This document shows, piece by piece, positions 1 through 64,000 of a stretch of DNA of 64,000 nucleotides (position 1 is its first letter; each line of letters begins with the position of its first letter). The notes beneath the pieces are model-generated. The model did not search any database. It had not been told where the DNA came from and saw nothing but the letters and a program-made list of their open reading frames with translations. Origin of the DNA: Sinosporangium siamense (GTDB taxonomy: Bacteria; Actinomycetota; Actinomycetes; Streptosporangiales; Streptosporangiaceae); contig NZ_BOOW01000031.1 of the NCBI RefSeq assembly GCF_016863435.1, positions 62,001 through 126,000 on the forward strand, in the 5' to 3' direction. The translations under genes were made by a program, and so were the position numbers.

Positions 1-1
1 G

Positions 2-217
2 CCCGCGCTCTCCAAAGACGACCTCGCCCCGGCAGACGGCGGCGTGCGTGCCCAGGCCGTCGCCAGAGACGGCGGGCTTCTCGATGACTTCTCCATTGAT
101 GTGCACGGTGACGTGGTTCTCGTGCGCAACGCGCCGTCCCCTGCGGCGACGTCCAGTCTGGCGATCGCCCGGCATGTGGCGTCCGTCGTCTTGTCGAAGG
201 GCCACGGCACCAATTGA
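2..217 (+). CDS. lhgO: L-2-hydroxyglutarate oxidase, C-terminal fragment (cut by window start)
   Basis: Only the last 71 codons are in the window; the rest lies to the left. The visible protein reads GGVRAQAVARDG, then LLDDFSI, then RNAPSPAATSSLAIARHV. This matches the C-terminal tail of the LhgO/L2HGDH flavoprotein family, where the RNAPSPAATSSLAI-type segment belongs to the FAD-binding fold. The family oxidises L-2-hydroxyglutarate to 2-oxoglutarate and passes electrons to the membrane quinone pool. The stop codon is followed 38 bases later by the response regulator start, so the two genes may be co-transcribed. Identification rests on the tail alone; another DAO-type oxidase is possible but less likely. 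Confidence 0.75.
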   Translation, partial: PALSKDDLAPADGGVRAQAVARDGGLLDDFSIDVHGDVVLVRNAPSPAATSSLAIARHVASVVLSKGHGTN

Positions 218-255
218 CCACCGGAATTCTCCCAGTAGGGGGTGAAGATAGGGAC

Positions 256-960
256 GTGACCGACTCTCCGGAGGCACGACTCCTCATCGTCGAGGATGAG
301 CCCAACATCCTCGAGTTATTGGCCGCGAGCCTCAGATTCGCGGGATTTGACGTTAAAACTGCCGGCACCGGGTTGGAAGCCGTCTCTGCCGTACAACGTC
401 ACCGGCCCGACCTTGTTGTGCTGGACGTGATGTTGCCGGACATGGATGGGTTCGATGTTGTTCGCAGATTGAGGGGTGGCGGGACACACACGCCCGTGGT
501 CTTCCTGACCGCGAGAGACGGCACCGAAGACAAGATCCGCGGCCTGACACTGGGCGGCGACGACTATGTGACCAAGCCTTTCAGCCTCGAAGAGGTGATC
601 GCCCGCATCCGGGCGGTGTTGCGGCGCACCGCGGGTGGCCCCTTCACCCCGCCGCCCCGGCTGACGTTCGCCGACATCGAACTCGACGAGGAGAGTCACG
701 AGGCGTGGAGAGGAGGAAGGGCCGTCTCGCTCTCGCCAACCGAGTTCAAGCTATTGCGTTATTTCATGGCCAACGCGGGACGTGTGTTGTCGAAGGCTCA
801 GATCCTCGACCACGTATGGGATTACGACTTCCGAGGTGATGCGGGGATCGTGGAGTCCTACGTCTCCGTGCTCCGCCGCAAGATCGACAACCGTGAGCCC
901 CGGCTTATCCACACCCTGCGCGGTGTCGGCTACGTACTGCGGTTGCCGCCGGGGTCGTGA
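256..960 (+). CDS. OmpR/PhoP-family response regulator
   Basis: A 234-residue two-domain response regulator. The receiver domain (about 9-120) has the acidic pair in LLIVEDEPNI, the phospho-acceptor Asp near residue 57 in LDVMLPDMDGF, and the switch Lys in YVTKPFSLEEV. A winged-helix DNA-binding domain follows (about 140-232, with LSPTEFKLLRYF and the GVGYVLR end). The motifs resemble actinobacterial PhoP. I chose the GTG at 256 because the upstream extension back to a TTG at 214 overlaps the preceding stop and adds no domain; GGGTGAAG and AGGGA lie upstream. It overlaps the histidine kinase start, so the two are a translationally coupled pair. The signal sensed is unknown. Confidence 0.93.
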   Translation: MTDSPEARLLIVEDEPNILELLAASLRFAGFDVKTAGTGLEAVSAVQRHRPDLVVLDVMLPDMDGFDVVRRLRGGGTHTPVVFLTARDGTEDKIRGLTLGGDDYVTKPFSLEEVIARIRAVLRRTAGGPFTPPPRLTFADIELDEESHEAWRGGRAVSLSPTEFKLLRYFMANAGRVLSKAQILDHVWDYDFRGDAGIVESYVSVLRRKIDNREPRLIHTLRGVGYVLRLPPGS

Positions 961-2384
961 TGCCCACCCGGCTCAGGCGGCTCTCGGTCCGCACACCCCT
1001 CAGGATCAAGCTGATCGCCGCCGTGCTGGCCCTGATGGTGACCGGCCTCGCCGCCGTCGGCCTGGGCAGTGTGTCGCTGCTGGACGAGCACCTGATCGAC
1101 CGGGTGGACACCCGCATCGACGAGGTGGAGAACCGGGTCCTCTGGCGTGTGATCCGCTATCCCAAGAACGACCCCAGCCGTGTCTGGATGCCGCACGACG
1201 CGATCGTGCGCGTCACCGACGCCGACGGCAGGACCACGTTCTCCTCGAAGGGCGGGGACGTCTCGGGGCTGCCCGAGCCCAACCTTCAGGGCGTGCCGTA
1301 CCACGAACCCCAGACGGTCGACTCCATCACAGGCGAGGACCAGTGGCGGGTGAAACTGCAACCGTCCGACGGCGGGGCGGTCATCATGGTGGCCCTGACG
1401 ATGGCGGATGTCAGCCAGACCACCGGCACCCTCGCGGGTTTCGTCCTGCTCGGCGGCGTCGCGGTGCTGGTGACGCTCGCCTCCGTCGGCATCGTGATCG
1501 TACGGCGGAGCCTGCGCCCGCTGTCCGAGATCGAGCGCACGGCGGAGGCCATCGCGGCCGGCGATCTCAGCCGCCGGGTGCCGTTGGGGGAGGGCGACAC
1601 CGAGGTGGGCCGCCTCGCCCGCGCCATCAACGGCATGTTGTCGCAGATCGAGGCGGCCTTCCTGGCACGCTCGAACTCCGAGTCCGCGGCCAAGCGCTCC
1701 GAGGAGCGGATGCGTCAGTTCGTGGCCGACGCCTCCCACGAACTGCGCACCCCGCTCACCTCGATCAGAGGATTCGCGGAGTACTACCGGCAGAACTCCA
1801 GCGCCGACGTGGGCGAGCTGATGTATCGCGTCGAGACGCAGGCCGCGCGTATGGGCCTGCTCGTCGACGACCTGCTTCTGCTCGCCCGCCTCGACCAGCA
1901 GCGCCCGCTGGAGACCCACCCGGTGGACCTGCTCGCCATCGCGGCCGACTCCATGCACGACGCCCGCCTGCTCGCGCCGGAGCGCGAGGTGTCCCTGGAG
2001 GTCATCGGCGAACACGCCATGATCGTCTCAGCGGACGAGACGCGGCTGCGCCAGGTCGTGGGCAACCTCATGGCCAACGCCCTCACCTACACGCCGGGGA
2101 CGACGCCCATCACCATCCGGGTGGGCGCCGACGAGGAGACTGCCTTCATCGAGGTCGCCGACCAGGGCCCCGGCCTGTCGGCTCAGCAGGCCGAGCGGGT
2201 CTTCGAACGTTTCTACCGGGCCGACTCCTCCCGCGCCCGCCGCAACGGCGAGGACGGCGGCAGCGGCCTCGGCCTCGCGATCGTGGCGGCGATCGTCGAG
2301 GCCCACGGCGGCTCGGTCGCGCTCAAGACCGCGCCCGGCTCCGGCGCCACGTTCCGGGTCACCTTGCCCCTAGCCATGGAGTAG
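957..2384 (+). CDS. Membrane sensor histidine kinase (partner of the preceding regulator)
   Basis: About 475 residues: a first membrane helix near 18-42, an extracytoplasmic sensor of about 110 residues, a second helix near 155-178, then HAMP (about 180-235). The HisKA domain has the phospho-acceptor His near 260 in FVADASHELRTPLTS. The HATPase domain carries the N box (VVGNLMANAL), DQGPGLS and GSGLGLAIV. The start overlaps the regulator stop: either GTG 957 or ATG 960 gives a typical coupled start, and I cannot separate them. It presumably phosphorylates the adjacent PhoP-like regulator at the inner face of the membrane. It is clearly paralogous to the kinase at 5457-7055. Confidence 0.93.
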   Translation: MMPTRLRRLSVRTPLRIKLIAAVLALMVTGLAAVGLGSVSLLDEHLIDRVDTRIDEVENRVLWRVIRYPKNDPSRVWMPHDAIVRVTDADGRTTFSSKGGDVSGLPEPNLQGVPYHEPQTVDSITGEDQWRVKLQPSDGGAVIMVALTMADVSQTTGTLAGFVLLGGVAVLVTLASVGIVIVRRSLRPLSEIERTAEAIAAGDLSRRVPLGEGDTEVGRLARAINGMLSQIEAAFLARSNSESAAKRSEERMRQFVADASHELRTPLTSIRGFAEYYRQNSSADVGELMYRVETQAARMGLLVDDLLLLARLDQQRPLETHPVDLLAIAADSMHDARLLAPEREVSLEVIGEHAMIVSADETRLRQVVGNLMANALTYTPGTTPITIRVGADEETAFIEVADQGPGLSAQQAERVFERFYRADSSRARRNGEDGGSGLGLAIVAAIVEAHGGSVALKTAPGSGATFRVTLPLAME

Positions 2385-2467
2385 CCGAAATGGCGCTGAG
2401 GCAAAAGAACCTCTCGCCGAGGGTGAAGCCTCGACATTGAGGGGCGGCAAGCCTCCGCGGCTTCGAG

Positions 2468-3769
2468 ATGATCACCGGCATGAACTGCTCGATCTCGATC
2501 TGCGAGACAGATGTGTCCGCATTCGGGCCGGACCTTGAGGAGCGCGCGGAGCGTCCCCTGGTGCGGGCCGTGGCGCACGCGCTGGCCCGGCTGCGCTCAC
2601 CTGCGGGCCGCCACGACCCTTACTCGGTCTACACCCGTTTACGGGAGCTCGGCCCGCTGCTGCCGACCCTGTGGGGCGGGCTGCTCGCGACCGACCACGA
2701 AACCTGCGCGCGTGTGCTCAAGGAGCCCGGCTGGCTGGTGACGAGCACGCAATGGAAGGACGGCAACCTGCCGGGCTGGCGGCGCCGGGTCTCCCTCGGT
2801 GAGGTGGCCCGCACCATGATGCACCTCGACGGCTCCCCGCACGCCGTGCAGCGCGCCGCGCTCGCCGGGCGCATGACCGCCCGCGCCCTCGCCGACCTGC
2901 TGCCAAGGATCCGGCGCGTCGTCGACGAGCGGCTCGACGCGCTCGACGACGAGCTCCGCCGCGAGGGACACGCCGACTTCGCCCGCGTCGTGGCCGACCC
3001 GCTGCCGATGGCCGTGGTGTGCATCCTGCTGGGCCTGCCCGTCGCCGACACGGCCCGGCTGGTGGACGCCGCGCGGAGCTACTCCTATGTCCTTGAGCTG
3101 TCGCCCACCGCCGGCGAGCTCGACGCGGCCGACTACGCCGCCATCGAGATCTACGACTACATGGTGGACGAGATCGAGCGCCGCCGTGCCGCGCCCAGGG
3201 GCGACCTGCTGAGCGAGCTGGTCCGCATGGAGGACGGGCGGGGGCCGGAGGAGCTCGCCTACCTCATCGGCAGCACCCTGCTCGTGTCGGGCTGGAGGAC
3301 CACCGCCGGAATGCTCAACAGCATGATGCTGGGGCTCGCCCGCCACCCCGAGCAGGCCGAGTGGATCCGTGCCCGGCCCGAGTCGGCCGCCCAGGCCTGC
3401 CGCGAGATCCTGCGGTGGGATTCGCCCGTGCAGGTCACCAGCAGGGTGGCCGAGCACGACACGGTCCTCGCCGGACAACCGGTCGCGGCGGGGCAGATGG
3501 TCCACACGCTGCTCGGGGCCGCGCAACACGACACACGTGTGGTGCCGAGGCCGGAGCGGCTGGAGTTCGGCCGCCCCTCCGTGCCGCTGCTGGCCTTCGG
3601 GCTCGGCCCGCATTACTGCGTGGGTTCGCAGCTCGCTCAGCTTGAGGGGTCGCTGGTGCTGCCCGCGCTGGCCGGACGTTTCCCCGGCCTCAGGGTGGCG
3701 GGCACTCCGGTGCGGCCCCGGGGCGTCACCTTCCGGGACGTCACCTCGTTGACGGTGGCGCGCGGATGA
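2468..3769 (+). CDS. Cytochrome P450
   Basis: A 433-residue soluble bacterial P450, a normal length for the CYP superfamily. The heme-binding loop is FGLGPHYCVGSQ with Cys384 as thiolate ligand. The K-helix ExxR is in CREILRW, and the I-helix region reads LLVSGWRTTAGML: the usual A/G-G-x-D/E-T is replaced by G-W-R-T-T, so the acidic residue before the conserved Thr is missing. It needs a ferredoxin partner, and none is nearby. It overlaps the next gene by 4 bases (ATGA), so P450 and crotonase are a two-gene unit. The start at 2468 has only a weak GAG upstream; Met5 is an alternative. Substrate unknown. Confidence 0.92.
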   Translation: MITGMNCSISICETDVSAFGPDLEERAERPLVRAVAHALARLRSPAGRHDPYSVYTRLRELGPLLPTLWGGLLATDHETCARVLKEPGWLVTSTQWKDGNLPGWRRRVSLGEVARTMMHLDGSPHAVQRAALAGRMTARALADLLPRIRRVVDERLDALDDELRREGHADFARVVADPLPMAVVCILLGLPVADTARLVDAARSYSYVLELSPTAGELDAADYAAIEIYDYMVDEIERRRAAPRGDLLSELVRMEDGRGPEELAYLIGSTLLVSGWRTTAGMLNSMMLGLARHPEQAEWIRARPESAAQACREILRWDSPVQVTSRVAEHDTVLAGQPVAAGQMVHTLLGAAQHDTRVVPRPERLEFGRPSVPLLAFGLGPHYCVGSQLAQLEGSLVLPALAGRFPGLRVAGTPVRPRGVTFRDVTSLTVARG

Positions 3770-4515
3770 CCGCCGGCCATCCCCCCGTGATCGGCGTGTG
3801 CCGGGAAGGGCCGGTCGCCTATCTCACCCTCAACCAGCCAGAGTCCGGCAACGCGCTCAACTTCCTCCTCCTACACGCTCTGGCGGGGGCTCTGCGCGAG
3901 CTGAACGGCGAGGCCGATGTCCGTGTGATCGTGTTGTCCGGCGCGGGGGAGTGCTTCAGCGTGGGCGCCGACGTGCATGAGTTGCACCGCCTGGCCGCCG
4001 CGGATCCAAGCGGGCGCGCCGTGCGCGAGGCCGTCGACCTCGGCCGGGAGGTCTGCCAGGCGCTGGCGGCGGCCAAACCCATCACCCTGGCACGTCTGCA
4101 CGGCAAGGTCGTCGGGGCCGGGCTGGCCCTCGCGGTCCACTGCGATCTGCGTGTGGCGTCCGCAGACACCCACTTCAGGCTGCCCGAGCTCTCCCTCGGC
4201 GTCCCGCCCCTCTGGGGCGGCGCCGGGCCCCGGCTCGTCGCCGAGATCGGTGCCTCACGCACCCGTGAGCTGGTCTTCCTCGGCGACGCGATCGACGCTC
4301 GCACGGCTTACACCTACGGCCTGCTCAACGGCGTCACCTCGCCGCACACCCTGGAGCAGACGGTCGACCGGTGGGCCCAGCGGCTCAGCCGCAGAAAGGA
4401 GGCCGCGGTGCGTCTCACCAAGACCGCGCTGCGCGCCGCGGAGGCGGCCACTCGCCAAGGCGACCTCACTCTTACGGAGAGTGATCTTTTCTACTATGGT
4501 CTAAGTGTCAAGTGA
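3766..4515 (+). CDS. Enoyl-CoA hydratase/isomerase-family protein (crotonase fold)
   Basis: A 249-residue crotonase-fold protein. The first oxyanion-hole segment is FSVGADVHEL and the second is GKVVGAGLALAVHCD. In true hydratases the second segment reads like GGGCELA and supplies a catalytic Glu; here that position is Ala. The second Glu is kept in RLPELSLG. Losing one of the two acid/base residues suggests isomerase, hydrolase or other crotonase chemistry rather than standard hydration. The ATG overlaps the P450 stop, so the two are co-translated and probably act on the same acyl-CoA or on a carrier-bound product. The real reaction cannot be assigned from sequence. Confidence 0.88.
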   Translation: MTAGHPPVIGVCREGPVAYLTLNQPESGNALNFLLLHALAGALRELNGEADVRVIVLSGAGECFSVGADVHELHRLAAADPSGRAVREAVDLGREVCQALAAAKPITLARLHGKVVGAGLALAVHCDLRVASADTHFRLPELSLGVPPLWGGAGPRLVAEIGASRTRELVFLGDAIDARTAYTYGLLNGVTSPHTLEQTVDRWAQRLSRRKEAAVRLTKTALRAAEAATRQGDLTLTESDLFYYGLSVK

Positions 4516-4767
4516 CGAATGTGAGCTTTACCCCTCCACTCGTAACTGCCGGCAAGTGCCCCAGAGCTCCATGAATCCACAGCAAATAGTCAGCAAGAGC
4601 TGAGCTTGGCTCAAGCGCGTTCGGGGATCGTTAACCAACGTGAACCTGACGACCACTTCTGGAGCGACCCCCCTCCGTCGTCCGTCGCGGGTCCGGTGGG
4701 TGGCTGCCGACCACCTGGCTGTCGACCACAACGCCGATCGGCACATCGATCGCCGTGGTGCACGCCG

Positions 4768-5456
<689 letters not shown>

Positions 5457-5460
<4 letters not shown>

Positions 5461-7055
5461 TGGTCGACCCGTGGCCTTTGGATGGAGCGCGACGGTGGAT
5501 CCAGCGCGCCCCACTCTGGCTGCGGCTCGTCCTCGGCACTTCACTGCTGGTCACGCTGGCCCTCGTCCTGATGGGTGTATCCGCGGTGCAACTGCTCCGC
5601 GGATACATGCAAGACCGCATCGACGAGCAGCTCACCAGCATCACCCGGGCGCCGCCCCAACTGGCCGAGGGCTCCCAGCCGCACAGCGACGAGGCGGCGG
5701 GAGTCGTCGCCGCGCTCCAAGGGGACGGGGACCTCGGGGCGAGAATGCGCCTGCGGCCCTTTCGCGTCTTCGGCATGGTCTACGCGATCACCGTCCGGCC
5801 CGACGGACGGCATCTCCGCGTCATCGTCGCCCCGCCCGACGCCGTCCGCCCGAAACTCCCCCCGCTCACCGCGACCGACGTCGTCAAACGGGGCCCCCAG
5901 CCGTTCACCGTGGGCTCCACCACCCCCAACGGCCCCGATTGGCGTGTCGTCGTCGCCCTCGCCAGGAACGGCAACGCCCGCGTGGTCGCGATCAGCATGG
6001 GGGAGCAGATCGAGACGGTCCGCCAGCTCGTGCACTTCATCGGGCTCACCGGCCTGGCCGTGGTGATCGTCATGGCGACCGCCTGCTACATGCTGGTACG
6101 GCGAAGCCTGCGACCCTTGATCGCGATCAAGCGCAGCACCATGGCCATCGCCGCGGGCGATCTGTCGCGCCGGGTGCCCGTGCCGCCGGGCGGCAGCGAG
6201 ATCGGCCGCCTCGGAGAGGCCATCAACGACATGCTGGCCCAGCTCGAACGGGCCTTCCTCGACCGGCAGGCGTCGGAGGCCGCCGCGCAGGAGGCGGCCA
6301 GGGCCGCCGAGAAGTCGGCCAAGGCGGCGAGCGAGTCGGCCGACTCCGCCAAGGACTCCGAGGATCGCATGCGGAGATTCGTCGCCGACGCCTCTCACGA
6401 GCTGCGCACCCCGCTGACCTCGATCCGCGGCTTCGCCGAGCTTTACCGGCATCAGGACGCCGGCCGGGACGTCGAGGCGGCACGCCTGCTGCGCCGCATC
6501 GAAGACGAGGCCACCCGCATGGGGCTGCTCGTGGACGATCTACTGCTGCTGGCCCGGCTGGACCGGCAGCGGCCGCTCACCACCGCCCCGGTGGACATGC
6601 TCAGCCTGGCGGCGGGAGCCGTACTCGACGCGCGGATCCTCGCCCCCGAGCGCGACGTCGACCTGGTGCGCCTGGACGCCGCCGAGGTGCCGGTGATGGT
6701 GTCGGGGGATGAGACACGGCTGAGACAGGTGGTGGGCAACCTGGTGGACAACGCCCTGCGGCACACCCCCAAGGGCACCCCGTTCCAGGTGGGGGTCGGG
6801 GTGGAGGGCGACGAGGTCGTGCTTGAAGTGGTCGATCAGGGGCCGGGTTTCGGGGCGCTGGACCCGGAGTGGGTGTTTGAGAGGTTCTATCGAGCGGATC
6901 CGTCGCGAACGAGAGGTATGGGGGGTGGGAGCGGTCTCGGTCTGTCCATTGTGGCCGCGTTGGTCAAGGCGCACGGCGGCACGGTGACGGCTGAGAGGGC
7001 GCCGGGGGGTGGCGCGTTGTTTCGGGTGCGGCTGCCAGGTGAGCGCTCTCTATGA
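5457..7055 (+). CDS. Membrane sensor histidine kinase, second copy
   Basis: About 532 residues: membrane helix near 22-45, a sensor region rich in Pro and Arg, second helix near 188-212, HAMP, HisKA with phospho-acceptor His near 313 (FVADASHELRTPLTS), and HATPase with VVGNLVDNAL, DQGPGFG and GSGLGLSIV. Compared with its paralogue at 957-2384 it carries an extra Ala/Ser/Lys-rich stretch of about 30 residues between HAMP and HisKA (EAARAAEKSAKAASESADSA). This is probably a longer coiled-coil signalling helix. GTG 5457 or ATG 5460 overlaps the regulator stop. Downstream, 7056-7329 shows no gene. Confidence 0.92.
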
Positions 7056-7329
7056 GGAAATATCGGCGCTTGTGGATTCGTAGGGGACCGATCCACGCCA
7101 CAGAAGTAAACACGCGTTTCACCAGCTAGGTCGCATGGACCGATCTAGCCACGCTGGGATACGGGAATCACCGTAGTGTTCTCAGGTTTCATTCAGCTTG
7201 ACCGGACCTGGCATTGAGCTTTATGAGCTGGAATGGCTCTTGAGATGCTCCCCTTGAGGTGGAGATCCTGACATTGACTCCCGCTGCGGGGGAGCCGTCG
7301 GGAGACTCCATCCGTTCCCCGTGGGAGAT

Positions 7330-7370
7330 GTCGTCCGGCCGGGCATGCCCCCGTGGCCCGGCCGGACGAC
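7330..7370 (-). terminator. Strong hairpin terminator of the nfeD-SPFH operon
   Basis: A perfect 14-bp inverted repeat (GTCGTCCGGCCGGG and its complement, 7330-7343 with 7357-7370) with a 13-base loop starts 13 bases past the SPFH stop codon on the minus strand. There is no U-tract, as is common for actinobacterial terminators. The remaining intergenic stretch 7056-7329 contains nothing else I can recognise. Confidence 0.8.
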
Positions 7371-7382
7371 CCTCGTTCGCCG

Positions 7383-8462
7383 TTAATCCACGCGCTTGGC
7401 GTTCTTCTGCTGCAGATCCGCCAGCGGATCGGCTGCGGTGCCGCCTGCCGAGATCTGGCGCGGTCCTTCACCCTCAGAGGCGTCGGCGACGGCTTCCGCC
7501 GCGGCCTCGGCGGCCTGCGCGGCCTCCTCCTTCGCCGCTCGCGCCACACTCTCCTCCGAGTCGCTCGCGTCGCGGGTCGCCGCCGATCTCGGCAGCGCCT
7601 CGGTGAAGGCCCGCGATACACCCTGCAGGGCCGAGGTGACCTCGCTCGGGATCACCCAGAAGGTGTTGCCCTCGCCCTGGGCGAGCTGCGGTAGCACCTG
7701 GAGATATTGGTAGGCGAGCAGCTTGGGGTCGGGGTCGTTGCGGTGCACGGCCTGGAAGACCTGGTCGATGGCCCGCGACTGGCCTTCGGCCTTCAAGATG
7801 GCCGCGGTGCGCTCGCCCTCCGCACGCAGGATGTTGCTCTGCTTCTCGCCCTCGGCGGTCAGGATCTGCGATTGCCGCTGACCTTCGGCGGTGAGGATGG
7901 CCGCGCGCTTGTCACGCTCGGCGCGCATCTGCTTCTCCATCGCCTCTTTGATGGTCTTGGGCGGGTCGATGGCCTTGATCTCCACCCGGTTGACGCGGAT
8001 GCCCCACTTGCCGGTGGCCTCGTCGAGGACCCCGCGTAGCTGGCTGTTGATGGTGTCACGGGAGGTGAGCGTGCGCTCAAGGTCCATGCCGCCGATGACG
8101 TTGCGCAGCGTGGTGACCGTCAGTTGCTCGATCGCCTGGATGTAGTTCGCGATCTCGTAGGCCGCCGCCCTCGGGTCGGTGACCTGGAAGTAGAGCACGG
8201 TGTCGATCTCGACGACCAGGTTGTCCTCGGTGATCACCGGCTGGGGGCGGAAGGAGACGACCTGTTCGCGCAGGTCGATCATGGGGTGGACACGGTCGAT
8301 GTACGGAATGACGAAGTTCAGCCCGGGCTGCAATGTGCGGTGGTACCGCCCGAGCCGTTCCACATTGCGGGCTCGGGCCTGGGGCACGATACGGACGGCC
8401 CGCAGGACGGTGAACACGGCGAACAACGCTATAAGCAGGCCGGCTACCAGCACCGCTTCCAT
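7383..8462 (-). CDS. SPFH/band-7 (stomatin/QmcA-like) membrane-microdomain protein
   Basis: A 359-residue protein with one N-terminal membrane helix (residues 3-22) followed by an SPFH domain (about 25-210: RIVPQARARNVERLGRYHRTLQPG, then DLREQVVSF). A helical region carries four 11-residue repeats of the type ILTAEGxxQ at about 188-232, typical of stomatin-like proteins that form coiled-coil oligomers. The C-terminal 70 residues are Ala/Glu-rich and probably disordered. It follows an NfeD gene 41 bases upstream. NfeD-SPFH pairs are a known conserved partnership linked to flotillin-like membrane organisation and quality control. The exact client is unknown. Confidence 0.9.
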   Translation of the reverse strand: MEAVLVAGLLIALFAVFTVLRAVRIVPQARARNVERLGRYHRTLQPGLNFVIPYIDRVHPMIDLREQVVSFRPQPVITEDNLVVEIDTVLYFQVTDPRAAAYEIANYIQAIEQLTVTTLRNVIGGMDLERTLTSRDTINSQLRGVLDEATGKWGIRVNRVEIKAIDPPKTIKEAMEKQMRAERDKRAAILTAEGQRQSQILTAEGEKQSNILRAEGERTAAILKAEGQSRAIDQVFQAVHRNDPDPKLLAYQYLQVLPQLAQGEGNTFWVIPSEVTSALQGVSRAFTEALPRSAATRDASDSEESVARAAKEEAAQAAEAAAEAVADASEGEGPRQISAGGTAADPLADLQQKNAKRVD

Positions 8463-8503
8463 GGTGACTCCTCTTCGTCGGCTACCGGGGGGCCTCGGCG
8501 GAT

Positions 8504-8941
8504 CTATTCCCGCGGGTAGACCAGAGCGGTGGCCCCCTCGATCTGCATGACGTCCACCGTGGCACCCTCAGGTATCACGAGCGTCTCGTCGAAGGAACGG
8601 GCCGACCACTCCTCGCCGCCGATGCGCACCCGTCCGCTGCGGGCGGTGACCTCCTGCGTGACATAGGCGGACTGGCCGATGAGCGCCTGCACACCGAAAC
8701 GCTGGGAGGGCAGGGCGGCCTGGCGGAGGTGGCGGGTGGCGATGGGTCTGATCACCAGCATCCCGGACGCCGCGGCCAGCACGAAGACGCCGAGTTGGAG
8801 GGGCAAAGGCAGGCCCACGGCGGCCACCCCCGCGGTGAGAAGGGCGGCTCCACCCAGTAGCCCCAGCGCGGTGGTCAGCGTGAAGATCTCCGCCACCCCG
8901 AGGGCAACCGCGAGAATCAGCCAGATGATCCACGCTTCCAT
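8504..8941 (-). CDS. NfeD-family membrane protein (short form)
   Basis: 145 residues: a membrane helix at 4-26, then two more close together (about 28-65), and a C-terminal OB-like beta domain (about 80-143, GQSAYVTQEV through EGATALVYPRE). This is the short NfeD form without the N-terminal ClpP-class protease domain. It lies immediately upstream of the SPFH gene on the same strand, the classic arrangement. NfeD OB domains are thought to bind the partner stomatin and position it at the membrane. The ATG at 8941 begins with the membrane helix expected of the family. Confidence 0.88.
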   Translation of the reverse strand: MEAWIIWLILAVALGVAEIFTLTTALGLLGGAALLTAGVAAVGLPLPLQLGVFVLAAASGMLVIRPIATRHLRQAALPSQRFGVQALIGQSAYVTQEVTARSGRVRIGGEEWSARSFDETLVIPEGATVDVMQIEGATALVYPRE

Positions 8942-9097
8942 GCCCGTCCTCCCGTCGGCCCGGGACGGCCTCCGGTCTGTAGGCGCGCCTCGTGCCCTAT
9001 TCCTACGTTAGCTCGCACCATAGGTATAAAGCGGACGTCAGTCCAATAGGAATCGGCTTGTGGCCGCCGGGAGGGTTGCTTACCGGAATTACCCGAC

Positions 9098-10258
9098 CTA
9101 TCGGGCGGGTTTGACGGTCCCGGTCACCTCCCCGAGGGCCAGACCGCCCGCCGTCGCCGAGATCGTGACGGTGTCGCCGTCCTCCAGGAAGGTCCGCGTC
9201 TCGCCGTTCGCCAGCTTGATCGGCTCTGTGCCGTTCCAGGTCATCTCGATGAACGAGCCCCGCTCGCCGGACTCCGCGCCCGACACCGTGCCGCTGGCGA
9301 AAAGGTCACCCGTGCGGAGGGACGCGCCGTTCACCGTCATGTGGGCGAGCATTTGATCCGGCGTCCAGTACATCCCCCGGTAGGGCGGCCGTGAGACCAC
9401 CTCGCCGTTGAGCCGCACCTCCATCGCCAGATCGAGCCCCCAGTTCTCCGCCCGGCGCAGATAGTCCATCGGCTCGGGCTCCTGCGCCCGGCCCGGCACC
9501 CGCACGTGCTCCAGCGCCGCCAGCGGGGTGATCCACGGGGAGACGGAGGTGGCGAACGACTTCCCGAGGAACGGTCCGAGCGGCACATATTCCCACGCCT
9601 GGATGTCTCGCGCGCTCCAGTCGTTCACCAGGGTCACGCCGAACACGTGGTCGGCGAAGCTCCCCGCCCGCTCCCCGAGAGCCGTCGGCACTCCCACGAC
9701 GAATCCCAGCTCGACCTCGATGTCCAGCTTCGCCGACGGGCCGAACACCGGCCCGGGCGCCCGCTGGCCCGACGGCCGCACGACGGACGTGCCCGACGCC
9801 ACCACCGTGCCCGCCCGCCCGTGGTAGCCCACGGGCAGATGACGCCAGTTCGGCTTCAGCGGCTCCTCGTCCGGGCGGAACATCCGCCCCAGGTTCGAGG
9901 CGTGCTCCAGCGAACAGTAGAAGTCCACATAATCCGCCACCTCGAAGGGCATGTGCATCCGCACCTCGGCCAGCGGCACAAGGTGCGTCTCCGCCGTGCC
10001 CCGCGATTCCTCCTGCGTCAGCAGCGCCTGCACCCGCCGCCGCGTCTCGTCCCACGCCGCACGTCCGCGCGCCAGGAAGGGGTTCAGCGACCCCGAGGCG
10101 AACACCTCGTCCGCCAGCGCGGGCGCGAGATCGAGGACGTAATCACCGATGCGCACACCCACCGCGCGCCGATCCTCGCCTGACCTGGAGAAAGCCCCAT
10201 AAGGCAGGTTGTCCACATCGAAGGCCGACCCCGCGGCACCCGGCACCCAAGTCGGCAT
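9098..10258 (-). CDS. fahA: Fumarylacetoacetase
   Basis: 386 residues, the usual length. It hydrolyses fumarylacetoacetate to fumarate and acetoacetate, the last step of tyrosine/homogentisate breakdown. An N-terminal SH3-like domain (about 15-115) is followed by the FAH catalytic fold: YVDFYCSLEHASNLG with a metal-ligand Asp and catalytic His, LDIEVELGFVVG with acidic metal ligands, NDWSARDIQAWEY, and LGPFLGKSFATSVSPW. The ATG at 10258 overlaps the preceding stop by one base (TGATG). The open frame runs further back to 10900 but that part only shadows the upstream gene. It is third gene of the operon hmgA-orf-fahA. Confidence 0.96.
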   Translation of the reverse strand: MPTWVPGAAGSAFDVDNLPYGAFSRSGEDRRAVGVRIGDYVLDLAPALADEVFASGSLNPFLARGRAAWDETRRRVQALLTQEESRGTAETHLVPLAEVRMHMPFEVADYVDFYCSLEHASNLGRMFRPDEEPLKPNWRHLPVGYHGRAGTVVASGTSVVRPSGQRAPGPVFGPSAKLDIEVELGFVVGVPTALGERAGSFADHVFGVTLVNDWSARDIQAWEYVPLGPFLGKSFATSVSPWITPLAALEHVRVPGRAQEPEPMDYLRRAENWGLDLAMEVRLNGEVVSRPPYRGMYWTPDQMLAHMTVNGASLRTGDLFASGTVSGAESGERGSFIEMTWNGTEPIKLANGETRTFLEDGDTVTISATAGGLALGEVTGTVKPAR

Positions 10259-11049
10259 CAGCCGTTCCCCTCCTCGATCAGGCCCAATGCCCGAAGCTCC
10301 GCGATCGGCGTGCTCGTGCTGCACGACCCATAACTCACCATCAGTTCCCGCGCCCGCCGCGCCGTCTCCACCGGTACGGCATGAGCCGCCTTGACCAGAT
10401 CCTCGCTCTCGGCCGAGGCGAGGATCTCGAAGGGGCTCTCCCGCTGGACCGCGGCGCACGTGGCGAGCAGGATGTTGAGGAAGCCGTGGCGATAGACGTC
10501 GAGCTCGGGATCGTAGTGGCGGACCGCGTGATGCAGCCCCGCCGTGGCCTTGAACGGAAGGCCGAGATCGACGCAGATCTCGATGAACGACCCCAGCTCC
10601 TCCGGCGTCGGAAACATCTCCGGCGTGACCCCGCCGCAGCGCACCTTCGCCGCGAGCCCCGGTGTGTGCTTCAGCGCCGCCACCGCGGCGAGCCAGCCGG
10701 GTGCGCATCTGTCGGGCTCGACGTAGACGGGCAGGCCGGTCGCCAGGCACTCGTTCACGAGGGGTTCGGTGCCCTGGGCCGGCAGGTCGATCGACACGAT
10801 GTTCAAGCTGTTCGTGCCTGGCAGCTCGCCCTTGTCCAGGATCAGCCCGATATGCGGCGGCGGGCGGTCGGCGAGCTGACCCAGCCGGGTCGCCGGACAC
10901 AGGAAGAGATGCGTCAGCACCGGGCTGCGCCCGGAGAGGTCACGGGCGTGCCGGGCGAGCGCCTCGTCCATCGGCAGGGAAGTGGGCGGGAACAACCCCG
11001 CGTCGTCCACCAGCCGCTCGAACAGCGGTGACGCCGTCACCGCGCCCAC
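10258..11049 (-). CDS. Conserved protein of unknown function inside the homogentisate operon
   Basis: 263 residues, not recognised as any named enzyme. It sits exactly between hmgA (13-base overlap) and fahA (1-base overlap), so it is certainly co-translated with them. The sequence begins LFERLVDDAGLFPPTSLPMDEAL and contains VKCGG-like VRCGGVTPEMFPTPEELG, KATAGLHHAVRH and HGFLNILLA, which look like buried beta strands and His/Asp-rich loops of a TIM-barrel-like enzyme (inference). No signal peptide or membrane segment. It occupies the genomic position where other bacteria place maleylacetoacetate isomerase, but it has no glutathione-transferase-like thioredoxin fold that I can see. It may be an isomerase replacement or an accessory factor; this is a hypothesis. 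Confidence 0.85.
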   Translation of the reverse strand: MGAVTASPLFERLVDDAGLFPPTSLPMDEALARHARDLSGRSPVLTHLFLCPATRLGQLADRPPPHIGLILDKGELPGTNSLNIVSIDLPAQGTEPLVNECLATGLPVYVEPDRCAPGWLAAVAALKHTPGLAAKVRCGGVTPEMFPTPEELGSFIEICVDLGLPFKATAGLHHAVRHYDPELDVYRHGFLNILLATCAAVQRESPFEILASAESEDLVKAAHAVPVETARRARELMVSYGSCSTSTPIAELRALGLIEEGNG

Positions 11050-12209
11050 GTCCAGGCGTAAGCCGGGTCCTCGCAGGCCAGCGCCGCCTCACCCAGGTCA
11101 AGCGGGCGGAAGGTGTCCACCATCACGGCCAGCTCGCTCGTGATCACGTGCCCCTTCCTGACCGCGTCGATCGACGCCTCCACCGCGCCGGGCTGCGGGC
11201 CGTGCGTGAAACCGGCCGGGTGCAGCGAGATCGAGCCGACGTCGATGCCGGACCCCTTGCGCGCGGTGTAGTCGCCGCCCACGTAGAACATGAACTCGTC
11301 GGAGTCGACGTTGTGGTGGTTGTAGGGGATCGGGATGGCTTCTGGGTGGAAGTCGAGGGGGCGGGGGCAGAAGGAGCAGATCACGAAGTTCGGCCCCTCG
11401 AAGGTCTGGTGCACCGGCGGCGGCGCGTGGGTGCGCTTCACGATCGGCTCGAAGTCGGCGATGTTGAACGCGTAGGGGTAGAGGTAGCCGTCCCAGCCGA
11501 CCACGTCGAACGGGTGATTGCGGTAGACAAGCCGCGTCAGCCCGCCGCGCGTGCGCACAAGCACCGGCACCTCCTCGCCCTCCACCAGCAGGGGCTCGCC
11601 AGGGGCGCGGAGATCACGCTCGCAGTAGGGCGCGTGCTCAAGGAACTGGCCGTATTTCGACAGATAGCGCTTCGGCGGCCTAATGTGCCCCGACGCCTCG
11701 ATCGCCAGCGCCGTCACCCGGGCCGACAGCGGCACCCAGCGGTGGATGGTGCCGGTGGGGATCACGACATAATCCCCTTCGCCCACCTCCAGCGCACCGT
11801 AGGTCGACTCGAACCTCGCGGTGCCCTCCTGGATGTAGACGCACTCGTCGCCCATGGAGTTGCGGTAGAGCTCACTCGGGTCGCCGACCGAGGCGTACGA
11901 AATGCGGACGTCGCCGTTGCCCGTGAGCAGCCGCCTGCCCGTGACGAGGTCGCCGCCCGACGGCAGATCCTGGGTGCGGAAGTGCCTCGGCGACAGCGGC
12001 AGGTTCGGCGACAGCACCGACCCGGCCGGCGGCTCGACCGCCTCCGCCTTGATGATCGCCGTCGGAAGATACCGGTGGTAGAGGAGCGACGAGTCCGACG
12101 AGAACCCTTCCTCTCCCATCAGCTCCTCGGCGTACAACCCGCCATCGGGCCGCCGGAACTGCACATGACGCTTCCGCGGAACCTCTCCCACGACCCGGTA
12201 GTACGGCAT
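11037..12209 (-). CDS. hmgA: Homogentisate 1,2-dioxygenase
   Basis: 390 residues. Fe(II)-dependent ring cleavage of homogentisate to maleylacetoacetate. Recognisable HGD segments: an N-terminal cupin half (MPYYRVVGEVPRKRHVQF), DYVVIPTGTIHRW, and a C-terminal half with the iron-site region HNVDSDEFMFYVGGDY (His and Glu ligands) and SLHPAGFTHGPQPG (His ligand). The length is shorter than the about 430-440 residues of proteobacterial and human enzymes but normal for actinobacteria. It is first gene of a three-gene minus-strand operon ending at 9098. A short perfect dyad 19 bases upstream of the start is a candidate operator. Confidence 0.96.
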   Translation of the reverse strand: MPYYRVVGEVPRKRHVQFRRPDGGLYAEELMGEEGFSSDSSLLYHRYLPTAIIKAEAVEPPAGSVLSPNLPLSPRHFRTQDLPSGGDLVTGRRLLTGNGDVRISYASVGDPSELYRNSMGDECVYIQEGTARFESTYGALEVGEGDYVVIPTGTIHRWVPLSARVTALAIEASGHIRPPKRYLSKYGQFLEHAPYCERDLRAPGEPLLVEGEEVPVLVRTRGGLTRLVYRNHPFDVVGWDGYLYPYAFNIADFEPIVKRTHAPPPVHQTFEGPNFVICSFCPRPLDFHPEAIPIPYNHHNVDSDEFMFYVGGDYTARKGSGIDVGSISLHPAGFTHGPQPGAVEASIDAVRKGHVITSELAVMVDTFRPLDLGEAALACEDPAYAWTWAR

Positions 12210-12227
12210 GGCCCCACTCCACCCTCT

Positions 12228-12242
12228 GTCCGTTTATCGGAC
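12228..12242. promoter_or_regulatory. Operator-like dyad upstream of hmgA
   Basis: GTCCGTTTATCGGAC is a perfect 5-bp inverted repeat around an AT-rich 5-base centre, 19 bases before the hmgA start and 81 bases past the stop of the IclR-family gene. IclR regulators commonly bind short dyads with AT-rich centres, so this is the best candidate binding site for the neighbouring regulator. Binding is inferred, not shown. Confidence 0.45.
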
Positions 12243-12322
12243 GCTACTGTCCTCTATACGTACGACAATCGGCCATGGGGGAGCGTATGTCAAACATCTC
12301 GCGGTGGATCGACGGCGCCACG

Positions 12323-12958
12323 TCAGGACCTGAGCGCCTCCGAGAGCTCGGTGGCCGCCTGGAGAACGTGGTGGCCGGTGCTCTCGGTGGCGAGCGGGCC
12401 GAAGCTCACCACGCCCACCGACGCCTCCAGGCCGGGGAGGCCCGCGATGGGGGCGGCGATGCCGCGGGCGCCCTCCTGGAGTTGGCCCTCGGTCGCGCGA
12501 TAGCCCGTGTCGCCATGGCGGGCGGCGAGGATGGCGAGACCGGCGGCGCCGCGGTTGAGCGGGTGGCGGGAGCCTTCGCGGTAGGCGACGTGGAGGTCGG
12601 TCCAGGAGGGTTCGACCACGGCCACGGCCAGACCGTCGTCCCCCTCGGCGACGGTGAGGTGGGCCGTCGCGCCCACCCGTTCGGCCAGGCGGCGCAACGT
12701 GGGGAGCGCGGCGGCCCGCAACAGGGGTTGTACGGCTTGCGCCAGGGCGAGCACCCCGAAACCCAGGTGGACACGGCCCTCGCGGTCACGGCGCACGAAA
12801 CCCTCGTTCTGGAGCGCGGTGACCAGCCGGTAGACGACGGGACGGCTGAGCGACAGGTCGGCGGCGAGCTCGGTGGGAGTGCGGGGACCGTGGCCACCGG
12901 CGAGCAGCCGGAGGAGGCGCAGGCCCCGCTCCAACGTCTGAGAGGACTCCGCCGCCAT
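12323..12958 (-). CDS. IclR-family transcriptional regulator
   Basis: 211 residues from the ATG at 12958; GTG codons up to 12973 are alternatives. It has an N-terminal winged HTH (QTLERGLRLLRLL, then TPTELAADLSLSRPVVYRLVTAL and the wing RRDREGRVHLG) and a C-terminal IclR effector domain (about 75-205, LRRLAERVGATAHLTV, GIAAPIAGLPG). Same strand as and immediately upstream of hmgA, so it likely controls the homogentisate operon, with an aromatic pathway intermediate as effector (inference from position; known HmgR-type regulators are IclR or TetR members). The gene is shorter than the about 250-residue family average, mainly in the effector domain. Confidence 0.9.
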   Translation of the reverse strand: MAAESSQTLERGLRLLRLLAGGHGPRTPTELAADLSLSRPVVYRLVTALQNEGFVRRDREGRVHLGFGVLALAQAVQPLLRAAALPTLRRLAERVGATAHLTVAEGDDGLAVAVVEPSWTDLHVAYREGSRHPLNRGAAGLAILAARHGDTGYRATEGQLQEGARGIAAPIAGLPGLEASVGVVSFGPLATESTGHHVLQAATELSEALRS

Positions 12959-13178
12959 CACACGCACCACCACAGATCACGCATGTATTCGATTATCCGG
13001 CGCGACTCGGCCGGGAAAGGTGCGCGTATCGCTGGAAGATCGTCACGCTCTGTGATCGCATGGGCATTCGTTGAACGTGCGTCGGGTAGAACCGCCACGT
13101 TCTCACACCTGGCGGCCCGGCTTTCGCCGTACACCCGGCCGGTTGGACCGCCGCCGCTTCGACAGCAACGGGGGATCG

Positions 13179-14963
13179 ATGTCCAACCACCACACAGGGG
13201 AGCGAACGTCGCCACGAAGGCCCTGGTCCGGGGCACTGCTCGTGGCGAGCATCGCCGGCGCCGCCGGTTTCGCCGCTCTCCCCGCCCACGCGGAGCAGCG
13301 CAGTGTCCCGGGGGCCGCGCCGCGTGGAGTGAAGCTGCACACGCTTTTCGCGGGCTCAGCCAGTGAGCAGCTCGCCTGTGCGCACTCGCTGGGCAAGAGC
13401 ATGGTCGTGACCCGCTGGTCGGGGGCCGCCATCGGGGCCGACGGTCGTGCCTACGACGTCGACGTGTCGAGCGCCCGGCCGCAGCAGGCACCGGGGGCGG
13501 ATCTGGCGCCGCAGTGGGATCTGGAGCAGTCGGAGAGCGGCGAGCGTGCCGATCGGGTCGAGGGTGCCGATCGGGGCGAGCGTGCCGATCGGGTCGAGCG
13601 TGCTGAGAAGGCCGAAGGCGTCGATCGAGGCGAACGCGGTGAGAAGGCCGAAGGCGCCGATCGGATCGAACGTGCGGAGAAGCCGGAACGCACGGAGGAA
13701 GCCGGGCGAGTCGAGCGGGCTCACGTGCCGCCACCGCTGTTCAACGACCGGGCGGCGCAGGTGCGGCTCGACGAGCACCGGTGGACGTTGGACGACACGT
13801 TGGACTCCGCCAAGGACGATGACCGTGACGTGGCCGCACAGGCGGGAGCCGACCCGCTGCCCTCGGCGGCCGAGGAGTTGCAGGCGGAGGCCGACGACAG
13901 GAAGCCGTCCCTCACCTCGGACGTGGCGGACCTCACCAGCGGAAAGCCCCTCACCGCCGGCAAACCGCCGACCTCGGGAAAGCCGTCGACGGCGGGCAAG
14001 CCGCTGACCTCCGGCAAACCCCTGACGGCGGGCAAGCCGTCGGCGAAGAAGCCGCCGGCGAAGAAGCCGAGGTCCGCGAGCACCGCGCTCCTTGGGCAGG
14101 GCGACCGCGCGCAGGGGCAGGTGTTCGCCCCGCAGGCCGATGAGTTCGCGGGCGACGTCAAGCCGGAGACACCCGCCGAGGGCGCCGTGAAGTCGCCGGA
14201 GATCGCCGTCGCCGACGGAGTGGAGTCCGCCGCGGAGAAGCCGGCTAAAGGGCGTTTCGCGGTGGCCCCGCTGGAATATGCCGGTGAGACCGGGACCCCG
14301 CTCAAGGGGCTGATCGGCGTCACCGGCGGACGGGACGACGCTCTCGTCACCGTCACTGTCAGCGATCTCGCCGCGCTGCCCGACGGTGTGGTCGTGGGGC
14401 CCGACGGCAGGCTGAGCGGCACGCCGACGCAGGCAGGCACCTTTGAGGTGCCCGTCAAGGTCTGCGCGGCGGGGGCCTGCCGCTATGCCATCGTCACGTT
14501 CACCATCGCCGAAGGCGCCGGCCCCATGGTGGCCGGAGCCGCGCCGGAGGCCGATCCGCTGGGACCGGTCGAGATCGCCGAGCCCGTGCCCGCGGCTCCC
14601 GCGGTCAGCCCGCAGCGGCCCGAGGAGGCCGCCGGCACTGCGCGCCCGGGGGAGTCCGGCGTCGTCATCGGATCGCTTCTCGATCTCGCCTTGAGCCTCT
14701 CCAGCAGCGGGCCCTCCATCGCGCAGGCCCATTTGAAGGGTCTGGAGCAGGTCTTCAAGAAGTGGCTCGCTCAAGGAAAACCGAAGATGCTCTGGTTCGG
14801 GCCGGGGCAACTTCTCGTGAGTTCCACCAAGGGAGACGGCACCTACACCATCAAGGTTACCGACGGCAAAGGCGGCCTGGCCGTGCTCAACGTGAGTGTC
14901 AATCCCCGTGTCCCCGAGGGCGGCCGATTCTTCACATGGCCTCGGCACTTCCCGCTTAAGTAA
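13179..14963 (+). CDS. Large secreted repeat protein with Ig-like domain
   Basis: 594 residues from the ATG at 13179, which has GGGGGAT just upstream; the open frame to 13071 adds only Arg-rich sequence. Signal peptide: positively charged n-region, hydrophobic core LLVASIAGAAGFAAL, cleavage near AHAEQ. Next comes a mature N-domain with two Cys-containing strands, then a charged repeat built on ERADRVE/GERAEK-type pentads (about 118-170). A Thr/Ser-Gly-Lys-Pro repeat (about 250-300) follows. A putative Ig domain has LPDGVVVGPDGRLSGTPTQAG and the paired Cys of VKVCAAGACRY. The C-terminal part has no family I recognise. The Ig domain is like those of the secreted protein at 25078-26256. Probably cell-wall or extracellular adhesion; function unknown. 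Confidence 0.85.
   Translation: MSNHHTGERTSPRRPWSGALLVASIAGAAGFAALPAHAEQRSVPGAAPRGVKLHTLFAGSASEQLACAHSLGKSMVVTRWSGAAIGADGRAYDVDVSSARPQQAPGADLAPQWDLEQSESGERADRVEGADRGERADRVERAEKAEGVDRGERGEKAEGADRIERAEKPERTEEAGRVERAHVPPPLFNDRAAQVRLDEHRWTLDDTLDSAKDDDRDVAAQAGADPLPSAAEELQAEADDRKPSLTSDVADLTSGKPLTAGKPPTSGKPSTAGKPLTSGKPLTAGKPSAKKPPAKKPRSASTALLGQGDRAQGQVFAPQADEFAGDVKPETPAEGAVKSPEIAVADGVESAAEKPAKGRFAVAPLEYAGETGTPLKGLIGVTGGRDDALVTVTVSDLAALPDGVVVGPDGRLSGTPTQAGTFEVPVKVCAAGACRYAIVTFTIAEGAGPMVAGAAPEADPLGPVEIAEPVPAAPAVSPQRPEEAAGTARPGESGVVIGSLLDLALSLSSSGPSIAQAHLKGLEQVFKKWLAQGKPKMLWFGPGQLLVSSTKGDGTYTIKVTDGKGGLAVLNVSVNPRVPEGGRFFTWPRHFPLK
13535..13689 (+). repeat. In-gene tandem repeat coding for charged pentads
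   Basis: Repeated 15/30-base units of the type GCCGATCGGGTCGAGCG and GAGAAGGCCGAAGG within the secreted protein gene, encoding ERADRVEGADRG-like stretches. Arg/Glu/Asp alternate, predicting a long charged helix or disordered linker. Such arrays commonly change copy number between strains. Confidence 0.8.
13931..14042 (+). repeat. In-gene tandem repeat coding for T/S-x-GKP units
   Basis: About seven consecutive units encode LTSGKP, LTAGKP, PTSGKP, STAGKP and similar, on an 18-base base period with shifts, followed by a KKPPAKKP run. The basic Pro-rich linker could cross or bind the peptidoglycan. Confidence 0.75.
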
Positions 14964-14986
14964 CCCTGGTTTATCCGGCGATCCCG

Positions 14987-15017
14987 CACTGGGGCGGCTC
15001 ATCGGACCGCCCCAGTG
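14987..15017 (+). terminator. Rho-independent terminator after the secreted repeat protein
   Basis: A perfect 11-bp stem (CACTGGGGCGG with its complement) and a 9-base loop begin 23 bases past the stop, followed by TTCCCTTTT. Confidence 0.85.
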
Positions 15018-15162
15018 TTCCCTTTTGCTGCTGGTGAATTCTTGGGGTATTCGGGCGTGGCTCTTGAGGTTTCGGGGCAGTCCTCTACGTTGGTGGGGGA
15101 AGAGGAGGTCTCCCGGGAACTGCGTCTCTCCGTGGGGAGAGATGGGAAAGAGGGGTGTGCCC

Positions 15163-15639
15163 GTGTCGTCGGAACCTGGGGCCAGAGCGAAGATGGTCGA
15201 GGCGGTTTCGGACCAGGCGCGCATCGCCGCGATGAGGTCGATGCTCTTTCATATGGGGCTGGCCGCGAAGGCGGGGATCAATGCGAGCGACTTCAATTGT
15301 GTCGCGCTGCTGGACAAGGAAGGGCCCATGCCGCCGCAGCAGCTCGCCGAAAGGATCGGGCTGGGCCGCGGCGGGGCGATCACGGTGATGGTTGACCGGT
15401 TGGAAATGGCGGGATATGTGCGGCGCCGTAGGCATGCGGACGACCGCGGCAGGGTCTTCGTGGAGCTGGTGCGCGGGGGACCCTATAACCGGCTGCAGAA
15501 GATAATCGCCGACGTCAGCCTGGCCTTCACCGAATTGGCGGAGAGTTATAGCGATGCCGAGCTGGCGGTCATCCAGGATTTCGCCAGCCGGGCCAACGAC
15601 GTCGTGCTGGGGCAGACGCTGAGGCTCGGGGGCGCCTGA
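15163..15639 (+). CDS. MarR-family transcriptional regulator
   Basis: 158 residues from the GTG at 15163, chosen because AGAGGGG lies 8 bases upstream; ATG 15142 is an alternative. Winged HTH of MarR type: CVALLDKEGPMPPQQLAERIGLGRGGAITVMVDRLEMAGYVRRRRHADDRGR, including the DxRx wing. Flanking helices form the dimer interface. Such proteins are usually small-molecule-responsive repressors. The next gene, a flavin amine oxidase on the same strand 88 bases on, is a plausible target. No obvious dyad was found between them. Confidence 0.88.
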   Translation: MSSEPGARAKMVEAVSDQARIAAMRSMLFHMGLAAKAGINASDFNCVALLDKEGPMPPQQLAERIGLGRGGAITVMVDRLEMAGYVRRRRHADDRGRVFVELVRGGPYNRLQKIIADVSLAFTELAESYSDAELAVIQDFASRANDVVLGQTLRLGGA

Positions 15640-15727
15640 GCCCGCCGGCCCCGCGCACCACACCGACATGCTGATATCCGGCCAATGGGATGATTCGGGC
15701 AAATGTCTTCAGGGCAGGATGATCAGC

Positions 15728-16855
15728 ATGAAATCTGCGGTCGTGGTCGGGGCGGGCATCTGGGGTGTGTCGCTCGCGTGGAAGCTGGCTGAGCTGGGAT
15801 GGCGGGTCACGGTGGTGGAGCAGCACCACCCAGGACATGTACGGCAGGCCAGCGCGGGCGAGACGAGGTTGATCAGGGCGGCCCACGGTACGGACGAGTG
15901 GTACACCCGCATGGCCTGGACGGCGCGGACCGGCTGGCGGGAGATCGAGCGGCGGGCCGGAGAGGAACTCTTCATCGAGGCGGGGCTTGTGTGGTTCGCA
16001 CGGGACGCGGACGGCTGGGAACGTGCCAGTGCCCGCACGCTGGCGGAGGCCGGCATCCCGCACGAAATGTGGGAGCCCGAGCGGGCGGGCCGGATGTTCC
16101 CGGACTTCTCGGCGGACGGTGTGGAGTTCGCCCTGTGGGAGCCGGGGGCCGGCGTGGTGCGGGCACGGCGGTCGGTGCAGGTGCTGGCCGGCCTGGCCAG
16201 GGCCGCCGGGGTCGAGTTCGTGCGCGCGCGGGCTCTGCCGTACCCGAAGCCGGGGATGAGGGGGGTCGTGCTCGACGGCGGTGAGGTGCTCGCGGCCGAT
16301 CGGGTGGTCTGGGCCAGTGGGGCGTGGATGCCGGAGGTCTTCCCGGAGATCGGCAAGCTTGAGGTGACAAAGCAGGACACGTTTCACTTCGGCGTGCCGG
16401 CCGCCTGGACGGCACCGCGGGTGCCCGCGTGGGTGGATTACGACCTCTCGGCCTACGGCCACGGCGACATCGACGGAACCGGCATGAAGGCCACCTCGGA
16501 CGCCGAGGGCGAACCTTACGACCCGGAGAACGGCAGCCGCGCCGTCTCGGCGTCGAGTGAGCGGATGTCCCGCGCCTACCTGGCCCGCCGCTTCCCCTCC
16601 CTGGCCGCCGCTCCGGTGGTGTTCACCCAGGTCTGTCAGTACATCTCCACGCCGGACGGCAACTGGATCATCGCGGAGGTGGACGACGGGGTGTGGCTGC
16701 TCGGCGGTGACTCGGGGCACGGGTTCAAGCACGCCCCCGCCCTGGCGGACTACATGGCCGCGATCCTTTCGGACAAGGAGGAACCGGAGGCCAGGTTCGG
16801 TCTGCACGACCGCACATGGGCCCGCGGGTTGCGCACCAGCGGCCAGACGGAGTGA
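15728..16855 (+). CDS. FAD-dependent amine oxidase, monomeric sarcosine oxidase type
   Basis: About 375 residues, a DAO-fold flavoprotein. The dinucleotide-binding Rossmann start is VVVGAGIWGVSLAWKLAELG followed by VTVVEQ. Near residue 300 the stretch QVCQYISTPDGN matches the Cys of the sarcosine oxidase/N-methyltryptophan oxidase family that binds FAD covalently. A C-terminal LLGGDSGHGFKHAPALADYMA segment closes the FAD site. It should oxidise a secondary amino acid such as an N-methyl amino acid to imine plus H2O2. Start at ATG 15728 because AGGA lies 8 bases upstream; earlier in-frame ATGs (15668, 15719) would precede the Rossmann strand. Substrate cannot be fixed from sequence. Confidence 0.88.
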   Translation: MKSAVVVGAGIWGVSLAWKLAELGWRVTVVEQHHPGHVRQASAGETRLIRAAHGTDEWYTRMAWTARTGWREIERRAGEELFIEAGLVWFARDADGWERASARTLAEAGIPHEMWEPERAGRMFPDFSADGVEFALWEPGAGVVRARRSVQVLAGLARAAGVEFVRARALPYPKPGMRGVVLDGGEVLAADRVVWASGAWMPEVFPEIGKLEVTKQDTFHFGVPAAWTAPRVPAWVDYDLSAYGHGDIDGTGMKATSDAEGEPYDPENGSRAVSASSERMSRAYLARRFPSLAAAPVVFTQVCQYISTPDGNWIIAEVDDGVWLLGGDSGHGFKHAPALADYMAAILSDKEEPEARFGLHDRTWARGLRTSGQTE

Positions 16856-16958
16856 TCTGTTCACCCCTGCTTTCGGTGAGGGCCCTGGTCCTGGGTAGAT
16901 CGTCCGGTTACAGTGCTATTTGATCGTTTCCAGGATCGGTGACGGGGGTTGAGGCGCA

Positions 16959-18257
16959 ATGCGAATGGCTCTCCGGAGGGTCTTCGCCGTGGTCGCGGGT
17001 ATGGCGGTGCTCGGCATGGGAGTGCCCGCCGCCAGTGCGCTCTCCCCGGACGATCCGCGGGACTGCACCGGCGACCTCGGCGCCGACACCCCCTCCTACG
17101 TGGTGTGCCGCTGGCTGAACACCCCGGAGGAGGCCCGCGAGGCCGCGATGTACTGGCTCACCTCCGGCGCCCTTGAGGCGGCCAAGCCGTCCGAGGGCGC
17201 CTACTGCCCCGAGGGCCAGGAGTGCCTGACGGAGGTCACCGGTGAGCCGGTCGAGGGCGGCGAGGGCGACCCCGCGCCCGAGGACCACGTCGAGGACGAC
17301 GCCAAGCCCGAGTGCGACCCACCCGGTTCGGCGTGTTACGTCGACGCGGAAGAGGTCCGGGCCGACGAGGCCGCCGTGGCCGCGGCGGGGGAGAGCGACA
17401 CGGGCAAGGCGCTGACGGCTGCCGCGGACGCGCGCCTGCGCACCTGGGTGAGCACGGAGCTGGCCGACGACTGGAAGGCCGGCGACGAGGCGTACACCGA
17501 CGCGCTCAAGCGGGTCGTGGCGCAGGCTTCCCGGCCCGGTGTGGTGGGGGTGCGGTTCACCTCGCAACTCGGCTACAACGACACGTTCACCGACACCGAG
17601 GAGATCAACCGCTTTGTCGCGGCGACGTCCAAGGTGCTGCGCGAAGCCGTACCCGGCAAGAAGCTGGCGCTCCACACGGTCGTGCCCGAGCTCGCGTGCG
17701 GCACGTCGGAGGAGTGCCGGGCGGAGATGCGGCAGAAGTATCCCCGCGTGACCCCCGAGCAGGTCGAGACGTATCTGACCTCCGGGGCCGTCGACCAGCT
17801 CGCGATCGACGACGGGCTGCTCGGGCAGTATTCCCGCTGGAAGATCGACGCCGAGAAGGCCCAGCGCAACCAGTGGCTCCAGGTCCAGGCGCGCGCCTGG
17901 GACGCCTACGGGCAGATCGCGGCCGAGGACGCCGGTCTCATCAAACCGGGTGGTTCCCCCCTGAACGCCGCGCAGGCCGACAAGACGGTGGCCGAGCGCG
18001 TCGCGATGCCGCTGCTGGCCAATGCCGCCGAGGTCGTGAACGTGTGGACCCGATGGCAGGACGCCGAAGGCGTCGCCCACACCGTGTACGGCAAAGCCTT
18101 CGCGGCCAATCCCACCTGGGACAGGCTGGCCAAGCTCGACGAGGTGAAGCCGCGGCTGGCGACGTTCTACGACCCGGCGAGCCCGGAGGTGGACACGGCG
18201 ACCGATGTGGCAAAGCTCGCCGAGGTGTTCGGCCAGGTCTACGTTAATCTAAGCTGA
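16959..18257 (+). CDS. Secreted protein of unknown function
   Basis: 432 residues with a clear signal peptide (MRMALRRVFAVVAGMAVLGMG, cleavage near ASALS). The mature protein has several Cys pairs (RDCTGDLG, VVCRWL, YCPEGQEC, ECDPPGSACY, ACGTSEEC), suggesting disulfides outside the cell, an acidic Glu/Asp/Pro-rich segment (about 85-130), and a mostly helical C-terminal two thirds. I recognise no catalytic motif or known family. TTGAGG lies just ahead of the ATG. It stands alone between the amine oxidase and kdpD, without an obvious operon partner. Confidence 0.82.
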   Translation: MRMALRRVFAVVAGMAVLGMGVPAASALSPDDPRDCTGDLGADTPSYVVCRWLNTPEEAREAAMYWLTSGALEAAKPSEGAYCPEGQECLTEVTGEPVEGGEGDPAPEDHVEDDAKPECDPPGSACYVDAEEVRADEAAVAAAGESDTGKALTAAADARLRTWVSTELADDWKAGDEAYTDALKRVVAQASRPGVVGVRFTSQLGYNDTFTDTEEINRFVAATSKVLREAVPGKKLALHTVVPELACGTSEECRAEMRQKYPRVTPEQVETYLTSGAVDQLAIDDGLLGQYSRWKIDAEKAQRNQWLQVQARAWDAYGQIAAEDAGLIKPGGSPLNAAQADKTVAERVAMPLLANAAEVVNVWTRWQDAEGVAHTVYGKAFAANPTWDRLAKLDEVKPRLATFYDPASPEVDTATDVAKLAEVFGQVYVNLS

Positions 18258-18343
18258 CCTGCCTAAATTCCCCCATAAGTTCGGGTCCTGATCAGGGCGT
18301 GCACGCCCGGTCGTAGCCTGGACTTTCTAAGGAGGGGAGTTCC

Positions 18344-20910
18344 ATGGCACGCGGGCGGTTGCGCGTCTACCTGGGCGCGGCCCCCGGCGTCGGCAAGACA
18401 TACTCGATGCTGAGCGAGGGCCTCCGGCGTCAGGGACGAGGCACCGATGTGGCGGTCGGCCTGGTGGAGACGCACGGGCGCAAAGTCACGGCGGCGCTCT
18501 TGGACGGGCTTGAGGTCATTCCCCGCCGGGAGATGACACACCGGAACGTGACATTCACCGAGATGGATGTCGACGCCGTGATCGAGCGCAAACCCAAGGT
18601 CGCGCTCGTCGACGAGCTGGCCCACACCAACGTGCCGGGCTCCCGCAACGACAAACGCTGGCAGGACATCGAGGAGATCCTCGACGCCGGCATCGATGTG
18701 ATCTCCACGGTGAACATCCAGCACCTGGAGTCGGTCAACGACGTCGTCCAGCGCATCACGGGTGTGCCGCAGCGGGAGACCGTGCCCGACGAGGTCGTCC
18801 GCCGCGCCGACCAGGTCGAACTCGTCGACATCGACCCCGAGGCGCTGCGCCGCCGCATGGCGCACGGCAACGTCTACCCGCCGGAGAAGATCGACGCCTC
18901 CCTGTCCAACTACTTCCGCGAGGGCAACCTGACCGCCCTGCGCGAGCTGGCGCTGCTGTGGGTGGCGGGCAAGGTCGACGAGCAGCTCGACCGCTACCGC
19001 GCGGGCCACCACATCGACGACGTGTGGGAGACCCGCGAGCGGGTCGTGGTGGCGTTGACCGGCGGCCCCGAGGGCGACACCCTGGTACGGCGGGCCGCCC
19101 GCATCGCCGCCCGCACCAAGGGGGCCGATCTGCTCGCGGTGCACATCACCCGCGCCGACGGCCTGATCGGGGCCGACCCCGCCAACCTGGCCCGGCAGCG
19201 CACCCTCGTGGAGAGCCTCGGCGGCACCTACCACCAGGTCGTGGGCGACGACGTGCCGAGAGCGCTGATCGACTTCGCCGAGGGTGTCAACGCCACCCAG
19301 CTCGTGCTGGGCGCGTCCCGCCGCGGCAGGTGGGCCCAGCTCCTCGCCAGGGGCGTGGGGGTGACGACCACGGCGTTGTCCGGCCCCATCGACGTGCACC
19401 TCGTGACCCACGCCGAGGTCGCGGGCGGCGGCAGGCGGTCCGGCAGGCCGCCGCGGGAAGTCCTGTCGCGCGGGCGCCGGGCCGCCGGGTGGGCGATGGC
19501 GCTGGTCGGCATGCCCGGCGTGGCATGGTTGCTTGAGCCCTACCGCGGCTGGCTGACGTTGTCGACCGAGATCGTGCTGTTCCTGCTGATGGTGATCTGC
19601 GTGGCCCTGGTCGGCGGCATGAAACCGGCGATCACCGCGGCCTTCGTGGGGTTCGCCCTGCTCAACTGGTTCTTCACTCCGCCCTTCCACTCCTTCGGGG
19701 TGACCGGGCTGGAAAACCTCCTCGCCCTGTCGATCTACGTGCTGGTCGCCGCGATGGTGAGCGCCGTGGTCGACCTGGCGGCCCGCCGCACCCGGGAGGC
19801 CGCCCGTGCGAGGGCCGACGCCGAGGTGTTGTCGACGCTCGCCGGCAGCGTGCTGCGCGGCGAACACGCGCTGAACGCCCTGCTGGCGCGGCTGCGGGAG
19901 ACCTTCGGGCTGTCGTCGGTGACGCTGCTGGAGCGTGCCGAGGAGCCGAGCCCCGGCGACACCTCCGATCCGACGGCGTGGCGCATCGTGGCGACGGCGG
20001 GCGGCGCGCCCTGTACGGCGCCGGCCCTGTCGGACACCGACGTGACCATCGACGACGAACTCGTGCTGACGGCCAACGGCAGGCTGCTGGACGCCTCCGA
20101 CCGCCGGGTGCTTGAGGCGTTCGCCGCCGAGGCGGCGGTCGCGCTGCGGCAGGAGCGGCTGCGCCGGGAGGCCGAGCGGGCCAGGCCGCTCGCCGAGGCC
20201 GACAAGATGCGCACGGCGCTGCTCGCGGCGGTCAGCCACGATCTGCGCACGCCGCTGGCGTCGGCGAAGGCGGCGGTGGAGAGCCTGCGCACGACCGACG
20301 TGCAGTGGAGCGAGCAGGACGAGGAGGAACTGCTCGCGACGGCGGAGGAGTCGCTGGACAAGCTGGACCGGCTGGTGGCCAACCTGCTCGACATGAGCCG
20401 GCTGCAGGCGGGGGTGCTGGGCCTGTCGCCGCAGCCGGTGGTGCTGGAGGAGGTCTTTCCCCGGGCGCTGGACGATCTGGGAACGGACGCGGAGCGTGTT
20501 CACCGCACATGGCCGGATTTTTTGCCACCTGTAGCGGCTGATCCGGCTCTTCTGGAACGGGTGTTGGTGAACTTGATGTCCAATGCCGTCCGGTACAGTC
20601 CACCGGAGGAACGGGTGCTGGTCACGGCCGGCGTCCTTGGGCAGATCATGGAGATCAGGGTGATCGATCGAGGTCCCGGGGTGCCGGACACCGATCGCGA
20701 ACGCATTTTCCTGCCCTTCCAGCGTCTCGGCGACCGCGACAACCACAGCGGAGTCGGCCTCGGTCTCGCACTCGCCCGCGGCCTCGCCGAGGCGATGAGC
20801 GGGTCGCTCACTCCCGAGGAGACGCCCGGAGGGGGACTCACCATGGTTCTCACCCTGCCCTTGGACCTCCCTCCGGACCAGCTTGAGCACAACCCAGTGG
20901 AGGGGCCGGC

Positions 20911-20914
<4 letters not shown>
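18344..20914 (+). CDS. kdpD: Osmosensitive K+ channel sensor histidine kinase KdpD
   Basis: 856 residues with full KdpD architecture. An N-terminal KdpD domain has Walker A GAAPGVGKTY and the DELAHTN motif (residues 1-210). A universal-stress-protein-like domain follows (about 230-365). Four membrane helices of the DUF4118 region lie at about 380-480, then a GAF-like region. HisKA has phospho-acceptor His near 632 (AAVSHDLRTPLAS), and HATPase has VLVNLMSNAV, DRGPGVPD and GVGLGLALA. AAGGAGGGG lies 7 bases before the ATG. It overlaps kdpE by 4 bases. The kdpFABC transporter genes are not adjacent, so the sensor pair is separated from its usual target here, unless they lie outside the window. 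Confidence 0.97.
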
Positions 20915-21579
<665 letters not shown>

Positions 21580-21582
21580 CCG

Positions 21583-21795
21583 TTGCTTTTCGCACGTCCG
21601 GTGGCCGACGCGGTTCGCCCGGTCGTCGAGTGGATCGATCACCCGCCGGCCGCCTCGCTCACCGCGATCGACCGGGGTAAGCCGGTCGGCATGTCCCTGA
21701 AGACCCTCAAGCCCGACGACGCCACTCGCCTGGGCGCCTATACCGAGGAACGGCTTCGCCGTCTCCGCACCCCGGGGGGCGCCCAGGCGGGGTGA
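21583..21795 (+). CDS. Small ORF of unknown function after kdpE (possible gene remnant)
   Basis: 70 codons from a TTG three bases after the kdpE stop, with high third-position GC, so it looks coding. The product (VADAVRPVVEWIDHPPAASLTAID, then KTLKPDDATRLGAYTEERLRRLR) matches no family I know. It has no signal, membrane helix or ribosome site. It could be the 3' remnant of a decayed gene. The rest of 21796-22177 holds the tandem repeat array and no gene. Confidence 0.35.
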   Translation: MLFARPVADAVRPVVEWIDHPPAASLTAIDRGKPVGMSLKTLKPDDATRLGAYTEERLRRLRTPGGAQAG

Positions 21796-21943
21796 TAGGG
21801 GGAGCCTCGGTGTCTCGCCTGTGCCCATCCTCATGACCCACCCACGGGCGGAGGCCAAGTGCCGGTGAGCGGCGGGTGCGCACGGCGGCGGTAAGGGCCT
21901 CCGGCGGCGCGTGGTGGGAGCGGGCCTTGGGTCCACGTGGGCT

Positions 21944-22115
21944 GTGCCGTGAAGATCCCTGCCGTGAAGATCCCTACCGTAATGAACCCTACCGTAATGA
22001 ACCCTGCGGTAAGAGAGCCCTGCGGTAAGAGAGCCCTGCCGTTACAAGCTCTGCAGTAACAAGCCCTGCAGTAACAAGCCCTGCAGTAACAAGCCCTGCA
22101 GTAACAAGCCCTGCC
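21944..22115. repeat. Degenerate 15-16 bp tandem repeat array between convergent genes
   Basis: About eleven head-to-tail units. They evolve in blocks: two with GCCGTGAAGATCCCT, two with ACCGTAATGAACCCT, two of 16 bp with GCGGTAAGAGAGCCCT, one variant, four with GCAGTAACAAGCCCT, and a last degenerate one. All share a CCCTRCNGTRA core. The array lies in the convergent interval between kdpE and secDF and is not in a credible gene. No dyad within units, so not CRISPR-like. Confidence 0.85.
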
Positions 22116-22177
22116 GTGACGGGCCCTGAGGTCCGGGGATCCCCGCGTGCTGGGACGAAGGGATCCCCGGAGGGCGC

Positions 22178-24460
22178 CTACACCACGGCGCCGCTGCCCT
22201 CACGTGGCCGTCCGGTGCGTTTGGCCTTGGGGCGGGGTGGTGGGGTGGTGCTGAAGCGTTCGAGGCCGATGGCGAGGGGGGCGGCGACGAACGCGGAGGA
22301 GAAGGTGCCCGTGATGATGCCGATGAGCAGCGCGACCGCGAAGTCGGTGAGCGAGTCACCGCCGAGGGCGGCCAGGGCGGCGAGGATGAACAGCGCCCCG
22401 AGCCCGGTGCTGATCGTGCGTGGCACGGTTTGCAGGATGGCCGAGTTGGCGATCCCCGCGAGCGGTGCCTTGGGTTGCCCGGCCCACAGTTCGCGGACGC
22501 GGTCGAAGACGACGACCTTGTCGTTCACCGAGTAGCCGATGACGGTCAGCATCGCGGCGAGGAACACCCCGTCGATGGGCTTGCCGAGCCAGGCGAACAC
22601 CCCGACGACGGCGGCCACGTCGACGGAGAGGGCGAGGACGGCGGCGGTCCCGAAGGACCAGCGGAACCGGAAGGCGAGGTAGAGCAGCTGGGCGGCCAGG
22701 GCGACGCCGAGGGCGATGAGGGCGTTGCGCCGGAGTTCCTCGCCGAGGCTGGGCCCGATGAGCTCGTCGCGCTGTTTGACGGCGTCTCCGGCGCCGAGAC
22801 CGGAGAGCGCCTCACCGATCTTGACGACCTCGTCGTTGCCGATCTGCCCGGTGCGGACGGAGATGCCGTCGCCGCTGCTCTGTACGACGGCGCTGGGGAA
22901 GCCGGCGTCGGCGACGGCCTGCCTGGCGACGTCGGCGCCGACGGTCTTGGTGGTGGCGAACTCCATGACACGCCCGCCGGTGAACTCGACGCCGAAGTTG
23001 AGTCCCCGGACGAACAGCCCGGACAGGGCGACCACGGCGAGGAGGGCGGCGGTGCCGAGCCAGAGGTTGCGGCGTTTCATCAGGTCGGGTGCGCGCCTGG
23101 TGAGCCACGCCCGCACTCTGCCGATGCTCGAGATGCCGGTGATGCGGGGCCGGTTGGAGATGAGGCGCCGGTCGAGGGCCCAGGTGGCCAGCACCCGCGT
23201 GATCAGCATGGCGGACACGAGGGAGGCGATGACGCCGATCGACAGTGTCACGCCGAAGCCGCGCACGGGGCCGGAGGCGAGGACGAACAGCAGTCCGGCG
23301 GCGAGGAGTGTGGTCACGTTGGAGTCGGCCACGGCGCTCCACGCGTTGCGGAACCCCTTCTCCAAAGATCCGCGCAGCCCCTTGGCGGGGGCGGCGCCGT
23401 ATTCCTCGCGGGCGCGTTCGAAGACCAGCACGTTGGCGTCGACCGCCATGCCGATGGCGAGCACGAACCCGGCGAGTCCCGGCAGAGTGAGGGTCGCGCC
23501 GAAGGCGACGAGGGCGGCGTAGGAGATCAGCGCGTAGCAGGCCAGCGCCACGGTGGCGAGCAGGCCGAGCAGGCGGTACATCACGATGATGAACACCGCG
23601 GTGAGCAGGGCGCCGATGACGGCGGCCTGGGCGCTCGCGGTGATCGCGGCGGCGCCGAGCGTGGGGCCGACGGTCCGCTGCTCGATGATCTCCACGGGCA
23701 CGGGGAGGGCGCCGCCCTTGATGAGGACGGCGAGGTCCTCGGCCTCTTCCGGGGTGAAGTTGCCGATGATCTGCCGCGGGCCGCCGGTGCCGGCGTTGCA
23801 GCCGACGCTCTCGTTGATCTGCGGCGAGGAAATGATCTTGTTGTCGAGCACGATGGCGACGCGCCGCTGCGGGTCGCCGTAGGGGGCGCAGGCGGCGGTC
23901 CCCTCCAGCTTGGCCCAGTCGCGGTCGCCTTCGGTGCGGAAGTTCATGTCGACGAACCATCCGCCGCCGCTCTGCGGATCGACCCCGGCGGAGGCGTCGG
24001 CCACGCCGTCGCCGGTCAGCCCGGCGGCCCCGAGCCGCAGGCGTTGCCCGGACTCGTCGGGCAGGATGAGTTCGCCCTTCTTAGGGGTGGCCTGGGCATC
24101 GGCGATGCCGAGCACCTGGTGGAAGGTGAGTTGCGCGGTCTGGCCGATCACCTCGGCGGCCTTGCGGGGGTCGAGCACGCCGGGCAGTTCGACGATGATC
24201 CGCTGTTCGCCCGAGCGCACCATGACGGGGTCGACGACGCCGAGCCCGTCGGCGCGGCGGCGGAGCACCTCGGCGGTGCGGTCGGTGGCTTCGGAGTTGG
24301 CTTTGACGGTGGGGGAGTCGCGGGTCTCGAAGACGAGCTGGGTGCCGCCGCGCAGGTCGAGGCCGAGGCGGGGCGACATGGAGAACACGATGGCGATCGA
24401 GGCCACGATGATGGCGAGCGCGGGTAGCGCACGCCACAGATAGGGACGTGGACGTGACAC
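22178..24460 (-). CDS. secDF: Protein translocase subunit SecDF (fused)
   Basis: 760 residues, a natural fusion of SecD (about 1-420) and SecF (about 430-745). The RND-type complex uses the proton gradient to pull exported proteins through SecYEG. The SecD half starts at one membrane helix, has the LGLDLRGGTQLVFE signature, a P1 periplasmic domain and five helices (AIGMAVDANVLVFERAREE). The SecF half has LNFGVEFTGGRVMEF and TVIGYSVNDKVVVFDRVRE. Start at GTG 24460, with GGAGG 7 bases upstream; the frame is open to 24829, but that part is Arg/Pro-rich. Actinomycetes usually also have separate secD and secF, so this may be the extra fused copy. Confidence 0.95.
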   Translation of the reverse strand: MSRPRPYLWRALPALAIIVASIAIVFSMSPRLGLDLRGGTQLVFETRDSPTVKANSEATDRTAEVLRRRADGLGVVDPVMVRSGEQRIIVELPGVLDPRKAAEVIGQTAQLTFHQVLGIADAQATPKKGELILPDESGQRLRLGAAGLTGDGVADASAGVDPQSGGGWFVDMNFRTEGDRDWAKLEGTAACAPYGDPQRRVAIVLDNKIISSPQINESVGCNAGTGGPRQIIGNFTPEEAEDLAVLIKGGALPVPVEIIEQRTVGPTLGAAAITASAQAAVIGALLTAVFIIVMYRLLGLLATVALACYALISYAALVAFGATLTLPGLAGFVLAIGMAVDANVLVFERAREEYGAAPAKGLRGSLEKGFRNAWSAVADSNVTTLLAAGLLFVLASGPVRGFGVTLSIGVIASLVSAMLITRVLATWALDRRLISNRPRITGISSIGRVRAWLTRRAPDLMKRRNLWLGTAALLAVVALSGLFVRGLNFGVEFTGGRVMEFATTKTVGADVARQAVADAGFPSAVVQSSGDGISVRTGQIGNDEVVKIGEALSGLGAGDAVKQRDELIGPSLGEELRRNALIALGVALAAQLLYLAFRFRWSFGTAAVLALSVDVAAVVGVFAWLGKPIDGVFLAAMLTVIGYSVNDKVVVFDRVRELWAGQPKAPLAGIANSAILQTVPRTISTGLGALFILAALAALGGDSLTDFAVALLIGIITGTFSSAFVAAPLAIGLERFSTTPPPRPKAKRTGRPREGSGAVV

Positions 24461-24500
24461 GGTAAAGCCTCCACAGGCAGGGCAGAGGGGAAAAGTTCGC

Positions 24501-24926
24501 TCAGACCTGTGGAGAGGGCGGCGCGCGGCCGGACGCGACCCCGAGGGTGGTGAGCGGGCGTGCCCGCACGTCCCCGGGGACGGCTGTGATCTGTGAGACG
24601 GGCCGGACGCCTGCTGTGCCGTACGGCAGAGCCGCCGTGGCCCAGGACCCGCCGGTGGGCGCCGGAGCCGCGGTGCCGCCCGCCGCCGCCATGCGCGGCC
24701 ATTCGGGCGCGACGGGCTGGGACTTGGGCGCGGTGGGCTCACGGTCCTCGGCCGCGGAGACCGCGACCGAGACGGGCGCCGCGCCGCCGCCGAAGCCGAA
24801 GGCGTGCAGCGCCGCCGTGGTGAGGGCACCGTGGCCGGTGGTCAGCAGCACGCTGACGAGCAGCACGAGCAGAGCGTGTGGCGCTGTGCGCCCACGCGCC
24901 GGCTCTGCCCGCCCGACGGCCACCAT
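24501..24926 (-). CDS. Small putative membrane-anchored protein upstream of secDF
   Basis: 141 residues from the ATG at 24926 (a GTG one codon later is possible; GCGAGG lies just upstream). One N-terminal hydrophobic segment (HALLVLLVSVLLTTGHGALTT) is a signal anchor or signal peptide. It is followed by a Gly/Ala/Pro-rich region without recognised domain. The AT-rich DNA directly upstream argues against the longer frame to 25013. It ends 40 bases before secDF on the same strand, so it may be co-transcribed. Not recognised; it may be exported. Confidence 0.55.
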   Translation of the reverse strand: MVAVGRAEPARGRTAPHALLVLLVSVLLTTGHGALTTAALHAFGFGGGAAPVSVAVSAAEDREPTAPKSQPVAPEWPRMAAAGGTAAPAPTGGSWATAALPYGTAGVRPVSQITAVPGDVRARPLTTLGVASGRAPPSPQV

Positions 24927-25077
24927 GACCTCGCTGAAGGTAAATGTATGGGTTTGATCTTTTAAACGTGATCTGCCGCCCACGCTACCCGCTGGGCGCG
25001 CCGTACCGGACATCGAATGCGGAACGCCGCCGGACCGGATGATCTCGGCGGCGCCGCATCTACTGCCACAGAAGGGC

Positions 25078-26256
25078 TTAGTCCCAGCTGACGTACAGGC
25101 GCCGGAGGCCGATCGTGGATCTTGTCTTGGCGATCGTCACGGCGATGGTGATGTTCGCGCACAACGTCCCGGCACACACCTTGATCGGCACCTTGTAGGT
25201 CCCGGCGGTGGTGGGGGTGCCGGTGATCTTCCCGTCGGGGGTGACGGTGATGCCAGGCGGTAGTTTGGCGGGGTCGGTGATGGTGTAGGTGACCTTGACC
25301 CCTGCGGGGGTGCCGGTCGTGGTGATGGAGCCCGATACAGGTTGACCGGGGACGCTGGTGTAGCTCGCCGACACCACCCAGTGAGCGGTGCTCGCCGGGG
25401 CGACGGCGAGCGACAGTGTGAAGGGGACACACTCCGCGGCGGCGCACATCTTGACCGGCACCTTGAACGTGCCACTGGCGGTGGGCGTACCGATGATCTT
25501 GCCGCGACGGGTGACGGTAATGCCGGGCGGCAACGCGGTGGCGTCGGTGACCACGTATTTGATCCTCACGCCCGCAGGGAGCCCGATGGCGGAGACGTAG
25601 CCGGTCGCGGGTTCGCCGACCGTGCCGGCGAAGCGGACCGACACCTGCCAGTGCGCGAAGGTGAGAGGGGGCACCACCACGATCGGGATGGTCGTCGTCT
25701 GGCAGATGCCCGCCGCGCACATGCGCACGGGCACCTGATAGGTGCCGATCTTGGTGGGGGTGCCGGAGATCGTGCCGGAGGCGGAGAAGGTGAGGCCTGG
25801 CGGCAACGTGGCGGGATCGGCGGTGACGGTCACGGATTCCCCGCTTGAGACCGTGAACACATAGCGCCCGGTGTATGCCTCGCCCAGGACGGCCGGACCG
25901 CTCTTGCTGGTGACGTGAAAGTCGGCAGGTTCGGCGAAGGGGTTCGGCGAGACGTCGGGGTCGGGCACGGGCGGAGTGACCGGCACGCCGGTCTCCGCAA
26001 CGCCGGCCACCGCAACGCCGGCCACCGCAACGCCGGCCACCGCAACGCCGGCCACCGCAACGCCGGCCACCGCAACGCCGGTCTCCGCAACGCCGGTCTC
26101 CGCGGCGCCGAGCGCCATATGCGCGCTGTCAGGCGATGCCGGCGAGGCGTGGGCGGCGGGAAGGCCGGAAAGAGCCGTGTTCCCCCACACGGCGGCGAGG
26201 ACCGTGCATATCAGGACCCGGCGGCCCCCGGGTACGCCGAAGCGGACTGTGGACAT
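25078..26256 (-). CDS. Secreted protein with three Ig-like repeats
   Basis: 392 residues from the ATG at 26256, with GGGGGAG 4 bases upstream. Signal peptide (VLICTVLAAVWGNTALSGL, cleavage near AHASP) is followed by a Val-Ala-Gly pentapeptide array coded by a 15-bp repeat. Three repeats of a putative Ig fold, each about 90 residues, share LPPGxTxxxxGxIxGTPTxxGT followed by VPVRMCAAGIC-like Cys pairs. This is the He_PIG type found in bacterial surface proteins. No sorting signal or C-terminal anchor is seen. The same Cys-pair Ig domain occurs once in the protein at 13179-14963, so the two may have related extracellular roles. Function unknown. Confidence 0.85.
   Translation of the reverse strand: MSTVRFGVPGGRRVLICTVLAAVWGNTALSGLPAAHASPASPDSAHMALGAAETGVAETGVAVAGVAVAGVAVAGVAVAGVAVAGVAETGVPVTPPVPDPDVSPNPFAEPADFHVTSKSGPAVLGEAYTGRYVFTVSSGESVTVTADPATLPPGLTFSASGTISGTPTKIGTYQVPVRMCAAGICQTTTIPIVVVPPLTFAHWQVSVRFAGTVGEPATGYVSAIGLPAGVRIKYVVTDATALPPGITVTRRGKIIGTPTASGTFKVPVKMCAAAECVPFTLSLAVAPASTAHWVVSASYTSVPGQPVSGSITTTGTPAGVKVTYTITDPAKLPPGITVTPDGKITGTPTTAGTYKVPIKVCAGTLCANITIAVTIAKTRSTIGLRRLYVSWD
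25991..26110 (-). repeat. Eight 15-bp tandem repeats coding for VAVAG/VAETG
   Basis: Five identical GCCACCGCAACGCCG units, flanked by one (left) and two (right) GTCTCC variants, give VAVAG or VAETG pentapeptides between the signal peptide and the Ig domains. Near-perfect identity of units implies recent expansion or homogenisation. Confidence 0.9.
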
Positions 26257-26363
26257 GTGACTCCCCCGAGTGCAGGTGTTGATCACTGCCTACATACCCG
26301 CGCGGCGAAGCCCGCTCCGCTCGTGGTGATCTCTTGGGCCAACGCGGAGATCCGTGTAAGAAA

Positions 26364-26393
26364 GGCCCGGGGACCGGTCAGAGTCCCCAGGCC
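26364..26393 (-). terminator. Rho-independent terminator of the cvnABCD operon
   Basis: An 11-bp stem with one mismatch (GGCCCGGGGAC / GTCCCCAGGCC), 8-base loop, 33 bases past the cvnD stop. On the minus strand it is followed by TTTCTTA. Confidence 0.75.
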
Positions 26394-26425
26394 GTGTGCG
26401 TTGTGTGCGGTTGGAAGGTGTGCGG

Positions 26426-27040
26426 TTAGGAGGTGACGTTCTCGGGGCGAGGGCGCTTGCCCCGGGTGAGCATGGCGTGCTGGACGAGGTTGATGAGCAC
26501 CTCTTTCCCGGAGTCGCGCTTACGCGCGTCGCACAGGATGACCGGGATGCTGGGAGCGATCCCGAGTGCCATCCGCACCTCGTCGAGTGCGTACTGACGC
26601 GCTCCCTCGAAGCAGTTCACCGCGACGACGAAGGGGGTGCCGCGGCGTTCGAAGAAGTCCACGGACGGGAAGCAGTCGGCGAGTTTGCGGGTGTCGGCGA
26701 GCACGACGGCGCCGAGGGCGCCGAGGGCCAGCTCGTCCCAGACAAACCAGAACCGCTCCTGCCCGGGGGTGCCGAACAGGTAGAGGACGTACTGGTCTTT
26801 GATGGTGATGCGTCCGAAGTCCATCGCGACCGTCGTCGTCGCCTTGGCCTCCACCCCCGAGATGTCGTCGACGCCGACGCTCCGGTTGGTGAGGGTTTCC
26901 TCCGTACGGAGGGGCGTGGTTTCCGACACCGCGCCGACCAGCGTGGTCTTGCCGGCTCCGAACCCTCCCGCGATCAGGATTTTGATCGCCGAGGGGATAC
27001 GCTTGCGCCCTCCGCCTCGCTCAGAGCGACCGAAGTCCAT
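26426..27040 (-). CDS. cvnD: Conservon GTP-binding protein CvnD
   Basis: 204 residues, Ras/MglA-like small GTPase of actinobacterial conservons. P-loop GGFGAGKTT, switch region with TTTVAMDFGRI, G3-like YLFGTPGQERFWFVW and a G4-like VNCFEGAR (Asn kept). It is the last gene of cvnABCD and overlaps cvnC by 20 bases. In Streptomyces, CvnD works with CvnA-C as a membrane-associated signalling complex that resembles eukaryotic G-protein systems. The target here is unknown, but the neighbouring diterpene operon makes a link to secondary metabolism plausible. Confidence 0.92.
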   Translation of the reverse strand: MDFGRSERGGGRKRIPSAIKILIAGGFGAGKTTLVGAVSETTPLRTEETLTNRSVGVDDISGVEAKATTTVAMDFGRITIKDQYVLYLFGTPGQERFWFVWDELALGALGAVVLADTRKLADCFPSVDFFERRGTPFVVAVNCFEGARQYALDEVRMALGIAPSIPVILCDARKRDSGKEVLINLVQHAMLTRGKRPRPENVTS

Positions 27041-27407
27041 CGATCACCGCCTGGTAGAAGCAGTCGTCGTCCAATTCGGTCTCCGGGTGGGGTTCCTGCA
27101 CGTCGATGAAGCCCCGGTCGAGCAGATCGCCGAGCAGCACCCGGATGGTGCCCGCAGGCAGGTCCATGCGGGCGGCGATCTCCGCGACGGACAGGAAGTC
27201 GTCGCAGAGCCTGAGGATGGTGAGGTGTTCCGGACCCAGCCCGATCTCGACGGGCGACGGTGTGCGGGTGGCCACCACCAGGGAGATGAGGTCGAACTTC
27301 CCGCGGGTCGGCTCGGTGCGCCCGCGTGTCATGACATAGGGACGGACGATCGGGCCCGCTTCTTCGTCGAGCCAGCGATCCTCGTTGAATTCCTCGGGCG
27401 ATCTCAT
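27021..27407 (-). CDS. cvnC: Conservon protein CvnC (DUF742)
   Basis: 128 residues of the DUF742 family: RPYVMTRGRTEPTRG near the start, then a winged-helix-like segment ILRLCDDFLSVAEIAARMDLPAGTIRVLLGDLLDRGFI. It overlaps both neighbours (4 bases with cvnB, 20 with cvnD). DUF742 proteins are found only in this operon context and are thought to bridge the sensor and the GTPase. Confidence 0.93.
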   Translation of the reverse strand: MRSPEEFNEDRWLDEEAGPIVRPYVMTRGRTEPTRGKFDLISLVVATRTPSPVEIGLGPEHLTILRLCDDFLSVAEIAARMDLPAGTIRVLLGDLLDRGFIDVQEPHPETELDDDCFYQAVIDGLRSL

Positions 27408-27832
27408 CGGGCCGCTTCGCTCCCTGCGCGGCTCTCAGGCGTGCGCGCCGGCGAGGTGAGATATTGCCCGACCCTGGCGACCAGCATCGCCATTTCGTAG
27501 GCCACGAGTCCGATGTCGGCCTCCTCACGGCAGAGCACCGCCAGGCACGCGCCCTCCCCCGCCACGGTCACGAGCAGGAAAACCGACCGCATCTCGATGA
27601 TGGTCTGGCGTACGGCACCGCCGCCGAAACGCTCACTCACTCCTCTGGCCAGGCTCTGCACCCCGGCCGCCACGGCCGAAAGGTGCTCGGCGTCGTCGGC
27701 TTTGAGTCCGTGCGACGAGGCCATCAACAGGCCGTCCGTGGAGAGCAGGATGCCGTGCTCGGCTTCCTGCACACGCCCGACAAGGTCGTCTAGCAACCAG
27801 GTGAGGTCGGCGGAAGAGCTCTTCTGCGCCAC
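27404..27832 (-). CDS. cvnB: Conservon roadblock/LC7 protein CvnB
   Basis: 142 residues from the GTG at 27832, which has GGAGG 7 bases upstream; the open frame to 28090 is a run-in. A roadblock/LC7 fold: LTWLLDDLVGRVQEAEHGILLSTDGLLMASS, the typical MglB-like dimerising domain that acts on small GTPases such as CvnD. The C-terminal tail of about 20 residues is polar. It lies 85 bases after cvnA. Confidence 0.93.
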   Translation of the reverse strand: MAQKSSSADLTWLLDDLVGRVQEAEHGILLSTDGLLMASSHGLKADDAEHLSAVAAGVQSLARGVSERFGGGAVRQTIIEMRSVFLLVTVAGEGACLAVLCREEADIGLVAYEMAMLVARVGQYLTSPARTPESRAGSEAAR

Positions 27833-27917
27833 TCGTTGTCCTCCTTCTGCCGGCCGAATCTGCCGTTGCCGACCTCCGGTGCTCCGGCACTCATGCGGGT
27901 CGTGATCGACGTGGGGT

Positions 27918-30374
27918 TCAAGTCGTCGACCCGTCTTCTGATGGAGGCGGTACCGGGCCGCCTGAATGAGGAGTTCCCGACCCGTTCGGCTCGGATGCCG
28001 GGTGAGTGTCCGGCTTGAGCAGTGCCGCCGCGTCGGACCTGCCGCGTAGCGTGCCGGTCTGGAACGACCCCATGAGTCTGCGGATCTCATCAGGCGAGCG
28101 CTCGCTGTCCCCGTCGTCGGCGCTCGAGTCGTCTGTGAGAGGTCCGTCGGTGCGCAGGCGAGGGGCGAGGCTCGCCTGAGGCACCCTGAAGGGCAATCCG
28201 GAGGGGGTGAACTCTGTCACCGGTGGAGGGCTTTCCCGCTGGGCGGGCGGTGGTGCCTTTCTACGGCCGTGCGACTCCGTCCGGTCGCTCGGCGGGCCCG
28301 CGTGGCGCCCGCCGCCGAACGGTCCGCTGTCGCGCGGCTCCGGCACCGCCGTCAAGGTGGGCCGGCGAACGGGTTCCTGCGGGGGCACCGCGCTGTTCAC
28401 CGAGGCGATCCTGACGAGCGGGCCGTCGTATCCGGTGTCGCCGGAGGGGAGGGCGTCCGGGCCATCGGAGGTGTCCTCCTCCACGCTCTCGTCGTCTTCG
28501 AGCACGATCTCGTGGGGGAGCAGGATGACGGCGGTGGTGCCGCCGTAAGGCGAGTCTTTGAGCGATACACGCACGTGGTGGCGTTCGGCGAGCCGGCTCA
28601 CCACATAGAGGCCGAGGCGGGCGGTGCTCGACAGGTTGAACTCCGGCGGGTCGGCGATGCGCTCGTTGGCTTCGGCCAGGTCCTCGGGGCTCATCCCAAG
28701 GCCTCTGTCCTCGACCTCGATCGCGTAGCCGTTGGACACGCGCTGCCCGCTGACCTGCACCATCGTGTAGGGCGGCGAGAAGGCGGCGGCGTTCTCCACC
28801 AGCTCGGCCAGCAGGTGGATGACGTCGCCGACGGCCCGTCCGACGAGGCGCGCGTCTCCCATGGGGAGTACGGTGACCCGCGTGTAGTCCTCGACCTCAG
28901 CCAGCGCGCCGCGCACGACGTCGACCATCGGCACGGGCCGGCGCCAGGCGCGGCCCGGTGACGAGCCGGACAACACGATGAGGTTCTCCGCGTTGCGCCG
29001 CATGCGTGTGGCCAGGTGGTCGACCCTGAAGAGGTCTTTCAGCTCGGTCGCGTTGGTCTCCCGCCGCTCCATCGCGTCCAGCAGCGTCAGCTGGCGGTGG
29101 ACGAGCGACTGGGTGCGGCGGGCCAGGCTGAGCAGGATGTCGCGGATGCTGCGGCGCAGCTCGGCCTGTTCGACGGCGACCTCGATGGCGGTGCGCTGCA
29201 CCGCGTTGAACGCCTCACCCACCTGGCCGATCTCGTCGGTGCCGAAGGCCAGCGGCGGCGCCTCGGTCTCGACGTCCACCTCCTCGCCGTGGCCGAGTCT
29301 GCTGACGACGCCGGGCAGGCGCTCGTTGGCGAGCTCCCAGGCCGAGGTGCGCAGTTTGGAGAGCTGGGCGACCAGAGCGCGGGTCGTGGTGATGGAGAGC
29401 ACGACGGAAGCGATGACGGCGAAGAGGCCTAGTCCGCCGGCGAGCGCGAGCCGGACGAAGATTCCGACGACCACGGGCTGGGTGCGGTCAAGGAGGCGGT
29501 TGCCTCCGGTGTCGACGAGTTTCTCCAGCTCGTTGAGCACTGCGGGGGCTGCCGTGTTCCACTGTTCGGCGGTGATGGGAGGCGTTGTGCTGTGCACATC
29601 ACTTTGCAGGAGATTGTTCTGCAAAGCCCGAAAACGGGTAAATAGGGCGCCCTTAACTAGGGTTGTGTACTCATTCCTATCGAAATCTGGCAGGTCAGCG
29701 GCAGCTCGGCTCACGTGGAATTGCTGCGCGCCCACGAGCTGGGCATAGAGCGTTCGCTCGGCGTTGCCGAAACGGCCGGCGGCCAGGAACCCCGCGACGA
29801 GCGCGTCCTCCTGGGCGAGGAGCTCCTTGGCCCGGCTCATCTCGATGAGGGTGGCCGCGTCCCTGGCGATGTCGTCGTCGTCCAGGGCGCCGACGGACTC
29901 GTAGACGCGGAAGAAGGCGTCGATGATGTCGGTGTAGCTCTTCAGCAGCCGCTCGCTGCTGCCCGCACCACCGCCCTTGGCGATGGAACGCATCGAGGCC
30001 AGCCCGTCCAAGTGCTTCAGGCTTTCCTGCATACGCTCCGTGAGCTGGGCGGACGCCGCGAGTTCGACGCTGCTCGTATCTATCGAGGTGCGATACTCGG
30101 TGGCCAGCGTGTCGGTGCGGGCCTGCTGGAGCTCCAGCGCTGAGCGGTTCTGCGCGCTGGGTGCGCCCACCTGGATCAAGGCGAGCCGCCGTTCGCGCTG
30201 GAGCTCGACCACGAGCGCCGAGCCCGGATCGGCGACGGAGGAGTTGAGGGTCGCGATCCACAGGATGTTCATGCCATCGCGCAAGGTCACCCATGCGGCG
30301 AACACCCACAGCGCGGCCAGCGACACCAGCATGGCTGTGACCTTGGTTCGCACACGCGAGTTGCGAAGGCGCAT
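27918..30374 (-). CDS. cvnA: Conservon sensor histidine kinase-like protein CvnA
   Basis: 818 residues: N-terminal membrane helix (about 12-32), a large extracytoplasmic helical NIT-like (nitrate/nitrite-sensing) domain with RERRLALIQ near 60, second helix near 312-335, and a HAMP-like region. A kinase-like core follows without a canonical H-box, with HATPase motifs LAELVENAAAFSPP, DRGLGMSPEDL and ARLGLYVVSRLAERH. The C-terminal 200 residues are Pro/Ser-rich. First gene of the conservon. No response regulator accompanies it; signalling is expected to go through CvnB-D. Confidence 0.93.
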   Translation of the reverse strand: MRLRNSRVRTKVTAMLVSLAALWVFAAWVTLRDGMNILWIATLNSSVADPGSALVVELQRERRLALIQVGAPSAQNRSALELQQARTDTLATEYRTSIDTSSVELAASAQLTERMQESLKHLDGLASMRSIAKGGGAGSSERLLKSYTDIIDAFFRVYESVGALDDDDIARDAATLIEMSRAKELLAQEDALVAGFLAAGRFGNAERTLYAQLVGAQQFHVSRAAADLPDFDRNEYTTLVKGALFTRFRALQNNLLQSDVHSTTPPITAEQWNTAAPAVLNELEKLVDTGGNRLLDRTQPVVVGIFVRLALAGGLGLFAVIASVVLSITTTRALVAQLSKLRTSAWELANERLPGVVSRLGHGEEVDVETEAPPLAFGTDEIGQVGEAFNAVQRTAIEVAVEQAELRRSIRDILLSLARRTQSLVHRQLTLLDAMERRETNATELKDLFRVDHLATRMRRNAENLIVLSGSSPGRAWRRPVPMVDVVRGALAEVEDYTRVTVLPMGDARLVGRAVGDVIHLLAELVENAAAFSPPYTMVQVSGQRVSNGYAIEVEDRGLGMSPEDLAEANERIADPPEFNLSSTARLGLYVVSRLAERHHVRVSLKDSPYGGTTAVILLPHEIVLEDDESVEEDTSDGPDALPSGDTGYDGPLVRIASVNSAVPPQEPVRRPTLTAVPEPRDSGPFGGGRHAGPPSDRTESHGRRKAPPPAQRESPPPVTEFTPSGLPFRVPQASLAPRLRTDGPLTDDSSADDGDSERSPDEIRRLMGSFQTGTLRGRSDAAALLKPDTHPASEPNGSGTPHSGGPVPPPSEDGSTT

Positions 30375-30580
30375 TACACCCGTCCCGGCGAAATGATTTC
30401 GAGTGGGCCCGCCATCTTGGCCGGCTGCTTAACAGCTCTTCACAGCCAGATGTCACGGAGCGTGGAACGCCGCAGCGCCCCACGCCTCGGGAACTTTAGC
30501 AATAAGCGGAAATTGGCTCAAGGCGGCATTGTCTACATGTGACAATGTGTCCGTCTTTAGCGGGTGTGCCTGGTTTATGG

Positions 30581-32167
30581 TTATATTGCCCGATGTTGAG
30601 CGGTAAAGGGTGAGCTGACCTGGGCCAGATGAGCTGCTGTGACGACCGAGGATCGCACGATGGCGGCCGGGAGGTACAGATCCTTGTCCACCCAGAGTGG
30701 CGGTTCGTTCTCCAGCCAGTCCGCCGCCTCGGTGCGGGCGAGCAGGAACTCCGTCCCCTGGGCCACCGCGACGTCCACCGCTCCTCGCCAGCGGTGGTCG
30801 GTGACCGGACGGGTCATCAGCAGCGTGTGCAGGGCGTAGGCGGTCTCCTCGGCTGTGCCGTACCACCTGCCCCACGAACCGTCGGGGCGCTGCGTGTCGA
30901 GGGTCCACCGCACAGCCGCCCCCACGGCGGCGCGTACGGCGGGAGCCTCGATGCCGTAGTGATCGAGGGCGAGCGCGCACGAGGCCGTCGCGTAATAGGG
31001 AGAGGTATGCCAGCGGTCGGTCCAGCTGCCGTCGGGCTCCTGCCGTTCCAGCAGCCACCACGACAACTTCCGCCGGGTCATGTGGTGATCGGATCTGGAT
31101 TGGCGGCGGGCGTGGGCGCCGAATACGTCGAGCACGTGGGCGTTGACCGACACCGATTCCCCCTCCTCACCAGGCCAGGTGCAAAAGTGGGTGGGAAGCT
31201 CATAGCGCCGCAGCACTTCGGGGTCGACCTGGGCGTTCAGCAGCTCGAGAGTGTAGAGCGCGACCGCGGTCGTGTCGGCGTCCATCGGTAGCCCGCTGCT
31301 CGTGCACGCCCCCAGGGGCTTCAGCGCGGCGCTCATCTCCGTCACCATCGACGCCGGGGCCGCGTAGGTGAGCCCCGCCCGCGACAGGCCGCTGAGCACC
31401 CACGATCTTTCGAATGTGGTGATCGGATAGGTGCACGGTGCGAGCCAGGAGTGATCGGCGGCGGTGCTCTCCAGATAACGCAGCGGCGACTCGGGTACGG
31501 CGACGCCGTCCTTGCCGAGCCATGCCGCCGTGGCCGCGGGCGACGCTCCGACGCTGCCCGTCGCCGCAGGGCGGACCGCCGGCGCCCGGCGCGCACTGGG
31601 GCCTGCGACCTCCAACAGGTGCACGAATTTATCCGGCAAATCCGCACCTGAGGAGACTCGTGCGCGCACTGCGTCGAGTGTCTCCGGAGCCACCCCGGCG
31701 GGCAGGGGCAGCCTCGCCTCACCCTTCCATTGGTCCAGGCCGGGCACCTCGCGCTCGCCGAGCGCGGCCAGATGCTCGTTCACCTGGGTGACCAGGGACA
31801 GGAGGATCAATTCCACACCCGGGGTGTCGGGCAGGGGGGAGGGACGGTCGCTCAGGCGGCGGAAGGCCGACGCCAGCCCCCTGTCGATCGCGGGTGTCAG
31901 GGAGTCGCTGTCCTCGGAGCGGTCCAGGAGGCCGAGCAGCGCCTCCGTGGCGCTCAGCGTGGGCACCAGACTGTAGTCCCCGGGGCCGCCCCAGCCCCCG
32001 TCGGCCCGCTGGCTGTCGATCACATGGCGGACGCGCCGGTCGTGGCCGGTCAGCCAGGGAGCAAAGGAGACCAGGCGGGCCGTCTCATAGATCGAGGCGG
32101 AGACCTCCCCGTGGGGACGGTCGGCCAGTCTCGTGATCACATCGCTTAGCACACCGGTTCTTCTCAC
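30581..32167 (-). CDS. Class II diterpene cyclase (copalyl diphosphate synthase type)
   Basis: 528 residues of the terpene cyclase class II family with the alpha-helical betagamma barrel. The protonating motif is MDADTTAVALY near residue 294: a DxDT variant of the usual DxDD. QW-like repeats are ADGGWGGPGDYS, DGSWTDRWHTSPYY and DGSWGRWYGTAEETAYAL. It should protonate geranylgeranyl diphosphate to a labdane-type copalyl diphosphate. The GTG start overlaps the class I synthase by 4 bases; third gene of the operon. No prenyl synthase is nearby, so GGPP must come from elsewhere. The stereochemistry cannot be assigned. Confidence 0.92.
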   Translation of the reverse strand: MRRTGVLSDVITRLADRPHGEVSASIYETARLVSFAPWLTGHDRRVRHVIDSQRADGGWGGPGDYSLVPTLSATEALLGLLDRSEDSDSLTPAIDRGLASAFRRLSDRPSPLPDTPGVELILLSLVTQVNEHLAALGEREVPGLDQWKGEARLPLPAGVAPETLDAVRARVSSGADLPDKFVHLLEVAGPSARRAPAVRPAATGSVGASPAATAAWLGKDGVAVPESPLRYLESTAADHSWLAPCTYPITTFERSWVLSGLSRAGLTYAAPASMVTEMSAALKPLGACTSSGLPMDADTTAVALYTLELLNAQVDPEVLRRYELPTHFCTWPGEEGESVSVNAHVLDVFGAHARRQSRSDHHMTRRKLSWWLLERQEPDGSWTDRWHTSPYYATASCALALDHYGIEAPAVRAAVGAAVRWTLDTQRPDGSWGRWYGTAEETAYALHTLLMTRPVTDHRWRGAVDVAVAQGTEFLLARTEAADWLENEPPLWVDKDLYLPAAIVRSSVVTAAHLAQVSSPFTAQHRAI

Positions 32168-33069
32168 GCTTCACCCCAGAAGTCGGTGAGCTGGTAGAAG
32201 CCAGTGGTGAATTCCATTTGCCGCTCCATGTAGTTCGCCAGGTCGGCGTGATCCTGGTGGTCCTGCCGCAGTGCGGTCAGCAGGTCTCGGGCCTTGTCCG
32301 TGTGGTGTGCGAGCGCCTCGGCCACCGCGTCGCGGGAGTCGAGGATCAGCGCGTTGAGGTCTCCGGAGAGCAGTTCACGCTCGTAGGTTCCCTGATCGTT
32401 CAATAGACGTATGACCCGCTGGACTGCGTCGGCCACGTCGAGCACGCGAGGGATGAGAGCGGGGGAGGGTGGCTCGCAGGTGGAGATCCAATGGGAGACG
32501 ATGACGAAGACAAAGCCGGTGTTGTCGGAGTTGTCAAGGTATTGGGGGAGGGAGGGTAAGCGTGTCCCGTTCTGTGTGTGGGCCGTCCTCCACATCCACT
32601 CGGTGCGCATAGCCGAGAGCAGCCTGTCGAGTGCTTCGAGCCACGCCTCGCGCAGCAACTCAAAAGTGGGGGAGGCGGCCAGTTCATCGCGAATATCGGC
32701 GAGAAATCGGGTCAGGTCGTCGCCCTCGGCCCGGGTGGAACCGGCCGCAGTTCTGCGGCATCGCCGTACGATATCGGTGACCTCGTCGGCCGAGCCGGCT
32801 TGCTGATCGACCCGCCAGTCAAGGCCGAAAAGCCAGACCGCCGCCTTGTTCGCCAGCATAAGCCGGTCGGCGTCGAGTGAGGGGGCGCCCAACGCCGATG
32901 CGCTCGCGAGAATGCTGTGCAGTCCGGCGTCGAACATGGGCTGCTCGTAAAGCCGTGGATATGCGGCCGTGCATTTAAGCAGGGAACGCTGGATCTTTCC
33001 CGCTGTCGCGCAGATCCTTCCTACTTCCCTTGACGACCACTCGGTCTGCAGGCCGGTGGTATTGCGCAT
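32164..33069 (-). CDS. Class I terpene synthase
   Basis: 301 residues, the all-alpha fold of bacterial class I synthases. Metal-binding motifs: a divergent Asp-rich DWRVD at 84-88 (DxxxD rather than DDxxD) and an NSE-type triad NDQGTYERE with N224, T228 and E232. The two Trp-rich helices around EWMWRTAH are typical of the cavity. It starts immediately after the P450 stop (TGA-ATG) and overlaps the class II cyclase. It probably ionises the copalyl diphosphate made by its neighbour to a polycyclic diterpene such as a kaurane, atisane or pimarane type. The divergent motifs prevent prediction of product. Confidence 0.88.
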   Translation of the reverse strand: MRNTTGLQTEWSSREVGRICATAGKIQRSLLKCTAAYPRLYEQPMFDAGLHSILASASALGAPSLDADRLMLANKAAVWLFGLDWRVDQQAGSADEVTDIVRRCRRTAAGSTRAEGDDLTRFLADIRDELAASPTFELLREAWLEALDRLLSAMRTEWMWRTAHTQNGTRLPSLPQYLDNSDNTGFVFVIVSHWISTCEPPSPALIPRVLDVADAVQRVIRLLNDQGTYERELLSGDLNALILDSRDAVAEALAHHTDKARDLLTALRQDHQDHADLANYMERQMEFTTGFYQLTDFWGEA

Positions 33070-34437
33070 TCAATCCTGTCCTTTCGATAGGTCTCGAAGG
33101 GGAAGCAGGGTGAGGGCGACGGATTCGCGCATGCGCAGGGAGGCTCCGGCCGCGGGAGTGAAGGTCGCGCCTTCCCGGATTTCAGTGCGATATTTGCTCA
33201 GAATGGTCGCCACGGTGAGCATGCCCGAGGTCATGAAGAGGTGTTCGCCTATGCAGCTGCGCGGACCGACGCCGAAGGGCACGTAGGAGTAGGGGGCGCG
33301 GCGCGGTGCGTTCTCGGCGAAGCGTCCTGGGTCGAAGGCGAGCGGGTCATCCCAGAACTCCTCAAGCCGGTGCGTGAGATAGGGGCTGAGCAGCATGGTG
33401 GCCCCGCCCTGGATGCGCACCCCGTCGATCGTGTCGTCCATGACCGCCGTGCGGGAGAACAGCCAGCCCGACGGATAGAGCCGCAGCACCTCACGCAGGA
33501 ACGCCCGAAGGTAGGTCAGCTGCTCCACGTGCTCCGGGGTGACCGGCCCGTCGCCCACCACTCGGGCGATCTCGTCGTACACCCGGCCGGCCAAGGCGGG
33601 GTGTTTGTGCAGCATGGGCCACACCCAGGTGAGATTGCGGGCGGAGGTCTCCAGGGAGGCGCCGATCAGGTTGATGAGGTTGTCGCGGACCTTCCGCCTG
33701 GCCGCCTCGTCGGTCTTGACCTCCGGTTCGTGGCAGAGCGCCGAGATCACGTCGTCGCCCGGCCGGTGCTCGGTCTCCGCCATGAGCGGATAGATGATGT
33801 CGTCGATCTCACGTGTGGCACGCTGGAAGGCACGATCGCCGGGCAGAGGGATCGTGTTCGGCATGAAGGGGAACAGAAGGCGCGCCTTGATCGATTCGGT
33901 GGCGGCGTCGCATGACTGGGCGAGCCGGGCGGCGGCGTCGAAGGAGATGCGGTCCCCGCACAGGATCCGCATGAAGACCACGCGTAAGATTCTGGAGATC
34001 TCGGTCAGGGTGTCGACCGGTTTTCCGGCTTGGGCGTCGTCGTGCAGGAGGTCGACCTGTTCGGCGATCGTCCGCGTCACCGAGCCGCCGATGGCGGTGA
34101 CATGTCTGCGAGTGAAGAAGGGCTGCATCGATTTGCGGCTGCGCTCCCATGAGGCGCCGTTGGCGGTGACGATGCCGTCGCCCAGCAGCCGGCGCATCGG
34201 CTGCCATAGCAGGCCCTCGCGGACATAGTTTGGACTATTGCCCTTAAGAATGTGCTTGAGGTGCTCGGGGTGGGTCGCCAAATAGGCCGTGAACGGCCCC
34301 AGCTTAAGCTCGACAATCCTGCCGCGCGCCTCTGCGCTAAGCGTTTCCAGCACTTCGATCGGATCGCGGAGGAGTCCGGAGATCAGTCGGCGGCCCGCGC
34401 AGCGCATGGGTTTCACACTGCTCACTGAGATCGACAT
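33070..34437 (-). CDS. Cytochrome P450 of the diterpene operon
   Basis: 455 residues, long for a bacterial P450 and closer to fatty-acid/terpenoid-oxidising clans (inference). Heme loop FGVGPRSCIGEH with Cys395, ExxR in LREVLRLYP and the PERF-like FDPGRFAE. The I-helix reads LIGASLETSARNLTW, with the conserved acid-Thr pair ET. It is the first gene of the operon P450 - class I synthase - class II cyclase, so the likely job is oxidation of the diterpene hydrocarbon to an alcohol or acid. No ferredoxin or reductase gene is adjacent. Confidence 0.92.
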   Translation of the reverse strand: MSISVSSVKPMRCAGRRLISGLLRDPIEVLETLSAEARGRIVELKLGPFTAYLATHPEHLKHILKGNSPNYVREGLLWQPMRRLLGDGIVTANGASWERSRKSMQPFFTRRHVTAIGGSVTRTIAEQVDLLHDDAQAGKPVDTLTEISRILRVVFMRILCGDRISFDAAARLAQSCDAATESIKARLLFPFMPNTIPLPGDRAFQRATREIDDIIYPLMAETEHRPGDDVISALCHEPEVKTDEAARRKVRDNLINLIGASLETSARNLTWVWPMLHKHPALAGRVYDEIARVVGDGPVTPEHVEQLTYLRAFLREVLRLYPSGWLFSRTAVMDDTIDGVRIQGGATMLLSPYLTHRLEEFWDDPLAFDPGRFAENAPRRAPYSYVPFGVGPRSCIGEHLFMTSGMLTVATILSKYRTEIREGATFTPAAGASLRMRESVALTLLPLRDLSKGQD

Positions 34438-34530
34438 CAGCTTGCCTTTGTCTCGGTATCTGGGACGGTGGGAATCCCCCGTGTCGAAAGAGTGAGCTTC
34501 CGCTACGCGTGGTTATGTCGTGCTGTCGCA

Positions 34531-34559
34531 GTATCACATGATCATCCATTGATCATCAA
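34531..34559 (-). promoter_or_regulatory. Promoter of the diterpene operon with embedded operator
   Basis: On the minus strand: -35 TTGATG (34559-34554), a 17-base spacer, -10 TGATAC (34536-34531). A perfect dyad ATGATCA-N5-TGATCAT (34538-34556) fills most of the spacer, so a bound dimer would block RNA polymerase. The predicted transcript starts near 34524, about 87 bases before the P450 ATG. Both box fits and the dyad are seen directly; repression is inferred. Confidence 0.6.
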
Positions 34560-34782
34560 GGGAAGTTGGGTGTGAATTTTGGTACGCATTGGAGGGTTCA
34601 CGAACCGGGTGTAGTTGAGTAAAGTGGTTCCTCTTCTGCGGGAGCGCTATGTTGAATGGATATTTCGGCCTTTCTTAAGGTTGAGGGACGGATTCCGGTT
34701 TAGGGTGCCGCCGAAAACCCTTTTCGGTCGTACGGCACAGCCGGCGATGCCCCGCCCCGGCCTCTCGCGTGTGCCTCCATCC

Positions 34783-34865
34783 CCCCGTATGGAGCGGTCC
34801 ATGCAGTGGTCCGCGTCCCCGCGTGGAGCGGTCCGCGCCCCCGTGCGGAGCGGCAGGTCCGCGTC
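34783..34865. repeat. Three imperfect direct repeats upstream of the creatininase gene
   Basis: CCCCGTATGGAGCGG, CCCCGCGTGGAGCGG and CCCCGTGCGGAGCGG at 34783, 34817 and 34839, the first two followed by GTCC and the last by a shifted GGTCCGCG. They lie 30-100 bases before the start at 34881, in the same 443-bp interval as the terpene promoter. They may be binding sites or decayed sequence. Confidence 0.5.
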
Positions 34866-34880
34866 TGCGAGGGTGGAGTG

Positions 34881-35621
34881 GTGAACGTACGCATGTGGGA
34901 GTTGTCGACGGTCGAGGTGGCGGAGCGCATCGCCGCCGGGTGCACGACCGCGGTCGTGGTCGCCGGCTCGACCGAGCAACACGGGCCACACCTGCCCACC
35001 TTCACCGACTCCTACCAGGCGCACGCCATCGGTGAACGTTTCGCGGAACGTATCGGCGCCCTCCTGGCCGCGCCGATCCCCGTGGGGTGCGCCGACCACC
35101 ACTTGGCCTTCCCCGGCACGATCTCGCTGCCGGAACCCGTGCTGATCGACATAGTCGAGGCATATGCCGCGAGCCTGTTCCTGGGCGGATTCACGAGGGT
35201 CGTCGTGTTCTCCACGCACGGGGGGAACTTCGGCCCGCTTGAGCGGGGAACCGATCGCCTGCGCGAACGTTTGGAGAGCCCCGGCCGCCGGGTGGTGGTG
35301 TTGTCGGACCTCAACGCCTACGTCGCCGGTTATACGGCGGCCCTGACCCAGGCCGGCCTGCCGATCAGCGCGCTCCCGCACGCGGAGGCGGCCGAGACCT
35401 CGATCATCTTGGCCGTCCACCCGGAGCTGGTGAAGATGGAGCTGGCCGAGCCCGGATTCACGGGAGAGGTGCCCTTGGAGAAGCTCGTCTCCGACGGCCT
35501 CGCCGCCGTGACGCCCAACGGGGTGCTCGGAGATCCCCGGGGGGCGACCGCCGAGATCGGCGAGGAGTGCCTCGCGAACGTCGTGGATGCTCTAGAGGAC
35601 ATGTTGCGAGCTGCCGAATAG
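34881..35621 (+). CDS. Creatininase-family amidohydrolase
   Basis: 246 residues from the GTG at 34881 (GAGGG 7 bases upstream; the GTG at 34878 and ATG 34893 are alternatives). Creatininase fold with the binuclear-metal motifs in order: VAGSTEQHGPHLPTFTDS (Glu, His, Asp ligands), STHGGNFGPL (His) and PHAEAAETSIILA (Glu). The family includes creatininase, the mycofactocin protein MftE and formamide hydrolases of riboflavin/F420 biosynthesis. No mycofactocin genes are nearby, so substrate is open. It is divergent from the diterpene operon, with which it shares a 443-bp upstream interval. No partner gene follows on this strand. Confidence 0.88.
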   Translation: MNVRMWELSTVEVAERIAAGCTTAVVVAGSTEQHGPHLPTFTDSYQAHAIGERFAERIGALLAAPIPVGCADHHLAFPGTISLPEPVLIDIVEAYAASLFLGGFTRVVVFSTHGGNFGPLERGTDRLRERLESPGRRVVVLSDLNAYVAGYTAALTQAGLPISALPHAEAAETSIILAVHPELVKMELAEPGFTGEVPLEKLVSDGLAAVTPNGVLGDPRGATAEIGEECLANVVDALEDMLRAAE

Positions 35622-35721
35622 GACCGAAAATCCCTATTGCCCGCTTTTCGGTCATCGTCCCTATCTCCCGGCGAACCCCGATTCTCCCGGCGGACCCGAT
35701 GAATCGGGTCCGCCGGGAAGC

Positions 35722-38193
35722 TCAGCCGATCGGGACAGGGCGGTCGTTCCGGTGATAACGGTCGGAGAGCGCCTGGTTCGCCAGCGGATCTCCCCGCACC
35801 GCCGCCTTGCGCAACACCTCCTCGGCCTCCCGATACCGCCCCTGCTCGCTCAGCAGATCGGCGAGGCCGAGTACGGCGAGGCTGTCGCCGGCCTCGGCCG
35901 CACGGTAAAGCACCGACTCCGTACGGAGAATCGAGATCGGCTTGCCCTCCAGCCTCGCCAGGGCCTGCTGGGCGATGTCGACCCCCGCGTCGGCGGCCCG
36001 GTGCCAGGTCTCGATGGCCTCGTCGATAAAGCCGGCCTGCTCAAGCAGCACCGCCAGCTCCCGCAGCGCCGCCGCGCCCCCGGCCTCCGCCGCCCCCCGC
36101 CACGCCTCGATGGCCTCCTCGACCCGGCCCGCACGCTCCAGCAGGGTCGCGAGCTCCCGCTTGGCCGAGATGTCACCCGCGGCGGCGGCCGACCGCAGAT
36201 GCACACACGCCTCGTCGATCCGCCCGATGGCCGCCAGCCGCCTCGCCAGCGTCTTGAGCGCGCTGAGGTTGCCCGCCGCGGCCGCCTGCCGCCACATGCC
36301 GATCGCCTCCTCGACCCGGCCCGCACGGTCGAGGAGCGCGGCGAGCTCCATGGTGGCGTGGATGCCACCGGCCGCCGCGGCCTGCCGCCACATCTGGATG
36401 GCCTCGTGCACCCTGCCGGTCTTCTCCAGCAGCCGGGTGAGTTCCCGTTTGGCCTCGGTGCCCCGCGTCTGCCGCCAGATGCGGATCGCCTCGGGCACCC
36501 GGTCGGTCTTCTCCAGCAGCCGGGTGAGCTCCCGCTTGGCCTCGGCGTCGCCCGACTGCGCGGCCCGGCGCAGCCACAACTCGGCCTCGCCGGTGTCGCC
36601 GCGGCGTTCGAGCAGCTCCGCCATGACCGACATGGCGTAGGTGTTGCCGTGGGCGGCAGCCGTACGCCACAGTCCGGCGGCCTGGTCGGGGCGGCCGGCG
36701 CGTTCAAGCTGGTCGGTCAGGTTCCACAAGGTGAGGGTTTCGTCGGTCGTGACCGCGACGTCCCGGGGGGTGTCGGGCTCGGCCTTGGTGAGGCGCCTCG
36801 CGCCGAGCCACAACGACCGGGCGATTTCGAGTTCCTGCCCGATTTCAAGCTCATGGCCGGTGTCGGGCTGATGGCCGCTGTCGAGCGGGGGGAGCGGGTC
36901 GCCGGTCTTTCTGGGCGGCGTCAGCACCCGGACGAGTTGCGCGGTGAACTCCCAGGTGGGCAGGGGAGCCTGGCCGCCCAGCACGGTCGCGATGTGGGTG
37001 TGGCTGCACCCCATGTGCTGGGCGATCTCCCGCAGGGGCGGGTTGTTCGCCTTGTCGCGGAGCCGCACGAGATATTGCACGAACTCCGCATATTCCGAGC
37101 TGACCGGGCGGATCAAGGTTCCCCGGAGTTCACGGCGGGCACGACTCAGCCGTCCGTACACCGCCATGGGTGACATGCCGAGCATGTCGGCGGTGTCCTG
37201 CACCGAGAAACCGGCCGCCCGCCGATAGACGATCTCCCTGGTGGTCGCGTCGAGCTCTTGCAGCAGATCGCCGATCGAGAACCGCTCGACCACGTCCTCG
37301 GCGATGTCGGGCAGGGTGAGCACGGCAGCCGCCCGCGGTTCCCCGGCCACGTCCTCCAGCGGGTCGCCTGCGGGGGCGGGCAGGTGGTGGGCCCGCCGCA
37401 CCGCCTGCTGGCACACCCATCGCCGCAGGTCGGGGGTGGTGCTGAGCACGTCGTGCCACCGTTGGTGCGCGGTCAGCAGGGTCTCCTGCGCGATGTCCTC
37501 GGCGTCGGGCGAGCCGACCCCGGCGGCCGCGAGCGCCGACAGCGCCCACCGCATGCCGAGCGGATAGAAGTCGGAGAACTCCAAGGGGATGCGTTCGCCG
37601 TATCTGATGCTCTGTTCGGCGAGGTTGCGGCGCATCGTCCACTCGGACATGTCGCCGCCGCAGGCCCAGACAACGGTTTCCAGCAGACGTTCGGAGGGGA
37701 GCGCGCGTCCGGAGAACGCCTCGGACAACGCCGCCCGGCTGTAGAACGTGCGCTCGGCGAGTTGCCGTAAGGACGGACTGCCGGCGCCGGCGCGCAGGTG
37801 CCGCAGGTCGAGGACGAACTCCGCGACGATCTGGTCGGCGCTCACCGGCGCGCCCGGCTCACGGGTGTCGCTCGGCGGCGGTGCGGGGGGCGGTGCGGGC
37901 GGGGGATCGGTGCGCTTGCGCAGCGCGGTCGTGACCTGTTCCCGTCCTTGGTGCGTCAGCCGGTAGTAACGCCGCCGGGGGCCTTTGCCGCGGCCTGAGG
38001 ATTCCCAGCTCGCTTCGAGCCAGCCGACTTTTTCCAGTCGCGTGAGCAGGGGATAAACAGTGCCGGTGGGACGTTGAGTGAGTGTGGCGACCTGAAGTCC
38101 GTAGACGGGTTGGCCGTCGGCGGAGGCAAAGACATCGAGCACGTCGAGGGTCGCATTTGTAAGACGAACAGCGCTTGGCATCGTCGAAACCAT
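35722..38193 (-). CDS. PadR - HTH - ECF sigma-like - HTH - TPR/Sel1 fusion regulator
   Basis: 823 residues with a rare domain order. 8-95: PadR winged helix (LTNATLDVLDVF, GTVYPLLTRLEKVGWLEASWE, RRRYYRLTHQG). 98-108: Pro linker. 122-182: Xre-like HTH (LRQLAERTFYSRAALSEAFSG). 210-275: sigma region 2-like (DAEDIAQETLLTAHQRW). 305-360: sigma region 4-like (LDATTREIVYRRAAGFSVQD, SPMAVYGRLSRARREL). 365-425: second Xre-like HTH (LREIAQHMGCSHTHIATVLGG). 480-815: about nine Sel1/TPR units (for example EAKRELTRLLEKTGRVHEAI). No signal peptide or membrane helix. ATG 38193 or 38181 are possible starts. No partner gene or anti-sigma factor is adjacent. Frame and composition are uniform throughout, so this is one gene rather than a read-through artefact. 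Confidence 0.9.
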   Translation of the reverse strand: MVSTMPSAVRLTNATLDVLDVFASADGQPVYGLQVATLTQRPTGTVYPLLTRLEKVGWLEASWESSGRGKGPRRRYYRLTHQGREQVTTALRKRTDPPPAPPPAPPPSDTREPGAPVSADQIVAEFVLDLRHLRAGAGSPSLRQLAERTFYSRAALSEAFSGRALPSERLLETVVWACGGDMSEWTMRRNLAEQSIRYGERIPLEFSDFYPLGMRWALSALAAAGVGSPDAEDIAQETLLTAHQRWHDVLSTTPDLRRWVCQQAVRRAHHLPAPAGDPLEDVAGEPRAAAVLTLPDIAEDVVERFSIGDLLQELDATTREIVYRRAAGFSVQDTADMLGMSPMAVYGRLSRARRELRGTLIRPVSSEYAEFVQYLVRLRDKANNPPLREIAQHMGCSHTHIATVLGGQAPLPTWEFTAQLVRVLTPPRKTGDPLPPLDSGHQPDTGHELEIGQELEIARSLWLGARRLTKAEPDTPRDVAVTTDETLTLWNLTDQLERAGRPDQAAGLWRTAAAHGNTYAMSVMAELLERRGDTGEAELWLRRAAQSGDAEAKRELTRLLEKTDRVPEAIRIWRQTRGTEAKRELTRLLEKTGRVHEAIQMWRQAAAAGGIHATMELAALLDRAGRVEEAIGMWRQAAAAGNLSALKTLARRLAAIGRIDEACVHLRSAAAAGDISAKRELATLLERAGRVEEAIEAWRGAAEAGGAAALRELAVLLEQAGFIDEAIETWHRAADAGVDIAQQALARLEGKPISILRTESVLYRAAEAGDSLAVLGLADLLSEQGRYREAEEVLRKAAVRGDPLANQALSDRYHRNDRPVPIG

Positions 38194-38211
38194 CTACCTA
38201 TATAGAGATAG
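38194..38211. promoter_or_regulatory. PadR-type operator candidate at the start of the fusion regulator
   Basis: CTACCTATATAGAGATAG has 7 of 9 paired positions in dyad symmetry, is AT-rich in a 70% GC region and directly abuts the ATG at 38193. PadR proteins commonly bind AT-rich dyads in their own promoters, so autoregulation is likely. TATATA may also serve as a -10 element, which would give a nearly leaderless transcript. Confidence 0.5.
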
Positions 38212-38336
38212 AGCCAGGTGTTCAGTCCTCACGATGTAATAGCGCGAGGAGCTGAATGAAGGTGAGGGCCCCGAGCGCGCGATTACTGCTCACGGGACCC
38301 CCGCCTCTTGCGGTGCCGTTGGCGGGCCCGAACTCT

Positions 38337-38525
38337 CTACAGTTCGGGCCAGCCTGCACGGATGGCCAGATAGAGCTGGATCAACGCGGTGGTTCCCGTG
38401 CTGATCCGCACCAGCCATCCGTGCCAGCGGCGATAGCGACGTTCCTCTCCGGGTCTTGAGGAGGAGCACTCATCGCACTCCTCCTCTCCGCCCTTCGACT
38501 CATCGCCGCCGCGCGGATTCTCCAT
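38337..38525 (-). CDS. Small protein with C-terminal hydrophobic helix
   Basis: 62 residues. The N-terminal half is acidic and Cys-containing (GEEECDECSSSRPGEE) and the C-terminal half is WHGWLVRISTGTTALIQLYLAIRAG, an amphipathic to hydrophobic helix. GAAGGAGAGG lies 9 bases before the ATG, a good ribosome site. No known family. The composition and ribosome site support a real gene that would associate with the membrane; the intergenic positions to both sides (38212-38336, 38526-38752) show no gene. Confidence 0.5.
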   Translation of the reverse strand: MENPRGGDESKGGEEECDECSSSRPGEERRYRRWHGWLVRISTGTTALIQLYLAIRAGWPEL

Positions 38526-38674
38526 GACGTAGCCCTCTCCTTCGGTGCCAGGGGGAACCAGACAGGTCCCGCGGGAACCGGCCGGGTGCGTTCCGCGGGC
38601 ACCTCAAGAGAGGGTTAAGGCATAGCGTAGCGGGATATGTCGCCATTGAGGGGCAAGTGAAGGCGTAACCGTTT

Positions 38675-38703
38675 CGTTATCTTACGGCGTGTGTCCGATA
38701 ACG
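38675..38703. promoter_or_regulatory. Inverted repeat in AT-rich gap downstream of the PepSY gene
   Basis: CGTTATC and GATAACG, perfect 7-bp arms spaced by 15 bases. They lie 50 bases past the PepSY stop and 150 bases upstream of the small-protein ATG at 38525. The arms are too AT-rich for a good terminator, so a regulator site for the small protein is more likely. Confidence 0.3.
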
Positions 38704-38752
38704 TTATTTGTCTGGATTATTGGCCTTATTCTCTGGGCGAACGTGACATGGC

Positions 38753-40150
38753 TTAAGTGTCCTTACGGCGGACCCGGCCGAGGATCACATCCAAGGCGAG
38801 AAACGCCACCAGGGAGACGCCGAGCAGCGGCAACGCATAGCCGACACCCGCCGTGACCACCACGAGCACACCCAGCGCCGGCCACGGCACCGCGCGCCAC
38901 CCGCCACGCGGATATGGGCGGCCGAACGACCATCCGCGTTCCCGCGTCGGACGCCGCTGCCACCACATGCGATATCCCAGGACGATAAGAACGACCAATC
39001 CGATCGCCAGCACCCCGAGCAGGATCTGGTTGACAAGCCCGAACATCACCCCCATGTGGGTGTTGATCCCCCAGGTGCTGAGCTTCGCGATCAGCGGGAA
39101 GTCGTCGAACCGCAGGGTGCCGGCCACCGTGCCGTTCTCCGCCACGGCCATCTGGTCCATGCGTGTCGGCCATACCTTGTCGATCTCCTTGACGAGGTAC
39201 GGTGAGCCGTGCTCACGGGGCGCCCCGATCTCCAGCGGCCCCGACAGGCCGCCCGACCTGGCCGTCTCGGTCACCCGGTCGAACACGGCGACGTCCGCCG
39301 GCCCGCCGTGCGCCGCGTGGTCGCCGCCACCCCCGCCGTGATCGCTGTGGCCACCGGCCACCGCCAGCGAAGGAGTCGTCCAGCCGAGCGCCTGCCGTAC
39401 CTGGTCGAAGTGGTCACCGGCGTACTTCGACCAGGTCAGGCCGGTCGCCGAAAGGAACAGCAGGCCGAGCACGGCCCACACGCCCACCGAGCCGTGCCAC
39501 GACAACACCCGCCGCCGGCCGGCGACGCCGCGCTCCGGCAGCAGCAGGGCCCGCACCTTGCGCTTGGCGCGGCGGCGGCTCAGCCACAACACCACGCCGC
39601 CCGCCGCGACCACCCACAACCAGCTCGCGGCCAGCTCGCTGTAGATGCGGCCGACCTCGCCGAGGTGCAGATGGCGGTGGAGCACCGAGATCCACGTGCG
39701 CACCGGCAGGGCTCCTGAGCTGCCGTAACTCTCCAGGGTGCCGCGCACCTCGGCAGTATGGGGGTTGACGAAGACCGCGAGACGGGTGCTGGAGTCCCCG
39801 TCGGGGGTGTCGAACAGCACCTGGGTCGTGGCGCCGGGTTCGGCGGCCGGGCGCACCAGCACGACCGGTTCGCCGGGGCGGGTCGCCTGTGCCGCCGCGA
39901 CCTGCTGCGACAGCGGCACGGTCGTGTCCGAGGCGGGCACGGACAACTCGTGGCGGTGGATGATCTTCTCGAGTTCGAAGGACGCCGCGTACAGCAGGCC
40001 GGTGACCGCGGCGACCAGGAGGAAGGGCGCCACGAGCACACCGGCGTAGAAGTGCAGCCGGAGCAGCAGCGGGCGCAACGCCGCCCAGGTGGACGGGCGG
40101 GGTGGGGGAGTCTCGTCGGACAGGGGTTCTGTCGTGACAGGGGAAGACAT
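38753..40150 (-). CDS. PepSY-associated transmembrane protein
   Basis: 465 residues of the PepSY_TM family: four to five membrane helices (HFYAGVLVAPFLLVAAVTGLLYA at about 33-55, WLWVVAAGGVVLWLS near 178, WAVLGLLFLSATGLTW near 222, LVNQILLGVLAIGLVVLIVLGY near 370, then two C-terminal). They frame two extracytoplasmic PepSY-like regions. The loop between the third and fourth helices has a His/Gly-rich segment GGHSDHGGGGGDHAAHGG, likely metal-binding. These proteins are often linked to iron or copper handling or ferric reductase activity. The gene downstream across 191 bases is a membrane protein on the same strand. Confidence 0.88.
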   Translation of the reverse strand: MSSPVTTEPLSDETPPPRPSTWAALRPLLLRLHFYAGVLVAPFLLVAAVTGLLYAASFELEKIIHRHELSVPASDTTVPLSQQVAAAQATRPGEPVVLVRPAAEPGATTQVLFDTPDGDSSTRLAVFVNPHTAEVRGTLESYGSSGALPVRTWISVLHRHLHLGEVGRIYSELAASWLWVVAAGGVVLWLSRRRAKRKVRALLLPERGVAGRRRVLSWHGSVGVWAVLGLLFLSATGLTWSKYAGDHFDQVRQALGWTTPSLAVAGGHSDHGGGGGDHAAHGGPADVAVFDRVTETARSGGLSGPLEIGAPREHGSPYLVKEIDKVWPTRMDQMAVAENGTVAGTLRFDDFPLIAKLSTWGINTHMGVMFGLVNQILLGVLAIGLVVLIVLGYRMWWQRRPTRERGWSFGRPYPRGGWRAVPWPALGVLVVVTAGVGYALPLLGVSLVAFLALDVILGRVRRKDT

Positions 40151-40341
40151 GGGGAGTCTCTCCGTTCTCGGGGCGTGGAGGCGTGCGTCGCCAGGGACGT
40201 GTCACCTCGCACCGGGATGTGGTCCGTGGTCCGGTGGGATGGCGGACGCCACGGATCGGCCGCTCACCCGCAGAAGTGGCGGGCATAGGCGGAAAAGTCG
40301 GGTGCCCTCCGGCTACTGCGCAGCCGGCGAGGACATGCCGA

Positions 40342-40917
40342 TCAGAGGACGGAGAAAGACAACGGCGGACCGCGCCGCGTCACCGTCGCCGCGAGCAGCG
40401 CGGTGACGGGGCGCGGAGTCGAGTCCGCCGGGGCAGGGGCCGTGACCGGCTCGTACGGCAGGAGCAGGATCAGCAGCCGGGGCCACAACCGCGCCAGATA
40501 GGCCGTGGCGAGAAGGGTCGCGAGGTCGAGGAAGGAGGCGAGTGCGGATTCGCCCCGCTCCAGCCACCACCCGGAGGCGAGCGCCGCGACCACGTGGACG
40601 AAGAACATCCCGAAACCCGAGGTGTGCCCGTCGTGTATGACCTGCGGGGCGATCTCGTCGGCCGGGGTGCCGGCCACGAAAAGGAGGTGCAAACCGTACT
40701 GCACAGCGAAACTGGCGCCGAGAAGCACGCCGAGGCCGCGGGGCTGGCCGGCCAGCGCATAAGCGCCGACGGCGACCAGCGCCGCCGCGACCACTAACGT
40801 GGACAGGCGCATGACGGGACCACCCGCCAGCACATGCAGCCCCGCCGACACCGTCACGCAGACCGCCGCGAAAACCGCGGCGCGCGCTGCGCGAAAGTGG
40901 GCTTGGCCGCTATGCAC
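40342..40917 (-). CDS. Multi-pass membrane protein of unknown function
   Basis: 191 residues with about five predicted helices (AVFAAVCVTVSAGLHVLAGG, LVVAAALVAVGAYALAG, GLGVLLGASFAVQYGLHLLFVAG, GFGMFFVHVVAALASGWWL, LATAYLARLWPRLLILLL). Conserved-looking His residues lie at helix ends (HLLFVAG, VIHDGHTSG, FFVHVV). Similar small membrane proteins accompany PepSY and copper-responsive genes in actinobacteria, which fits the neighbour downstream at 40150. No catalytic motif. The ATG at 40917 precedes the first helix. Confidence 0.75.
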   Translation of the reverse strand: MHSGQAHFRAARAAVFAAVCVTVSAGLHVLAGGPVMRLSTLVVAAALVAVGAYALAGQPRGLGVLLGASFAVQYGLHLLFVAGTPADEIAPQVIHDGHTSGFGMFFVHVVAALASGWWLERGESALASFLDLATLLATAYLARLWPRLLILLLPYEPVTAPAPADSTPRPVTALLAATVTRRGPPLSFSVL

Positions 40918-40968
40918 ACCGTCATAGTGCCAGAAAATGCATTGTTGTCCGGTACTTCGGAAAGATGA

Positions 40969-41985
40969 TCACGAAGTGGGTGGGGGTTCCATGGGAATGC
41001 TCACCGTCACCTGACCCGGTGCAAACCTTGCGAACGACTGCTCCCAGCGGCGTTCCGGCCATATGTAGGAGACACGCCCCTCGGCGGGAAAGTAGGCGGC
41101 GGTGTAGAGAGTGCCCATCCACTGGGCGTATTTCACGCCATAGAGGGGCGGGCGGAGCAACGCCTGTACCGTGGCCTCCACCGGATCACCGGTCCCCAAC
41201 GCGTCACGCGCCGCGTTCCGCAATGTCGCGAACCGCCGCATGGTGCCCGTGGTGGCCTCCTCCTCGTCGCTCACCCGGCCGGTCTGGTGGTTCGTGACGC
41301 ACACCTCCCGGGCGCGCACCGCCTCGATATCGGGGCCGACGTGCACGGTGAGCGCCTGCTCGGCGTCCACCAGCGTGAGATTCTGAGCCGTCGCGACAGG
41401 CAACCGGCGCAGCTTCTCCCACGCCTGCTCCGCCGTCTCGCACGTCTCCAGCAGATAGCGGACCACCAGCATCACGTGGAATCCCGGGCCATACACGAAC
41501 CGTCCGCCGAAGGTCAGGGAGACGGCCAGCCCCGCGTCGTTCATGCCGTCGAGCAGCCCCCACATCAGGTCGGACATGCCTATCACCGGGCGTAGGAAAC
41601 GGGATAACGCCACCGTTGGATCGAACTGGTCGGGATGGAAGTCGTAGTTGCGGAGCAACGCCCCCGCGACGGAGGTCTGCGAGCAAGAGGAGAAGAACGG
41701 CTTGAACGCCGTGTGCGTCAGCAGCGCCGCCCCTCCCTCCCGGTCCAGCAGGGTGGCGAGCCGGTGGAGCACCGGCTCCAGCTCCGGCATGTGGCGGCCG
41801 AACAGATCGAGCGCCTCCCGCTCGGCCTGAGGAGTGCGGCTTGCCTCGGGGATCAACGGGGTCATGTGCGGCCACGCCGCCTGGGCGGCGCTCGCCCACC
41901 GCTCGCCGCCGTCGGCGACATCAACCGCTTGGAAGGTAAGAGATCTGCTCAACGGGCCCTCCAGAGGATGGGATGGAGGGTCCAT
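40969..41985 (-). CDS. C45-type amidohydrolase/acyltransferase (Ntn-hydrolase fold)
   Basis: 338 residues. The family (peptidase C45, isopenicillin N acyltransferase-like, linear-amide C-N hydrolase) self-cleaves before a nucleophilic Cys. Here FFSSCSQTSVAGALLRNYDFH near residue 105 contains the candidate Cys and the RNYDF block typical of the group. MNDAGLAVSLTFGG and SLTLVDAEQALTVHV-like strands follow (NLTLVDAEQAL). Start at ATG 41985: the longer frame overlaps the MerR gene. Only a weak GAG precedes the ATG. The gene follows the MerR regulator on the same strand by 26 bases, so control by it is likely. Substrate unknown. Confidence 0.75.
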   Translation of the reverse strand: MDPPSHPLEGPLSRSLTFQAVDVADGGERWASAAQAAWPHMTPLIPEASRTPQAEREALDLFGRHMPELEPVLHRLATLLDREGGAALLTHTAFKPFFSSCSQTSVAGALLRNYDFHPDQFDPTVALSRFLRPVIGMSDLMWGLLDGMNDAGLAVSLTFGGRFVYGPGFHVMLVVRYLLETCETAEQAWEKLRRLPVATAQNLTLVDAEQALTVHVGPDIEAVRAREVCVTNHQTGRVSDEEEATTGTMRRFATLRNAARDALGTGDPVEATVQALLRPPLYGVKYAQWMGTLYTAAYFPAEGRVSYIWPERRWEQSFARFAPGQVTVSIPMEPPPTS

Positions 41986-42011
41986 CTCTAAAGCCTCACA
42001 CGGCGAGAAGG

Positions 42012-42887
42012 TCAACCTTTGACGGCGGAGTGTTGCTTGACCAGCCCGCCCGGCACGACGCGCCGCTCGTCGTCTTGCGGCGTGATCCGCTCCTGCAACT
42101 CGGTCACCCACTGGTCGGGGCAGTCGGGCGGGGAGTGCAGATAGACCTCCCGGGCGAATCCCGTCGAACGGTGGTTGTGCTCCTCCATCCACGCGGCCAG
42201 CGACTGGAAGGCCAGCCCGATCTCGCGAACCGGGCCGCGGTGCACGGTCGTCGCCGCGGCGAAGCCGGGGAGGTCCACCACCGCGAACGGGTATTCCGCC
42301 TTGGTGGTCGCCGCGACGGGGAAGGCGGCGTGGACGACGACTCCGTCCACCGAGTTCTCGTAGTAGGCGAAAAGCGGTCCCACCGGTGCTAGCCCCACCT
42401 CCTCCGTCTGCTGGATCAGCGTGTCGAAGCAGGACCCCACGACCGGGCCGATGTGCTCATGGGAGTAACTCGCGGCGAGCCCGGTGACCTCGGCGGCCCG
42501 CACCGAGTCGACCGTCTTGAGCAGGACGTCGGCGTTGTTCATATTGCCCTCCCGCTCGATCATCCGCAGCCGCCCCTCGACCCGTGACAACCGCTCGGTG
42601 TCGGCCGTGATGCGTTCGCGAAGCTCTGTGCGGCGGGTGTTCAGCATCCCGGAGAGCCCGTCGCCCGTGACCCGGCCCTCGAGCATCGCGCGCACCTGCT
42701 CCAGCGTGAACCCGAGCTCCTTGAGGGCGATGATCCGGTTGAGCTGGGGAAGCTGGACCGCGGTATAGAACCGGTAACCGGTGCCCGGGTCGACGTAAGC
42801 GGGCTGCAGCAGGCCGATGGCGTCGTAGTGGCGCAGCATTCGCACTGATACGAGCCCGAGCCTGGCAAAATCTCCGATTGTGATCAT
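42012..42887 (-). CDS. MerR-family regulator with GyrI-like effector domain
   Basis: 291 residues from the ATG at 42887 (a TTG four codons earlier is possible). N-terminal MerR HTH: MITIGDFARLGLVSVRMLRHYDAIGLLQPAYVDPGTGYRFY, with the dimer helix to about 120. A C-terminal GyrI-like/Bacterial effector-binding domain (about 130-285) has GPLFAYYENSVDGV and YPFAVVDLPGFAAATTVHRGP. It belongs to the BmrR/TipA-like group that senses hydrophobic compounds. The next gene downstream is a C45 hydrolase, its probable target. Confidence 0.9.
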   Translation of the reverse strand: MITIGDFARLGLVSVRMLRHYDAIGLLQPAYVDPGTGYRFYTAVQLPQLNRIIALKELGFTLEQVRAMLEGRVTGDGLSGMLNTRRTELRERITADTERLSRVEGRLRMIEREGNMNNADVLLKTVDSVRAAEVTGLAASYSHEHIGPVVGSCFDTLIQQTEEVGLAPVGPLFAYYENSVDGVVVHAAFPVAATTKAEYPFAVVDLPGFAAATTVHRGPVREIGLAFQSLAAWMEEHNHRSTGFAREVYLHSPPDCPDQWVTELQERITPQDDERRVVPGGLVKQHSAVKG

Positions 42888-43366
42888 TCTAAGTCCCAAC
42901 GGGAGGTATCAATAATTTAGGCCGTATGTAGGTTATTGCAGATCGAGAAAGAGTAAACCCATAAATTCATGTGCCGGTGTGGAGAGAGCCTTGTTACACC
43001 GCGTGCGGCTTTTCCGCACCAGGTGCACCCTCTTACACCGAGCCGGGGGCTTTAGTGGCGCGCGAGGGCTGGTTCGGTTGCATGGGCCGGGTGCGTGGCG
43101 GCTGCCACCCGTGAGTGCGGGCAGGCAGATCGTCGGCTCCGGCACATGTGATGTGCAGGTGCGTTGTCCGAAGGCAGATGTTACCGAGATCACGGCTCAG
43201 GTCCACGGCGACCTCGCCGCTAACCGCCACGGGTGCTGTGCCGTACGGCTCCGCCTCCATGATGTGGCGTGACAAGTGAGCAATTGTCGGTATTAGCTGG
43301 GTGTGGCCCGTGCGGGGTCGGCTTGGCGGTGGCTTGTGCCGTACGACCCGCGTGTGGAGAGGCCGC

Positions 43367-43412
43367 GGGTGGGTTTCGGGTGGCGGGTCGGGCCGGGTTT
43401 CGGGCGGGTGGG
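43367..43412 (+). other. G-quadruplex-forming motif in a gene-free interval
   Basis: Nine GGG tracts separated by 1-6 bases occur within 46 bases on the plus strand, an ideal G4 motif. It sits inside 42888-43528, a gap of about 640 bases where I find no gene, terminator or convincing promoter; several long open frames there lack domains and follow only from high GC. It lies about 120-160 bases upstream of the frameshifted membrane gene. Confidence 0.6.
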
Positions 43413-43528
43413 AATGAGTGGCCGGCCGGTCGGGGTGGCTCGCGGCGGGAATTTCCCGACTGAGGGGATTTTCGGGAGCCCGGCTATAAGGCATCTCGCC
43501 GGAATTTCCCGGTGCTGCCCACGTCCTG

Positions 43529-44025
43529 GTGCTGTTGTTCGGGGTGTTCGCCGTGTCGATGGTGCCGGCCAACGTCGGCACCCCATTAGCGCGGGAGCCA
43601 TAGCGGAGCTCTCCGGCGGCGTGCAGATCCTCGACCTCCAACCCCGGAGCGACCCCCACGGCGCGCTGACCGCCTATGGCCCGGCGGGCCGTGAGCGATA
43701 CGGCCTTCTGCTCGTCACCTTCGACATCCTGCTGCCCGCCGCGCTGGCCCTCACGGTCGTCTCGGCACTCCTCGTCAACGGCGGCCGATGGGCTCGGCGC
43801 GCGACCGCCGTACCGCTCCTCGGATGGGTATGCGACTACACGGAGAACATCATGATCTTCGTGCTCCTCCGCGCCTACCCCGGCCGCGCCGACGGCGCCG
43901 CGGCGGTCCTCCCCACTCTCACCCAGACCAAGACCGCCCTCATCGCGGCCGGCGCCCTGCTGGCCGTCGCCGCACTCGCCCAGACCGCCGTCCGGCGCCT
44001 GAGGCGCGCCGGTCCCGCACGCTGA
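43529..44025 (+). pseudogene. Integral membrane protein gene, frameshifted
   Basis: The first membrane segment (VLLFGVFAVSMVPANVGTP) is read from about 43523 in a frame with near-pure third-position GC that ends at TAG 43601. The rest of the protein is read in another frame from about 43586: SAGAIAELSGGVQILDLQP, then three helices (LLVTFDILLPAALALTVVSALL, AVPLLGWVCDYTENIMIF, LIAAGALLAVAALAQ). One added C in the run CCCC at 43581-43584 would join them seamlessly. Either a genuine frameshift or a homopolymer sequencing error. The true start is unclear, since a stop at 43487 precedes it. Function unknown; the pattern resembles small actinobacterial four-helix membrane proteins. Confidence 0.5.
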
Positions 44026-44094
44026 CCTCCGGAAACCGTCGGTGCCGGATGGGAGGATCCAAGGGTCGAGGAAACGAGAGAAAGGGCTGGTCAC

Positions 44095-44664
44095 ATGCCT
44101 GCGCTGGTGCCACCGATCGCCGGCGAGCGCGAAGGTCTGCTCGCCTACCTCGCCCAGCAGCGCCATGTCGTGCGGGTGGCCGCGCACGGCCTCACCGACG
44201 AGCAGGCGCGGGCCACACCGACCGCCGGCGCGTTGAGCGTCGGGGGATTGATCAAACACCTCGTCCACATGGAGCGGGGCTGGGTCGACCTGATCGTCCA
44301 GCGGGTGCGTGAGGACGAAGCCGGTTATGAGGAGCAGTTCACGCTCGGCCCCGGCGAGACCCTCGCGAGTGTGCTCGACCTCTACGCCGAGGTGGCGGCG
44401 GAGACCGAGGAGATCGTGGCGGGGGTGGCCGACCTGGCCCAGGAGGTGCCGGTGCCGCCGGAGCCGTGGTATCCCTCGGATGTGAAGGCGTGGTCGGTGC
44501 GCTGGGTGCTTTTCCACCTCATCGAGGAGACGGCCCGGCACGCCGGCCACGCCGACATCGTGCGCGAGGCGATCGACGGGGCGACCGCCTTTCCTCTGAT
44601 GGCCGCCGCCGAGGGCTGGCCGGCCACCGAGTGGCTCACGCCGTGGGAGCCGCCTTCGGCGTGA
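44095..44664 (+). CDS. DinB-like (DUF664) metal-binding protein
   Basis: 189 residues, a four-helix-bundle DinB/DUF664 family protein. Metal ligands are expected among GLIKHLVHMERGW (His) and LFHLIEETARHAGHADIVRE (two His near the end of the third helix). Relatives include mycothiol- or bacillithiol-dependent S-transferases, so a mycothiol-dependent detoxification role is possible. AGAGAAAGGG lies 9 bases before the ATG. Monocistronic in appearance. Confidence 0.88.
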   Translation: MPALVPPIAGEREGLLAYLAQQRHVVRVAAHGLTDEQARATPTAGALSVGGLIKHLVHMERGWVDLIVQRVREDEAGYEEQFTLGPGETLASVLDLYAEVAAETEEIVAGVADLAQEVPVPPEPWYPSDVKAWSVRWVLFHLIEETARHAGHADIVREAIDGATAFPLMAAAEGWPATEWLTPWEPPSA

Positions 44665-44863
44665 GCGTTCCGGGGGATGCCGAGGGCCGTCTTGAACGGT
44701 CCAGCGGTTGCGGGGGGCCGGTCGGCCCTTAGCGGTCCGGTGGTTGCCGGGGAGACGCTTTAAGAGCTAATCCAGGGCTTATCTACACCTTATGGCCACC
44801 TTAACGGGGAAAATGCGGATCCAGCATGGCTGAGGATTCAACCATGACAATTGGACACGCATA

Positions 44864-46420
44864 GTGAGAAAGCTCACCGGGTTATCCCTGGCCGCGATAG
44901 GGGGCCTCGTCGCCTCCCTCCTCCAGCTCCCGCCCGCCGTCGCGCAGGCCCCCGAGGCTGAAGCGCGATCCATCACCTGGGCTCCTTGTGCGGAAGACCC
45001 CGCGGTCGACTGCGGCACCCTCACCCTGCCGATCGACTGGGAGAATCCCACCGGCCCCACATTCGAGCTCGCCGTCGCACGTCGCAAGGCCACCAACCCC
45101 TCCACCAGGATCGGTTCCCTGGTGTTCCAGCTGGGTGGCCCAGGTGAACCAGGCGTGGTCGGCACAATCTACAATTGGTATTCGTTCTCCGGCGACCTCA
45201 CCAGCCGTTTCGACATCGTGGGCTTCGATCCGCGTGGCGTCGGCCGCAGCAGTCCGATCGTCTGCTCGACCGACGTGTTGTTCCGCGATCCCGGATTCCT
45301 GATGGAAAGCCAGGCCGACTTCGACGCGGCCCTCGCCTACAACAAGGAGCGCAGGGACGATTGCCGGGCCAAAACCGGCCCGATCTACGACCACGTCGAC
45401 ACACTGAGTGTGGCCCGTGATCTGGAGGCACTGCGCGCGGCCCTCGGTGACGACAAACTCACCTACTACGGCGCGTCCTACGGCACCCTCATCGCGCAGA
45501 TGTACGCCGAGCGTTATCCGCGGAAAGTCCGGGCCCTGATGCTCGACGCCAACATCGACCACAGCCTCGACACCCGCAGGATGACCGGCGAGTCCGCGTG
45601 GGCGGTCGAGGATTCCTTCAACGCGTTCGTCGCCTGGTGCGACAAGTCCGCGGAATGCGCGTTGAACGGCAAGGACGTGCGGGCCGTCTGGCGGGACCTG
45701 CTGGCCAAGGCCGAGCGCGGCGAGCTCACCCGCCCCGGTGACCCCACGTCGCGCATCTCCAAGCTGGAGCTCATCTACGAGGTCTGGGGCGCGGGCTACG
45801 GCCCCACCTGGGCGCGGCTCGCCACCACCCTCGCCGCCTACGCGGACGGCACCGGCACCCCGGCCTCCGCGCTCATGTCCCTGAAGACCTCGGCGGACAC
45901 GCTCCCGTATCCGATGGAGATCTTCTGCCAGGACTACCGCCTGCCCATTCGCGACTATCGCCACTACGCAGGGCTCATGCGGCGGTCCGAGTCGATCGCG
46001 CCGAACGTGAAGTTCAACCCCCTCGGTTTCGGCACCACCGTGAGCTGCCTCGGGTATCCGCCGGTGAAATATCCCCAGCGGCCCGTGCGGGTGAACGGCA
46101 CACCTCCGCTGCTGCTCACCAGCACTCTGCACGACCCCGCCACACCGCTCATCTGGTCGGAGAGCGTCGCCCGGCAGATCGGCTCCGAGGCCAGGCTGGT
46201 CACCTACGAGGGCGCCGGTCACGGCGGGTACACCAGAGGCCCGTGCATGCGGGACGCCGCGGATCGGTACTTCATCTCCTTGACGGCACCGCGGAACGGC
46301 ACCCGGTGTGCCGACACGGCGGCGGACACCGCGCGGGTGGCCAAGACACAGGTGGCCAGTCCCCGCAGGATGCCCGCCGGCCCGCTGCCAGGGCTTCCGG
46401 GGGTGACCTTCCGCTCCTGA
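44864..46420 (+). CDS. Secreted alpha/beta-hydrolase, tripeptidyl aminopeptidase type
   Basis: 518 residues, including a signal peptide (MRKLTGLSLAAIGGLVASLL, cleavage near AVAQA). The fold is that of the SlpD/SlpE/TAP hydrolases: oxyanion region QLGGPGEPG, DPRGVGRSS, nucleophile Ser205 in YYGASYGTLIA, Asp in STLHDPATP and His in GAGHGGYTRG, followed by the C-terminal TAP-like cap with Cys residues. It should remove N-terminal tri- or dipeptides from extracellular peptides. The GTG at 44864 has no clear ribosome site; the protein starts well there. A strong terminator follows, so it is monocistronic. Confidence 0.9.
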   Translation: MRKLTGLSLAAIGGLVASLLQLPPAVAQAPEAEARSITWAPCAEDPAVDCGTLTLPIDWENPTGPTFELAVARRKATNPSTRIGSLVFQLGGPGEPGVVGTIYNWYSFSGDLTSRFDIVGFDPRGVGRSSPIVCSTDVLFRDPGFLMESQADFDAALAYNKERRDDCRAKTGPIYDHVDTLSVARDLEALRAALGDDKLTYYGASYGTLIAQMYAERYPRKVRALMLDANIDHSLDTRRMTGESAWAVEDSFNAFVAWCDKSAECALNGKDVRAVWRDLLAKAERGELTRPGDPTSRISKLELIYEVWGAGYGPTWARLATTLAAYADGTGTPASALMSLKTSADTLPYPMEIFCQDYRLPIRDYRHYAGLMRRSESIAPNVKFNPLGFGTTVSCLGYPPVKYPQRPVRVNGTPPLLLTSTLHDPATPLIWSESVARQIGSEARLVTYEGAGHGGYTRGPCMRDAADRYFISLTAPRNGTRCADTAADTARVAKTQVASPRRMPAGPLPGLPGVTFRS

Positions 46421-46444
46421 CAACTCGTTCAATTCGTCGGTGGT

Positions 46445-46480
46445 GATGCGCGGGCCGTCCTCAAGGGCGGCCCGCGCATC
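46445..46480 (+). terminator. Rho-independent terminator after the secreted hydrolase
   Basis: A perfect 13-bp stem (GATGCGCGGGCCG with its complement, 10-base loop) starts 25 bases past the stop and is followed by AGTGTTTTCC. Confidence 0.88.
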
Positions 46481-46670
46481 AGTGTTTTCCACAAGATTCA
46501 CGCCAACCGCAGGGAGATAGATCCCCTCAAGTGCCGTTCCCTACCTCTCAGGCCACTGCCGTACTACAAAGGCCCATTGATCGTCGACTGACTGACTTTG
46601 GGCCCCCGGCCTCACCGTCAAGGTTTGCCCTCTTCGACCTGCGGAAACAGGATGCTATCCCGGCGTCGTC

Positions 46671-46698
46671 TCGACATAGTAGGACGTCCTACTATATT
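46671..46698 (+). promoter_or_regulatory. Promoter of the valine-catabolism operon with a 20-bp palindromic operator
   Basis: Probable -35 TCGACA (46671-46676), 16-base spacer, -10 TATATT (46693-46698). The perfect palindrome ATAGTAGGACGTCCTACTAT (46676-46695) fills the spacer and touches both boxes. The ATG of mmsA is at 46760. GCTATCCC direct repeats follow at 46707 and 46727, and one precedes at 46654. A perfect palindrome of this size is typical of TetR-type repressors of acyl-CoA degradation; no regulator gene is adjacent. Confidence 0.7.
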
Positions 46699-46759
46699 TT
46701 TGCCGCGCTATCCCAACCGGATACGGGCTATCCCAACCTGGATGAAGGCAGGTTCAACG

Positions 46760-48259
<1,500 letters not shown>

Positions 48260-48264
48260 CGCCG

Positions 48265-49404
48265 ATGTTCACCTTGACCGATGACCAGCGCGCCATCATG
48301 GAGGCGGCCCGCTCGTTCGCCGACGAGCACCTCGCTCCGCACGCGGTTGCCTGGGACCACGACAAACACTTCCCGGTCGACGTGCTGCGCAAGGCGGCCG
48401 AGCTCGGCATGGGCGGCATCTACGTCCGGGAGGACGTCGGCGGGTCCGACCTGTCGCGCCTCGACGCGGCGTTGATCTTCGAGTCGCTCGCCACGGGCTG
48501 CCCGTCGATCGCGGCGTACATCTCCATCCACAACATGACGGCGTGGATGATCGACCGCTACGGCGACGAGGAGCAGCGCTCCCGCTGGTTGCCCGGCATG
48601 TGTGCGATGGACGACCTGGGCAGCTACTGCCTGACCGAGCCCGAGGCCGGGTCGGACGCGGCGGCGCTGCGCACCCGGGCCGACCGCGACGGCGACGACT
48701 ATGTCCTCAACGGGGTCAAACAGTTCATCTCCGGTGCCGGTGCCGCACAGAACTACATCGTGATGGCCCGCACCGGCGGCTCCGGCGCACGCGGCATCAC
48801 CGCCTTCGTCGTGGAGAACGGCGCAGCCGGCATGACGTTCGGCCCCAACGAGGTGAAGATGGGCTGGAACGCCCAGCCGACCCGGCAGGTCATTTTCGAC
48901 GGGGTGCGTGTCCCGGCCGCCAACCGGCTTGGGGCCGAGGGCGAGGGGTTCCGCATCGCGATGAGCGGCCTCAACGGAGGGCGGCTCAACATCGGGGCCT
49001 GCTCACTCGGCGGTGCCCAGTTCGCCCTGGATCGCACGGTGGCATATCTCGGCGAGCGTCAGGCGTTCGGCGCGAAACTCCTCACGTTGCAGGCTTTGCA
49101 GTTCAAGGTGGCCGACATGGGCACCGAACTCGAAGCCGCGCGCACCCTCCTGTGGCGCGCCGCCGCGGCTCTGGACAGTGGCGACCCGCGGGCCGTCGAA
49201 CTGTGCGCGATGGCCAAACGCCTCGCCACCGACGTCGGTTTCGAGGTGGCCAATGGCGCGCTCCAACTTCACGGTGGATACGGTTACCTGGCGGAATACG
49301 GCATTGAGAAGGTTGTGCGAGATCTGCGTGTGCACCAGATTCTGGAGGGCACGAACGAGATCATGCGCCTGATCGTCTCACGAGCATTGACGGGAGCCGC
49401 CTGA
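48265..49404 (+). CDS. Acyl-CoA dehydrogenase, isobutyryl-CoA type
   Basis: 379 residues, complete acyl-CoA dehydrogenase (N-terminal helical, beta-barrel, C-terminal helical domains): GSYCLTEPEAGSDAA, NGVKQFISGAG, RQAFGAKLLTLQALQFKVAD, and ILEGTNEIMRLIVSR with catalytic Glu near 365. It follows mmsA by 5 bases and precedes the hydrolase by an overlap. In this context, isobutyryl-CoA dehydrogenase of valine breakdown (methacrylyl-CoA formation) is the natural assignment; 2-methylbutyryl-CoA (isoleucine) is also possible. Confidence 0.93.
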   Translation: MFTLTDDQRAIMEAARSFADEHLAPHAVAWDHDKHFPVDVLRKAAELGMGGIYVREDVGGSDLSRLDAALIFESLATGCPSIAAYISIHNMTAWMIDRYGDEEQRSRWLPGMCAMDDLGSYCLTEPEAGSDAAALRTRADRDGDDYVLNGVKQFISGAGAAQNYIVMARTGGSGARGITAFVVENGAAGMTFGPNEVKMGWNAQPTRQVIFDGVRVPAANRLGAEGEGFRIAMSGLNGGRLNIGACSLGGAQFALDRTVAYLGERQAFGAKLLTLQALQFKVADMGTELEAARTLLWRAAAALDSGDPRAVELCAMAKRLATDVGFEVANGALQLHGGYGYLAEYGIEKVVRDLRVHQILEGTNEIMRLIVSRALTGAA

Positions 49405-50426
49405 TGAGCACCGCGGACGTGCTGCTCAGCAAAGAGGATGGTCTCGGCAGGATCATCCTCAACCGCCCGAAGGCCCTCAATGCCCTCACCCACGGCATGG
49501 TCCTGGAGATCGCCGCGGCCCTGACCGCCTGGGAGGACGACGACGATGTGCGGGCCGTCGTCATCACCGGCGCGGGGGAGCGCGGCCTGTGCGCCGGCGG
49601 CGACATCCGGGCCATCTACCACGACGCCCGGGCGGGCGGTCGCGGCGCCGTGGACTTCTGGCGCGACGAATACCGGATGAACGCCCACATCAGCCGCTAT
49701 CGGAAGCCCTATGTGGCGATCATGGACGGCATCGTGATGGGCGGCGGCGTCGGGGTCTCGGCCCACGGCAACGTCCGTATCGTCACGGAACGCTCCGTCG
49801 TCGGCATGCCCGAGGTCGGCATCGGGTTCATCCCCGACGTCGGCGGCACCTACCTGCTGTCCCGCGCTCCGGGCGAACTCGGCACCCATGCCGCCCTCAC
49901 CAGTGCCCGCCTCGGCCCCGGCGACGCCCTCGCTCTCGGCCTCGCCGACCACTTCGTGCCCGCCGAGCGGCTCGGCGACCTCATCGAGGCTCTCGCCGTA
50001 CACGGTCCGCAGGCTGCCGTAGCCGCGCACGCCGCGACACCGCCCCCCTCCGAAGTCGCCGCCCAGCGCGCCTGGATCGACGCGTGCTACTCGGCCGCGA
50101 CGGTGGAGGAGATCGTCGTACGGCTGCGCGACGCCGGTGACCAGTCCGCGAAGGAGGCGGCCGAGCAGATCACCGGCAAATCGCCGACCTCGCTCAAGGT
50201 GACCCTCCGCGCGCTGCGCGAGGCCCGCGACCTGTCGACCCTGGAGGAGGCGCTCGAGCGCGAGCTGCGCATCGCGACCGTCCTGCTCGGCGCCCACGAC
50301 CTGGCCGAGGGCATCAGGGCACAGGTGATCGACAAAGACCGCAACCCCCAATGGTCCCCGGCCACGCTCGAACAGGTGACACCCGAGCTGGTCGACAGCT
50401 ACTTCGCCCCGGAGGAGACCAGGTGA
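49404..50426 (+). CDS. 3-hydroxyisobutyryl-CoA hydrolase
   Basis: 340 residues of the HIBCH-type crotonase family: GLGRIILNRPKALNALTHGM, GLCAGGDIRAIYHDARAGG, MDGIVMGGGVGVSAHGNVRIVTER, VVGMPEVGIGFIPDVGGTYLLSR, with the catalytic Glu in MPEVGIG and oxyanion loops in CAGGD and GGGVG. It frees 3-hydroxyisobutyrate from its CoA ester in valine degradation. The C-terminal extension of about 90 residues (KSPTSLKVTLRALREA) is typical of the hydrolase and distinguishes it from enoyl-CoA hydratases. It overlaps the stop of the previous gene by one base and mmsB by 4 bases. Confidence 0.94.
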   Translation: MSTADVLLSKEDGLGRIILNRPKALNALTHGMVLEIAAALTAWEDDDDVRAVVITGAGERGLCAGGDIRAIYHDARAGGRGAVDFWRDEYRMNAHISRYRKPYVAIMDGIVMGGGVGVSAHGNVRIVTERSVVGMPEVGIGFIPDVGGTYLLSRAPGELGTHAALTSARLGPGDALALGLADHFVPAERLGDLIEALAVHGPQAAVAAHAATPPPSEVAAQRAWIDACYSAATVEEIVVRLRDAGDQSAKEAAEQITGKSPTSLKVTLRALREARDLSTLEEALERELRIATVLLGAHDLAEGIRAQVIDKDRNPQWSPATLEQVTPELVDSYFAPEETR

Positions 50427-51334
50427 GCACGTCGGTAGCATTCATCGGCCTCGGCAACATGGGCGGCCCGATGGCGGCCAACCTGGTCAAGGCAGGACAC
50501 AAGGTCACCGGGTTCGACCTGGTGCCGGCCCTTCTCACCCACGCCGCCGAGCAGGGTGTGCATGTGGCGCAGAGCGCGGCCGAAGCCGTCAAAGAGGCCG
50601 ACGTCGTCATCACGATGTTGCCGAGCGGGCGGCACGTGCTCAACAGCTACGCCGAACTGCTGCCCGCGGCGGCGCCCGGCACGCTGTTCGCCGACTGCTC
50701 GACCATCGACGTCGCCGACGCCCGCGCCGCACACGACAAGGCGGTTGAAGCCGGGCACCGCTCGGTGGACGCCCCGGTGTCCGGCGGCGTCGTGGGCGCG
50801 ACCGCCGCGACCCTGACCTTCATGGTCGGCGGCTCGGACGACGACTTCGCCCAGGTCGAGCCGCTGCTCGGCGCCATGGGGCGGCGCATCGTGCACTGCG
50901 GGCAACCCGGCGCCGGGCAGGCCGCCAAGATCTGCAACAACATGATCCTCGGCATCTCGATGATCGCGGTCAGCGAGGCGTTCGTGCTCGGGGAACGGCT
51001 CGGCCTTACCAACCAGGCGCTGTTCGACGTGGCCTCCGCCGCCTCCGGCCAGTGCTGGGCACTCACCACCAACTGCCCGGTGCCCGGCCCGGTGCCGACC
51101 AGCCCCGCCAACAACGACTACCGCCCCGGCTTCGCCGCCGCCCTCATGTCGAAGGACCTCACCCTGGCTGCCAACGCCGTGGAGGCCAACGGGGTCGCCG
51201 CCGACCTGGGGTTGCGCGCCGCCGAGTTGTACGCGCGGTTCGCCGCTGAGGGCGGGGCGGACAAGGACTTCTCCGCCATCGTCAACGCCATCAGGGCCGA
51301 GTCCGCCGCACCTGCCGAAAGAAGCGAGCAATGA
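50423..51334 (+). CDS. mmsB: 3-hydroxyisobutyrate dehydrogenase
   Basis: 303 residues from the GTG at 50423, which overlaps the preceding stop (GTGA). NAD-binding start [25 protein letters not shown]; substrate-binding block [38 protein letters not shown] with the catalytic Lys; and [16 protein letters not shown], the family motif for HIBADH. It oxidises 3-hydroxyisobutyrate to methylmalonate semialdehyde, the substrate of MmsA. The earlier open frame to 50351 is a run-in inside the hydrolase gene. Confidence 0.96.
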
Positions 51335-52107
51335 CCTCATACGAGACGATCCTCATCGACCGGAAGGACCGGGTGGGGGTGATCACCCTCAACCGTCCCG
51401 AGGCGCTCAACGCACTCAACCTCCAGGTCATGCACGAGGTGATCGCCGCCGCGACCGAGTTCGACCGCGACCCGGGGATCGGCTGCATCGTGCTCACCGG
51501 CTCCGCGAAAGCCTTCGCCGCCGGGGCCGACATCAAAGAGATGCAGCCCAACTCGTACATGGATGTGTATCTCGCGGACTGGTTCACCGCCTGGGACCGG
51601 CTCGCCGAGATCCGCACCCCGACGATCGCCGCGGTCTCCGGCTACGCCCTCGGCGGCGGCTGCGAACTCGCCATGATCTGCGACATCATCCTCGCCGCCG
51701 ACACCGCCAAATTCGGCCAGCCGGAGATCAAACTCGGCGTCATCCCCGGCATCGGCGGCTCCCAGCGCCTCACCCGCGCCGTCGGGAAGGCCAAGGCCAT
51801 GGAACTCTGCCTCACCGGCCGCATGATGGACGCCGCCGAAGCCGAACGCGCAGGCCTCGTCTCCCGCATCGTGCCCGCCGCCGACCTGGCCGACGAGGCC
51901 ATCTCGGTCGCCACCACCATCGCGGGGATGTCCCTCCCCATCGCGATGATGGCCAAGGAGAGCGTCAACCGCGCCTTCGAGACAACCCTCGCCGAAGGCG
52001 TACGTTTCGAGCGCCGCGTCTTCCACGCGACCTTCGCCACCGCCGACCAGAAGGAAGGCATGGCGGCCTTCGTCGAGAAGCGCAAGCCGACCTTCGAACA
52101 CCGCTGA
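51331..52107 (+). CDS. Enoyl-CoA hydratase
   Basis: 258 residues with all crotonase motifs intact: [38 protein letters not shown] (catalytic Glu) and [25 protein letters not shown] (second Glu). It hydrates methacrylyl-CoA or tiglyl-CoA. Last gene of the valine operon, overlapping mmsB by 4 bases (ATGA). It contrasts with the crotonase at 3766-4515, which has lost the first Glu. Confidence 0.94.
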
Positions 52108-52290
52108 CATCCCGGGGCCACGCGCTTCGGACGGCCAATTGTCTGGCCAAACCGAAGCACGTGGCCTCCCGCATGCTCGGCCTACGGGGCTGTGCCGTAC
52201 ATACCTATTTGCAGGGATTTTTGGGCAGGTGGGCTTGGTGGGGTGCTCTGCTGCGAGCCGCTTGACCTCAAGTTCCCTTCAGGTTGCACC

Positions 52291-52719
52291 ATGGTCCACA
52301 TGAGCACGAAACACATGGACAAGCAGACCCGTGACGCCGAAGTTGAAGCCATCACACAGGTGGTCGCGACCCTTGAGCACTCCCAGCGCAACGAACTTCC
52401 CGAAGAGTTCCTCGGCCTGTTCCGGGAGGACGCGATATGGACGACGGCCCACGGTAAGTTCCTGGCGAACCGCGATGAGATCTCGGCGTTCACCCGCCAG
52501 GTGCTTCCCGGGGCCATGAAGGACTCCACGGTCACATATGAAGTCGCGCAGGTGGTCTTCATCCGCCCGGATGTGGCGGCGGTCAAGGTGCGCGGGCAAT
52601 ATACGACCCTTGACGGCGCGCCGCTGGGCAACCCTACTTCCCCGCTTTACGTCATGGCCAAGGAAGACGGGCAGTGGAAACTGGTGGCCAATCAGAACAC
52701 CGAGGTATTGCCTGGTTGA
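52291..52719 (+). CDS. SgcJ/EcaC-like (SnoaL-fold) protein
   Basis: 142 residues, NTF2-like cone fold of the SgcJ/EcaC group: VEAITQVVATLEHSQRNELPEEFLGLFREDAIWTTAHGKFLANRDEI is typical, and the end reads PLYVMAKEDGQWKLVANQNTEV. Relatives occur in antibiotic clusters and as stand-alone proteins of unknown substrate. The ATG at 52291 has AGG 7 bases before it; ATG 52300 is an alternative. It is monocistronic, 183 bases after the valine operon, with its own terminator. Confidence 0.85.
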   Translation: MVHMSTKHMDKQTRDAEVEAITQVVATLEHSQRNELPEEFLGLFREDAIWTTAHGKFLANRDEISAFTRQVLPGAMKDSTVTYEVAQVVFIRPDVAAVKVRGQYTTLDGAPLGNPTSPLYVMAKEDGQWKLVANQNTEVLPG

Positions 52720-52736
52720 CGGACGAGAGGCACGGC

Positions 52737-52768
52737 GGAGGGCGGTCCCCGACTGGGAACCGCCCTCC
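52737..52768. terminator. Hairpin terminator shared by convergent genes
   Basis: A 10-bp perfect stem (GGAGGGCGGT / ACCGCCCTCC) that can extend through CCC/GGG with one bulge, 18 bases past the SgcJ-like stop. It also faces the 3' end of alaS and may serve both strands. Confidence 0.7.
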
Positions 52769-52846
52769 CATCTTGTGACCTCGGGTAGCCCCGGGCACAT
52801 ATGGCCTCAGGAGACTTGCGACCTACAGCGGCCCTTGCCCTTATGC

Positions 52847-52940
52847 CCTTGCGCCTGACCTAGGCCGCCCGCTCGACGAGTTCTGCGTCCAGACGCAGGT
52901 GGGCTGGGGCCTTGCGCCTGACCTACGACCGCCCGCTCGT
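52847..52940. repeat. Direct repeat at the 3' end of alaS
   Basis: Two copies of about 30 bp, CCTTGCGCCTGACCTA followed by CCGCCCGCTCG, with a 1-base indel, at 52847 and 52910 (63 bases apart). The second copy holds the alaS stop codon; the first repeats a stop codon in the same frame, 21 codons downstream on the minus strand. Confidence 0.75.
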
Positions 52941-55577
52941 GAGCCGGTCGGCGACAAGCTCCGCGAATCGCACGAAGGCCGGCCCGGCTTCGCCGTTCCC
53001 ACCCCCCTGGGCGAGCGCCGCGTTGCCGCCGCCCCTGCCGCCGAGCGTCTCGCGCAGCAGCTCGGCCGCCGACAGCCCAAGCCCGCGCCCGGCCCCGCTC
53101 ACTGCGGCGACCAGCACGAACTTCCCGTCGCCGGGTACGGCGACGGCCACGACCCCGGGCCGATCGAACCGTTCGCCCACGGACTCCGCCAACGCCCGGC
53201 CCGAGGCGGTGTCGGGCGCAGTCGCCGTCACGAGCCCCACCCCGGCGACGTCGGACGCCCGCGCCGCGAGCTCCGCGGCCTGCGCGATCAGCAGCCGCGC
53301 ACGCAGCCGCTCCGACTCGCGCTCCGCCTCCTTCACCCGCGCGACCAGCGCGGACACGCGGTCCGGCAGCTCCTCCCTGGGCGTCTTCAGCTCTTCGGCC
53401 AGCCTTGACACGAGATCGCGTTCCCGGGCGAGGTAACGGAACGCCTCCACGCCCACCACGGCCTCGACCCGCCGGCTACCGGAACCGACGGAGGACTCCG
53501 AGGTGAGCGCCACCGGTCCGATCTGCGCGGCGTGCTCCACATGCGTGCCACCGCACAACTCGCGTGACCAGGCACCGCCGATGTCGACGACACGCACCAG
53601 TTCGTCGTATGTCTCCCCGAACAACGCCAGCGCCCCGATGGCCCGCGCCTCCGGCAACGTCATGAAACGCACCTCGACTGGAAGGTCTCGGCGTATCGCC
53701 AGATTGGCCGCTTCCTCCACCTCGCTCCGGGTCTCCGGGGAGAGCCGGGAGCGCCAGGAGAAGTCCAGCCGCAGATAACCGGGCCGGTTGTACGACCCGC
53801 TCTGCAAAGCCGTGGGCCCGAGCACCTGGCGGAGCGCCGCGTGCACCACATGCGTCCCCGAATGCGCCTGCCGCGCTCCCAGCCGCCACTCGGCGTCGAC
53901 CTGCGCGGTCACCGCGGCCCCGGCGGCGAGCGTGCCGCCCACCACCCGCACCTGGTGGGTTACCAGACCCTTCACCGGGCGGCGCACGGCCAGCACCTCG
54001 GCCCGGACGTCGCCGCCGATCAGCAGCCCGGCGTCGCTCTCCTGCCCGCCGGACTCGGCGTAGAAGGGCGTGCGGTCAAGCACGACCTCGACGATCGAAC
54101 CCTCATCGGCCTCCCGAACCTGCACGTCGCCCTCGACGATCGCCAGAACGGTGGACTCGGTGGTCAACGTCTCATAGGCCAGCCATTCGGTCGGTCCGTG
54201 CGCATCCACCGTCGCCCGGTAGGCCGACATGTCACCATGCCCCGTCTTGCGGGACTGCGCGTCGGCTTTGGCCCGCCGCCGCTGCTCGGTCATGAGTTGC
54301 CGGAAACCCTCCCGATCCACCTCAAGCCCCTGCTCGGCGGCCATCTCCAAGGTGAGATCAATCGGGAAGCCATAGGTGTCGTGCAGTTTGAACGCGCTCT
54401 GCCCGGACAACCGCGTGCGCCCTTCGGCCTTGGCCTCGGCGACCGCGAGGTCAAGGATGCTTGTGCCCTGCTTGAGGGTGTTGGCGAAGGTGTCTTCCTC
54501 GGCCGCCGCCACCTCCTGGATGCGCGCAAAATCAGTGGATATTTCGGGATATGAGGGGCTCATGCAGTCGCGCGCCACGGTGAACAACTCCGGCAACGCG
54601 GCTCCGCCGTACCCAAGCAGGCGCATCGCCCGCACCGACCGCCGCAAGATGCGGCGCAGCACATAAGCACGCCCCTCGTTGCCCGGCGTGACCCCGTCGC
54701 CGATGATCATCAGCGCCGTGCGCACGTGATCGGCCACCACACGCAGGCGCACATCGGATTCCCGGCTTTTGCCGTACGGCACAGCCGTCAACTCCGCCGC
54801 CCGATCCAAAATGGGGCGCACCTCGTCGATCTCGAAGAGGTTGTCGACACCTTGGAGGGTGAAGGCCATACGCTCCAGGCCCATTCCGGTGTCGATGTTC
54901 TTGCTGGGGAGCGGACCGAGGATCGGATAGTTGTCCTTCGCCCCGCCGGCTCCCCGCTCGAACTGCATGAAGACGAGGTTGCACAGCTCCATGAAGCGTT
55001 CCTCGTCGACCTCCGGGCCGCCGTCCGGGCCGTAGGCCGGCCCCCGATCGATGAAAATCTCCGAGCTGGGCCCGCACGGCCCCGGCACACCCATCGACCA
55101 ATAGTTGTCCACGACGCCCCGCCGTACGATGCGGTCCGGGGACACCCCGATGCGTGTGCGCCACAACTCGGCGGCCTCGTCGTCATCGTGGAAGACCGAC
55201 ACCCACAACCGCGACTCTGGCAGCCCGTAACCGCCGTCCGCGACCGGTCTGGTGATGAGATCCCAGGCGAACTCGATGGTCTCCGGCTTGAAATAGTCGC
55301 CGAAGGAGAAGTTGCCGTTCATCTGAAAGAACGACCCGTGCCTGGCCGTGCGCCCGACGTCGTCGATATCGAGGGTGCGCAGACACTTCTGCACACTCAC
55401 TGCCCGCGGATAAGGCGCGGGGGCCTGCCCCAGAAGATAGGGCTTGAACGGCACCATGCCCGCGTTGACGAACAACAACGTCGGATCGTCGACGGGCAGT
55501 GGCGCGCTGTCCACCAGGGTGTGACCGCGCTGGAGGAAGTAGTCGAGAAAGCGACGGCGGATCTCCGCAGTGCGCAT
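52923..55577 (-). CDS. alaS: Alanyl-tRNA synthetase
   Basis: 884 residues, the full bacterial length. Order: class II catalytic core ([62 protein letters not shown]), tRNA-binding region, the editing domain with HxxxH in [10 protein letters not shown] (near 570) and the CxxxH in [10 protein letters not shown] (near 675), and a C-terminal DHHA1/oligomerisation segment with [15 protein letters not shown]. It charges tRNA-Ala and hydrolyses mischarged Ser/Gly. Here it sits behind tsaD rather than before ruvX/mltG as in most actinobacteria, so it may be a second copy. Confidence 0.97.
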
Positions 55578-55603
55578 GGAAATCAGTCCTTGTCTGGGGT
55601 GGC

Positions 55604-56617
55604 TTAGACGATGGCCGCCCGGACCAGAGGCGCGGAAGGATCGACCGAGAGGCCAAACGTGCTCGCCGGCTCGCCCGCCGCGTGCAGCAGGCCCCCGACG
55701 GCCGCGATCATCGCGCCGTTGTCCGTGCAGAGGCGAGGTGCGGGCACCCGCAACTCGACACCGGCGCGTGCGCAGCGCTCGGCGGCAAGCTCGCGTAGGC
55801 GCCCGTTGGCTGCGACGCCGCCGACGATCACCAGCGTCGGAACACCGTGATCGCGGCAGGCTCTCACCGCCTTCGCCGTCAGCACATCCACCACAGCCTC
55901 TTGGAACGACGCGGCCACATCGGCCACGTGCACGTCACCCGGGCTCCGCTCCACCCAGCGGGCCACAGCCGCCTTGAGCCCGGAGAAGGAAAAACTGTAA
56001 CTCCCCGGCATGGCACGAGGGAAACCAATTTTATCCGGGTCGCCGCCGAGCGCCGCCTTCGCGACCGCCGGGCCACCCGGATAACCCAACCCCAGCAGCC
56101 GCGCCACCTTGTCGAAAGCCTCTCCCGCCGCGTCGTCCCGCGTGTCGCCGAGATGCCTGATCGGCGCACGCGCCAGATCGTCGAGAAGCAGCAACGACGT
56201 GTGCCCGCCCGACACGATCAGCGCCACACAACGGGCCGGCAGCGGCCCGTGCTCAAGCGTGTCGGCCGCGACGTGCCCGGCCAAGTGATGCACGCCGTAC
56301 AACGGCACATCCCACGCCAACGCCAGCGACTTGGCGGCGGCCACTCCTGTCTGCAGCGCCGTCGCGAGGCCCGGCCCCGCGGTCACGGCGACGGCGTCCA
56401 CCTCGCGCGGGGAGACGCCGGCCTCGGCGAACGCCTTGCCCACACAGGGCATCAGCGACTCAAGGTGTGCCCTGGCCGCGATCTCCGGAACCACGCCACC
56501 GAAACGGGCGTGCTCTTCCATGCTGGATGCGAGCGCCTCGCCGATCAGACGGCCGTCGGCGACGATGCCTACCCCCGTCTCGTCGCACGACGTCTCGATG
56601 CCGAGCACCACGGCCAT
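55604..56617 (-). CDS. tsaD: tRNA N6-adenosine threonylcarbamoyltransferase TsaD
   Basis: 337 residues from ATG 56617 (AAGGGA 7 bases upstream; a GTG two codons earlier is possible). ASKHA fold: [15 protein letters not shown], metal ligands in [49 protein letters not shown], and [12 protein letters not shown] plus CTDNGAMIA. It catalyses the last step of t6A37 in ANN-decoding tRNAs with TsaB/TsaE. TsaB/TsaE/RimI are not adjacent. The neighbour downstream, 26 bases on, is alaS, so two translation-accuracy functions share a transcript. Confidence 0.95.
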
Positions 56618-56779
56618 GGGCACATCCCTTGTTGCATAGAGTTTGCAACTGCGAGTTTATCGCGGACTGGTTTGGGGGCGGCGGACGGCGTGGGCGTGAT
56701 CGCCTGCCTGCCCGGCCCGCGGGAGGCTTGCCGCACGCGTGATCTGGCTCCATCGTGACCGCCGACCTTGGCCCTCGTT

Positions 56780-56848
56780 GGCCTGTGGCCTTGGCCCCGT
56801 TCTGTCCGTGGCCTCGGTTCCGGTCCGTCTGTGGCCTCGGTTCCGGTT
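56780..56848. repeat. Imperfect repeats between tsaD and the chitinase
   Basis: Two copies of a unit with GTGGCCTCGGTTCCGGT, preceded by degenerate forms (CTGTGGCCTTGG). They lie in the 438-bp divergent interval 56618-57055, which is otherwise GC-rich to 56900 and AT-rich from about 56900 on, where the chitinase promoter should lie. Confidence 0.55.
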
Positions 56849-57029
56849 GACCGTTTGGGCCGCCCGCTTCGCCCTATGCCCCGCTGTGGCCACGGACTGC
56901 GGTCGGAAAAATGCTTAATCGCAGCATAAATCCGTTCTATCCACGGACGTGCTTTATGGATTAACTCAAGAAGTTTGGGCCTTGTCGGGGCCTGTGGTCA
57001 GGTTTACGATCCGGTCAACTGTTAGGAAA

Positions 57030-57045
57030 CTTTCTTTAAAGAAAG
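57030..57045 (+). promoter_or_regulatory. Palindrome overlapping the chitinase ribosome-binding site
   Basis: CTTTCTTTAAAGAAAG is a perfect 16-bp palindrome whose 3' arm contains the ribosome site GAAAGGG (57041-57047), 8 bases before the ATG. TTAGGAAAC to its left makes a second, overlapping imperfect dyad (TTAGGAAA-C-TTTCTTTAA). As DNA it could be an operator; as RNA the hairpin could hide the ribosome site. Confidence 0.55.
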
Positions 57046-57055
57046 GGTCCACCAC

Positions 57056-59614
57056 ATGCGCCGATTCGCCGTCGTGGCGTTGGTACTTGCAGTGGTGACC
57101 GCACTCGCGGCTCTCCCAGCCAACGCCGCCGCCCGCCTGACCGCTGCCTTCACCCTCAACGGGACACAAGGCAAGTTCGTGGTCACCAACCCCAATCCCA
57201 CCGCCGTCACCGGCTGGTCGATCGTCTTCGACCTCCCCGCCGGCGTTACCGCCAGCAACCCCCAGAACGCCACCATCGCCCAGAACGGCACGAGGGTACG
57301 GCTGACGCCGGCCTTCTACATCAACACCATCCGGGCCAACGGCACCACCGAGCCCTGGAGCCCAACCGTCACGCTCAGCGCCGCAGCCCAGCTCACGAGC
57401 TGCACCATCAATGGCGCCAACTGCGACGGCACCGGCCCCGAACCACCACCGCCCGCACCGGTCGCCGCGGAGTATCACGGATCCGGCACGCAAGGGAAAT
57501 ACGTGGTGAAGAACAACACCACCGCCGCCCTCAACGGCTGGTCGATCACCTTCACCCTGCCCTCCGGCGTCACCGCGAGCAACGCCCAGAACGCCACCCT
57601 CAGCCAGACCGGCCGCCAAGTCACCTTGAGTCCGATCTACTACAACACCACCATCGCCGCGGGCGGCTCCACCGAGCCCTACAGCCCGAGCTTCACCCTC
57701 AGCGCGGCCGGCGAACCCACCGACTGCCGCGTCAACGACGTCAAGTGCGACGGCTCCCCCGACGCCCCGCCCGGAGCCCCCACCAACGTCCGCTCGACCA
57801 TCGTCACCACCAAGACCGTGACCCTGGCCTGGAACGCCTCCGTCCCCGGCGACCTGCCGATCGCGGGCTACGACGTCTACCGGGGCACCACCGTGGCCGC
57901 CTCGGTCACCTCCACCACGGCCACCATCACCGGCCTGACCCCCAACACCGCCTACACCTTCACCGTCAAGGCCAAAGACCGTAAGGGCAACCAATCGCCC
58001 GCAAGTCAGGCCGTGACCGCCTCCACCAAGAACCCGGCGGACGATCCCACACCCCCCACCGCGCCCACCAACCTCCGCACCACCGGAGCGACCTCCACCA
58101 CGGTCTCCCTCGCGTGGAACGCCTCCACCGACAACACCGGCATCGCCGGATACGACGTCTACATCGGCGCGAACCTCAAGATGACCGTCGAAGGCACCAC
58201 AGCCGTCGTGACGGGCCTGTCACCCTCGACCGACTATGTCTTCACCGTCAAGGCTCGAGATCTGTACGACAACACCTCAGCCGCCAGCAACACCGTGACA
58301 GGTAGCACAAGCGACATCATCGGCAACGGCTACGCACGTGTCGCCTACTTCGTGCAGTGGGGCATCTACGGCCGGCAGTACTTCGTCCGCAACATCGACA
58401 CCACCGGCTCGGCCGCCAAACTCACCCACATCAACTACGCCTTCGGCAACATCGACCCCGTCAACCTGACCTGCCTCCACGGCGTGACCAAGGGCACCAC
58501 ACCCAACCCGCAAGACCCCAACCAGGGTGACGGCGCCGGCGACGCCGAAGCCGACTACGGCAGGCCCATGAGCGCCTCCCAGTCCGTCGACGGAGTCGCG
58601 GACACCGGCTGGGAAAGGCTTCGCGGCAACTACAACCAGATTCTCAAACTCAAGGCGAAGCACCCGCACCTCAAGGTGCTCATCTCCCTCGGCGGCTGGA
58701 CCTTCTCCAAGTACTTCGCCGACGTGGCCGCGACTCAGGCCGCCCGCGAGAAGTTCGTGAAATCCTGCATCGACATCTACATCAAGGGCAACCTCCCCGT
58801 CGTCAACGCCTCCGGCGGCCCCGGCTCCGCGGCCGGCGTCTTCGACGGCATCGACCTCGACTGGGAATGGCCCGGCGCCGAAGGCCACCCCGGCAACCAC
58901 ATCAACCCCAACGACAAGGCCAACAACACCGCGCTCGTCGCCGAATTCCGCAAGCAGCTCGACGAGCTGACCCTGACAACCGGCAAGCGCTACGACCTCA
59001 CGGCCTTCACCCCCGCCGACCCCGCCAAGATCACCGCCGGCTGGGACCTCCCCGAAGTCGCCAAGAACCTCGACATCTTCAACATCCAGGGCTACGACTT
59101 CCACGGCTCCGGCAGCGACAACTCCTGGGAGCCCAACCGCACCGGCCACCAGGGCAACCTCTACAACGACCCGGACGACCCCTACAACTTCAAGTTCAGC
59201 GTGGAAAGCGCCGTCAACGTCTACCTCCAAGCCGGCGTCAACCCACGCAAACTCACCATAGGCCTGGCCTTCTACGGCCGAGGCTGGCAAGGCGTGGCCG
59301 CCGGCGGCAAGAACGGCGAATGGCAAACCGCCAACGGCGCCGCCCCCGGCCAATTCCAAGAAGAAGCCGGCAACCGCGGCTACACCAACCTCCTGGCCAG
59401 CGTCCCCGGCTGCACCGTCCACCACGACGAAGTAGCCGTGGCCACCTATTGCTACACCGGCAACGGCGGTCAATGGTGGACCTTCGACGACGCCTGGTCC
59501 ATCGGCAAGAAGACAGCCTGGCTCCGCAGTAAGAACCTCCTGGGCGCCATGATCTGGGAACTGAGCGGCGACAACGGCACCCTGATGTCCGCCGTAGACG
59601 CCGGCCTCCGCTGA
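57056..59614 (+). CDS. Secreted GH18 chitinase with two CBM2-like and two fibronectin type III domains
   Basis: 852 residues. Signal peptide (VALVLAVVTALAALPANAA). Two CBM2-like carbohydrate-binding modules (about 27-125 and 138-232), each with a Cys pair (SCTINGANC, DCRVNDVKC). Two FnIII domains follow (about 240-325 and 334-418, TVTLAWNAS, SLAWNAS). The GH18 catalytic domain runs from about 425: SLGGWTFSKYF, then DGIDLDWEWPG with the proton donor Glu604, and IQGYDFHGS. It hydrolyses chitin outside the cell and binds the polymer through its CBMs. ATG 57056 is set by GAAAGGG 8 bases upstream. A strong terminator follows. Confidence 0.95.
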   Translation: MRRFAVVALVLAVVTALAALPANAAARLTAAFTLNGTQGKFVVTNPNPTAVTGWSIVFDLPAGVTASNPQNATIAQNGTRVRLTPAFYINTIRANGTTEPWSPTVTLSAAAQLTSCTINGANCDGTGPEPPPPAPVAAEYHGSGTQGKYVVKNNTTAALNGWSITFTLPSGVTASNAQNATLSQTGRQVTLSPIYYNTTIAAGGSTEPYSPSFTLSAAGEPTDCRVNDVKCDGSPDAPPGAPTNVRSTIVTTKTVTLAWNASVPGDLPIAGYDVYRGTTVAASVTSTTATITGLTPNTAYTFTVKAKDRKGNQSPASQAVTASTKNPADDPTPPTAPTNLRTTGATSTTVSLAWNASTDNTGIAGYDVYIGANLKMTVEGTTAVVTGLSPSTDYVFTVKARDLYDNTSAASNTVTGSTSDIIGNGYARVAYFVQWGIYGRQYFVRNIDTTGSAAKLTHINYAFGNIDPVNLTCLHGVTKGTTPNPQDPNQGDGAGDAEADYGRPMSASQSVDGVADTGWERLRGNYNQILKLKAKHPHLKVLISLGGWTFSKYFADVAATQAAREKFVKSCIDIYIKGNLPVVNASGGPGSAAGVFDGIDLDWEWPGAEGHPGNHINPNDKANNTALVAEFRKQLDELTLTTGKRYDLTAFTPADPAKITAGWDLPEVAKNLDIFNIQGYDFHGSGSDNSWEPNRTGHQGNLYNDPDDPYNFKFSVESAVNVYLQAGVNPRKLTIGLAFYGRGWQGVAAGGKNGEWQTANGAAPGQFQEEAGNRGYTNLLASVPGCTVHHDEVAVATYCYTGNGGQWWTFDDAWSIGKKTAWLRSKNLLGAMIWELSGDNGTLMSAVDAGLR

Positions 59615-59662
59615 CCCACACCCCCAAGGCTCTGAGAAACCCGAAAGTCTGACCAGAGCCGA

Positions 59663-59694
59663 GGAAGGGGCCGCTCGAAAGAGCGGCCCCTTCC
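59663..59694 (+). terminator. Strong GAAA-tetraloop terminator after the chitinase
   Basis: A perfect 14-bp stem (GGAAGGGGCCGCTC and complement) closed by GAAA, 48 bases past the stop. The following 59695-59946 has no gene I can support. Confidence 0.88.
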
Positions 59695-59946
59695 GAACGC
59701 CAGAAGCCCCTCAGACACACCCTCTACCGGAAAGCCTCAAGTCTGAAACAGACCCAAGCAGGCATAAGAAGAGGCCACGCACAACAAGAGCACGCAGAAG
59801 CCAGACCCACCTCTGCCGTACAGGCCGCCACCGGAGAACCCCGACCGAGCCCGCCAAAAAGACCCAACAGGAGTCGGAGGTCCGCCTACAGTCAACGGAC
59901 CCACCCGACCGAAATAACCCAAGCCCCCGACCGGTTACCACCAGAC

Positions 59947-60069
59947 ATGAGCGAAAACCCCGAGGTCGACCTGCCGGCCAAGCCCCTCCTGCTCCTGGGA
60001 ACCCCAGTCGCGGAAGCCTGCGCGGACGGCGTCTGCACCGTCCCGACCTCGGAAGGAGCCTCCTCATGA
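59947..60069 (+). CDS. Small Cys-containing leader ORF coupled to frnE
   Basis: 40 codons: MSENPEVDLPAKPLLLLG then TPVAEACADGVCTVPTSEG and a stop overlapping the next gene (ATGA). The last codons carry the FrnE ribosome site GGAAGGAG, so translation coupling is likely. The CADGVC Cys pair fits a redox or metal role together with the DsbA-like partner. No signal or membrane segment. Third-position GC is high and the ORF is in step with the next gene, which supports it as real. Confidence 0.6.
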   Translation: MSENPEVDLPAKPLLLLGTPVAEACADGVCTVPTSEGASS

Positions 60070-60707
60070 AACTCGAAATCTGGTCCGACGTCGTCTGCCC
60101 CTGGTGCTACATCGGCAAGCGCCGCGTCGAGCAAGCCCTAGAACAGTTCGACCACGCCGACGAGGTGGAAGTCGAATGGCGCAGCTTCCAACTCGACCCC
60201 ACCTACCCGGTGGGCATCTCCGAACCGGTCCACGAAGCCCTGGGCCGCAAGTACGGAGGCGAAGCCGCCATCCAGCCCATGCTCGACCGCGTCACCGCCA
60301 TAGGCGCGGAAGAGGGCCTCAAAATCGACTACACCCGCGCCCGCAACGTCAACACCTTTGACACCCACCGCCTGATCCACCTGGCCAAGTCCCTAGGCGC
60401 CGAAGCCCCAACCTGGGAACGCCTACTCAAGGCCTACTTCATCGACGGCGAAGACCTCTCCAACCACTCAACCCTGATCCGCCTCCTGGCCGAAGCCGGC
60501 GTCCCCGAACCCGAAACCACCCGAGTCCTCAACACCGACGCCTACCGAGCCGACGTAGAAGCCGACATCGAAGCCGCCCGCAACCTGGGCGCCACAGGCG
60601 TCCCCTTCTTCGTAGTGGACCGAACCTACGGCATCTCCGGCGCCCAACCAGTAGAAGTCTTCCTGGAAGCCTTCCGCCGCGCCTACGAAGACGCGAGCAA
60701 TGGCTAA
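60066..60707 (+). CDS. DsbA-family oxidoreductase, FrnE type
   Basis: 213 residues, thioredoxin fold with CPWC active site in SDVVCPWCYIGKRRVEQAL, an inserted helical domain (about 60-170), and GATGVPFFVVDRTYGISGAQP with the cis-Pro. FrnE-like proteins act in the cytoplasm as dithiol-disulfide or glutathione/mycothiol-type oxidoreductases; the original FrnE belongs to a polyketide pathway. GGAAGGAG lies 8 bases upstream. Partner of the small Cys ORF before it. Confidence 0.92.
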   Translation: MKLEIWSDVVCPWCYIGKRRVEQALEQFDHADEVEVEWRSFQLDPTYPVGISEPVHEALGRKYGGEAAIQPMLDRVTAIGAEEGLKIDYTRARNVNTFDTHRLIHLAKSLGAEAPTWERLLKAYFIDGEDLSNHSTLIRLLAEAGVPEPETTRVLNTDAYRADVEADIEAARNLGATGVPFFVVDRTYGISGAQPVEVFLEAFRRAYEDASNG

Positions 60708-60839
60708 CGCAGATCTTTAGCCCCTGTCGGCTGCCCAACCCAGGCCTTATGTTCCTGACCGGCGTGACGGGGGCTGAATCCATCGCAACCCGGCGGAACC
60801 CGGGTCTCGCATGCATAGGGTCAGTAGACTCTCAAGGCG

Positions 60840-61322
60840 ATGAGCAAGCAGAAATCTAAGCCGGAGGCGTGGTCGCCACCTGAGGGTTCGTGGGCTTCAT
60901 CTGCCGCGAACAGGCGCAGCATGCTGGGGAATCGTAATCGTGACACCTCGCCAGAGCTCCTGCTCCGGTCACTCCTACATGCCAGTGGGCTGCGCTACCG
61001 TGTCGCGGCCAAGCCACTCCCCTCCATGAGGCGTACCGCAGACATTGTGTTCCGCCCAATCCGCTTGGCCATTTTCATTGATGGTTGCTTTTGGCACGGC
61101 TGCCCTTCCCACTTTGTTCCTCCGAAGACAAATCCGGAGTACTGGCGCGACAAAATTGGTCGCAATATGCAAAGGGACCTGGATACCGATGCCCGCCTAG
61201 TTGAGGCTGGCTGGAAAGTGATCAGGTTTTGGGAGCACCAGCCAGCCGAGGAGTGCGCGCAAGTAGTCAGAGACGAAGTTGCACTACGCCGACACGAACT
61301 CCTTTTCAACCTCAAGCAGTGA
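60840..61322 (+). CDS. vsr: Very short patch repair (Vsr-type) endonuclease
   Basis: 160 residues, PD-(D/E)XK-like Vsr fold: NRNRDTSPELLLRSLLHASG, RRTADIVFRPIRLAIFIDGCFWHGCPSHF (catalytic Asp and the Cys/His zinc cluster), and WKVIRFWEHQ. It nicks T:G mismatches that arise by deamination of 5-methylcytosine and thus guards DNA methylated by the Dcm enzyme next door. Codon use and GC are lower than the window average. It converges on dcm, with which it overlaps 39 bases at the 3' ends. Confidence 0.92.
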   Translation: MSKQKSKPEAWSPPEGSWASSAANRRSMLGNRNRDTSPELLLRSLLHASGLRYRVAAKPLPSMRRTADIVFRPIRLAIFIDGCFWHGCPSHFVPPKTNPEYWRDKIGRNMQRDLDTDARLVEAGWKVIRFWEHQPAEECAQVVRDEVALRRHELLFNLKQ

Positions 61323-62453
61323 CATCTGCTCGTCGGGCTTGACGTTGGCCGGATCGGCAGAAACAGGCGGCTCTTCCTTGGCATCAGAGCGACGTAGTGC
61401 TTCGATGATCGCCCGTCCCATAGCCTCCGCTACTGGAGGGGGGAAGGCATTTCCGACTTGGCGGTAGGCTGCAGTCTTCCTGCCGGAGAACTCCCAATCG
61501 GGCGGGAAGCCTTGGATGATAGCCGCTTGGCTCACAGTGAGCTTGATTCCACGCTCTCCGAGCAGGTCGCGCGCCTTGTCCTTGAGCTCTTCGTCAGCTA
61601 CGCCATGGCCGTCGATACCTAGTGCTTCCCAAGCCTTCTTAGCCCTGCTCGGGCCGAGGTCTGCGCCGCCGTGCTTCTTTGAGCCGCCTACAAGAGTAGG
61701 TGCGATAGACCCACTCTCAGCCTTCTCAAGCCACTGCTTATAGAGTCTCTTGCCCTCAGATCCGAGGGCTTTAAGTCGTTGATGCATCGACTCTTTGAGC
61801 GCCTCGGCGACCGTTACAACGTTTTTAGGGTCACCCTTGGGAAGTTCTTTCGAAAAGTACGGGGAGTCTTCCTCGCGGATAGCAATAAGGATAGCCCGTG
61901 GCCTGAGTTGTGGAACTCCGAAGTTACGAGCCTCTACCAGAGCCCACTCGCTTGATACGTATCCCATCATGCTGAGTGTTCTGATTATCTCGGCGCGGTA
62001 CCCAGCGAACCTGTGGCTGGGTTCGAGAAGGCCGCGGACGTTTTCGATCATGATGGCGCGCGGCTGAAGCGCCTCGGCCATATCAAGCATTACGGGGAAT
62101 AGATCACGCTCATCGTCGCGCCCTAGTTGTTTACCAGCGAGTGAGAATGGAGGGCATGGCACACCCCCCGCCAGCAAGGTGATCTCTCCAGGCTCGAAGC
62201 CTAGGTCCTCAATATCGAACTGCTCTTGCCGGGTCTTGGGTCGCCTGGTGAAGTTCTTCAGATCCAGCTCATGGACCTTGCACACCTCCGCCCCGCCGAG
62301 CTTGTCCAGGTTGCTCTCCAAGGTCCTGCAGGCGTGAGGGTCGAACTCGATGAGAGCCCGGTGGCGGAACCCAGCGTTGTGCAGACCTAGAGCTTGGCCG
62401 CCCGCGCCGGCGCAGATCTCGACCGACGTGTACACCCGGCCCTGCTCCGGCAT
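61284..62453 (-). CDS. DNA (cytosine-5) methyltransferase
   Basis: 389 residues from ATG 62453, which has GGAGGAGG just before it; the frame is open to 62660 but without motif. Dcm-type motifs in order: I EICAGAGGQALGLHNAGF, IV GGVPCPPFSLAG (nucleophile Cys), VI MIENVRGLLEP, VIII region RNFGVPQLRPRA, IX-X RQVGNAFPPPVAEAMG. The target recognition domain lies between VIII and IX (about 240-330). It overlaps vsr and lies 209 bases after a SNF2-like helicase on the same strand. The recognition sequence is unknown. Confidence 0.94.
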   Translation of the reverse strand: MPEQGRVYTSVEICAGAGGQALGLHNAGFRHRALIEFDPHACRTLESNLDKLGGAEVCKVHELDLKNFTRRPKTRQEQFDIEDLGFEPGEITLLAGGVPCPPFSLAGKQLGRDDERDLFPVMLDMAEALQPRAIMIENVRGLLEPSHRFAGYRAEIIRTLSMMGYVSSEWALVEARNFGVPQLRPRAILIAIREEDSPYFSKELPKGDPKNVVTVAEALKESMHQRLKALGSEGKRLYKQWLEKAESGSIAPTLVGGSKKHGGADLGPSRAKKAWEALGIDGHGVADEELKDKARDLLGERGIKLTVSQAAIIQGFPPDWEFSGRKTAAYRQVGNAFPPPVAEAMGRAIIEALRRSDAKEEPPVSADPANVKPDEQMSLLEVEKEFVSA

Positions 62454-62662
62454 GCAAACCTCCTCCAGCCGGGTGCGCCGATACCGCCCACAAGCACCAT
62501 AGCTGTACTGGCAGCACCCTAGAAACAACCTTCGAACAAATGAACGGCCACTATATCGGTGTCGAGGCAGTCCGATAGCTAGGGTTGCCGAAAGCTGCCG
62601 ACGTAGCTGCCTGGACTGCGACATCGCAGCCCAGGGAGCGTTCATGCCGTATCGGTGCACCG

Positions 62663-64000
62663 CTATGGCATGCTGAGGCCCTCCTTCAGTTGTCTAGGGG
62701 GCGTGGTCAAATGGCTGAGCAAGGCCTGGACGTCATTCATATCCATCCCGCTTGCCACCGAGGGCTCCTCGTCCAAGTCAGCAAGCTGCTGTACGTCCGG
62801 ATCGTCCAGGATCTGTCCCATGAACTGAAGCTTCGCTTCGAGCCGCTCGGCGACAGTCTCGTCGATGGTTTCCCTGGTCGCGAGGATCGTCACCCGCGTC
62901 TCGGCATCGCTCGGCAATCCGAGCCGATGGATACGGTCCAAGCTCTGCAGGAACCGGCCCGCCATGAAGTCTCGATCCACATACACAGCGTCATGGCAGA
63001 CTTGGTGCAGGCTGATACCTTCACCAAGAGTCGCGGGGTTTGACAACAGGACCATGCAATCGGGATCTTCCCGGAAACGCCTGATCTCCTCCTCACGGTC
63101 CGGTACCCCGCCATGCACCAGAGCTGGCTTGTAGGGGGAGAGGAGGGCTTGGAGCGAGGTCAGGCTTCGTACGAAGGTCGACCACACCAAAGTCTTGCGA
63201 CCGAGAGATGCGTTCTTCTCTACGATGGCAAGTGTCTCTTGATACTTCGGAGCTACCTCGTAGCTCGTCAGGTTCTGGAGCAAGTTGTAGAGCGAATCCT
63301 GTTCTGAGACCTGCAGCGGGGGCACTTGGTACGCAAGCGGTTCGTAGCGACTTGTGCCCTCGATCAGAAGCGCTGGCGTGATCGCTGCCATGAGAAGCCG
63401 GAGTACAGTCCGGCCCAGAGTGTCGAGCTGGTCTCGAGAGGCTATGGCGCGCGCTGAGTAGCGACTTCTCAAAGCGTCGTAGATCTCCCGATGGAGCGGC
63501 GGGAGGCTGACGTAGCGGATCTTTGGCTCGTAGGGGGGAAGCCCGAGCTCGCTCTTGGTAGTTCTCACGAAGAGTGGGCGGAGCGCCGCGCTGGCGTAGG
63601 CGAGATCTCCGCCCCTGACCGCATCGTTCACAACTCGGCGGCCGTGGCCAGGCCAGACGAAGGACAGCAGGCTCTCGAGGTCACGCGCTCCGTTGGGAGC
63701 CGGAGTTCCGGTCAGAATGAGCCGCCGCGGTGCCAGAGGACCGAGAGAAAGGCACGCTGAACCGTAAGTGCCCTTGGCGCCAAGCTTCATACGATGAGCC
63801 TCATCTAAGATCATCATAGAAGGTGCTGCGCGCAGCCAGGAAGCTAGACTGCCCAAGGACCTGCCCAAACGCTCGTAATTGACGATCAGAAGTTCGGCGC
63901 CAGGTTCCGGAGCCTTGTCCATGACGTGGCTCCGGAGGGGCTCATCGAAACAGAACGCACTCTCGAAATGCCACGACTCGTAAGCCGATTTGGGGCTTAC
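62663..64000 (-). CDS. SNF2-like DEAD/DEAH helicase, C-terminal part (cut by window end)
   Basis: 446 codons visible; the frame stays open to the window edge and the N-terminus lies beyond. Superfamily 2 motifs: the very first visible residues VSPKSAYESW match the Ia region, MMILDEAHRMK is the DEAH box, ILTGTPAPNG motif III, VLLSNPATLGEGISLH motif V and QSLDRIHRLGLP motif VI. ATP-dependent DNA translocation or remodelling. In the neighbourhood of Dcm and Vsr this suggests a modification/defence island. DNA composition is lower in GC than the rest of the window. The ATG at 63922 inside the frame is not the start. Confidence 0.88.
   Translation of the reverse strand, partial: VSPKSAYESWHFESAFCFDEPLRSHVMDKAPEPGAELLIVNYERLGRSLGSLASWLRAAPSMMILDEAHRMKLGAKGTYGSACLSLGPLAPRRLILTGTPAPNGARDLESLLSFVWPGHGRRVVNDAVRGGDLAYASAALRPLFVRTTKSELGLPPYEPKIRYVSLPPLHREIYDALRSRYSARAIASRDQLDTLGRTVLRLLMAAITPALLIEGTSRYEPLAYQVPPLQVSEQDSLYNLLQNLTSYEVAPKYQETLAIVEKNASLGRKTLVWSTFVRSLTSLQALLSPYKPALVHGGVPDREEEIRRFREDPDCMVLLSNPATLGEGISLHQVCHDAVYVDRDFMAGRFLQSLDRIHRLGLPSDAETRVTILATRETIDETVAERLEAKLQFMGQILDDPDVQQLADLDEEPSVASGMDMNDVQALLSHLTTPPRQLKEGLSMP

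Follow-up and report, generated by a model that had tools for sequence, protein, structure and literature searches.

How ECF sigma factors are controlled when they have no anti-sigma factor is poorly understood, and control through DNA binding is usually exerted by a separate protein. In ECF42, a TPR extension of about 200 residues is essential for activity, and the genes of ECF265 sigma factors have PadR repressor genes in their vicinity (PMC8999054). For ECF36, N-terminal transmembrane extensions appear in the literature. In the open-access literature searched, we found no description of a PadR domain fused to a sigma factor.

We analyzed a 64,000-nucleotide stretch of DNA from Sinosporangium siamense (the window) that encodes such a protein. 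Its domains are, in order, a PadR winged helix, an HTH_31 domain, ECF sigma regions 2 and 4, a second HTH_31 domain, and about ten TPR-like helix pairs. Each of these parts is familiar; their combination, and the operator-linked module that they form, is not.

Architecture and occurrence of the fusion

The reading frame covers window positions 35722-38193 on the minus strand. Inspection of the frame and Pfam searches confirmed that it runs uninterrupted for 823 codons and carries every block that the initial annotation had assigned to it. The start proposed at 38193 had to be revised. All nine homologues align from codon 5, several of them have the earlier ATG in another frame or lack it, and the ATG of codon 5 at 38179-38181 is for that reason very probably the true start. 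The coding sequence and its domains, with residues numbered in the 823-amino acid frame, are as follows.

35722..38181, minus strand: coding sequence of the fusion regulator, 819 amino acids plus stop
37906..38181, minus strand: PadR winged helix, residues 5-96 (Pfam PF03551, 47.9 bits; PadR chains in the PDB)
37600..37845, minus strand: first HTH_31 domain (Xre-like), residues 117-198 (Pfam; resemblance to HTH domains of multidomain proteins)
37384..37587, minus strand: divergent ECF sigma region 2, residues 203-270 (profile, model and fold searches; sigma2.2 motif)
37108..37287, minus strand: ECF sigma region 4, residues 303-362 (Pfam PF08281, 40.5 bits; superposition on SigD)
36922..37092, minus strand: second HTH_31 domain, residues 368-424 (Pfam)
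35746..36738, minus strand: TPR-like solenoid of about ten helix pairs, residues 486-816 (Pfam TPR models; AlphaFold2 secondary structure)

The PadR domain exceeds the Pfam gathering score of 27, was matched in all seven members scanned, and finds PadR chains in the PDB with a best E value of 1.1e-8. HTH_31 was matched by Pfam over two stretches (55.5 bits, cut-off 27), the first of which is 40-56% identical to HTH domains at the N-termini of large multidomain proteins from actinobacteria. Several Pfam TPR models match the C-terminal part, for which the secondary structure predicted by AlphaFold2 has a period of about 32 residues and a pLDDT mostly between 75 and 90. The presence of TPR-like repeats was therefore correctly recognized at the outset, and their count was adjusted from about nine units to about ten helix pairs.

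Profile and protein searches, for which the family-wide profile ran from the first to the second HTH_31 domain, detected the fusion in the same domain order in nine of 343 Streptosporangiaceae genomes, at about 40-72% identity to the window protein. The nine members are the window genome (G000), Sinosporangium album (L033, G001), Acrocarpospora macrocephala (L034/G299), G079, G331, G295, G204, G681 and G678. The seven best were read at full length and aligned across all six domains, and G681 and G678 share the domain order. This distribution is patchy and extends over five genera. In a class-wide sample of 395 genomes, queried with the part from sigma2 through sigma4 to the second HTH_31 domain, no further full-length member was found, and the matches were ordinary ECF sigma factors of about 200 amino acids. 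No relative was detected among viral contigs, and among the plasmid matches listed the HTH_31 part alone was matched, with at most 49% identity over 74-88 residues. PADLOC returned no match for the regulator, so a role in defence finds no support.

Large apparent multi-domain fusions are often annotation or assembly errors, and adjacent genes might here have been joined by chance juxtaposition, a frameshift or a faulty assembly. We found no evidence for any of these, and we regard such a joining as extremely improbable given that nine independently sequenced genomes keep the frame open in the same order and that purifying selection acts over most of its length. The homologues thus refute the assembly-error reading and uphold the initial description of one continuous frame. 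Because the domain order recurs in nine genomes, it is more than chance. Sequence comparison supports a PadR domain fused to an ECF-like sigma core and conserved across nine species.

The sigma-like middle region

A profile of the middle region built from seven sequences gave 13 matches in the PDB at E values up to 1e-3, all of them ECF sigma factors. Most of these matches span sigma2 and sigma4 in one piece, the best being SigH (E 1.4e-10) and SigL (6.6e-9). The two regions are contiguous and lack sigma3 between them, the arrangement that defines ECF sigma factors (group 4 of the sigma70 family). Pfam Sigma70_r4_2 was found in all seven members scanned, with the window protein above its cut-off of 25.7 bits, and Sigma70_r2 reached 16.4 bits, below its cut-off of 24. 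An AlphaFold2 model of the sigma segment, made from a three-row alignment and of low to modest confidence (mean pLDDT 65.5), was used in a Foldseek search, in which the top matches were all ECF sigmas with a probability of 1.00, the first being SigL (6dv9_F, E 5.5e-4). Region 4 alone superposes on region 4 of SigD over 61 residues (VIA-align Z 9.5, rmsd 2.1). Structure prediction, at modest model confidence, hence agrees with the sigma fold that had been proposed for this region.

The nine sigma segments all match ECF models in NCBIfam, and all do so below the curated cut-off. For TIGR02937 (cut-off 42.9 bits) the scores range from 19.6 to 41.7 bits over the nine members, with 34.1 for the window, and the top-scoring sigma model for the window, TIGR02983 of the SigE family, gives 48.9 bits for the 167-amino acid segment against a cut-off of 141.55. 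The PDB profile matches, the Foldseek list and these NCBIfam matches below cut-off indicate that the middle region is a real but divergent ECF-like sigma core. Since its scores lie under the TIGR02937 cut-off, we call it divergent ECF-like and file it under no named ECF group.

Constraint differs between the domains. Positions invariant in the nine members number 30/92 in PadR, 22/82 in the first HTH_31 domain, 8/68 in sigma2, 3/60 in sigma4 and 8/57 in the second HTH_31 domain. PadR is the most constrained (dN/dS 0.08-0.37), and the sigma regions, which are less constrained than PadR or the first HTH_31 domain, evolve faster than PadR. The closest pair has a dN/dS of 0.08 for PadR, 0.31 for sigma2 and 0.51 for sigma4; for the sigma regions the values are 0.3-0.5 in the two closest pairs and 0.9-1.3 in the pair G681/G678, where distances are large. 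Constraint is weakest in sigma4 and the linker.

The sigma2.2 motif D-[ILVA]-x-[QH]-[ED] is kept in all nine members. Within the core-polymerase-binding motif of region 2.2 (D..Q), D229 is invariant and Q232 is present in eight of nine members (M5 numbering). The G-A-V core of the sigma4 HTH is likewise kept. Some members have lost key residues, namely the sigma2.2 Gln in G204 and the sigma2.3 Trp in G204 and G678. Because the 2.2 motif is kept, yet constraint is weaker than in PadR and these residues are missing from some members, we rate sigma activity of the middle region as plausible. A possible, if doubtful, alternative is that the module has lost its sigma function and is retained as extra folds contacting DNA or polymerase, in which case the protein would be a large autorepressor of the PadR/Xre type that senses through its TPRs. 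Scores under the curated cut-offs, the weak constraint on sigma4 and the linker and the losses in G204 and G678 would all be expected of such a protein, but it is harder to reconcile with the retention of both sigma regions in every member, with their dN/dS in the two closest pairs, and with the preserved sigma2.2 motif and G-A-V core.

The upstream dyad and a companion small ORF

Two conserved elements lie upstream of the regulator gene.

38190..38209, minus strand: conserved dyad ATCTCTATATAGGTAGATGG, with its core TCTATATAGGTAGA at 38193-38206, a putative PadR box over a TATATA -10-like element; kept in nine loci
38219..38240, minus strand: conserved block ATTACATCG...TGAACA ahead of the dyad, possibly the -35 side of the promoter; eight of nine loci have TGAACA, the exception being G331

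At all nine loci the upstream block closes with a TCTAYATAGNTAGATGG-like sequence, which lies 8-15 nt ahead of the start codon. Conservation is higher in the DNA directly preceding the start than in the protein: counted by eye, the window and the Acrocarpospora locus agree at 46 of the final 52 nt of this block (38190-38241), whereas the proteins are 45% identical. The conserved upstream 60 nt were also considered as coding sequence, which was rejected because the frames differ between members.

The window genome has no second dyad site, even with up to three mismatches, and with a single copy no regulon is visible. Across 342 genomes, 16 sites were found at no more than one mismatch, nine of which precede the nine fusion genes. 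Four of the other seven were read; three are located directly before stand-alone PadR genes, in G228 (exact), G317 and G275, and one is not. These three genomes lack the fusion, and at their loci (L103, L104 and L106) the dyad reads TCTACCTATGTAGA. The recognition region of the encoded PadR proteins, PSGT[LV]YPILARLEQ.GWVESRWE, resembles RPTGTVYPLLTRLEKVGWLEASWE of the fusion. As the three cases share one genus, they may represent one evolutionary event. Other stand-alone PadR genes include one in G079 (L030) with a near match at three mismatches; no convincing dyad was found before those in L008 or L009.

Because relatives without the fusion have this sequence in front of stand-alone PadR genes, the dyad is probably a PadR box that is read by the PadR domain, and its distribution suggests a PadR box specific to this family within the Streptosporangiaceae. 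The position of the -10-like TATATA inside the dyad points to autoregulation. Autoregulation through an AT-rich dyad at the gene start had been suggested initially, and it is well supported by the occurrence of the dyad in all nine loci, its uniqueness in the genome and its placement before stand-alone PadR genes elsewhere. The sequences thereby make a strong case that the PadR domain would repress its own gene.

Further upstream, a small ORF and three associated elements were identified.

38337..38525, minus strand: small ORF of 62 amino acids, a conserved companion of no known family (dN/dS; nine loci; no Pfam match)
38325..38350, minus strand: terminator-like hairpin spanning the small-ORF stop codon (consensus fold; both-side changes in 6/12 pairs)
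38544..38603, minus strand: inverted repeat in the small-ORF leader, a possible structured 5' leader (inner stem with both-side changes in 6/9 pairs; nine loci)
38624..38631, minus strand: GCTACGCT, a -10-like element (TAnnnT) preceding the small ORF, conserved across loci

At all nine loci the ORF encodes 59-68 amino acids, shares the strand of the regulator and lies 154-203 nt upstream of it; a profile made from it has matches in each of the nine regulator genomes. In a sample of 100 genomes strong matches were confined to the two regulator genomes, the others having E values of 1.6e-4 or weaker and falling mostly inside much longer frames. The small protein matches no Pfam family, and an Rfam search gave nothing above the gathering score. 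A dN/dS of 0.32-0.59, from a short sequence, and a protein that can be aligned in all nine loci argue for a coding rather than a non-coding element. The product has a basic middle and a hydrophobic C-terminal segment, and it ends in WPE(L) in most copies.

Over at least five genomic contexts, the small ORF is the only neighbour that is kept. Because the flanking genes otherwise differ between groups (window/Sinosporangium; Acrocarpospora/G079/G331; G295; G204; G681/G678), the comparison of loci indicates that the conserved unit is two genes, the small ORF plus the regulator. The description of the regulator as a self-contained switch is consequently doubtful, since the small ORF is present with each copy.

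Two neighbouring regions were noted by eye. Beside the Acrocarpospora and G079 copies, a long ORF (L034:4852-7935 and L037:15444-17777) appears to be an ECF sigma running into a cysteine-containing, proline-rich extension, a sigma fusion unrelated to the one described here. Downstream of the regulator in the window (32164-34437, minus strand) are a cytochrome P450 gene and a terpene-synthase-like gene, and relatives of both adjoin the Sinosporangium copy.

In Streptomyces, there are Xre HTH_31 regulators that form pairs with small proteins. By that precedent, the small ORF and the fusion could be an antagonistic pair, in which the TPR/HTH part binds the small protein as its effector or inhibitor and the regulator controls the expression of that protein. 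Strict co-occurrence in the same order at nine loci of differing context, together with purifying selection on the small ORF, would agree with such a pair. We nevertheless judge it unlikely, as the small protein has no Pfam family match and the regulator no PADLOC match, and a promoter-like element and a terminator-like hairpin belong to the small gene itself, in place of an operon link.

Proposed switch and comparison with known systems

The best explanation, to which we assign a probability of roughly one half, is a self-regulating transcription switch that combines PadR docking on its own promoter, a sigma core for polymerase and sensing by TPRs. The PadR domain would bind the dyad over the -10 region of its own promoter and hold the protein level low, a step well supported by sequence. 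With moderate confidence, the sigma2-sigma4 pair, as a divergent ECF sigma, is expected to engage core RNA polymerase, and the operator-bound or operator-released protein might then initiate transcription from its own promoter or from a small number of others. The two HTH_31 domains may supply contacts to DNA or protein. By analogy with ECF42, whose TPR extension is required for activity, the TPR solenoid is proposed, again with moderate confidence, to sense a partner and to set the balance between repression and activation. The 62-amino acid protein is the leading candidate for the TPR partner or for the main target gene, an assignment of weak to moderate strength.

More tentatively, the protein may be a repressor with a built-in sigma factor. 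PadR would park it on its own promoter, a signal read by the TPRs would let the sigma core recruit polymerase there, and the dedicated small protein would be the signal or the output. If this is true, a single protein would turn one promoter off as well as on. The locus places repressor, sigma core and sensor on one chain, with a conserved putative operator that is open to direct assay, and the module, small ORF included, is of a size that allows its transfer into laboratory Streptomyces. It thus becomes testable whether an operator-tethered sigma factor can be switched in place.

RRNPP regulators combine an HTH with TPRs and have a small peptide gene nearby. Their likeness to this locus, which has an Xre-like HTH, TPRs and an adjoining small ORF, is a resemblance only; the small ORF has no export signal by eye, and RRNPP proteins are not known to carry sigma and PadR parts. 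The SigE-family ECF sigma factors of actinobacteria (NCBIfam TIGR02983) provide the top-scoring sigma model, but the window protein falls far under the family cut-off. PadR autorepressors, such as LmrR and the stand-alone PadR proteins of Streptosporangiaceae, share a winged helix with the same signature and a dyad over their own promoter, whereas ordinary PadR proteins are about 100-180 amino acids long and have no sigma, HTH_31 or TPR parts.

As in ECF42, ECF sigma2-sigma4 is followed by a C-terminal TPR solenoid on one chain, and no anti-sigma gene was recognized beside the fusion regulator. ECF42 is not known to have N-terminal PadR or HTH_31 domains. A YCII-related gene nearby is a mark of ECF42; among the loci here, the small ORF is the sole shared neighbour. 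Compared with the roughly 200-residue TPR part of ECF42 (PMC8999054), the solenoid here comprises 330 residues and is accompanied by three extra DNA-binding folds. ECF265 likewise brings a PadR repressor together with an ECF sigma factor (PMC8999054); judged by gene arrangement, the two are separate neighbouring genes there and a single polypeptide here.
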